Assembly (NCBI GenBank): GCA_016929895.1
Contig: JAFGHW010000027.1
Span: 1-38,621 of the forward strand
Length of the DNA stretch: 38,621 bases
Reading direction: 5' to 3'
Origin: Candidatus Woesearchaeota archaeon
GTDB lineage: Archaea > Nanobdellota > Nanobdellia > Woesearchaeales > ARS49
In this document: in pieces, positions 1-38,621 of the stretch
How positions within the stretch are numbered: position 1 is the stretch's first letter
Layout: the number at the start of each line of letters is the position of its first letter
The notes under the pieces: model-generated
What the model was told of the DNA's origin: nothing
The model's input: the letters and a program-made list of their open reading frames with translations, nothing else
Database searches by the model: none
Position numbers and translations under genes: made by a program

Positions 1-46
1 AAAAAAAAAACAAAAGTATTAAAAAAACAAGCGAGGTTAAACATAG

Positions 47-979
47 ATGAAAAGAGGTGTTTATAAAAAAGGTTATGTTAGAGTTTCTGGAGGCCATGAA
101 TTATATTATGAATTATATGGTAATCCTGATGGAATTCCAGTAGTTTTTGTGCATGGCGGTCCTGGAGCTGGTTTTACTGCAAGACACAGGAAATTTTTTA
201 ATAAAGATAAGCATAATGTTTTGTTTTTTGACCAGCGCGGGGCCGGCAAAAGCAGGCCTTTTGCTTCTATAAAAAATAACACTACTTCAAGATTAGTTGA
301 AGATATGCGTAAATTAATCAAGCATTTTTTCGGCAAGAGAAGGGTTTATTTAATGGGCGGTTCTTGGGGCTCTACTTTGTCTTTGGTTTATGCTATCAGG
401 CATCGTGAAAGTGTCAAGGGAATGGTTTTAAGGGGTATTTATCTTGCTACTAAAGAAGAAAATAAGCATTATGCTGGCGGCGGTGTAGGCAAGTTTTTTC
501 CAGAAGTCTGGGAAGACGCTGTTAAAATAACGCCCAAGAAGTATCATACTAATATTGTTAAGTTTTTTTATAAGCAGAACAAGTCTAAGAATAAGAAAAC
601 AAGGCATAAGTATGCTTATGCATGGACTTTTTACGAGCTATGCATTGCGAAGCTTAAGTTTGACAAGAAAAAATGCAGAGAAACAATGAAAAAAGAGCCA
701 GAGCTTTGGAAAGCCATGTCTCCTTTGGAAACTCATTATATTGCACATAATTGTTTTCTTCCAGAGAATTATATTATGAAAAATATTAAAAAAATAAAGC
801 ATTTGCCAGTTTCAATAATAAATGGAAGATATGACATGATTTGTCCGCCAATTAGCGCATACAAATTGCACAAAGCATTGCCAAAATCAAAATTATTCCT
901 AACAATAGCAGGTCATTTGCGTTCAGAGCCTGCGAATCATACTGTTCTTGCTAAAGAAGTTAGAAGATTATGTAAGTGA
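47..979 (+). CDS. pip: Proline iminopeptidase-like alpha/beta hydrolase
   Basis: N-terminal VFVHGGPGAGFTARHRKFF, DQRGAGKSRP and nucleophile elbow GGSWGSTLSLVYA are typical of prolyl aminopeptidases. Confidence 0.88.
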   Translation: MKRGVYKKGYVRVSGGHELYYELYGNPDGIPVVFVHGGPGAGFTARHRKFFNKDKHNVLFFDQRGAGKSRPFASIKNNTTSRLVEDMRKLIKHFFGKRRVYLMGGSWGSTLSLVYAIRHRESVKGMVLRGIYLATKEENKHYAGGGVGKFFPEVWEDAVKITPKKYHTNIVKFFYKQNKSKNKKTRHKYAYAWTFYELCIAKLKFDKKKCRETMKKEPELWKAMSPLETHYIAHNCFLPENYIMKNIKKIKHLPVSIINGRYDMICPPISAYKLHKALPKSKLFLTIAGHLRSEPANHTVLAKEVRRLCK

Positions 980-1843
980 TTCAGCAATAACCCCGCTCAC
1001 ATCTATTTTGCTTGTTTTATTCTGAATCGTATTTGTTGTGATTATTCTTGTTGCACCTGCTTTTTTCATTTTATTGTATGCATTTTCTGCGAATATTCCA
1101 TGAACTGCCATGCAGGTTATTGTTTTTGCTCCTTTTTTTCTGGCTTGTTTTATTACTTCTATCATTGTGTGTCCAGAACTTATTATGTCATCGATTATCA
1201 CTATGTTTCTATTTTTTATTTCGTGTCCGTTTTTTAGTTTTATCTTAACATGTCTTGATGTGTATCTTTTCTTTCTTAGAACTGTTGATTGAACTCTTAT
1301 CATGTCTGCTATTTTTTGCGCCCATTGAAAGCTTTCCAAGTCTGGCCCTAATATTAGCGGGTTCTTTATATTTTTCTTGATATATTCACCTAAGACTTTA
1401 TTTGCACTAATTCTTTTTGAGGATATTCTGAATATTTCACTCAGTTTTGAAATCCTTTGCAAGTGCGGGTCTATTACTATTATTTTGTCTGCGCATGTTA
1501 ACAAAGCTGCCATTATCCTGTTTGACCAGCATTCGCGAGGATGAAATCTCTTGTCTTGTCTTAAATATGCCAAATAAGGTGCTACTAATATTACCTGTTT
1601 TGCTCCTAATTCCTTGCAGGTTCGAGCTGCGAATATTGTTTCTATCATTATTAAATCTGGATTTGGAAACATTGATTCAACCAAAATAATCTTTTTATCT
1701 TTGACATCAAAGGGCAGTCTGATATAGCGTTCTCCATCTGGAAAATGGTCCACTATTAAATGGCCGTATTTTGCTTTACTTTTTCTGGCAAGTTTGCGAG
1801 CCAACTCCTTAGAATTTGTTCCGCCCAATACTATTGTTTTCAT
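968..1843 (-). CDS. prs: Ribose-phosphate pyrophosphokinase
   Basis: HFPDGERYIRLP, YLAYLRQDKRF, DPHLQRI and PRPP loop VIIDDIISSGHTM. Confidence 0.93.
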   Translation of the reverse strand: MKTIVLGGTNSKELARKLARKSKAKYGHLIVDHFPDGERYIRLPFDVKDKKIILVESMFPNPDLIMIETIFAARTCKELGAKQVILVAPYLAYLRQDKRFHPRECWSNRIMAALLTCADKIIVIDPHLQRISKLSEIFRISSKRISANKVLGEYIKKNIKNPLILGPDLESFQWAQKIADMIRVQSTVLRKKRYTSRHVKIKLKNGHEIKNRNIVIIDDIISSGHTMIEVIKQARKKGAKTITCMAVHGIFAENAYNKMKKAGATRIITTNTIQNKTSKIDVSGVIAESLT

Positions 1844-1899
1844 TTTTTCCTCTTTTTTATTGAATACAGAATTTAAGATTTTTAAATGTTATGATTAAT

Positions 1900-2685
1900 T
1901 TACCCAATATAGCTCATATCCTTTCCAAATTTGCTTTTTATTTTTTTAAGCCTCGGAGATTTGGTTATGTCTATTGTTTCTTTTAGCATTTCTTCTTCTA
2001 GTTCTTGTATTTCTTTTTCTAATTCTTTGATTCTTACATTTACTCCTAATTTTTTGTTTAAAATGTTGATTATTTCTTTTGCGCCGTTTACTCCCAAATA
2101 CATTGGATGGGCGTATGTTTCTGCTAATAATGTAATCGCAGGTATATTTCTCTTTTTGGCTAAACCGAGTAATAAACCAGAAACCCCAATAATCGGGCCT
2201 ATAGAACCGTATAATTTTTTGTTTACTGAAACTCCTTTTGCATAATTTTTTATCATTTTTGCGCAATTGCCTGTGCAGTAAACTTGTGGTTTTTTAGGGG
2301 CTTCTTTTAATGCTACGCCGCCCAGGGTGATTAATTCTTTTCCAGCATATTCTTGGAATAAATCAATTACTTTTTCTGAGAATTCATAACAGGATAATTC
2401 ATCTATTGGTTGAACATCTCCTGATAAGAACATTAAATCATTTTGTTTATTTTTCAATTGCTTATAATAAACTTCTATTGTTGGCAGTTCAATTAAGTTA
2501 TTTTCATTAACAAACACAGAATTGGGATAGGAATAAGATTCAAATTCACATAATTTTTTGGCTTTTAGGTCATCAATCATGAAATCTACTGCTACTTTTC
2601 CTACATTTCCTATACCCGGAAGTCCTTCGATCAGTATTGGATTCCTAAGATTTATTGTTTTGGCAATTTTGTTTATTTTCCACAT
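1900..2685 (-). CDS. PAC2 family proteasome assembly chaperone-like protein
   Basis: NPILIEGLPGIGNVGKVAVDFMIDDLKAKKL motif of archaeal PAC2 proteins. Start moved from 2772 to 2685 (MWKINKIAK) because the upstream part of the track ORF is out-of-frame Nop10. Confidence 0.85.
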   Translation of the reverse strand: MWKINKIAKTINLRNPILIEGLPGIGNVGKVAVDFMIDDLKAKKLCEFESYSYPNSVFVNENNLIELPTIEVYYKQLKNKQNDLMFLSGDVQPIDELSCYEFSEKVIDLFQEYAGKELITLGGVALKEAPKKPQVYCTGNCAKMIKNYAKGVSVNKKLYGSIGPIIGVSGLLLGLAKKRNIPAITLLAETYAHPMYLGVNGAKEIINILNKKLGVNVRIKELEKEIQELEEEMLKETIDITKSPRLKKIKSKFGKDMSYIG

Positions 2686-2825
2686 TTTGCTTTTCGCCTG
2701 TATTTTCCGTATTTGTCTTTTGGTGAATATTTCGGCGGTTTTATTATAACCGCAATCCCGCCGCACGTGCATTGTTCCTTAAGAGTATATTTGTTGCACT
2801 TATTGCATCGAAGAATCCTTTTCAT
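2673..2825 (-). CDS. nop10: H/ACA RNA-protein component Nop10 (50 aa), absent from ORF track
   Basis: Reverse-strand translation MKRILRCNKCNKYTLKEQCTCGGIAVIIKPPKYSPKDKYGKYRRKAKCGK: zinc-binding CxxC...CxC and PPKYSPxDKYGKYRR signature. Located between aIF2alpha and PAC2 as in many archaea. Confidence 0.95.
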   Translation of the reverse strand: MKRILRCNKCNKYTLKEQCTCGGIAVIIKPPKYSPKDKYGKYRRKAKCGK

Positions 2826-2830
2826 AACAT

Positions 2831-3610
2831 TTAATCCTTCTCTATTTTTTTAAAATCAAATTCTGCTTTTTGTTTTTTCGCTTCAGCCGATGATTTTTCT
2901 ATTGCTTCTTTTAGTATTTTTTCTGCTTTTTTATAATCATCTGATTTTATCGATATGATGTATACTCCTGCGCCTTTGTATTTAATTAATGGTTTTTCAG
3001 GAATATTTTCTGCTTTTTTTAGTATCTCCTTGACTATTTCTACCCCATTTGGTGAATTGCTCGTGATTGTTATTTCTCCGCTGATTTCAATTTCACGCGG
3101 CTTTATTCTTTGTTTGATTACTTCTGTTAGTTCTGCTGCTAATTTTTTATCGAAAAAATCCTCCAGTTTTATTTTATCTTGCGATGCCTCTTCAAAAGCG
3201 GTGAATAAGCTATCGTATACTTCGAATAACTTGCTTGTTATTTCGTTATATAATTCTTCTGCTTTTTTCTTTTTCTGTTTCGCGGCATATTCTACTATGT
3301 TCTCAGCCAATTGTTCTTGTTTTATTTGGTTTAGCTTGTTTCTTTTTTGCTTTTCATTCACTCTTCTTAGCGATAAATCAATGTGTCCTTTTTCTTGGTC
3401 TATTTTAAGGACTTTGCACACTACTTTTTTTCCTTCAACAACATAATCGCGTATATTTCGTATTCTTCCTGGCGCGATTTCAGAAATATGTATCAACCCT
3501 GTTTTGCCGTATTCATCTAAGGTGACAAAAACAGAGTGATAGTGGACTGCTGTGACTGTGCAGAGAACAAGTTCGTCTTCTTGTGGAAAGCCTTTTCTTT
3601 TTAATAACAA
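2831..3610 (-). CDS. eif2a: Translation initiation factor aIF2 subunit alpha
   Basis: S1 domain (DELVLCTVTAVHYHSVFVTLDEYGKTGLIHISEIAPGRIRNIRDYVVEGKKVVCKVLKID...HIDLSLRRV) plus C-terminal alpha/beta domain. Confidence 0.96.
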   Translation of the reverse strand: MLLKRKGFPQEDELVLCTVTAVHYHSVFVTLDEYGKTGLIHISEIAPGRIRNIRDYVVEGKKVVCKVLKIDQEKGHIDLSLRRVNEKQKRNKLNQIKQEQLAENIVEYAAKQKKKKAEELYNEITSKLFEVYDSLFTAFEEASQDKIKLEDFFDKKLAAELTEVIKQRIKPREIEISGEITITSNSPNGVEIVKEILKKAENIPEKPLIKYKGAGVYIISIKSDDYKKAEKILKEAIEKSSAEAKKQKAEFDFKKIEKD

Positions 3611-3645
3611 AATATTTCCCCCCCGATTCGAAAATCGTTTAAAAA

Positions 3646-3831
3646 TTATTCTAAAACTTCTAGCACTCTTGCCTTAACTTTGCTTTTTCCGCCTGTTGGT
3701 TCTGCAAGGATTTTGCCGCAAACCAGGCATTTTACTTGTGTGGATGATTTCCCAAACATTATTTGTTCATTTTTGCATTTAGGGCATCTTATTTTGATAA
3801 ATTTGGATTTCGTTTCTTTTATCTGTTTCAT
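3646..3831 (-). CDS. rps27e: 30S ribosomal protein S27e
   Basis: CPKCKNEQIMFGKSSTQVKCLVCGKILAEPTGGKSKVKARVLEVLE zinc ribbon. Confidence 0.96.
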   Translation of the reverse strand: MKQIKETKSKFIKIRCPKCKNEQIMFGKSSTQVKCLVCGKILAEPTGGKSKVKARVLEVLE

Positions 3832-4142
3832 TTGAATTCAACCTTTTTTGCTCTCCATGCTTTTCCTACTGTGTGTGATTTTTTGCATATTGTGCAGGTG
3901 TATCTTAAATCTATTTTTTTAGTTTGTTTTTTTCCTGTCATCTTGAATTTGCTTAGAGGTTTTTTTGAGTATCTTCCTTTGCTTCCTAAGCCCATCCTGC
4001 CTCTTAGTTTTGCTCGCTTTTTGCTTCCTTTGCCCATTGGATGTGCTGTGCTTGGTGTTTTCTTTTTAGCTTCAGCTATTTTGTGTTCTGTATGTTTTTT
4101 GCATTTAGGACAATAAGTTTTGCGCGTTTTTGGTAATTTCAT
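3828..4142 (-). CDS. rpl44e: 50S ribosomal protein L44e
   Basis: MKLPKTRKTYCPKCKKHTEHKIAEAKK...GSKGRYSKKPLSKFKMTGKKQTKKIDLRYTCTICKKSHT. Confidence 0.96.
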   Translation of the reverse strand: MKLPKTRKTYCPKCKKHTEHKIAEAKKKTPSTAHPMGKGSKKRAKLRGRMGLGSKGRYSKKPLSKFKMTGKKQTKKIDLRYTCTICKKSHTVGKAWRAKKVEFK

Positions 4143-4224
4143 TTTTGGTCTCGCCTAAAATTGTTAATTTTAGGTTGTTTCATTAGAGAACATGAAATTG
4201 GGTCTATTTAAAAAGGTTGTGTTT

Positions 4225-4947
4225 TTATTCAATTTCTATTGCGCTTCCTTTTTTGATTAAAATTTCAGCTATTTCCAAAGGAACTTCAGCCACATCGTCT
4301 TCTTTGTATGGCCCATACATTTCTAGTTCAGTGCCGATAAATTGTTCTATTGGTTGTACTGCTTTGATTTTTTTCATATTTCTTTTAGTTTCTTTTTTCA
4401 TTTCTGTTTCTTTTGCAGGCAATTCTTCTCTGTATTCTGTTTCAATCAGTGTCTCTTTTTTTGTTTGCTCAGCTTTTGTTCGGGCGTTTTGTTCAAGAAG
4501 TTCAGCATCTAGTTCTTGGTCGAAAATAGGCTCTTGCAATGCAATTATTTGTGCTAAAATTCCTAGACGAAATTTATCAAGCAAGTTTGTTAAGCCGTTA
4601 AAAAAAGTTTGTTCCGGATTAAGCAGGTTAGTAGTATCTATTATGTCTGAATTAGTCCGGGATTTGTTCAGGGCGATATCAATTATTTTTTTTTCGCGGC
4701 GCTCATAGATTTCTTTTATTATTTTTTTGATATTTTGAAGCTGTACTTGGGTATTATCGCGTTCGTCTATTGAAAATATGTCGTTTTTGGATGATGCTTC
4801 TTCAAAAATCTTTGTTTTCTCTCTAAGGTATTCCAAAATATTTGTGTAAAAATTCGCATCTAATTCGCAGAGTTCTTCTTTATTCTTCTCCGCTCTGAGT
4901 ATTTCGTAAAGCGTTTCATATGTGATTGCAACAGAATCTTCGGTCAT
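4225..4947 (-). CDS. GINS complex subunit (archaeal Gins51-like)
   Basis: N-terminal ITYETLYEILRAEKNKEELCELDANFYTNILEYL and C-terminal B-domain-like MYGPYKEDDVAEVPLEIAEILIKKGSAIEIE. Confidence 0.8.
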   Translation of the reverse strand: MTEDSVAITYETLYEILRAEKNKEELCELDANFYTNILEYLREKTKIFEEASSKNDIFSIDERDNTQVQLQNIKKIIKEIYERREKKIIDIALNKSRTNSDIIDTTNLLNPEQTFFNGLTNLLDKFRLGILAQIIALQEPIFDQELDAELLEQNARTKAEQTKKETLIETEYREELPAKETEMKKETKRNMKKIKAVQPIEQFIGTELEMYGPYKEDDVAEVPLEIAEILIKKGSAIEIE

Positions 4948-4997
4948 TTTTCCCCCACCGAATTCAGTAATATGTAGTATTTAAGCTTTTGTGTGGT

Positions 4998-5588
4998 CTA
5001 ATATTCTATTCCTCTGCGGGCGTCTATGCCTTTTTCCCATGGGTGTTTGCGCATCATTATTTCGCTCACTAAATCCGCACGTTCTATTATTTGGTGCGGA
5101 GCATCTCGCCCTGTTAAAATTAATTCTACATGTTCTGGTTTTTCATTTATTAATTTTAAAACGTCTTCAATTTGGATTAGTCCTTTGTTCATTGCGCAAT
5201 TGATTTCATCCAGAACTACGATATTATAATCGCCTGAGCTGACGATGTTAAATGCATGTTCTAGTGCTCTTCGTGCAGGTTCTTTTTCGGCTTCGTCAGG
5301 CAGAAAGGTGTATTTTCCTCCCGCCCCGTCTAGTTTTCCTTGCCCGTCGAATTCAAACATTTTAAGTTGCGTATCGGTTATTGCTTCTTTGCCAAATTGA
5401 ACAATAGTCATGTTTGGTATGTATTTTTTGACACTGAATAATTCTCCGGTGTCTCCGCTTTTCAGAAATTGTATCATATAAATCTTGTATCCTTGGCCTA
5501 TTGCTCGTAGAGATAACCCTAAAGAGCATGTGGTTTTTCCTTTTCCGTCTCCTGTGTAAACCTGCACTAATCCTAAGTGTTTCATCAT
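4998..5588 (-). CDS. cobO: Cob(I)yrinic acid a,c-diamide adenosyltransferase (CobO/BtuR type)
   Basis: LVQVYTGDGKGKTTCSLGLSLRAIGQGYKIYMIQFLK P-loop, VLDEINCAMNKGLI, LILTGRDAP. Start overlaps the nrdJ stop (TATGATGA). Confidence 0.93.
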   Translation of the reverse strand: MMKHLGLVQVYTGDGKGKTTCSLGLSLRAIGQGYKIYMIQFLKSGDTGELFSVKKYIPNMTIVQFGKEAITDTQLKMFEFDGQGKLDGAGGKYTFLPDEAEKEPARRALEHAFNIVSSGDYNIVVLDEINCAMNKGLIQIEDVLKLINEKPEHVELILTGRDAPHQIIERADLVSEIMMRKHPWEKGIDARRGIEY

Positions 5589-7768
5589 AAGCTGCATTTA
5601 GAATACCCGCAGTTGGGACAAGTAGCGCATCCTTCACTAAATACCATTTTTGTTTTACATTCAGGGCATTTTGTTTCTTGTTGTTTTGATTTATCAATAA
5701 GTTCTTTTTTTGGTGTGCTTATTTCTCCTTTTTCTTCTGTTTGTTTTTTGCTTGTTTCTACATTTAATATTTGTCCTTCTCTGCTTCCGTCCCTGTATAC
5801 TGTTACGCCTTTGCATCCTGTTTCATATGCCATCATATATACTTTTTCTACTTCTGCAGGTGTTGCATCGATTGGAAAATTTACTGTTTTGCTTACTGCA
5901 TTATCCGTGTATTTTTGAAATGCTGCCTGCATTTTTACATGCCATTCTGGCGTGATATCAAATGCAGTTACGCATACGTTTCTTATGTGTTCTGGTATTT
6001 CTTCTATGTCTTGTATGCTTGCTTTGTTCGTTACTTTTTGTATTAATTCATCAGAGTATATTCCTTCTTCTCGTAGAATATTTTTAAAATGTTGATTAAC
6101 ATATACTAATTCTTTCCCGCCCATTACTCTTTTCATGTATGCTATTGAAAATAGTGGTTCTATTCCTGAAGAGCAGTCTGATATCATGCTTATTGTTCCT
6201 GTTGGCGCAATTGTTGTCCTTGCTGCATTTCTTATTGGTTTTTGGTTTTTGTAAATGCTTTTTTGTATGTTTGGGAATGGCCCTCTTTTTGCTGCCAGTT
6301 CTTCTGATGCTTTTTTGATTTCATCATCTATGAATTTCATTACTTTTTCAGCCAATTGGATTGCCTTTTTTGAGTTGTACGGTATTCTTAACTGATATAG
6401 CATGTCAGCCCAGCCCATTACTCCGATTCCTATTTTTCTGTTTGCTTTTGTCATTTCTTCTATTTGCGGCAGAGGCAGGTTATTCATGTCTATTACATTG
6501 TCCATAAAGTGCACTGATATTTTGCATGTTTTCTTTAGTTCTTCCCAGCCTATTTGCTTTGTATTAGATTTTACAAATTTTGCCAGATTTATCGAGCCTA
6601 AATTACAGCTCTCATACGGCAATAATGGCTGTTCTCCGCATGGGTTTGTGCTTTCTATTTTTCCTATCTCAGGCGTTGGATTAAATCGGTTGATTTGATC
6701 GATAAATACTATTCCTGGTTCTCCGTTTTTCCATGCCATTAGCACTATCAAATCAAAAACTTTTCGCGCATTTAATTTTTTAACAGGCTTGTTTGTTCTT
6801 GGGCTTATTAAATCATATTCTTCGTTATTTTTTACTGCTTCCATGAACTTGTCTGTTAAGGCAACTGATATATTGAAGTTATTTAGTACGTTGGTTTTTT
6901 CTTTTGCTACTATAAAATCCATTATGTCGGGGTGGTCTATTCGCAGTATTCCCATGTTTGCTCCTCTTCTTTTTCCTCCTTGGTTAATTACGTCTGTGGT
7001 AGTATCAAATACTCTGATAAATGATAATGGTCCTGATGCTATTCCTTTTGTTGATATCACTATGTCTTGTCTTGGTCTTAGTCTTGAAAAATCAAATCCT
7101 GTTCCTCCCCCTGACTGGTGTATTATTGCTGTTGCTTTTACTGATTCAAATATTTCTTTTATGCTGTCTCCTACTGGCAGTACAAAGCATGCTGATAATT
7201 GTTGTAAGGGTGCTCCTGCGTTCATTAATGTTGGCGAGCATGCCATAAATTTCATTGATGCCATTTCTTGGTAAAATACTTCTTCTGCTTCTTCAGGGCT
7301 TCCTCCGTATTTTGTTTCTGCCAATGATATGTTTTCTGCAACTCTTCTGAATAGTTCTTCTGGTGTTTCTATTATGTTTCCTGCAGGGTCTTTTAACAGG
7401 TATCTTCCTTTTAGTACTTCTAGAGAATTTATTGATACTTTTAGTGTGGTTGGTTTTCCTATCACCGCAATTCTTGCATCCCGTATTTCTTTGTGTCTTT
7501 GCCTGTAAAGGATATATGCTTTTGCTGTTTTTGCATGTCCTTGGTCTATTAAAACTGTTTCTACTATGTCTTGGACTTCTTCTACTGTTGGTACTTGGTC
7601 TCCGAATTTTTTTTCAACAACATGCTCTACGTGCCTGGACAAGTCATCTGCCCTTGTTCTGTCTTTTCCTCCTACTGCTACTGCTGCTTTGTATATCGCA
7701 TTGGATATTTTTACCCTGTCAAATGGTTCTGTGTTTCCGTTTCGTTTTTTTATTTGCGCAACTACCAT
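5585..7768 (-). CDS. nrdJ: Adenosylcobalamin-dependent (class II) ribonucleoside-diphosphate reductase
   Basis: N-terminal ATP-cone, ACSPTLMNAGAPLQQLSACFVLPVGDS, STNPCGEQPLLPYESCNLGSINL, TIAPTGTISMISDCSSGIEPLF, GCKGVTVYRDGSR, C-terminal Cys-rich CPECKTKMVFSEGCATCPNCGYSKCSL. Confidence 0.96.
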   Translation of the reverse strand: MVVAQIKKRNGNTEPFDRVKISNAIYKAAVAVGGKDRTRADDLSRHVEHVVEKKFGDQVPTVEEVQDIVETVLIDQGHAKTAKAYILYRQRHKEIRDARIAVIGKPTTLKVSINSLEVLKGRYLLKDPAGNIIETPEELFRRVAENISLAETKYGGSPEEAEEVFYQEMASMKFMACSPTLMNAGAPLQQLSACFVLPVGDSIKEIFESVKATAIIHQSGGGTGFDFSRLRPRQDIVISTKGIASGPLSFIRVFDTTTDVINQGGKRRGANMGILRIDHPDIMDFIVAKEKTNVLNNFNISVALTDKFMEAVKNNEEYDLISPRTNKPVKKLNARKVFDLIVLMAWKNGEPGIVFIDQINRFNPTPEIGKIESTNPCGEQPLLPYESCNLGSINLAKFVKSNTKQIGWEELKKTCKISVHFMDNVIDMNNLPLPQIEEMTKANRKIGIGVMGWADMLYQLRIPYNSKKAIQLAEKVMKFIDDEIKKASEELAAKRGPFPNIQKSIYKNQKPIRNAARTTIAPTGTISMISDCSSGIEPLFSIAYMKRVMGGKELVYVNQHFKNILREEGIYSDELIQKVTNKASIQDIEEIPEHIRNVCVTAFDITPEWHVKMQAAFQKYTDNAVSKTVNFPIDATPAEVEKVYMMAYETGCKGVTVYRDGSREGQILNVETSKKQTEEKGEISTPKKELIDKSKQQETKCPECKTKMVFSEGCATCPNCGYSKCSL

Positions 7769-7781
7769 TTTTTATTCACCT

Positions 7782-8237
7782 TTATTTGCTTTGTTTTAGT
7801 TTTTCCACCTCTTTTGAGAATTGATTTATGTCTTTGAATCTTCTGTAAACTGATGCAAATCTTACATACGCAACTTGGTCCAGTGAGAGCAGTTTTTCTA
7901 TTACTTTTTCGCCTATTTTTCTGCTTGTTATTTCTGTTTTTCCTGTTTTGCGCAGTTCTGATTCTATCTCATCAACTGCTCTCTCAATCTGTTCTCGTTT
8001 TACTGGTCTTTTTTCACAGGCTTTGAGCATTCCTGTGATGAGTTTTTGCCTGTCAAATTGCTGCATCACGCTGTTTTTCTTTATTACAGATATGTTTGTG
8101 TCTTCTACTCGCTCATATGTTGTAAATCTTTTAAAGCAAGAAGGACACTCCCTTCTGCGGCGTATGGAGTCTTGTGTGGTGGTTAATCGGCTGTCTAGAA
8201 CCCGCGTATCTGCTTTTAGGCAAAAAACACACCTCAT
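7782..8237 (-). CDS. nrdR: Transcriptional repressor NrdR (zinc ribbon + ATP-cone)
   Basis: MRCVFCLKADTRVLDSRLTTTQDSIRRRRECPSCFKRFTTYERVE, then ATP-cone. Start set at MRC, preceded by AGGTGAT; the track extension to 8291 looks non-coding. Confidence 0.94.
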   Translation of the reverse strand: MRCVFCLKADTRVLDSRLTTTQDSIRRRRECPSCFKRFTTYERVEDTNISVIKKNSVMQQFDRQKLITGMLKACEKRPVKREQIERAVDEIESELRKTGKTEITSRKIGEKVIEKLLSLDQVAYVRFASVYRRFKDINQFSKEVEKLKQSK

Positions 8238-8256
8238 TCCATCACCTATTTCTTTT

Positions 8257-8303
8257 TCCGTTATTATTGTGTAAAAGTAACACAAAACCACTAGATATTG
8301 TGG
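8257..8303 (-). promoter_or_regulatory. Candidate tandem NrdR boxes in the nrdR-nrdJ-cobO promoter
   Basis: Minus-strand CCACAATATCTAGTGG (8288-8303; 13/16 to ACACWATATATWGTGT) and ACACAATAATAACGGA (8257-8272; 10/16), offset 31 bp, just downstream of TATA-like CTTTTTATAA. Confidence 0.6.
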
Positions 8304-8396
8304 TTATAAAAAGCTTCCAAACACAAGAATGCATAAGTTATATTTAAGTATTTATTAAGAATAATGTATATTATATGAAATACAAACACAAGGCTC

Positions 8397-9344
8397 TTAA
8401 TGAGTATGGCTAAGTAGTACTTGCTTAAACCAGTCTACAGTTTCTTTTAATCCTTCTTCAAAACTTGTTTCTGTAGAAAATCCCAATTTTTCTTTTGCTT
8501 TATCCGCGCATCCGCATGATTTAAAAATATCTCCTGTTCTTGATTCTGTGTAAACCGGAGCAATCTTTTTATCAAATATTTGATTTAATTTTTGCACTAA
8601 AAAATTTATAGACACATCTTTTCCTGTTGAAATATTAAAAACATCTCCTCCAGAATTTTTAGCTTGCAAAGCGATTAAATTTGCTTTAACTATGTCTTTA
8701 ATAAATACGAAATCGCGGCTCTGTTCGCCAGTACCATGCACTATTGGAGATTTTCCTTCCAGCATTTGTTTAATAAATATTGGTATAACTACTGCGTATT
8801 TGCTTTCTACATTTTGCCTTGGCCCAAAAATATTAAAATAACGCAGGCTTACTGAATTAAGCCCATATGTTCTGTTAAAAAACTTGCAAAGTCCTTCTCC
8901 TGCTATTTTAGTTATAGCATAAGGAGACTCTGGGTTTAATTCACTGGTCTCTTTTTGTATTTCTATATTATTATTTCCATATACTGATGCAGAAGATGCA
9001 AAAGAAATTCCTTTTACGTCATTGATTCTTGCAGCTTCTAATACATTATGAAGACCGTTAATATTGGTATCATAATAATCTTGCGGTTTTGCGATTGATT
9101 CTGGAACACTAATTAATGATGCATGATGAGAAATAAAATCCGCGCCTTTGGTAATTTTTTTTAATAAATCCAAATCTCTAACATCGCCATGCACAAATTC
9201 TATTTTATTTAAAAAAGGTTTGATATTTTCTGTACTGCCTGTTTGGAGATTATCTAATACAACAACTTCTTCTTTTTTTGCTACTAACTCCTGTACAATA
9301 TGGCTTCCTATAAATCCTGCGCCTCCAGGCACGACGTATTTCAT
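8397..9344 (-). CDS. NAD-dependent epimerase (UDP-glucose 4-epimerase family)
   Basis: GGAGFIGSHIVQEL Rossmann motif, YAITKIAGE catalytic YxxxK, SLRYFNIFGPRQ. Confidence 0.9.
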   Translation of the reverse strand: MKYVVPGGAGFIGSHIVQELVAKKEEVVVLDNLQTGSTENIKPFLNKIEFVHGDVRDLDLLKKITKGADFISHHASLISVPESIAKPQDYYDTNINGLHNVLEAARINDVKGISFASSASVYGNNNIEIQKETSELNPESPYAITKIAGEGLCKFFNRTYGLNSVSLRYFNIFGPRQNVESKYAVVIPIFIKQMLEGKSPIVHGTGEQSRDFVFIKDIVKANLIALQAKNSGGDVFNISTGKDVSINFLVQKLNQIFDKKIAPVYTESRTGDIFKSCGCADKAKEKLGFSTETSFEEGLKETVDWFKQVLLSHTH

Positions 9345-9384
9345 AGAAAATAAGAGCAGGATAAGTGTTTATAATTTTTATGGA

Positions 9385-9594
9385 TTAGGATTCTTTCTCT
9401 AATTCCCGCAGTTCCTTTACAACATTAGTCACATCGTCATCAGTTAATCCGTGTGCTTTGCATCCTATTTCTATGCTTTCTGCTTGTGCACCAGGGCATC
9501 CTACACAGCCCATTCCTGCTTTCATAAGTATTTCTGCTGCTTTTTCTTGGTATTTTGCTAGTACTTCGCCTATTTTTGTTTCTTTGGTTATCAT
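9385..9594 (-). CDS. DUF1858-domain small redox-type protein
   Basis: MITKETKIGEVLAKYQEKAAEILMKAGMGCVGCPGAQAESIEIGCKAHGL, typical DUF1858 pattern. Confidence 0.85.
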   Translation of the reverse strand: MITKETKIGEVLAKYQEKAAEILMKAGMGCVGCPGAQAESIEIGCKAHGLTDDDVTNVVKELRELEKES

Positions 9595-9619
9595 ATTCCA
9601 ATGCTATTTCTCGCATTAT

Positions 9620-10111
9620 TTAAAGATTCTGCTTTTCCCAATGAACAATAAATGCTTTTATTTTTTGTAATTTTCTAAACTCCCTCAAATAACCCCCATT
9701 ATCAATATTTATTGAATACTGATACCAGTCAGGCTTTTTTTTCTTGATAAATGAAAGGAATTTTTTCTGGATTTCAGGATTCCATGTATTATACTCTTCC
9801 TGTGTTGGGCATAAATAATCTTTTTCACAGAATTTTCTTTTTCTTAAATCAATTCCTTTGTTATTTGCTGGATGCAAAGGGCATACAACTTTCCTGCCAA
9901 TAAACACTTGATTATTGCAGACTCCGCATTTTCTTGTTTCTCCGCTGTTTTCTCTTTTTGCAAAAGTTTCTGCATTCCCTGCTGCGTTAAACACTGCAGT
10001 ATTCACTTTTATTGCAGAAGTTAATTCTCTTTTAGCGGGGCTTTTTCTTGGAGCTATGCAGCAGCCCATGCAAAAATAGCTTCCAAATGTGCAGAGTTCG
10101 GTTTTATTCAT
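9620..10111 (-). CDS. Hypothetical Cys-rich protein
   Basis: Intact 163-aa ORF with CTFGSYFCMGCC, CGVCNN and CPLHP/CEKDYLC cysteine clusters. Confidence 0.6.
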   Translation of the reverse strand: MNKTELCTFGSYFCMGCCIAPRKSPAKRELTSAIKVNTAVFNAAGNAETFAKRENSGETRKCGVCNNQVFIGRKVVCPLHPANNKGIDLRKRKFCEKDYLCPTQEEYNTWNPEIQKKFLSFIKKKKPDWYQYSINIDNGGYLREFRKLQKIKAFIVHWEKQNL

Positions 10112-10164
10112 TTAGGCGTTTATAATGAAAAGCTTTTTAAATGCTTTGCTTATAAACTGCAAAC

Positions 10165-10551
10165 ATGATAAATTGCGAAGAATGCGGCGCCAAATGCTGC
10201 AGGTATATTGCAGTAGAAACAGACCCTCCTGATTGTCTTGATGATTGGGACCAAATTAAGTGGCTGCTAATGCATGAAGGTGTTAGTGTTTACTTGGACA
10301 ATGAAGACGATTGGATTATTGAGGTTACTACTAAATGTAAGAATCTTGGCCCGGGTAATAAATGCAAGATTTATAATAATCATCCTGATTTATGCAAGGA
10401 CCATGATATTAAAACTTGTGTCATGAATGGCAAAGGAAAAGTTGAAAAAATATTGTTTAAGACTGCTGAAGATGTTGATAGTTATCTTAAAAAAACCGGT
10501 CTTGACAAAAGTTTGCCTAAAGAATGCCCAAAAACTAGTAGAAACTCTTAA
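10165..10551 (+). CDS. YkgJ-like cysteine-cluster protein
   Basis: MINCEECGAKCCRYIAVE ... CKNLGPGNKCKIYNNHPDLCKDH. Confidence 0.8.
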   Translation: MINCEECGAKCCRYIAVETDPPDCLDDWDQIKWLLMHEGVSVYLDNEDDWIIEVTTKCKNLGPGNKCKIYNNHPDLCKDHDIKTCVMNGKGKVEKILFKTAEDVDSYLKKTGLDKSLPKECPKTSRNS

Positions 10552-10590
10552 ATATTGTTCTTTCTTTGAATATGCAAAAAACAGGTGAAA

Positions 10591-11205
10591 ATGATAAACA
10601 TTCTATACGTACTTGTCGGCGTTATTATTTTATGGTTTATCATAGACTTTGTTTTGCTTTCTTGGGATGTGCGCAAGAATAAGATTTTTCAGGTTTGTTT
10701 TAAATACAAGCCTAAGTCTGTAAAGTTTAATCTTCCGAAAATAGAATCCAAAGAGAAAGAATCTTTTTGGTTTTTTATGGTTGCTTTTTTTCTGTGCCTT
10801 GGATTGATTATTGCTGAGTTTATTATGTTTTTGCCTGAAACAGGCATTATTAATTATATCGGTGCAGTTATTGTTTTAATTGCTGGTTTGATTCGGATTT
10901 GGTCTAGAAGTGTTTTGCATAAATTTTTTACTTTGCAGGTTTTGATTCAGGAAAAGCATGAATTAATCCGGATTGGACCTTATCATTTTATTCGCCACCC
11001 AGGATATCTTTCTCTTTTATTATTTTTGCTTGGTTTGGGTATTGCTTTTTCTTCTAAGTTCGGTCTTGCTTTATTGATTATTTTATTTGTTCCTTCATTG
11101 GTTTATAGAATTGTCAAAGAAGAAGAACTAATGCTTGCTAAATTCGGAAAAGATTATATATATTACATTAATTCTACTAAGAGATTGATTCCATTTGTTT
11201 ACTAG
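10591..11205 (+). CDS. Isoprenylcysteine carboxyl methyltransferase (ICMT)-like membrane protein
   Basis: Multiple TM segments and LIRIGPYHFIRHPGYLSLLLFLLGLG...EEELMLAKFGKDYIYY. Start could be GTG 10585 or ATG 10591. Confidence 0.82.
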   Translation: MINILYVLVGVIILWFIIDFVLLSWDVRKNKIFQVCFKYKPKSVKFNLPKIESKEKESFWFFMVAFFLCLGLIIAEFIMFLPETGIINYIGAVIVLIAGLIRIWSRSVLHKFFTLQVLIQEKHELIRIGPYHFIRHPGYLSLLLFLLGLGIAFSSKFGLALLIILFVPSLVYRIVKEEELMLAKFGKDYIYYINSTKRLIPFVY

Positions 11206-11217
11206 GGTGGTGTTTGT

Positions 11218-11922
11218 ATGACTGAATTATTGTATATGGATGATTGCTATTTGAAAGAGTTTGAAGCTGTTGTTACAAGGGTGGATGGCAAATTTATTGT
11301 TTTAGACAAAACTGCTTTTTATCCGCAAGGCGGAGGTCAGCCAAGCGATTCTGGCAAGTTAATTAAAGATAATGCGGAATTTAAAGTTCTTTTTGCTAAA
11401 AAGATTGGTTCTGATGTTAGCCATGAAATAGACAGAGAAGGTATTCGAGTTGGTGATAAGGTTAAAGGAATACTTGATTGGGATAATAGGTATTTGTTGA
11501 TGAAGAATCATACTGCCGCGCATATTCTTTGTGAAGTGATACATAAAGAAACCGCTGCTTTGATTACTGGAAACCAGTTAAATAGTGATAAAAGCAGGAT
11601 TGATTTTAATTTGGAAAATTTTAATCGCGAAGAATTAAAAATTTATGCAGATAAAGCTAATGAAATAGTAAAAAAGGACTTGCCTATCAAGATTTATAGC
11701 AAGCCAAGAGAAGAAGTTATGAAAATTCCTTCTATTACTAAATTGGCTAATGTTCTTCCTCCTGCGGTCAAGGAATTAAGAATTGTTGAGATAGAGGGTT
11801 TTGATATTCAGGCAGATGGCGGAACTCATGTAAAAACAACAAAAGAAGTTGGAGAGATTGAAATTATAAGTGCTGAAAATAAAGGCAAGAATAACCGGAG
11901 AGTTTATTTTAGATTGAAATGA
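11218..11922 (+). CDS. alaX: Alanyl-tRNA editing protein AlaX
   Basis: FYPQGGGQPSDSG, HTAAHIL (HxxxH), IQADGGTHVKTTKEVG. Confidence 0.92.
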   Translation: MTELLYMDDCYLKEFEAVVTRVDGKFIVLDKTAFYPQGGGQPSDSGKLIKDNAEFKVLFAKKIGSDVSHEIDREGIRVGDKVKGILDWDNRYLLMKNHTAAHILCEVIHKETAALITGNQLNSDKSRIDFNLENFNREELKIYADKANEIVKKDLPIKIYSKPREEVMKIPSITKLANVLPPAVKELRIVEIEGFDIQADGGTHVKTTKEVGEIEIISAENKGKNNRRVYFRLK

Positions 11923-12593
11923 CTAACCATGCAGGATTAATGGAATTATGGAAGCATGTTGAAAAGATAAACAGCACTAATTTTCCTAAAAATAATCTAA
12001 AACCTATAATGGGCAATGGCAAAATTGATAACCCAAAAATTATGTTTGTTTTCATTAACCCAACTATCAGAAATATTAGTTCTAATCCTTCCTGGAAAAG
12101 TTTCAGAGCCCCTTTTATTGGCACTAAGCAGGTTTGGAGGATTTTTCATAAGGCAGGATTGTTTGATAGCGAGCTAATTTACAGAATCAATAATAGTGCT
12201 GTTTGGTCAGTTGGTTTTGCAGAGACTGTTTACAAATTCCTGGAAAAAAAAGGTTTTTATTTTACAAATATTGTTAAATGGACTGGTCAGGATGCGGCTC
12301 TGCCTGATTCTCAAAAGATTGGATTGTTTCTTCCGATTCTTGAAAAAGAAATTGAATTGGTTAATCCAAAGTATATTGTTGCTTTTGGGCTGATTCCTTT
12401 TAAGCATTTAACTAAGAAAGATATTAAATTGTCAGATTATTTTTTAAAAGTTAAGAAGAATAATAGATTGGATAGTTTTGATGTTCAGATTGGCAGTAAG
12501 ACAAGAAAAATAATTCCTTGTTATTTTCCTGTTGGCCGCGGCAATCCCAAGAAAGCTGTTGAAATTCTTAAATTAGTTAATCAATTAAAGTAA
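11919..12593 (+). CDS. Uracil-DNA glycosylase superfamily protein
   Basis: NPKIMFVFINPTIRNISSNPSWKSFRAPFIGTKQVWRIFHKAGLF, FTNIVKW, IVAFGLIPF; overlaps alaX stop by 4 nt (ATGA). Confidence 0.75.
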   Translation: MTNHAGLMELWKHVEKINSTNFPKNNLKPIMGNGKIDNPKIMFVFINPTIRNISSNPSWKSFRAPFIGTKQVWRIFHKAGLFDSELIYRINNSAVWSVGFAETVYKFLEKKGFYFTNIVKWTGQDAALPDSQKIGLFLPILEKEIELVNPKYIVAFGLIPFKHLTKKDIKLSDYFLKVKKNNRLDSFDVQIGSKTRKIIPCYFPVGRGNPKKAVEILKLVNQLK

Positions 12594-12627
12594 ACCTTTA
12601 AAAACTCTGTTTTTCTTGTTATTTCCT

Positions 12628-13254
12628 ATGAAAATACTAAATTTGCACGCAAAGGCTTTAGTAGATATTCAATTGCCTGAGATAGAAATCAAGAAACTTC
12701 CTTCTAAAATTGGTTTAGTTGCTACTATCCAGCATTTAGACAAAATTAAAGAAATACAAAATCAATTGCCGCAATCTATTATTGGAGGGCAAGTCCTTGG
12801 CTGTAATACAAAATCTGCAGAAAAAATAATTAATCAAGTTGATGCTTTTTTGTTTATCGGTTCTGGCCAGTTTCACCCTATTGCAATTGCTTTAAAGACT
12901 AAAAAGCCTGTTTTTTGCTGGAATCCTTTTACAAAGGAGTCAAAAGAAGTGGAAAAAAAGGATATTGAATCTTATGAAAAGAAAAACAAGGCTTCACTAA
13001 CTAAATTTCTTAGCTCAAATAAAATAGGAATTTTGGTTTCTACTAAACCAGGCCAGTATAACATGGACAAAGCATTAAAACTTAAAAAGGAAAATAAGCG
13101 TAATAAAGAATATTACATATTTCAATTCGATACCTTAAATCCGATAGAGTTAGAGAATTTTCCATTTATTGAATGCTGGGTTAATACTGCTTGTCCTAGA
13201 ATCGCTGATGAAAAGGTTAATATTATAAATATTCAAGACCTTCCTGAGTTCTAA
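12628..13254 (+). CDS. Dph2-like diphthamide synthase homologue lacking N-terminal domain
   Basis: IGLVATIQHLDKI, GGQVLGCNTKSAEKI, FLFIGSGQFHPIAIAL, FGI/ILVSTKPGQ, WVNTACPRIADE match domains 2-3 of archaeal Dph2. ATG at 12628 follows TATA-like CCTTTAAAAA by ~28 nt. Confidence 0.8.
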   Translation: MKILNLHAKALVDIQLPEIEIKKLPSKIGLVATIQHLDKIKEIQNQLPQSIIGGQVLGCNTKSAEKIINQVDAFLFIGSGQFHPIAIALKTKKPVFCWNPFTKESKEVEKKDIESYEKKNKASLTKFLSSNKIGILVSTKPGQYNMDKALKLKKENKRNKEYYIFQFDTLNPIELENFPFIECWVNTACPRIADEKVNIINIQDLPEF

Positions 13255-13928
13255 TGAATCCAAAAATACTTGTTGGCTGTCCTGCTTCAGACCATAAAAG
13301 CTATTGTTTAAGGGAATATGCAGAAGCTGTTAAAAAACTTAATTATGATAATTTTGATATTTTACTTGTGGATAATTCTAAAGGAAATGATTATCTTTAC
13401 AAATTAAATCAGTTTGGTCTTAATGCAATTAAAGGTCCGTGGTTTGATAAAGCAAGAGATAGAATTATTTGCAGCAGAAATATTCTGAAAGAATATGCAT
13501 TAAAAAATTCTTATGATTTCTTGTTCAGCTTGGAGCAGGATGTTATTCCAGAGCCAAACACATTGCAAAGACTATTCAGGCACAACCTAAAAATAGTTTC
13601 AGGAGTTGTTAAGAATAATTTAAAGCACAATAATGAAACAAAACTTCTTCCAATGGTATATGTTGCCCACAAGCTAGACCCAACAGGTTTGGATTATATC
13701 AACGAAGAAGAATTAAAAAAACCCCGATTAATTGAAATTAAAGGTTGCGGGCTTGGTTGTGTTTTAATTCACAAAGATGTTTTAAAAAAAATTAGCTTCC
13801 GGTATAGCGGAGGTTTTGATGACATGATGTTCTGCAAAGATGTTATAGAAAATGGTTTTAGAATCTTTTTAGACACAGAAGTCCAGCCCAGGCATTTGCA
13901 CTCTAGTTGGAGAGGGATTGAAAAATAG
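13254..13928 (+). CDS. Glycosyltransferase-like (GT-A fold) protein
   Basis: KILVGCPASDHKSYCLREYAEAVKKLNYDNFDILLVDNSKGND...FLFSLEQDVIPEPNTLQRL; nucleotide-sugar-binding-like DXD region. Confidence 0.6.
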   Translation: MNPKILVGCPASDHKSYCLREYAEAVKKLNYDNFDILLVDNSKGNDYLYKLNQFGLNAIKGPWFDKARDRIICSRNILKEYALKNSYDFLFSLEQDVIPEPNTLQRLFRHNLKIVSGVVKNNLKHNNETKLLPMVYVAHKLDPTGLDYINEEELKKPRLIEIKGCGLGCVLIHKDVLKKISFRYSGGFDDMMFCKDVIENGFRIFLDTEVQPRHLHSSWRGIEK

Positions 13929-13965
13929 TAATTACCTTTAAAAACCCTCAAAATATCTTTTTCTT

Positions 13966-15162
13966 ATGGCCGAACTATTATCTCCGGTTTCAGACAGGGT
14001 AATGTTAAAAGCCGCAATAGATGCAGGTGCAGATGCTGTTTATTTTGGGCTTAAAAAATTGAATATGAGAGCTACTGCTAAGAATTTTGATTTAAAAGAA
14101 CTAAATGAAATTGTTAGCATCTGTCATTCCAATAATATCAAGGCATATCTTACAGTAAACTCTATAGTTTACAATGATGAGCTGGAAGAAATAGAAAAGA
14201 TAATTCGAGCAGCAAAGCAGGCAAATGTTGATGCAATTATATGCTGGGATACGGCGGTTATTAAGGAGTGCAAAAAGCAAAATATTGTTTTTCATATTTC
14301 TACCCAAGCGTCTGTTTCTAATATTAAATCTGCAGAATTTTACAAGGACTTGGGTGCTGAAAGAATTATTTTAGCCAGAGAATTAAATTTAAATCAAATT
14401 AAGGAGATAATTGAAAAAACAGGCATTGAAGTTGAAACATTTGTTCACGGAGCTATGTGTGTTTCAATCAGCGGAAGATGCTTTATGTCGCATTATTTGT
14501 TTAATCGTTCTGCAAATAGGGGTGATTGTCTTCAGCCTTGCAGAAGAAAGTATAAGATTACAGATATCGAAGAAAAGGATAATGAATTATTGCTTGGAGA
14601 AGATTATGTTTTGTCTCCTAAGGATTTGTGTGCTTTGCCATTCTTGGATAAATTAATCAATGCAGGTATAACTTGTTTTAAGATTGAAGGAAGAGTTCGT
14701 TCTCCGGAGTATATCAAAATAGTTACAGAAGTTTATAGAGAAGCAATTGATGCAGTTGAAAAAGGAGTTTTTAATGAAGCATTAATAAATAATCTTAGTG
14801 AAAAACTCAAAACAGTTTATAATCGTGGTTTTTCAGGCGGTTTTTATTTTAATTCTCCAACTGGAGATGATTTTTCTGATAAAGCAGGTTCTAAAGCCAC
14901 TACTAGAAAGGTCTATGCAGGGTTTGTAAAGAACTTTTTCAAAAAACCAATGGTTGCTGAAGTTCAGGTTGAAGCGAGCAAGTTAAGATTAGGAGACAAA
15001 ATTATGATTCAGGGTTCAACTACTGGTGTTAGAGAGATTATTATTGATTCAATGGAGATTGATAAAATGCCTGTTAAAGAAGTTGAAAAAAGAAATGCGG
15101 GAATCAAATTAAATTTTGTGGCAAGAGAGAATGATAAGGTTTTTATTATTAAATCTCTATAG
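13966..15162 (+). CDS. U32 peptidase-family protein (RNA hydroxylase RlhA/TrhP-like)
   Basis: AELLSPVSDRVMLKAAIDAGADAVYFGLKKLNMRA, HGAMCVSISGRCFMSHYLFNRSANRGDCLQPCRRKY, FKIEGRVRSPEY. Confidence 0.92.
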   Translation: MAELLSPVSDRVMLKAAIDAGADAVYFGLKKLNMRATAKNFDLKELNEIVSICHSNNIKAYLTVNSIVYNDELEEIEKIIRAAKQANVDAIICWDTAVIKECKKQNIVFHISTQASVSNIKSAEFYKDLGAERIILARELNLNQIKEIIEKTGIEVETFVHGAMCVSISGRCFMSHYLFNRSANRGDCLQPCRRKYKITDIEEKDNELLLGEDYVLSPKDLCALPFLDKLINAGITCFKIEGRVRSPEYIKIVTEVYREAIDAVEKGVFNEALINNLSEKLKTVYNRGFSGGFYFNSPTGDDFSDKAGSKATTRKVYAGFVKNFFKKPMVAEVQVEASKLRLGDKIMIQGSTTGVREIIIDSMEIDKMPVKEVEKRNAGIKLNFVARENDKVFIIKSL

Positions 15163-16096
15163 AAATATCTTCTTCAAAATTCGCGCTAAGTCCTTTTCCT
15201 AGAAAATATCCAAATTTATTAACAGAAGCGCCGAACATATCAAATAGCCCGGGTTTTGATTTGTATTCTTTAAATTCTGGTTCATCTATTTTTAATGTTG
15301 TTTTAATGTATTCTTTGACTTCATCGCGTCCGCCTAAATAATCTATATATCCTTTTTCTTTTGCTTCTGAGCCAAGCATTATAAACCCATCTGCATCTTT
15401 CATTACTTTTTCTTTTGGCATATCTCGGTTTTCAGCTACTGCGGTTATAAAATAATCATGCAATTTGTTTAATTTTTGTTGAAACATTAGTGCTTCTTCA
15501 GGTGTTAGTTCTTTGAATTTGTTTAGTGCATCTTTGTATTGGCCGGAAATTAATCTTCGATAAGTCATATTGTACCTGTTTAATAATCCTGCAAATTCTA
15601 CATACGAGCCGATTACTCCTATAGAGCCTGTTATTGACATTGGGTTTGCAAAAATAGTGTCTGCTGCTGTTGCTACCCAAAATCCTCCTGATGCTCCTGT
15701 TTCACGGATTAATGCTATTGTTGGTTTTTCTGCTTTTTTGATTGCGTCTGCGATTTCATAGCTTGCAACCGGGCTTCCTCCCGGAGAGTCTATTTCTATT
15801 ACTATTGCTTTTATTGCATCGTCTTTGTCTGCTTTTTTTATCCAGTCTACTATTTTTTGAGAAGCGGTTCCATCTGGCATAAATGTATCTTGTTGTCCTG
15901 TGCTTATTTTGCCTTTTACCGGTATTAATGCTGTATTTCCATTTATTAGCTCTACTGAAGGCGCAAATAAGTTAAACAAAATAAGTAAGAATATTGCTCC
16001 TATAACCAGGGTAAAAAGTGCTCCTATTACGGTTCTTGTTGTTTTTACAAAGAAGTCTATTGTTTCTAAAGTATTTCGTTTCACCTTTTTTTTCAT
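15149..16096 (-). CDS. sppA: Signal peptide peptidase SppA (S49 family)
   Basis: IVIEIDSPGGSPVASYEIADAIKK, RETGASGGFWVATAADTIFANPMSITGSIGVIG, N-terminal TM. Confidence 0.93.
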   Translation of the reverse strand: MKKKVKRNTLETIDFFVKTTRTVIGALFTLVIGAIFLLILFNLFAPSVELINGNTALIPVKGKISTGQQDTFMPDGTASQKIVDWIKKADKDDAIKAIVIEIDSPGGSPVASYEIADAIKKAEKPTIALIRETGASGGFWVATAADTIFANPMSITGSIGVIGSYVEFAGLLNRYNMTYRRLISGQYKDALNKFKELTPEEALMFQQKLNKLHDYFITAVAENRDMPKEKVMKDADGFIMLGSEAKEKGYIDYLGGRDEVKEYIKTTLKIDEPEFKEYKSKPGLFDMFGASVNKFGYFLGKGLSANFEEDISIEI

Positions 16097-16382
16097 TATA
16101 ATTGGTTTATCTTATTATCCTATTTAAATCTTTTTATAGTTCTCTTTACCATATTGCTTGTTAAAAATTGATAATACATGATATTGTGAAAGCGAGAGAA
16201 AGGTTTAACTTCTGTTTGCAAAGCAAACAGCTTATCGTTTATTCTCAAGCTTGAACAAAGAATGCCTTTGATCAAACCATCAAAAATCCAAAGCATTTTT
16301 GAGGTTCCAAAAATTTTATTTTTGAGAACTTTTCAAAAGTTTGTCAGAAACCTTTATAAAAAAGACCAATATTTTATAGGTT

Positions 16383-16727
16383 ATGGTTAAAAAAGGCTTG
16401 ACCCCTGCTGAAAAGCAGGCTCAGCAAGAAGAATTTGCGCGCAGAACGCCTTTTCCTAAGAATAACCAGGTTATTGGTATCTGCGAGCAAAGGGTTGGCG
16501 GCTCTAGAATGAGGGTTCGTTGTATGGACGGCAAAACCAGGATTTGCAGGATTCCTGGTAGATTAAAAAGAAGGCTTTGGATTCGGGAAAATGATATTTT
16601 GCTTATTGAGCCCTGGGAATTACAGGGTCATGAAAAAGGTGATGTTATTTACAAGTATCGTCCTATTCAGGTTGATATTTTAAAGAAAAAAGGTTTGTTA
16701 AAAGGTTTAGAAGCTGAAGAATTTTAA
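16383..16727 (+). CDS. eif1A: Translation initiation factor aIF1A
   Basis: NNQVIGICEQRVGGSRMRVRCMDGKTRICRIPGRLKRRLWIRENDILLIEPWELQ OB fold. Confidence 0.96.
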   Translation: MVKKGLTPAEKQAQQEEFARRTPFPKNNQVIGICEQRVGGSRMRVRCMDGKTRICRIPGRLKRRLWIRENDILLIEPWELQGHEKGDVIYKYRPIQVDILKKKGLLKGLEAEEF

Positions 16728-16740
16728 TGAGGTGATATGC

Positions 16741-17451
16741 GTGAAGAAAATAATTGCATATGCCGTTTTTTTGTTGTTAATAGTTTCTTTTGCTGCTGCA
16801 GATTTATGTAAGGAATCTGATGATGGAAAGGATTATGCAGAACAGGGTTATGTTAAGTATGGTGTTATTCAGTATGATGATTTGTGCGTTTTAAGTTTAG
16901 ATACAGATATGCGTGTGGAAGAGGGATTGTATCTTAAGGAATACTACTGTGACAAAGACACCGATGAAAGAAAACATAAAATTATAAATTGCGCTGATGA
17001 AGGTTTTGATAAATGTAAAAATGGACAGTGTGTAGGTGATTCTTCTTCTGATTCATCTGATTCTTCTCAAACCACAACTCCTGTTTATACTGGCCCTGAA
17101 TGCGGCAATAAAAAAATAGAAGCAGGAGAAGATTGTGATCCTCCTACTAAGATTTGTTATGTTGGTTCTGATATTGGTTTGTGTTCTGCAGCTTGCAAGT
17201 GTGAAATCAAGATTTCTTCTGGAACTTCTGATAGTACTGATTCAGAATCAGAAATAGTAGATGAAGAATCTGAAGAAACTACTGATACCGGGCCTGAAGA
17301 TGAAGAAAAACCTATTGAAACAAAGCAAAAAACTACTGCTGAAGACAAGGATGGTGTTTCTACTCAAAAAGACCGTTTGGCTTTGCCTAAGGAACCTAAA
17401 AGAGGTTTAGTCGGGCGGATATGGCATTGGTTTTGGGGCATGTTCGATTGA
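16741..17451 (+). CDS. Secreted Cys-rich protein with Ser/Thr/acidic linker and aromatic C-terminal tail
   Basis: Signal-peptide-like KKIIAYAVFLLLIVSFAAADLC. GTG start at 16741 after GAGGTGAT; ECGNKKIEAGEDCDPPTKIC; C-terminus GRIWHWFWGMFD. Confidence 0.65.
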   Translation: MKKIIAYAVFLLLIVSFAAADLCKESDDGKDYAEQGYVKYGVIQYDDLCVLSLDTDMRVEEGLYLKEYYCDKDTDERKHKIINCADEGFDKCKNGQCVGDSSSDSSDSSQTTTPVYTGPECGNKKIEAGEDCDPPTKICYVGSDIGLCSAACKCEIKISSGTSDSTDSESEIVDEESEETTDTGPEDEEKPIETKQKTTAEDKDGVSTQKDRLALPKEPKRGLVGRIWHWFWGMFD

Positions 17452-17529
17452 TTTCACTACTCCAGAATAGAAATGTTTATATATTTCTTACTGTATACCT
17501 CATCCTATATTACTAGAGGGGGTTTTAAC

Positions 17530-17937
17530 ATGGGCGCTATAAAAGTACTATTTATGCTTTGTTTGCTGGTTTTGAATTTTATCGGTGCATTTTTTTTGTT
17601 TACTAAATTGGCTGGCGGGGTTCCTTACTATTTGGAAATAATTTATATTCTTTTAGCTCTATTAGTTTCTTTAATTTACTTGCTTGGGGCAGGTTTTGAT
17701 GCAAAATGGTCTGGCGCAATTGGAACGATTTTATTTGCGCTTAATTTAGCTAATGCAGTTTGTTTGTATCTTGTCATTAGCGCATTTCTTTCATTTGTTT
17801 TATTGGTTCTGTTTAATTCAATAGGAATGCTGACAGCAATATTCTCTGTCAGTGATGAAGATGATGATTTTGAACCTATTGAAGAGCCTGTTGAAACATA
17901 TGATGTTGAAGAAAAAACTAAGAAAAGAAAGAAATAA
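17530..17937 (+). CDS. Hypothetical multi-pass membrane protein
   Basis: Four predicted hydrophobic segments then charged tail; ATG at 17530 preceded by AGAGGGGG. Confidence 0.6.
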   Translation: MGAIKVLFMLCLLVLNFIGAFFLFTKLAGGVPYYLEIIYILLALLVSLIYLLGAGFDAKWSGAIGTILFALNLANAVCLYLVISAFLSFVLLVLFNSIGMLTAIFSVSDEDDDFEPIEEPVETYDVEEKTKKRKK

Positions 17938-17976
17938 TGCAAAATTGCTGATCTATTGATATTGAGCAATTTTGCA
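17938..17976. repeat. Inverted repeat (12-bp perfect stem, 15-nt loop) between convergent genes
   Basis: TGCAAAATTGCT gatctattgatattg AGCAATTTTGCA. Confidence 0.7.
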
Positions 17977-18004
17977 GAATAGAAAAAAACAACTAAAAAT
18001 ATAA

Positions 18005-19357
18005 TTACTTGTTTTTTTCTATAAAGATTTGTATTGCTCTGACTGCATTGTGCGGGAATTCAAAACATGGAATTCCTTTTTCTTCTATTTGTTTTCTTAA
18101 TTCTATTGCGTATTCGCTTCCTGTTGTTACTGTAATTAGTGGTTTTTTTGCGGTTTTATTTAATTTTTCTAGTGAATCCACGATGCTTCTCTGCCCGATT
18201 AATGGTGTTTGAGGCAAAACTACTGCCAAGATTATATCTACTTTGTTATCTTTAAGATAAGCAGTTATTGAATCAATATATCTTTGTATGTCTGCATCTC
18301 CTAATATGTCTGTTGGATTTTTGACTACTGCTATTTTGGGCATTTTTTTCTTTAGAGCTCGTAATGTTGATGAATGTGGTTCTGCCATTTCTAGTCCAAA
18401 TGTTTCTATTGCATCTGTGCATAATATCCCATATCCTCCGCCATTTGTTATAACTTGTATTCGTTTTCCTTTGGGTTTTATTTGGACTTTTTCAAAAATT
18501 CTTAAGTAATCAAACATTTCTTCTAAATTATGTGCGGTTATTATTCCTGCTTGTTTAAATGCTCCAAAATATACTTCTGCTTGTCCTGCCAGGCTTCCTG
18601 TGTGGCTCATTGTTGCTTCGCTTCCTTTTTTGCTTGTTCCGCCTTTTATTGCTATGATTGTTTTTTTCTTGCTTACTTTTTTGCAGACTTCTAAAAATCT
18701 TCTTCCATCTAAAATACCTTCGACATACAAGCATATTACTTTTGTTTCTGGGTCTTCTCCTAGATATTCTATCAAGTCTGTTTCATTGACATTCATGGCA
18801 TTACCATAACTAATGAATTTTGAAAACCCATATCCTTCTTCTGCTGCTAAATCTAATATTGCTGAGCCTGATGCTCCTGATTGTGATACAAATGCTATTG
18901 TTCCTGGTTTTGGCCGTTTTAATCTTGTTCTGGGAAGAAATAAAGTATCTATTCCATATGTTGAATATATTCCTAAACAATTTGGTCCTATGCATTTGAT
19001 TTTATGCTTTTCAAGTGCTCGTTGTAACTGATTATCCAATTTATAATTCCCGACTTCTTTAAATCCTGCAGTAATTATAATCACATTTCTTATTTTTTTC
19101 TTTCCGCAGTCTTCTACTGCTTTGATTGCAAACTTTGCAGGCACTGCTATTACTGCTAAATCGATTTTTCCGTCTATATCTCTTACATTCTTATATGTTG
19201 GATATCCCATTACTTCTTGAGCATTTGGATTTACAGCAAATACCTCTCCTTTAAATGGCAAACTTAGAAAGTTTTGAAAGATAACATTGCCTACTTTTCC
19301 TTCTTCTTTTGATGCTCCAATCACAGCAACTCTTTGAGCTTGGAAAAAGTTTTTCAT
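18005..19357 (-). CDS. acdA: Acetate--CoA ligase (ADP-forming) alpha subunit
   Basis: CoA-binding RVAVIGASKEEGKVGNVIFQNF, GPNCLGIY, FVSQSGASGSAILDLA, SHTGSLAGQAEVYFGAFKQAGI. Confidence 0.92.
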   Translation of the reverse strand: MKNFFQAQRVAVIGASKEEGKVGNVIFQNFLSLPFKGEVFAVNPNAQEVMGYPTYKNVRDIDGKIDLAVIAVPAKFAIKAVEDCGKKKIRNVIIITAGFKEVGNYKLDNQLQRALEKHKIKCIGPNCLGIYSTYGIDTLFLPRTRLKRPKPGTIAFVSQSGASGSAILDLAAEEGYGFSKFISYGNAMNVNETDLIEYLGEDPETKVICLYVEGILDGRRFLEVCKKVSKKKTIIAIKGGTSKKGSEATMSHTGSLAGQAEVYFGAFKQAGIITAHNLEEMFDYLRIFEKVQIKPKGKRIQVITNGGGYGILCTDAIETFGLEMAEPHSSTLRALKKKMPKIAVVKNPTDILGDADIQRYIDSITAYLKDNKVDIILAVVLPQTPLIGQRSIVDSLEKLNKTAKKPLITVTTGSEYAIELRKQIEEKGIPCFEFPHNAVRAIQIFIEKNK

Positions 19358-19459
19358 TATTACCTCTTTTATGTTAGTCTATTATATATGTATAAAAATG
19401 TTTTGTTAGAAAAGTGTATTATTAATAATACAAATATTTATTAACAATAAATATATTTT

Positions 19460-19825
19460 ATGACTAAAATGAGTAATGCTTTGATTCCTCCAATTCGCAG
19501 AAGTGAATTAGAAGAAGAGTGGGAAGTGCCAGAAGAGCTTACAGGGATTACTGTTAATAGTTTTGAAGAGCTAAAATCTAAATTTCCAGGTAAAGAAGTT
19601 TTTCTTGATGGAAAGCGTAGTAATAAAGAGAGGTTTGATAGATATTCTGCGCATTGGTTAGAAGGAGACGACCCTGTAGTAAAGTATATTGCGTATGGTT
19701 GTCCAAATTGTAAGAAAATTGTTATTGGTCCTCCGAAAATAAATGAAACAGATATGTTTGGAAACCCTGAGCAACGTAAAACTTATGACTGCGTTATTTG
19801 TAACAGGTATATGGGTGGATGGTAA
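19460..19825 (+). CDS. Hypothetical zinc-ribbon protein
   Basis: CPNCKK ... CVICNRYMGGW two-knuckle arrangement. Confidence 0.6.
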   Translation: MTKMSNALIPPIRRSELEEEWEVPEELTGITVNSFEELKSKFPGKEVFLDGKRSNKERFDRYSAHWLEGDDPVVKYIAYGCPNCKKIVIGPPKINETDMFGNPEQRKTYDCVICNRYMGGW

Positions 19826-19869
19826 TCCTGCAAAAACATTTATAAACTCTTTCTACAAAATATTCTAGT

Positions 19870-21069
19870 ATGAACAAAAAAGAGGTTTTTGCTTGGAGTA
19901 TTTATGACATGGCTAATACTGCTTTCTCTGCTTTGTTTGTTACTTTTTTCTATCCATTGTACATAAAACATTTCTTGGGTGGAACAGAGTTTCAAATCGG
20001 TTTGGTATTTGGATTATCAATGCTTTTGGTTGCTTTGTTTGTTCCTTTTATCGGCGCTTTTTCAGACCGTTTGGGCAAAAGAATTCCTTTTATCATGTTT
20101 TTTACTGTTGTTTGTTGCTTGTTTACTTTTGCTGTGGTTTTTGTTGGTTTAAAATTTGCTTTGTTGTTTGGTTTTATTGCTAATTTCTTTTATCATGCTG
20201 CTTTGACTGTTTATAATGCGCTTCTTCCTAAGATTGCTAAAAAGCATGAATGGGGTTGGGTTTCTGGTATTGGTGTTGCTGTTGGTTATGCAGGTACTTT
20301 GCTTAGTCTTGTTATGGCAGTGATTATTCTTAATTATTTTGGCTGGGAAAGTACTGCGGGTATCAAAGCAATGTTTCCTGCAACTGCTTTGTTTTTCTTT
20401 GGCTTTTCTTTGATTACTTATGTTTTTATTAAGGAAAAAAGGAATAAAAAGAATAATTTATCTAAGGATATTAAGCATTCTTTTAGCGCAGTTGCAAATA
20501 CTTTAAAGAATATTAAGAAACACAAGGGATTATTATTTTTTATAGGTTCTATGTTTATGTATGTTAATGCTATTAATGCTGTGATTGTTTTTCTTTATTT
20601 ATACGGTCGTGCTGAGATTGGTTTGTCTGTCAAGTCTTTTATGTTGGTGTATATTATTTTTGCATTAGCTGCAGTTGTTGGTTCTTTTATTTTTGGAAAG
20701 ATTACAGATGTTATTGGTCCTAAAAGAACATTAGGTATTGCTGGTTTCATATGGTTGATTACTTCTATTATTTTGTTTAATGTTTCTTCATTAACTGCTT
20801 TTTTTATTGCAGGTATTCTTGGGGGTATTGCTTTGGGAACTGTTTGGACTGCCATGAGGCCTTTGACTATTCAACTCAGTCCTAAAAAGAATATTGGCCA
20901 GTTTTTTGGTTTTGTCGAGTTAACTGACAAATTCTCTGGAGTTATTGGGCCTATCATTTTTGGGTTTTTGGCAACTAATTTTAATTATAAGATTGCTATC
21001 CTTTCCTTGCTTGTTTTTTTCGCAGCAGGTTTGGTTTTATTATGGTTTGTGCCGGGTGATAAAAGATGA
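19870..21069 (+). CDS. MFS transporter (UMF1/Atg22-like)
   Basis: EVFAWSIYDMANTAFSALFVTFFYPLYI, GAFSDRLGKRIPFI, ~12 TM segments. Confidence 0.85.
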   Translation: MNKKEVFAWSIYDMANTAFSALFVTFFYPLYIKHFLGGTEFQIGLVFGLSMLLVALFVPFIGAFSDRLGKRIPFIMFFTVVCCLFTFAVVFVGLKFALLFGFIANFFYHAALTVYNALLPKIAKKHEWGWVSGIGVAVGYAGTLLSLVMAVIILNYFGWESTAGIKAMFPATALFFFGFSLITYVFIKEKRNKKNNLSKDIKHSFSAVANTLKNIKKHKGLLFFIGSMFMYVNAINAVIVFLYLYGRAEIGLSVKSFMLVYIIFALAAVVGSFIFGKITDVIGPKRTLGIAGFIWLITSIILFNVSSLTAFFIAGILGGIALGTVWTAMRPLTIQLSPKKNIGQFFGFVELTDKFSGVIGPIIFGFLATNFNYKIAILSLLVFFAAGLVLLWFVPGDKR

Positions 21070-21665
21070 AAACTGTTGATGAATCATTACAATTTATAAG
21101 CAAATATTTGCCTGTTGCTGAAAGTTATACTGTAAAAAGCATTGATCAAATTAAGCCGGAGTTTCCTTTGGTATTAAAGATAGTTTCCAGTAAGTTTATT
21201 CATAAAACTGAAGTTAAAGGAATTAGAATTGTTAATAATCAGGAAGGATTGGTAAAGAATTTTAATGAACTTAAAAAAATCAAGGGTACTAAAGCTATTT
21301 TGGTTCAGGAGTTTGTTAAAGGAACTGAATTGATTATTGGAATAAAAAAGGATTCTTCTTTTGGTCATGCAATTATGTTTGGTATTGGCGGAGTTATGGT
21401 TGAATTGTTAAAAGATGTTTCTTTTAGGATTTGTCCTATCAATGATAAGGATGCTGAATCCATGATTAACGAATTAAAATCAAAGGAGTTGTTGACTGGT
21501 TTTCGCGGCCAGGCTCCGGTTAATCTTAAACTTTTAAAAAAAATCCTTGTTAAAGCCTCAAATATTCCTGTGAAAAATAAAAATATAACAGAATTGGATA
21601 TTAATCCTTTGATTATTAATGAAAGACAGGCATTGGCTGTTGATGCTAGGCTAGAACTCGATTAA
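21066..21665 (+). CDS. acdB: Acetate--CoA ligase (ADP-forming) beta subunit (ATP-grasp)
   Basis: FPLVLKIVSSKFIHKTEVKGIRI, ILVQEFVKGTELIIGIKKDSSFGHAIMFGIGGVMVELLKDVSFRICPI, ELDINPLI; ATGA overlap with MFS gene. Confidence 0.92.
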   Translation: MKTVDESLQFISKYLPVAESYTVKSIDQIKPEFPLVLKIVSSKFIHKTEVKGIRIVNNQEGLVKNFNELKKIKGTKAILVQEFVKGTELIIGIKKDSSFGHAIMFGIGGVMVELLKDVSFRICPINDKDAESMINELKSKELLTGFRGQAPVNLKLLKKILVKASNIPVKNKNITELDINPLIINERQALAVDARLELD

Positions 21666-21861
21666 GGCATTCTTGTTTTGGCACGATTTTATTCCCGCAT
21701 ACGCATTCTCTGCTGTAGCATTTGCACATTACTCCGTTTATTTCGCATATATCTTGCCCCAGAACATCTTTAACCACATATGATTTTATACTGTCGCCCC
21801 ATAAGGAGCCAAGAAATATTACAAGCAGGAGAATAAAGGCAAATAATATTGCGTATTTCAT
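21646..21861 (-). CDS. Small membrane-anchored Cys-rich protein
   Basis: MKYAILFAFILLLVIFLGSLWGD signal/anchor followed by six cysteines. Confidence 0.5.
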   Translation of the reverse strand: MKYAILFAFILLLVIFLGSLWGDSIKSYVVKDVLGQDICEINGVMCKCYSRECVCGNKIVPKQECLNRVLA

Positions 21862-21962
21862 AGGTCTACTATTGGGCATTCCCTATTTATATTTTGCCTT
21901 TTTTAGGGGCAACCTTTAAATACTTCTAAACTAAAATAATTACTATTCAGGGGGGAATTATC

Positions 21963-22121
21963 ATCGAAAAGAAGAAGTACAAATGCAGTGCTTGTAATTG
22001 GAAATTTTCTAGAAATTACAAGCCAGGCTTATGTCCTTATTGCGGCCGTGCTTGTATAGAAGAATCTGCAGACACTTCTGCCGGCAGCATGGTAAAGGAA
22101 ATCGAAGAATTAGGCAAGTGA
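21963..22121 (+). CDS. Zinc-ribbon/rubredoxin-like microprotein with non-canonical start (absent from ORF track)
   Basis: Open frame IEKKKYKCSACNWKFSRNYKPGLCPYCGRACIEESADTSAGSMVKEIEELGK*. Preceded by GGGGGGAA and TATA-like CCTTTAAATAC; no in-frame ATG/GTG/TTG between upstream stop (21927) and the first Cys. Confidence 0.7.
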   Translation: MEKKKYKCSACNWKFSRNYKPGLCPYCGRACIEESADTSAGSMVKEIEELGK

Positions 22122-23282
22122 GATTATATTTTCTATTGCCGTGATTGCTTTTTCAATATCTTCTTTTGTGTTGTATGCAAACAAGGATATTCTAACACTT
22201 CCTTTCATATTATGTTTATTAAACCATGAGTGACAGCAGTGTGCTCCGCTTCTGACAGCTATATCCAAAGAATTGTCTAATATTATTGCCACTTCATGCG
22301 GGTCCATCCCTTTTATGTTAAAGCTGAATATGCTTCCTCTTTTTTCTGGTTCTTTATGTCCAACTATATCCACCTTATCCCCTAGAGCTTCAGTTAATCG
22401 TTTATTCAATCCTATTTCGTGTTTTCTTATGTTTTCCATTCCTATTTTGGATAAATATTTTATGGCTTCTCCAAAACCGATTATTCCTGCATAATGTTGC
22501 AAACCAGCTTCAAATTTTTCAGGCGGTTTTAAAAATGTGCAGGTTTCATATGTTGATTCTTCTATTGTTTCTCCGCCGACTATGAATGGTTTTATTTGTT
22601 CTAATAGGTGGTATTTTCCATACAGCATTCCTATTCCGCTTGGTCCCATCATTTTATGGCCAGAGCACGCAAAGAAATCTACGTCTAATTTTTGTACATC
22701 TATTGCTCTGTGCGGAGCAGATTGCGCCCCGTCTAATAGAACCAGACTTCCATTTGAATGCGCAAGTTTAATCATTTCTGAGATAGGCTGTGAAGTTCCG
22801 TCTAAATTGGATGTTTGAAGTGTTGCGATTAGTTTAACATTTGGATTTAGTTTGGATTTAAAGTCTTCAATATTTCCAAATTCAAATATTTCGTGTTTTA
22901 TTCCTTTTTTAACAAGCATTTGCCATGGAACCAGATTTGAATTATGTTCTTTGTCAGAACTTAAGACAGTATCTCCTTCTTTCAAATCAAGAGAGTTTGC
23001 TATTAAGTTTATTGATTCTGTTGTGTTTCGCGTAAATATTATTTCTTGCGGCTTTTTTGCATTAAAGAATTTTTGCAGTATTTTTCTTGCATTATTTACT
23101 TGTTCATCTACTTTTTTCCCTAGTTTATGATAGCTTCGGCCTCCGCAGGCAGGATATTCATTGTAGTATTCATTAATTTTTTCAATTACCTGAATTGGGC
23201 GCAGTGTTTGGCATGCATTGTCCAGATAGATTATTCCTTTGGATAGCACAGGAAAATCTTTTCGTATTTGTTCAGGGTTCAT
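22110..23282 (-). CDS. Cysteine desulfurase (SufS-like)
   Basis: IYLDNACQTLRP, FTRNTTESINLIANSL, SSDKEHNSNLVPWQ, DGAQSAPH, ACSGHKMMGPSGIGMLYGK, RSGAHCCHSWF. Confidence 0.93.
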   Translation of the reverse strand: MNPEQIRKDFPVLSKGIIYLDNACQTLRPIQVIEKINEYYNEYPACGGRSYHKLGKKVDEQVNNARKILQKFFNAKKPQEIIFTRNTTESINLIANSLDLKEGDTVLSSDKEHNSNLVPWQMLVKKGIKHEIFEFGNIEDFKSKLNPNVKLIATLQTSNLDGTSQPISEMIKLAHSNGSLVLLDGAQSAPHRAIDVQKLDVDFFACSGHKMMGPSGIGMLYGKYHLLEQIKPFIVGGETIEESTYETCTFLKPPEKFEAGLQHYAGIIGFGEAIKYLSKIGMENIRKHEIGLNKRLTEALGDKVDIVGHKEPEKRGSIFSFNIKGMDPHEVAIILDNSLDIAVRSGAHCCHSWFNKHNMKGSVRISLFAYNTKEDIEKAITAIENIISLA

Positions 23283-23718
23283 TTTGCACCTTTGAAGATT
23301 TATCAACGCTGTATAGTATTTCTTCTTTTTGTCCGTTGCATTCTGTAAATAACCCGCTTTTTAATTCTCCTGCGGCGTCATAAATACAAAAATTATTTGA
23401 GCCAGGACCATTGCAATTTCCGTAAGATACATAATTGTAAACTCCATAAGCAGAATACATCAAACTGCCTATCATTACTAAGACAAGAATCCATGAGAAT
23501 ATCTCAAAATTTTTGTACACTACTTTTGCTATTTTAGGACTTTTTTGCATTATTTTCCCGACTACCTTGCTTTTCAGTCTCGTATCCAGGCCTGTTCTGC
23601 ATTTTCTTAAAGTCATTCGCAAGAATACGCATTCAAATGCCTCTTTTGCTAATGGTCTGTGGCTTGCTGAGAATATTGCTAATATACTAAAGATTACTAA
23701 GGCAATTATGCAAATCAT
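23272..23718 (-). CDS. Hypothetical membrane protein
   Basis: Two hydrophobic segments, C-terminal Cys-containing extracytoplasmic-like region. Confidence 0.5.
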   Translation of the reverse strand: MICIIALVIFSILAIFSASHRPLAKEAFECVFLRMTLRKCRTGLDTRLKSKVVGKIMQKSPKIAKVVYKNFEIFSWILVLVMIGSLMYSAYGVYNYVSYGNCNGPGSNNFCIYDAAGELKSGLFTECNGQKEEILYSVDKSSKVQNEP

Positions 23719-23723
23719 TATTT

Positions 23724-24548
23724 TTACTCCTCGCGGGTATTTATTATTTGATTTGTTTCTAAATCTTTGTATACAATATCTTTAGTCATATCAAATCCTG
23801 TAAATATGTGTGTTCCATCTTCTCCTACTATGCCCAGTTGTTCCCACATCATTTGTATTGAAGGGTAGTCTTTTGCTTCTGATGTCATTAGTACTGTTGG
23901 AATCTTGGTTATTTCATATTTTTCAACTAATTCTTTTCCTTTTTCGCTCGAAATGTCGATTTCCTCTTCGTTTGCTATGTATATCCCAAATGCGATTTCT
24001 AATACATCTTTGTGTTGTTTTACATCATAGCATTCTTTGCAACTTTCGTCAGAAAGATACGTTAGGTTTACCAGGCCTATTACTTTTTGTTTTTCTATGT
24101 TAACATATGGTGGCGGCACATCTTCTAAAATTGCTCCGTCTTTAATGTCTCTAAATCCTTTTAAAGGTAATTTGCCAGTATCTCCTTGTATTATCAATGC
24201 AGGTATTTTGTTTATGTTGTGTGTTTTAATTAGTTCTTTTGCTTCTCGGCTTGATGCGTCTATTACATTTGATTGTTTAATATTTAGAAATGGTACTGTT
24301 TTCATTTCTTGCACTACTTGCGCCATGTCAAAGCAGATTGGACATTTTTTGGTTATTATAGCAGTTATAAGTACATCTACTGATTCTATTGAGCCAATTT
24401 CTTTGGTTTCTACTTTTTTTGATGTTTTGATATTTTTATAATAATATAATCCAGCAAGAGCAAGACTTATCGCGATTAATACTGCTATTGCGATTATTAA
24501 TGTGTTTTTTTTGAGTTTTATTGTTTCTTCATCTTTTTTATTTGCCAT
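23724..24548 (-). CDS. Membrane-anchored tandem thioredoxin-like domain protein
   Basis: N-terminal TM, two CxxC motifs (CPICFDMAQ, CKECYDVKQ), each followed by NKIPALII / TKIPTVLMT cis-Pro-like segments. Confidence 0.75.
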   Translation of the reverse strand: MANKKDEETIKLKKNTLIIAIAVLIAISLALAGLYYYKNIKTSKKVETKEIGSIESVDVLITAIITKKCPICFDMAQVVQEMKTVPFLNIKQSNVIDASSREAKELIKTHNINKIPALIIQGDTGKLPLKGFRDIKDGAILEDVPPPYVNIEKQKVIGLVNLTYLSDESCKECYDVKQHKDVLEIAFGIYIANEEEIDISSEKGKELVEKYEITKIPTVLMTSEAKDYPSIQMMWEQLGIVGEDGTHIFTGFDMTKDIVYKDLETNQIINTREE

Positions 24549-24605
24549 TATTATTGCCTCCTCGTGAGATAAAGTTTAAATACTATATCTCTATTTTTAA
24601 ATGTT

Positions 24606-26309
24606 ATGGATAGTGATGTTAAAAAGCTTATTAAAAAATGGGCATTGCAGAACGCGGTTAATTTTGGAGGGAATGCCAGTCCCGGAGCAGTTATTGGTAA
24701 ATTAATCGCCGAGATGCCTGATATTAAGTCTGATTTAAAAAAATTAAGTCCTTTGATTCATGAAATCATTCATGAAGTTAATTCTATGGCTAATGATGAA
24801 CAAATTAATGCTTTAAAAAAAATCGCGCCAGAATTATTAGAGGCAAAAGCAAAGGAAAAACATGCGGGATTAAAGCAGTTGCCTGATGCAGAGAAAGGCA
24901 AAATCATTGTTCGTATTGAGCCTTCTCCTTCAGGTCCTTTGCATATCGGCCATGCATATGGTATTGGTATCAATTATAGTTATGCTAAAATGTATGACGG
25001 CAAGTTTATTGTGAGAATAGCAGATACTGCTCCTGATAATATTTATGCTCCTGCGTATAAATTAATAGAACGTGATGCAAATTGGCTCACTGAAAATGGT
25101 GTTTCTCAGCTGATTATTCAGTCAGATAGGCTGGATAAATACTATAAAGTTGCTGAAAAATTGATTTCTGACTGCACTGCCTATGTTTGCACTTGCAGCG
25201 GAGATGATTTTCGTGCTTTAATTGGTAAAAAACAAGCATGTCCGTGCCGTGATATTTCCCAAAAAGAGAATTTGTTGCGCTGGGCCAAGATGTTTAGTGA
25301 TTTTAAGCCTGGAGAAGCTGTTGTTCGTATTAAAACTGATGTCGAGCATTCTAATCCTGCTATGCGTGACTGGCCTGCTTTGAGGATTAATGAGCATGTT
25401 CATCCCCGGCAGAAAGATAAATATCGTGTTTGGCCTTTGATGAATTTTGCTGTTGCTGTTGATGATTATGATTTAGGCTTGACTCATGTTATTAACGGCA
25501 AAGAGCATGCTGATAATGCTAAACGCCAAAATTATATCTTTGATTATATGGGATGGAAAAAGCCGGCTTATATTAATTGGGGCAGAATTAATTTTCAGGG
25601 TTTTGAAGTGAGTTGTTCTAAGACAAAGGAGAAAATTCAGCAGGGAGAATTTGATGATTGGGATGATATTAGACTGCCTTTTTTGCCTGCTTTGCGAAGA
25701 AGGGGTTATCAGCCGGGGGCTTTTATTAAATTAGCCATGGATATCGGCTTAACACTTACTGACAAAACTGTCAGCATGGAAGAATTTTTTAAAAATTTAA
25801 ACGCGCATAATAAAGATATTATCGACTCTAAATCCAGCAGGTTCTTTTTTGTTGATGATCCTGTGGAAATTGAAATTAAGGATATTCCTGAATTAAAAGT
25901 AGAAATTAACAAACATCCTGACTTTCCAAAAAGGGGCAAGAGGATTTTTTTGGCTAAGAATAGATTTTACATTCAAAGGGATGATTGGGCTAAAATAAAA
26001 AATAATAAATTATACCGATTGATGGATTGTGCAAATTTTATCCGAAGAAACAAGGTTTATGCTTTTGACAGCACAGAGTATGAGAACTATAAGACTTTTG
26101 GTGATTTTATAATGCACTGGCTTCCTGTTAGTGATGATTTGGTTAATGTTGAAATCTTAATGCCTGATAAAACTGTTAGAAAGGGTTTTGGCGAGCCTGA
26201 TTTGAAAAACATCAGCAAAGGCGATATTGTTCAATTGGAAAGGTTTGGTTTCTGTCGATTAGACAAAATCGAAAATGATAAGTTAACTTTTTGGTATGCG
26301 CACAGATAA
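24606..26309 (+). CDS. gltX: Glutamyl-tRNA synthetase (archaeal type)
   Basis: PSPSGPLHIGHAYGIG, Zn site CTCSGDDF...CPCRD, SCSKTKEKIQQGEFDDWDDIRLPFLPALRRRGYQPGAF. Confidence 0.93.
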   Translation: MDSDVKKLIKKWALQNAVNFGGNASPGAVIGKLIAEMPDIKSDLKKLSPLIHEIIHEVNSMANDEQINALKKIAPELLEAKAKEKHAGLKQLPDAEKGKIIVRIEPSPSGPLHIGHAYGIGINYSYAKMYDGKFIVRIADTAPDNIYAPAYKLIERDANWLTENGVSQLIIQSDRLDKYYKVAEKLISDCTAYVCTCSGDDFRALIGKKQACPCRDISQKENLLRWAKMFSDFKPGEAVVRIKTDVEHSNPAMRDWPALRINEHVHPRQKDKYRVWPLMNFAVAVDDYDLGLTHVINGKEHADNAKRQNYIFDYMGWKKPAYINWGRINFQGFEVSCSKTKEKIQQGEFDDWDDIRLPFLPALRRRGYQPGAFIKLAMDIGLTLTDKTVSMEEFFKNLNAHNKDIIDSKSSRFFFVDDPVEIEIKDIPELKVEINKHPDFPKRGKRIFLAKNRFYIQRDDWAKIKNNKLYRLMDCANFIRRNKVYAFDSTEYENYKTFGDFIMHWLPVSDDLVNVEILMPDKTVRKGFGEPDLKNISKGDIVQLERFGFCRLDKIENDKLTFWYAHR

Positions 26310-26363
26310 ATTTATATATAACCTATTCCCGTTCTATTCTATTAAATTATGGGGGATGATACA

Positions 26364-26525
26364 ATGATTGTAGTTAAAGCAAAAATTAAAGAAATAACAG
26401 GAGAATGTAATGTTTCAGGCGATTTTGCCGAAGCTCTTGATAAAAAAGTTACTCAATTAGTTAAGGATGCATGCGAAAGAGCAAAGAATAATAACAGAAG
26501 GACAGTTATGGCTAAGGATATTTGA
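26364..26525 (+). CDS. DUF1931-type / face-to-face-like histone-fold protein (53 aa), absent from ORF track
   Basis: Translation MIVVKAKIKEITGECNVSGDFAEALDKKVTQLVKDACERAKNNNRRTVMAKDI; histone-fold-like RRTVxxxDI end; preceded by GGGGGATGAT. Confidence 0.85.
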   Translation: MIVVKAKIKEITGECNVSGDFAEALDKKVTQLVKDACERAKNNNRRTVMAKDI

Positions 26526-26586
26526 TTTTTTATTTTTTTTTATTAATTAGAAAGCTTTATATTTTTACTATCATTTCTTACAGGCA

Positions 26587-27177
26587 ATGTACGAGATTGA
26601 ACTAAGGTCTATTGTTGATGATTTTGATTCTATCAAATCTAAATTAGACAATTTTGCTAAACCTATTGAATTAGAAGAAAAAGAAGTTACTATATTTTTT
26701 ACTAATCCGCATAATAGTAAATTTGATTTAAGATTGAAATTGACAAAAAATAAGAATATTCTTAGTTTCAAAGAAAGTTTGGACAAAACTGCAAGAAAGG
26801 AAATTGAATCAGAAGTTTCCAATTCTTATTCAATATACTCATTACTTCTTCAATCTGGTTTTGCCGTCAAAATGATTGTTGCGCGAATAAAATATATTTA
26901 TAAATACAACAAATTTGATATTTTATTAAATAAAATTCTCAATTGGGGCGATGCAGTCGAGGTCGAAAGAATAGTAGAAGACGAAACCGATGCTGAAAAG
27001 ATTGAAGAAGAGATTAAGGAATTTATTAATACAAAATTAGGATTGCCGCAATTACTGAGCAAAGAAGAACTATTATCCCGAAATGAGAAATACGCCAAAA
27101 ACATTAAATTAGAAAATATTGATTTTAACAAACTATTAAGATATATCAATGATAAAGAAGATAATTTATTCTTTTGA
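26587..27177 (+). CDS. CYTH domain protein (class IV adenylate cyclase/thiamine-triphosphatase family)
   Basis: MYEIELRSIV..., KFDLRLKLTKNKNILSFKES, KFDILLNKILNWGDAVEVERIVED. Confidence 0.85.
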   Translation: MYEIELRSIVDDFDSIKSKLDNFAKPIELEEKEVTIFFTNPHNSKFDLRLKLTKNKNILSFKESLDKTARKEIESEVSNSYSIYSLLLQSGFAVKMIVARIKYIYKYNKFDILLNKILNWGDAVEVERIVEDETDAEKIEEEIKEFINTKLGLPQLLSKEELLSRNEKYAKNIKLENIDFNKLLRYINDKEDNLFF

Positions 27178-27690
27178 ATCTTTCAGTTTGGCTTTTAAGG
27201 AACTTATCCTTTTTCTGATTCGTTCTAAATCTTTTTTAGGGTACAGTTTGCTTTGTTTGGCTTCTGCATAGATTTTTTCCATTCGATGCAATGCTTCTTT
27301 TATATCCAATGCGATTTCGTGTTTTTTCTTTTTCTTCTCGCTTACTTTTTCTTCCAGTTCTTTTATTCTTTTTTCTCTTGCCTCTTTTGTTTCCATGTAT
27401 TTTGACAGTTTGCCTTCCAGAATTTCTATTTTGCCTTTCAAGTCTTTGTGAAAATTATCTTCTTTGCTTTGTGCTTTTAGTATTTTGTTTTCAATGCGCA
27501 CTGTTTCTGTGATTCTTCTTTCCAGTTCATCCAGGTGTTTTTGCAGTGTGTTTGTGCTGATTTTTTTTAATTGTTTTAATTGCGCAGATAATCTTGTTCT
27601 TGCATTTTCTCTCTCTTGGTATTTTTTTGCGGCTTTGGCTAAGTAATGAAGTATTAATCTGGATTTTATCGGGTCTGGTCTAGAAATCAT
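27166..27690 (-). CDS. Hypothetical coiled-coil protein
   Basis: Long charged heptad-like helices; 4-nt overlap with upstream gene. Confidence 0.6.
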   Translation of the reverse strand: MISRPDPIKSRLILHYLAKAAKKYQERENARTRLSAQLKQLKKISTNTLQKHLDELERRITETVRIENKILKAQSKEDNFHKDLKGKIEILEGKLSKYMETKEAREKRIKELEEKVSEKKKKKHEIALDIKEALHRMEKIYAEAKQSKLYPKKDLERIRKRISSLKAKLKDSKE

Positions 27691-28163
27691 AGTATGCCAA
27701 AGGTTCGTTTTTTCTTTGGTGGCGACGGCATTATTGTTTTTCTTGGAGGCATAGGTATTTCCTGCATTGGCGGCATTCCTGGTGTTGGCGGCATTTGCAT
27801 TTCTCGTTCTCTGCTTGGCAGTTCTGGGAATGGTTTTTCAGAGATTCCTTTGCTTTCTTTAAGCATATCGGCCATTGTTACTATTCCTTCTGCTATTTGC
27901 GCGTTTTGGTCTAGTATTTTGTTCATTTTGTCTGCTATTGGCTTCATTTTTTCGTGGAATGTCATTCCGCCTTCTTCTATTTGTACCTGTCTCATTGCAT
28001 CTTCAAAGATATCCAATAATTTATCAAGTTTAGAATTAAGCTCAACAAGAGATACTCTCAACTTTTTGGTAGGAGTAATCTCAAACTCCTTTAGCTTTGC
28101 CAGTTCTTCTTTCAGCTCTTCAATCTCTTTGTGAGGCAAAAGCTCATATTCTTCATTTGCCAT
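27687..28163 (-). CDS. Hypothetical coiled-coil protein with Pro/Met-rich tail and KKKRTFGIL terminus
   Basis: Start MANEEYELL after GGTGAT; C-terminus MPPTPGMPPMQEIPMPPRKTIMPSPPKKKRTFGIL. Confidence 0.6.
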   Translation of the reverse strand: MANEEYELLPHKEIEELKEELAKLKEFEITPTKKLRVSLVELNSKLDKLLDIFEDAMRQVQIEEGGMTFHEKMKPIADKMNKILDQNAQIAEGIVTMADMLKESKGISEKPFPELPSREREMQMPPTPGMPPMQEIPMPPRKTIMPSPPKKKRTFGIL

Positions 28164-28239
28164 GATTATCACCGCTTTTTTAACTAGTATATGCTATATT
28201 ATATATTATGTTTATAAATATTTCGCCTAGAAAAGTGGA

Positions 28240-28596
28240 TTATTCTTCGTTCCAGTCTATTTTGTTTCCTTGTCTTCTGGCGTCTTTTATGGTAAATCCA
28301 TTGGGATACCTGTTTTTGAGTTTTTGCATGCTTTCCGCCAGAACATCTTCTAAATTCCAGCCAAAAAAATTGCAAATCATTGCCATGTACCACAAGGTGT
28401 CTCCTAGGTTTTCTTTTATTCCGTCTCTTTTGTCATTCTTGTGTGCATATGTTTTTTTGATGCCGCTTGCTACATCTCCTGCTTCTCCTGTAATTCCCGG
28501 CCCCCATGTAAAAATCTCGTGCTCTGGTGTATCAAACTTTTTTGCAGTTAGTTTGCAGAATTCTTGGTATTCTTTTAAGGATATTTTTTCTGGCAT
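28240..28596 (-). CDS. MazG-like nucleotide pyrophosphohydrolase
   Basis: GITGEAGDVASGIKK ... IKENLGDTLWYMAMICNFFGWNLEDVL (EExxE/ExxD-like metal-binding pattern). Confidence 0.85.
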   Translation of the reverse strand: MPEKISLKEYQEFCKLTAKKFDTPEHEIFTWGPGITGEAGDVASGIKKTYAHKNDKRDGIKENLGDTLWYMAMICNFFGWNLEDVLAESMQKLKNRYPNGFTIKDARRQGNKIDWNEE

Positions 28597-28634
28597 GAAT
28601 TAAATTAATATTAGTATTTTTATAAATATTTCGC

Positions 28635-29225
28635 CTAAGGAAAAGAATTTTGGTTTTCTAAATATTCTTCAGGAGTTATCCTTTTTAAACGATTAATAAA
28701 AGGAAAAAGATTCACTTCTCTTTGATATCTGGTATTAGCGTTTTCCCAGGATATTATTCTGCTTCTATTTTTGGTATCAGGTATTACTAATATCGGTTTG
28801 GTTATAATAAATAAGTCCATATTATGATTATCATAATCGTATGTTTCTAGTTTGCACAAAAGAGAATATGGATGTTTGCTTTCGCTCATAAGAGAGATTA
28901 AATCTTTGTCTGCTCTAAGATTTCTGCTTAAAACATTTGAGGAATAAAGACCTATTGAAGAAGCCAGGGATTCCCATAATTTTTTCCATGAAGAAAGTTG
29001 ATATTTACTTGCGTGTTCATTTCTTAATATTCTGCGCAATGAAAAAAACCAATACCTGTTTGTTTCTTGGATTAATTGGCGTTTTTTTGGAAGAAAAGTA
29101 TAAAATTTGGAAGAAACAGGAACTGTGATATTTGTTAGAATGTTTCTAAAAAAGTCTTCGTCTATTATAATTGGAACCGCTAATTGGGTTTCTTTAATCA
29201 GATTTTCGACTGTGCTCTGTTCCAT
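28635..29225 (-). CDS. Hypothetical protein
   Basis: Intact 196-aa ORF between two transcribed genes, no recognised domain. Confidence 0.45.
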   Translation of the reverse strand: MEQSTVENLIKETQLAVPIIIDEDFFRNILTNITVPVSSKFYTFLPKKRQLIQETNRYWFFSLRRILRNEHASKYQLSSWKKLWESLASSIGLYSSNVLSRNLRADKDLISLMSESKHPYSLLCKLETYDYDNHNMDLFIITKPILVIPDTKNRSRIISWENANTRYQREVNLFPFINRLKRITPEEYLENQNSFP

Positions 29226-29231
29226 TTAATC

Positions 29232-30854
29232 TCACATTCCCATTCCTGGAGGCATTCCTTGCGGCATTCCGCCCATTGGCGGGCCTGATTCTTTTCCTCC
29301 TGCGATTACATCATCAATTCTTAGTATCATTTGCGTGACTTCTGATGCCGAGCTTATTGCCTGTGTTTTGATGTTTAAAGGCTCTATTATTCCTTGTTTC
29401 CAGCTGTCGATTATCTTTCCAGTAAAAGCGTCTATTCCTGCCCATTTTTGTCCTTTTTCATGCGAAGATTTTAGTTCAGTCAGTATGTCAATTGGGTCTA
29501 GTCCAGCATTTTCTGCCAGTGTTTTTGGAATTATTTCCATTGCTTTTGCAAATGATTGAACAGCTAATTGTTCTCTGCCTGACAAGGTCTCGGAGTATTC
29601 CCGCAGTTCTTTTGCTAGTTCTGTTTCAGGCGCGCCTGCTCCTGCGACTACTTTTCCTATTTTCAAGGCTGCAGCAACATCTCCTATTGCATCTGTCATT
29701 GCTCGTTTTGCTTCGTCTACTATATGATTTGTTCCTCCGCGCAAAAGAACAGTGACTGCTTTTGGGTTTTCGCATTCTGTTATAAAAATCATTTCCTCCT
29801 CGCCTATTTTTTTTTCTTCTACTGTTCCTGATTTTCCCAGGTCTTTTTCATTTAAATCATCCAGATTTGTGATTATTTTTGCTCCTGTTGCTCTGGAAAT
29901 TGCTTTTATATCGCTTTGTTTGACTCGTCTGGCAACTAATATTCCTTTTTTGGCTAAAAAATGCTGTGCTAAATCATCTACTCCTTTTTGGCAGAATATT
30001 ACATTTGCTCCTGACTTTACTACTTTGTCTACCATTACCCGGAGTATTTTTTCTTCTTGCTCTAGGAATGCCTGCATTTGCATTGGGTCTGTTATTGAAA
30101 TCTTTGCATCTATTTCTGTATTTTTGATTTCCAAAGCAGAATCAATCAATGCTATTTTTGCGTTTTTTACATTTCTTGGCATTGCAGGATGAACTATTTC
30201 TTTTTCTATTACTATTCCTTCTATTAACTCTGTATCTTCTATTGCCCCGCCTGTTTTCTTTTCAAGCTTAATATCATCCTTATCAAATTCGTCTTCTAAT
30301 ACTTTTTTAACTGCGCAGACAGCTAATTCTGACAATTTTTCTTTTGCAGAGTCTGCTCCTTTTCCGCAGATTGCTGTGCTTGCTATTTGTTTGAGTATTT
30401 CATCATCTGATGAAGACACATCTACAGCCATTTTCCGCAATACTTGCTGTGCTTTTTCAGCTGCCTGCCTGTATCCTCTAACTATGACAGTTGGATGAAT
30501 GTTTTGTTCTAGTAATTCTTCTGCTTGTTTTAGCAATTCGCCTGCCAAAACAACTGCAGTGGTTGTTCCGTCGCCTATTTCTTCTTCTTGGGTTTTTGCT
30601 ACTTCTACAATCATTTTTGCTGCAGGATGTTCTATTTGCATTTCCTGCAATATTGTTACTCCGTCATTTGTGACTGTTACTTCGCCCATAGAATCCACTA
30701 TCATTTTATCCATTCCTTTTGGACCTAATGTTGTTCTGACTGTTTCTGCAATTAGTTTTCCTGCGAGAATATTATTTCGTTGGGCGCTTTTGCCAGTAGT
30801 TCGTTGTGTTCCTTCTGGTAAGATGAATATTGGTTGAATATTGTCTTTTGACAT
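29232..30854 (-). CDS. Thermosome subunit (group II chaperonin)
   Basis: [50 protein letters not shown]-like C-terminus [16 protein letters not shown]; start at MSKDN after GGGGGA. Confidence 0.97.
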
Positions 30855-30997
30855 AGCAATTTCCCCCACGCTTTTCAGTAGAAAGAATAAGCTGAGTCTT
30901 TTTAAAGCTTATGGGTTTATATTCCTGATAACATTCTTTGTCAAAAGCTTTTTAAATAGTCTTGATTTTACACATAATATACGTGAGGGAGATTAAA

Positions 30998-31450
30998 ATG
31001 AATTTACCAAGTGATTTATCTGAATTAAGTACGCATGAATTGTATGATTTTCTTGAAAGAGAAGAATCAAAGGATCAAAAAATTTATGAATTGCCCGGCA
31101 GTGAAAATCTTTGTAAAATGGATTCTTTGCTTTCAGAACTTAGTTCTAGTTCATATCATAAGTTGGCTTGGGGATTAAAACGAAAAAATGAAAATCTCAG
31201 AAGATTGGCTTTGTTCAGAAGAATTGTTAAATCTGGAAAAAAAGCTTTAGAAGAAAATTTTCCTGAATTTGATGAAATTGAAAAGAGAGTTCAGGAGGCT
31301 TATAGATATCTTAAACCGTTTGAAAAAAGAAGAATGTATCCTGATTTTGAATCAATATACTCTGCTCATAAAGATGCATTAGAAAGATCTAAAGAGGAAG
31401 AGAAAAACGAAGAAGAAATAGCTCTGAACGAAGCAAGTTTTTTTAGTTAA
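30998..31450 (+). CDS. Hypothetical protein
   Basis: ORF with start MNLPSDLSELSTHELYDFLE after GAGGGAGAT, TATA-like GCTTTTTAAATAG upstream. Confidence 0.5.
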   Translation: MNLPSDLSELSTHELYDFLEREESKDQKIYELPGSENLCKMDSLLSELSSSSYHKLAWGLKRKNENLRRLALFRRIVKSGKKALEENFPEFDEIEKRVQEAYRYLKPFEKRRMYPDFESIYSAHKDALERSKEEEKNEEEIALNEASFFS

Positions 31451-31481
31451 ATTTATATATTCTTTTTTTAAATTAAAACTT

Positions 31482-32024
31482 ATGAAAATAACTGTCTCAG
31501 GAAAAATTGGCGCAGGAAAGACTACTGTGTCTAAGGCTTTGGCTAAAAAACTAAAATTAAAATATCTTTCAACAGGGACTGTCATGAGAGAATTGGCCAA
31601 AGAAAAAGGGTTGACCATATCTGAATTTCTTAAATTTGCTGAAAAAGAAACCAGATATCATAAAGAACTGGACAAAAAAACAATTGAAATCGGCAAAACA
31701 AAAGATAATTTCGTTTTTGATTCTAGATTAGCTTTTAAATTCATTCCAGATTCAGTTAAAATATTCCTTAATGTCAATATAAATACGGCTGCCAAGAGAA
31801 TTTTTAATCAAAAAAGAAGATCTGAAAAGGAAAATATTTCTTTGGAAAAAACAAAAAAAGCAATTAAGCAAAGAGAAAAATTAGAAATTAAGTCTTACAA
31901 AAGATTATATAATGTAAATCATCATGATAAAAAGAATTATGATTTGGTTATTGATACATCTGAATCAACACCTGAAAAGACTGTTAATAATCTAATTAAA
32001 TTCTTAAGGCAAAAACAAAAGTAA
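31482..32024 (+). CDS. cmk: Cytidylate kinase
   Basis: MKITVSGKIGAGKTTVSKALAKKLKLKYLSTGTVMRELAKEKG, FVFDSRLAFKF. Confidence 0.9.
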   Translation: MKITVSGKIGAGKTTVSKALAKKLKLKYLSTGTVMRELAKEKGLTISEFLKFAEKETRYHKELDKKTIEIGKTKDNFVFDSRLAFKFIPDSVKIFLNVNINTAAKRIFNQKRRSEKENISLEKTKKAIKQREKLEIKSYKRLYNVNHHDKKNYDLVIDTSESTPEKTVNNLIKFLRQKQK

Positions 32025-32026
32025 AG

Positions 32027-32046
32027 CCAAATCTTTGATTTGGCAA
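32027..32046 (+). terminator. Hairpin immediately downstream of cmk (possible 3'-end element)
   Basis: GCCAAAT ctttg ATTTGGC perfect 7-bp stem followed within ~10 nt by CATTTTTAC. Confidence 0.4.
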
Positions 32047-32108
32047 ACTTTCATTTTTACTAACGTAAAAACAAAAGCTTTAAAAGTTCTCTGCAAATCT
32101 GTTTTTGC

Positions 32109-32816
32109 ATGGTTATTAAAGAAGGAGATTTTATTGAACTTGATTATACTGGAAAATTAAAAGAAGATAGTGCTGTTTTTGATACTACTGATGAAAAATT
32201 AGCCAAAGAAGCAGGCATTTATTCTAAAAATATGGCTTATGGCCCGGTTATTATTTGCGTTGGAAAAGGACAGATTTTGAAAGGCTTGGAAAGAAAATTT
32301 ATTGGTAAAAAAGAAGGCAAATTTTCAGTTGATTTGCTTCCTGAAGAAGGTTTTGGTAAAAAAAATGCAGGTTTGATTGAATTGATTCCTAATAAAAAAT
32401 TTATAGAGAACAAGATTCAGCCAGTTATTGGTTTGCAGGTTAATATTGATGGAGCATTAGGAATTGTCAGGCGTGAAGGGGGCGGGCGTATTTTGGTTGA
32501 TTTTAATCATCCTTTGTCTGGAAGAGAAATAACCTATGATATTAATATTAAGAGAATGGTCACAGATAAAAAAGAGCAGATTAGCGGCTTGTTGTCTATC
32601 CTGATAAAAATAAAGCCTGTTGAGATTAAGATTGAAAAAGATGAAGCAATAATCACATTAAAACAAGAACTGCCTAAAAAGATTTCAGAACATATGAAAA
32701 AGGAAATATGTGATATAATTAAACTAAAAAAAGTTGATTTTAAGAAAGCCGAGGAATCTGCTGGAAAAAAAGATTCTTCTGATAAGAAAAATTCAGAGCA
32801 AGAGCCTGAACAATAA
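32109..32816 (+). CDS. FKBP-type peptidyl-prolyl cis-trans isomerase (SlyD-like)
   Basis: GDFIELDYTGKLKEDSAVFDTT, GKGQILKGLERKFIG, VDFNHPLSGREITYDINI. Confidence 0.93.
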   Translation: MVIKEGDFIELDYTGKLKEDSAVFDTTDEKLAKEAGIYSKNMAYGPVIICVGKGQILKGLERKFIGKKEGKFSVDLLPEEGFGKKNAGLIELIPNKKFIENKIQPVIGLQVNIDGALGIVRREGGGRILVDFNHPLSGREITYDINIKRMVTDKKEQISGLLSILIKIKPVEIKIEKDEAIITLKQELPKKISEHMKKEICDIIKLKKVDFKKAEESAGKKDSSDKKNSEQEPEQ

Positions 32817-32891
32817 TCTCTCGTTTCTATTACAATAATATTTAAATACTACCTTGGAATAGCACTACTCAAGGGTATTAAACGGTGATAG

Positions 32892-34004
32892 TTGGTGGAA
32901 TTTATACGACCTTTAAGTTCTGAAAACAGGCCTATTGCAAAACCTCAGGTAGAGCGAAAAGCAGAAGATGTAGAATTAGAAGAAATGCTGGCAAAGCAAA
33001 GAGCTAGTATTAAGGTAATTGGCTGTGGAGGCGGCGGCAATAACACTATTAATCGTATTTCTGAAGTTGGTATTACTGGTGCTGAAACTATTGCTATTAA
33101 TACAGATGCTCAGGATTTGTTATATACAAGCGCGGATAAAAAATTGCTGATTGGGAGAGAGATTACCAAAGGTCTTGGTGCTGGTTCTGACCCTAAGATA
33201 GGCGAAGAAGCAGGCAAAGAGAGCGAACATGAAATAAAGCACAGCATTGAAGGGTCAGATATGGTTTTTATTACATGCGGTTTGGGCGGAGGCACTGGCA
33301 CTGGCTGCGCGCCTGTTGTTGCAGATACTGCTAGAAAATTAGGTTGCTTAACAGTTGCTATTGTTACTATTCCTTTTACAATGGAAGGCAATAGAAGATA
33401 TGATAATGCATTGATTGGTTTGGAGCGTTTAGAGCAGGTTGTTGATACTTTGATTGTTATTCCTAATGATAAATTATTAGAACTTGCTCCTGATTTGCCT
33501 TTGCATACTGCTTTTAAAGTGGCTGATGAAATCTTAACAAATGCTGTTAAGGGTATTGCTGAATTAGTTACTCGGGCAGGTTTGGTTAATTTGGACTTTG
33601 CAGATATTAGAACTGTTATGAAGGATGGCGGCGTTGCCTTGATTGGTGTTGGTGAAAGTGATTCTGAAAATCGAGCCATGGAAGCAGTTGAAAAAGCTAT
33701 CAGCAATCCTTTGCTGGATGTTGATATTACTGGTGCTAATGGCGCATTGATTAATGTTTCAGGCAGTAAAGACTTGACTTTAAATGAGGCCAAGCAGGTT
33801 GTTGAAGCTGTTTCTCAAAAACTTTCTGAAGATGCGAGGATTATTTGGGGCGCGCAGATTTACGAGGATTTGGGTAATACTTTAAAATGCATGCTTATAG
33901 TTACCGGAGTTAAATCTCCGCAGATTTTTGGTTTTGAACATAAGATTTCTGATGCCAGCAAGAAAGAGATTGAGAATGAATTAGGTATTGAGTTTGTTGA
34001 TTAG
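32892..34004 (+). CDS. ftsZ: Cell division protein FtsZ
   Basis: IKVIGCGGGGNNTINRI, tubulin signature GGGTGTGCAPVVAD, IPNDKLLELAPDLPLHTAFKVADEIL; TTG (32892) or GTG (32895) start after GGTGAT. Confidence 0.97.
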   Translation: MVEFIRPLSSENRPIAKPQVERKAEDVELEEMLAKQRASIKVIGCGGGGNNTINRISEVGITGAETIAINTDAQDLLYTSADKKLLIGREITKGLGAGSDPKIGEEAGKESEHEIKHSIEGSDMVFITCGLGGGTGTGCAPVVADTARKLGCLTVAIVTIPFTMEGNRRYDNALIGLERLEQVVDTLIVIPNDKLLELAPDLPLHTAFKVADEILTNAVKGIAELVTRAGLVNLDFADIRTVMKDGGVALIGVGESDSENRAMEAVEKAISNPLLDVDITGANGALINVSGSKDLTLNEAKQVVEAVSQKLSEDARIIWGAQIYEDLGNTLKCMLIVTGVKSPQIFGFEHKISDASKKEIENELGIEFVD

Positions 34005-34050
34005 TTTAAAATCAGTTACTTTTTTAAATACTCATTAATTCTTATCAGTT

Positions 34051-34311
34051 ATGGAACAAAATCAGGAAAACACAGAAGAACAGCCTGCTCAATTATTTGT
34101 TAAGCAGAAATCCGAGGAATTTAAGTTTCAAAAGAAAACTTTCAAGGAAAAATTCAAGCAATTTTGTGTTGAGTGCAAAAGAGTTCTGAAAGTTACTAAA
34201 AAGCCTTCAAGAGATGAATTTAAGAATATTGTTAAGGTTACTGGCATAGGAATATTAATCATTGGTTTGATTGGTTTTTTGATTCATTTTCTTAAAGAGC
34301 TTGTATTCTGA
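34051..34311 (+). CDS. secE: Protein translocase subunit SecE/Sec61 gamma
   Basis: FKQFCVECKRVLKVTKKPSRDEFKNIVKVTGIGILIIGLIGFLIHFLKELVF, single C-terminal TM, located ftsZ-secE-spt5. Confidence 0.92.
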   Translation: MEQNQENTEEQPAQLFVKQKSEEFKFQKKTFKEKFKQFCVECKRVLKVTKKPSRDEFKNIVKVTGIGILIIGLIGFLIHFLKELVF

Positions 34312-34414
34312 GCTGTGGTGCATTGTTTGCCGGAGAAGCGATTAAAGCAGGCGAAACGACCTGAGCCACGCAGTGGCAAAGCTGAGGAGCAGAAGAGGCT
34401 TTGCACCACAGCTC
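34310..34414 (+). ncRNA. Candidate structured ncRNA / stem-closed element between secE and spt5
   Basis: Perfect 13-bp closing inverted repeat GAGCTGTGGTGCA ... TGCACCACAGCTC, internal hairpin GCCAC-GCA-GTGGC, GTTTGCC...GGC(G)AAAC and AAAGC...GCTTT; visibly GC-rich against AT-rich surroundings. Strand not proven. Confidence 0.5.
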
Positions 34415-34428
34415 TAAACCGCAATTCA

Positions 34429-34460
34429 CAGCAAACAAGTTTGCTGAAGTTCTGTTTTTA
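34429..34460 (+). terminator. Hairpin plus T-tract downstream of candidate ncRNA
   Basis: CAGCAAAC AA GTTTGCTG followed by TTCTGTTTTTA. Confidence 0.4.
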
Positions 34461-34565
34461 CCTCTGGCAAAAGCATAACCTTTATAAATGATATTAAAAT
34501 ATAATGTATTATTCACTTCTGCCAGTTAAAATTCAGGTAGGGTGGACCTCAAGAGGTAAACAAAA

Positions 34566-35057
34566 ATGGAAGAACAAAAAACCCATATTTTTGCATTAAG
34601 AACTACTGCAAATCGTGAAGATCAGGTTATGGATTTTATTACATCAAATATCAAGAAAAAAGGATTGGATGTTTTTGCTGTTATCAGGCCTCATGGAATG
34701 AGGGGTTATATTTTTTTAGAATCTGCTAATCGTAGTGCTGCTGAGCAGGCTGCTTTTAATGTTCCTTATGCTAGGGGTATTCTTCCAAAAGAGATTGAGT
34801 ACAGGGAAATCGAGCATATGCTTGAACAGGTTAAACGGGATATTGATATTAGAAAAAATGATATTGTAGAAATCATTTCAGGTCCGTTCAAAAGAGAACA
34901 GGCTAAAATTACGAGATTAGACAAGGCAAAAGAGGAAGTTGTTGTTGAATTGTTAGAAGCAGCAGTTCCTATTCCTATTACTGTTAAGTTAGATGCTGTT
35001 AAGGTTATTAGAAGAGAATCTGAAGAAAAGGAGGACGAGGAAGCGCAAACATTATAA
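34566..35057 (+). CDS. spt5: Transcription elongation factor Spt5 (NusG)
   Basis: HIFALRTTANREDQVMDFI, GYIFLESANRSAAEQAAFNVPYARGIL, KOW VEIISGPFKREQAKI. Confidence 0.95.
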   Translation: MEEQKTHIFALRTTANREDQVMDFITSNIKKKGLDVFAVIRPHGMRGYIFLESANRSAAEQAAFNVPYARGILPKEIEYREIEHMLEQVKRDIDIRKNDIVEIISGPFKREQAKITRLDKAKEEVVVELLEAAVPIPITVKLDAVKVIRRESEEKEDEEAQTL

Positions 35058-35081
35058 ACCGCTTTCTTTTATCAAATTACA

Positions 35082-35819
35082 ATGGCAACTCAAACTGTTG
35101 AGGCATTAGTAAACGGCGGCAAGGCAACAGCTGCGCCTCCACTGGGTCCTGCTTTGGGTCCTTTAGGAGTTAATATTGGTCAGGTTGTTGCTGAGATTAA
35201 CAAGAAAACCGTGGATTTCAAAGGAATGCAGGTTCCTGTTAAAGTTAGTGTTAAGGATGATAAATCATTTTCTATTACAGTTGGTACTCCTCCTGTTTCT
35301 TCATTGCTTAAAAAAGAAGCAATCATAGAAAAAGGAGCTGCAAATCCTATCACAGATAAGGTTGCTGATTTGAAAATCGAGCAAATAATTAAGATTGCTA
35401 AGATGAAGTCTGATGCTCTGTTAGGAAAAGATATGTTTTCTAAGGTTAAAGAGGTTATTGGTTCTTGTGACAGCATGGGTATTTTGGTTGAAGGCAAGCA
35501 GGCAAGAGAGGTTATTGCTGATATTAATAATGGTAAATTTGCTGAAGAGATTAAAACTGAGAAAACAGAGTTATCTGCTGAAGCTTTGAAGAAAATCGAA
35601 GAGCAGAAAAAGAAATTGCAAGAAGAGTTGGCTAAAAGAAAAACAGAGTTTGAAGCACAGGCAAAGCAGGTTATCGAACAGCTTGCCGGCCAGCCTAGAG
35701 GAACTATTAAGGCTAAACTGGTTGAAATGAAGATTCCTTCTAATATTATTGAAGCGTTATTGCCGGCTGAAGCAGCTGGCGGTGCTGCTGCAGCACCTGG
35801 CGCTGAGAAGAAGAAATAA
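35082..35819 (+). CDS. rpl11: 50S ribosomal protein L11 with C-terminal extension
   Basis: VEALVNGGKATAAPPLGPALGPLGVNIGQVVAEINKKT ... GSCDSMGILVEGKQAREV, then ~85 aa of coiled-coil/Ala-rich extension. Confidence 0.95.
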   Translation: MATQTVEALVNGGKATAAPPLGPALGPLGVNIGQVVAEINKKTVDFKGMQVPVKVSVKDDKSFSITVGTPPVSSLLKKEAIIEKGAANPITDKVADLKIEQIIKIAKMKSDALLGKDMFSKVKEVIGSCDSMGILVEGKQAREVIADINNGKFAEEIKTEKTELSAEALKKIEEQKKKLQEELAKRKTEFEAQAKQVIEQLAGQPRGTIKAKLVEMKIPSNIIEALLPAEAAGGAAAAPGAEKKK

Positions 35820-35870
35820 GTCTATTAAAAGAAACAAGATTTATATACTAAATCTTCCATTCCAGCTCAT

Positions 35871-36419
35871 ATGAAGAGAAAAAATGTGGTGATTGGTGTA
35901 ATTTGTGCTATGATTCTGATTGCTGTTATTTTTGCTCTTGTTAGCCTTTTCTCTGGAAAGTATACTGCAAAACCTTTAATCTTGAATACGATTAATTTAA
36001 GAGCTAATTTTGATAATCCTGTTGCCAGAGCTGAAGCGATTACTGAGATTAATAAAATAGTCGCAGATTTAAATGATGCAGGCATTAATGAAGGCTGGCG
36101 TGCAATGGCTGCGTGTATTCCTGAAACTTGTTCTGATGATGAATACATGAATTTTATTTTAAGCGCAGTTAATAATAGGCCCAAAGATATTGAATATAGT
36201 GAAATTATTAAAGAATTGGTTAAAGTTCATCGTTTTTGGGGTGATTCTACTAATGTTATTGTCTTTTCTCAGTCTTTGACTAATACTAATAATTTGGTTA
36301 ATGAGCTGCATTTCAGTACTGCTGTTAATGCTTGGAATCGTATTGTCGAGTGCAATGGTGAATGCGAGGATTATGATAATTTGTTCTTTGATTTAATCAA
36401 AATCATTGTAGAACTATGA
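35871..36419 (+). CDS. Hypothetical membrane-anchored protein
   Basis: N-terminal TM NVVIGVICAMILIAVIFALVSLF then soluble domain; TATA-like ATTTATATAC upstream. Confidence 0.6.
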   Translation: MKRKNVVIGVICAMILIAVIFALVSLFSGKYTAKPLILNTINLRANFDNPVARAEAITEINKIVADLNDAGINEGWRAMAACIPETCSDDEYMNFILSAVNNRPKDIEYSEIIKELVKVHRFWGDSTNVIVFSQSLTNTNNLVNELHFSTAVNAWNRIVECNGECEDYDNLFFDLIKIIVEL

Positions 36420-37006
36420 AAGAATTTATTGAAGAATTAAAAAATATTCATCAAAGATTTTCTAGATTTGAATTTGCGATTATTATTATTTTTATTTTGT
36501 TGGTTTTGCTAATTCCGAATAATCCTGGCATCATTGGTTTTTCTGATGTTAATGTTCATAAACAGAGTGTTAATCTTGCTGTTGACCGAAGTCGTAGTTT
36601 TGTTTTAGTGACTCAAACCCCAGTTACTATTACTTCGTTAAGTGTTTCTGGTGAAGTTCTTGGTTCTGGTTCTGCAAGTGTTTATCTGATAGGCAAAGAT
36701 GGAAAAAAGAATAAGGTTTTTAGTAATGAACAAAAGGGTATGAATTTGGTTACTGGTTTTTATGGGGAAGAGTCAGAATTGGCAAATACTGTGGAAATTA
36801 AAGAACCTATTTTGGATATTAAGGAAGGAATTATTATTAACGATGTTGAATCTGTTGAAAATGCTATTCCTGGCGGATTTGTTTCTGCTTGTTCTGATAC
36901 ATGTTCTTTGAATGAAGATAGTGATTCATTTGAGCTGGTTACCTTTGTTGAACCAGGAACTACGTTGGTTATTAATCAGATTGATTACACAACTGTCAAG
37001 AAATAA
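36416..37006 (+). CDS. Hypothetical membrane-anchored extracytoplasmic protein
   Basis: TM FAIIIIFILLVLLIPNNPG then beta-rich region; 4-nt overlap with upstream gene. Confidence 0.6.
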   Translation: MKEFIEELKNIHQRFSRFEFAIIIIFILLVLLIPNNPGIIGFSDVNVHKQSVNLAVDRSRSFVLVTQTPVTITSLSVSGEVLGSGSASVYLIGKDGKKNKVFSNEQKGMNLVTGFYGEESELANTVEIKEPILDIKEGIIINDVESVENAIPGGFVSACSDTCSLNEDSDSFELVTFVEPGTTLVINQIDYTTVKK

Positions 37007-37046
37007 TTAGCCAATATTTATAAAGTAACAGTTTAATTTTGTTCTT

Positions 37047-38621
37047 ATGCCAAAGCTTCAAGCAATAAAAGAAATAATAACTTTGTTAAAAGAGAAAAAA
37101 CTATCCAAAGACAAGCTGTCGCAATTTAAATTAAAAATTTGCAAAAAGTATAAGATTCGTGAAGTTCCAACTGATATTGAAATTCTTTTGCATTCTTCTC
37201 CTGAAGATGCGCAGAAAATTAATCTTGTCTTCAAGCCTGGAAGGTCTGCTTCTGGTGTTTCGGTTGTTGCGATTATGTCTTACCCTTTTGCCTGCAGGCA
37301 TGGCAAATGCTTGTATTGTCCTGGAGGTCCTGGAAGTGTTTTTGGTGATATTCCTCAGAGTTATACTGGCAGAGAGCCTGCTACAATGAGAGCCATAAGA
37401 AATAAGTTTGATTCTTACCTCCAAGTCTTTAATCGTTTAGAACAATATATTGCTGCAGGCCATCTGCCTGAAAAGATTGAATTAATAATTATGGGCGGAA
37501 CATTTCCGAGTTTTAATAAGCAGTATCAGAGAGATTTTGTAACTTATGCATTAAAGGCTATGAATGATTTTGGGGATTTGTTTTTCAAAAATAACAAATT
37601 TGATTTTAAAAAATATAAAGATTTTTTTGAGATGCCTGGGAATATGAAAGATAAGGCGCGCGTTGAAAGAATCATTAGCAGAGTTTCAAGATTAAAAGGT
37701 AAATCAAATTTAAAAAAAGAACAGTTGAGAAATGAAAAAGCAAAAGTTAGATGTGTCGCAATGTGTTTGGAAACTCGTCCTGACTTTTGCATGAAAAAAG
37801 AATTAAACAGTATGCTTTCTCTTGGAACTACACGGATTGAATTAGGAGTTCAAACATTAAATAATGAAATTTTAAAGAAAATTAAAAGAGGGCATTCTGT
37901 TGAGGATACAATCAAGGCAACGCAGTTAATGAAGGATTGCTTTTTAAAAGTAGGATACCACCAAATGCCCGGACTTCCAAATGTTTCTTACCAAGAGGAT
38001 GTTAACACATTTAAAAAACTCTTTCAAGATTCCAATTTTCGCCCTGACGCCTTGAAAATATATCCTTGCATGGTTATTGAAGGAACAGAATTGTATAATC
38101 TTTGGAAAAAAAAGAAATATATACCCTTGACTACTAAAAAAGCTGCTCAGATGATGGTTTCAATTAAAAAATATATTCCTAAGTATGTTAGGATTATGCG
38201 GGTTCAAAGAGATATTCCTACTTTTATGACCGCAGCAGGTGTTGACAGGACTAATCTAAGGCAGTATGTTTCTTTGTTGTTAAAGAAAAAAGGACAGGAA
38301 TGCCAATGCATTAGGTGCCGCGAACCTCGTAATCGTAAAATTGATTTTAAAAATGTAAAACTAATGAATTACTATTACGAAGCAAGCAAAGGTGCAGAGG
38401 TGTTTATTTCTTCAGAAGATGTTAAGAATAATATTTTATTGGGATTTTGTCGTTTGAGAATTCCTTACAAGCCTTTTAGAAAGGAAATAACAAAAGATAG
38501 TGCCGGTATTAGAGAGCTTCACGTATATGGTGAAACAACAAAAATAGGCACAAAAGGAAAAAATGTTCAGCACAAAGGAATTGGCAAAAAATTAATGCTT
38601 GAGGCAGAAAGGATTGCTAAA
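37047..38621 (+). CDS. elp3: Elp3-family radical SAM/GNAT tRNA uridine modification enzyme (partial, runs off window)
   Basis: Open frame from ATG 37047 to window end: FACRHGKCLYCPGGPGSVFGDIPQSYTGREPATMRA, CLETRPDFC, IELGVQTL, CQCIRCREPRNRK, start of GNAT domain (RELHVYGET...HKGIGKKLM). Confidence 0.96.
   Translation, partial: MPKLQAIKEIITLLKEKKLSKDKLSQFKLKICKKYKIREVPTDIEILLHSSPEDAQKINLVFKPGRSASGVSVVAIMSYPFACRHGKCLYCPGGPGSVFGDIPQSYTGREPATMRAIRNKFDSYLQVFNRLEQYIAAGHLPEKIELIIMGGTFPSFNKQYQRDFVTYALKAMNDFGDLFFKNNKFDFKKYKDFFEMPGNMKDKARVERIISRVSRLKGKSNLKKEQLRNEKAKVRCVAMCLETRPDFCMKKELNSMLSLGTTRIELGVQTLNNEILKKIKRGHSVEDTIKATQLMKDCFLKVGYHQMPGLPNVSYQEDVNTFKKLFQDSNFRPDALKIYPCMVIEGTELYNLWKKKKYIPLTTKKAAQMMVSIKKYIPKYVRIMRVQRDIPTFMTAAGVDRTNLRQYVSLLLKKKGQECQCIRCREPRNRKIDFKNVKLMNYYYEASKGAEVFISSEDVKNNILLGFCRLRIPYKPFRKEITKDSAGIRELHVYGETTKIGTKGKNVQHKGIGKKLMLEAERIAK

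Follow-up and report, generated by a model that had tools for sequence, protein, structure and literature searches.

A probable small transposable element with a covarying folded core lies between secE and spt5 in a Woesearchaeales genome

There is a compact, GC-rich block between the genes secE and spt5 in the window, by which we mean the whole stretch of 38,621 nucleotides that was analysed. Pfam identifies SecE, Spt5, FtsZ and L11 among the neighbours of the block. As a first-pass annotation of the same DNA had described, the block is bounded by a perfect 13-bp inverted repeat, GAGCTGTGGTGCA (34310-34322) and TGCACCACAGCTC (34402-34414), and this is the sole non-A-rich perfect repeat of 13 bp with arms within 120 nucleotides in the window. 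The accompanying claims on composition and folding also hold. The G+C content of the block is 55% versus 34% for the window, equally GC-rich stretches of 103 nucleotides make up about 0.01% of the window, and the predicted fold of the block (-46.2 kcal/mol, z -4.45) is better than those of all 200 shuffled sequences. The 5′ arm does start inside the secE stop codon (TGA, 34309-34311), wherein the last base of the codon is the first base of the block. The features of the locus are listed below, where G001 is the sister genome of the window's own assembly (G000), and C4 and C52 are further copies in the latter.

34051..34311, + strand: secE (Pfam PF00584, E 6e-09), a neighbour outside the element whose stop codon abuts the insertion
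34303..34310, + strand: left edge of the target site, GTATTCTG, which takes in the TG of the secE stop codon TGA and matches 34414-34421 at 4/8 positions
34311..34413, + strand: whole element of 103 bp, one copy of a dispersed palindromic family, on the strand that carries the conserved fold; C4 is 97% and C52 90% identical within these boundaries, and models R1 and R2 end exactly here
34311..34322, + strand: left terminal inverted repeat, which is the P1 5′ arm, AGCTGTGGTGCA; 11/11 P1 pairs have two-sided changes and 95.9% of cells are paired
34329..34331, + strand: P2 5′ arm, the GCC of TTTGCC, whose partner is 34397-34399 in 49-51 of the 51 aligned copies; the pairing is GCG/CGC in the three G082 copies
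34357..34384, + strand: P4 hairpin, CGAC-C-UGAGCCAC-GCA-GUGGCAAAGCUG, the best-conserved part, with a bulged C and tandem G.A motif between two helices
34397..34399, + strand: P2 3′ arm, GGC, which pairs with 34329-34331
34402..34413, + strand: right terminal inverted repeat, which is the P1 3′ arm, TGCACCACAGCT, with the same P1 covariation as the left arm
34414..34421, + strand: right edge of the target site, CTAAACCG, which matches 34303..34310 at 4/8 positions
about 34479-34489: the TATA-like box of spt5 itself, in an upstream region conserved in G001
34566..35057, + strand: spt5/nusG, the downstream neighbour (Pfam Spt5-NGN and KOW)

The second hairpin (CAGCAAAC-AA-GTTTGCTG, 34429-34446) and the TATA-like CCTTTATAAAT that had been reported 3′ of the block are both present. 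This hairpin is not kept in G001 (GGCAAGCAAGTTTATCA), and the spt5 promoter region on its 3′ side is kept there.

In the sister genome, secE, the spt5 promoter region and spt5 are all conserved and the 103-bp block is absent, wherein the empty site reads TATTTTGAAGC versus TATTCTG[AGCTG...CAGCT]CTAAAC in the window's genome. A genome-wide search of the latter reveals the further copies on C4 and C52, in which homology ends at the stem, and a diverged copy (75% identical to the window block) is found in G002, which is from the same genus. The C4 locus and the locus of the C52 copy, at a DUF1385 gene, are empty in both G001 and G002, and the insertion at a lipoprotein gene of G002 is missing from the orthologues in the other two genomes.

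The C4 copy is flanked by the 8-bp direct repeat CTCTTCAA, which reaches 10 bp if terminal bases are counted. Among the 77 copies with full flanks, 19 have perfect direct repeats of at least 8 bp at the stem ends, compared with 14 of 3038 controls (0.5%) in which the left and right flanks of different copies were combined. The repeats are 8-12 bp long, mostly 8-9 bp, and are placed exactly at the stem ends. Many copies in families f10, f45 and f56 have outer arms beyond P1, and there the direct repeats begin where the outermost stem ends. At GAGGTTGG-type ends most of them are 9 bp long, at ends of the GTAACTGC and GACACTG types most are 8 bp, and the few repeats of 10-12 bp probably include terminal bases that match by chance. 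The first-pass annotation had seen no target-site duplication, which is correct for the window copy (4/8, equalled by 20% of random positions) but not for the family. Since no recognisable duplication is left at the window copy, this insertion is probably old.

The first covariance model was built from four copies (the window, C4, C52 and G002) and the second from 51 copies. Both find the same nine copies in about 792 kb of the window's genome, and the first also finds further copies in G001, G002 and other families of the order. There are 24 copies in 729 kb of G145 and at least 17 in G150. By covariance model, the family is present in 21 of the 353 genomes of the order, which represent six families, and its distribution is patchy. 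An even sample of 371 genomes across the phylum yields matches only in members of the order. Within family f1, only the window's own genus carries the element among the genomes searched. In G150, identical copies lie at the ends of two contigs (L206 and L207, on C12 and C56), which indicates that the family breaks assemblies, and the true copy number is therefore probably higher.

Several other observations concern these genomes. Copy pairs that lie side by side in opposite orientation form large palindromes at L209:78-308 and L247:1501-1720, although L209 starts at a contig end and may be an assembly artefact. Several paralogous pentapeptide-repeat-like ORFs with ANLxGADL repeats are found in G145 (L258, L263, L267 and L268), and some are up to 96% identical between contigs. 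Phage and plasmid records contain no match to the element, and a search of viral contigs for the spaced core pattern found none. Core-pattern matches in bacterial and viral sequences (L040-L043 and L045) were dismissed as 20-nucleotide chance matches that lack the palindrome.

The core spans 85-166 bp with any insert, the mobile unit is about 103-207 bp, and there is no conserved reading frame. Interior motifs are kept across families, and the mobile ends are of at least four types.

T1 ends: GAGGTTGGTGCGAAAGTC, found in f10 and f45
T2 ends: GTAACTGCTAACA, enclosing a T1-like arm, found in G150
T3 ends: GACAC/GGCACTGT, found in f45
T4 ends: AGCTGTGGTGCA, found in f1

Outer repeats beyond P1 are present in f10 and f45, and their arms can resemble the inner stem, as at L196:3462-3616, where GAGGTTGGTGCGAAA on the outside is similar to the P1 arm GTGCTGGTGCGTAA on the inside. 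A likeness to P1 is also seen in the outer arms of L216. One G002 copy (L223:3419-3573, on C135) is apparently inside another copy, and there are more hairpin insertions in the P4 loop region. Perhaps these nested palindromes derive from one another.

The conserved structure was examined in alignment A6, which holds 51 copies and supports a structure of 28 base pairs that replaces the RNAalifold structure of the four-copy model. In this alignment, 93.9% of the cells are paired, and 22 of the 28 pairs exhibit two-sided changes, of which there are 163 in all. The covariation test that had been proposed on homologues returns strong compensatory change. The covariation score is 0.309 compared with 0.125 for shuffled alignments, calculated for related copies with phylogeny not corrected. 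All five measures of the fold exceed all 500 shuffles and far exceed the slid controls, in which 28-38% of cells are paired. Because the copies are related, covariation events are less independent than the shuffles imply, and these controls should not be read as probabilities.

P1 has 11 base pairs in all lineages and varies at every pair, and most of the variation is located in this stem. P2 is GCC/GGC, or GCG/CGC in G082 copies. P3 is formed as TCC-NNN-GGA or CTC-NNN-GAG and is restricted to the copies and families having that segment. P4 is composed of CGAC, a bulged C, a U-A or C-G pair, the tandem G.A and a variable-length covarying hairpin, and conforms to the motif CGACCYGAGC...GCGAAGYTGAG, in which CGACCYGAG is nearly invariant. 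The U59-A83/C-G pair covaries and is present in 51/51 copies, the tandem G.A is kept in 49-50 of the 51 (one of its steps is A.A in the window copy), and 7 of the 11 P4 pairs have two-sided changes. The + strand is named as the folded one because the tandem G.A exists on that strand only, and it is also the more stable strand in 38 of the 51 copies. Of the helices that had been drawn inside the block, GCCAC-GCA-GTGGC is backed by covariation, while GTTTGCC/GGCAAAC and AAAGC/GCTTT are unsupported. The four-way junction is unsupported as well, for in the 51-copy alignment the GGC at 34397-34399 is the partner of the GCC in TTTGCC.

Various other interpretations of the core were considered and set aside. 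A kink-turn is ruled out by the single bulged C, where three nucleotides would be needed, and by the U-A/C-G pair between the bulge and the tandem G.A. A conserved peptide is excluded by single-base indels. Counts of GU versus AC carry no information as a strand test once one G-U column is set aside. No Rfam family is matched at gathering thresholds and none of relevance at E<=1, nor was a tRNA found, in agreement with the first-pass statement that the block bears no recognised tRNA, SRP RNA, RNase P or snoRNA signature.

Dispersed copies, empty orthologous sites and direct repeats exactly at the stem ends together indicate an element of the MITE class. Very probably, then, a small, non-autonomous transposable element that is mobile in Woesearchaeales inserted here long ago to give the block. 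The core fold of this element is kept by compensatory changes, and its outer ends differ between lineages. The first-pass annotation had favoured a structured ncRNA, with a MITE as the alternative to be recognised by dispersed copies with target-site duplications, and such copies are what the genomes contain. Its structured sequence is real but is transposable rather than a resident RNA.

One possibility, to which we assign a rather low probability, is that this is a MITE of the ordinary kind, its interior being the neutral remnant of an insertion sequence, so that the fold reflects shared ancestry and co-changing terminal repeats. The ends of MITEs are generally conserved and their interiors decay. 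PMC10969869 gives terminal repeats and target duplications as typical of MITEs, together with transcripts that form stable stem-loops. The concentration of variation in P1 fits this possibility, and covariation of P1 alone could come from terminal repeats of a transposon that change together without selection on an RNA. The case for a selected fold would thus rest on P2-P4, where changes are fewer. However, the interior is better conserved across families than the mobile ends, there are two-sided changes in P2, P3, U59-A83 and pairs 62-80, 63-79 and 64-78, and the tandem G.A is retained as noted above. The element also departs from MITE expectations in being GC-rich relative to its surroundings, and no mobilising partner was found for it in the draft genomes.

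The locations of the copies bear on the remaining alternatives. Copies are mostly intergenic. Outside f1, 20 of the 34 eligible copies with T1-type and similar ends are located 38-60 nucleotides from a start codon, most of them 45-52 nucleotides upstream of it, with the genes being simple ORF calls so that these distances carry error. Uniform placement in the same gaps would put 7.4 copies within this range, and none of 2000 simulations reaches the observed number. The outward flanks often carry a purine-rich stretch and a TATA-like box that starts roughly 10-20 nucleotides from the element. This promoter-side pattern may reflect targeting or survival, and both fit the data.

It is very improbable that the palindrome serves mainly to end secE transcription or as a hairpin for 3′ processing of secE. 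A strong hairpin is indeed located right after the secE stop codon and before the spt5 promoter, but G001 manages without the element, and convergent gaps, where terminators would collect, are rarely occupied (7 of the 61 copies outside f1 and none in f1).

That the secE-spt5 region encodes a host small RNA or a cis-regulatory RNA is slightly less probable still. Such an RNA would account for the strong fold and the strand-specific conserved core. It would also suit the window's genus in f1, where copies in co-directional gaps are in sense orientation by 12:2 and, like the window copy, start 0-20 nucleotides after the upstream stop codon. However, orientation is unbiased in the other lineages (12:16), and the element is absent from other f1 genera among the genomes searched. 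The empty site in G001 refutes an RNA resident between secE and spt5, and the copies at unrelated loci with target-site duplications likewise speak against the suggestion that the block is a 3′-UTR-derived RNA.

A few copies are located at gene starts. In G002, a copy (L005:1499-1602, on C5) is read in frame within a lipoprotein signal peptide, where it follows the first two codons and precedes the hydrophobic segment (MK...LAILIILLLVLSAC), and the orthologues in G000 and G001 have a plain signal peptide. The C52 copy (L003:1502-1604) is at the start of the DUF1385 ORF, whose frame continues through it; the ATG with which the G001 gene starts is missing at the matching place in G000, and the start may be in the element or upstream. 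A sequence similar to the Rickettsia palindromic elements, spreading by in-frame gene insertion, would explain these two copies and the fact that adding 8 bp to 97 or 103 bp gives a length divisible by three, but is very improbable given that most copies are intergenic, that unit lengths elsewhere are often not multiples of three, and that the single-base core indels exclude a conserved frame.

For the preferred reading of a non-autonomous transposable element, we searched for a mobiliser. Paralogue clustering found no multicopy transposase among the ORFs of the G000 and G145 sequence examined, and a scan of G145 found T1 ends essentially only at cores and no autonomous partner. Matches to the terminal repeat elsewhere in G000 (L010, L013 and L034) were rejected, as they come without a partner arm or transposase. 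IS6-type transposases (PF13610, the only transposase family searched directly, in draft genomes) score above the cut-off in 5 of 20 element-bearing genomes and in none of G000, G001, G002, G145 and G150, and their loci lack recognisable ends of the element. Draft genomes often lose transposase genes.

The length of the duplications together with the terminal repeats suggests a DDE-type transposase acting in trans. This enzyme would cut at the palindromic ends, and the mobile unit would be pasted into staggered breaks. Insertions beside core promoters or just after stop codons would be those that survive or are preferred. Least certain of these steps, the core may persist through what it does as a folded single strand, in the service of the element itself and not of one host gene. 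This strand could be RNA in transcripts that run through or beside the element, or single-stranded DNA during transposition or replication. Because gene contexts vary and orientation is unbiased outside f1, we infer a function in the element's own cycle in preference to a fixed cis role on host mRNAs. A more speculative proposal, which we regard as possible though well short of probable, is that the core functions as an RNA that binds protein or is even catalytic, and that, having become coupled to several kinds of transposon ends, it is spreading through Woesearchaeales and is targeted to sites beside core promoters.

The BOX and RUP elements of Streptococcus pneumoniae (PMC3049150) are nearest in style to this element. 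They are also small, dispersed, non-autonomous repeats with terminal inverted repeats and target duplications, and their predicted transcript is tightly folded, with the terminal repeats paired to each other (PMC3049150). The organism and sequence are different, and the element described here is distinguished by two-sided changes in most of its pairs (22/28) and by mobile ends that vary from lineage to lineage while the core is shared. BOX is built from modules (boxA/B/C), and an IS has been proposed to mobilise it, whereas none has been found for the Woesearchaeales element. The Rickettsia palindromic elements, as the extract from PMC10969869 presents them, are likewise palindromic and about 100-150 bp long, and a few copies here are similarly in frame at gene starts. 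However, the Rickettsia elements are mostly in frame within genes, whereas the Woesearchaeales copies are mostly intergenic and those of T1 type favour a position upstream of promoters. Sulfolobus SM1-SM4 and other archaeal MITEs in the same extract are also archaeal, non-autonomous and multicopy. These come from other archaea and are compared by description only, and the extract mentions no conserved folded core (PMC10969869). Finally, archaeal members of the IS6/IS26-type and IS6-like sequences make target duplications of 8-9 bp (PMC6807381), and the T3 ends (GGCACTGTTTCC and GACACTGT) loosely recall the consensus GGTTCTGTTGCAAA. We treat this as a lead only, for IS6-type transposases are present in some host genomes but their loci do not carry the ends of the element.

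The family appears to be previously unrecorded, and no paper on such elements in Woesearchaeales was found in the literature searched, which lacked most subscription journals. To our knowledge, little is known of the mobile elements of DPANN archaea. This element joins mobility with a conserved, covarying core, whereas in ordinary MITEs the ends are retained and the interior is lost, and it raises the issue of how a nucleic acid that folds might serve transposition or the host. If the core does prove to be a functional RNA, mobile structured RNAs would form a new class in archaea. Searches for GC-rich structured RNAs in AT-rich archaea are also confounded by the family, as they will pick up the element. 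Its insertion on the promoter side of genes is relevant to the question of how transposons are tolerated by, or targeted to, the compact genomes of archaea.
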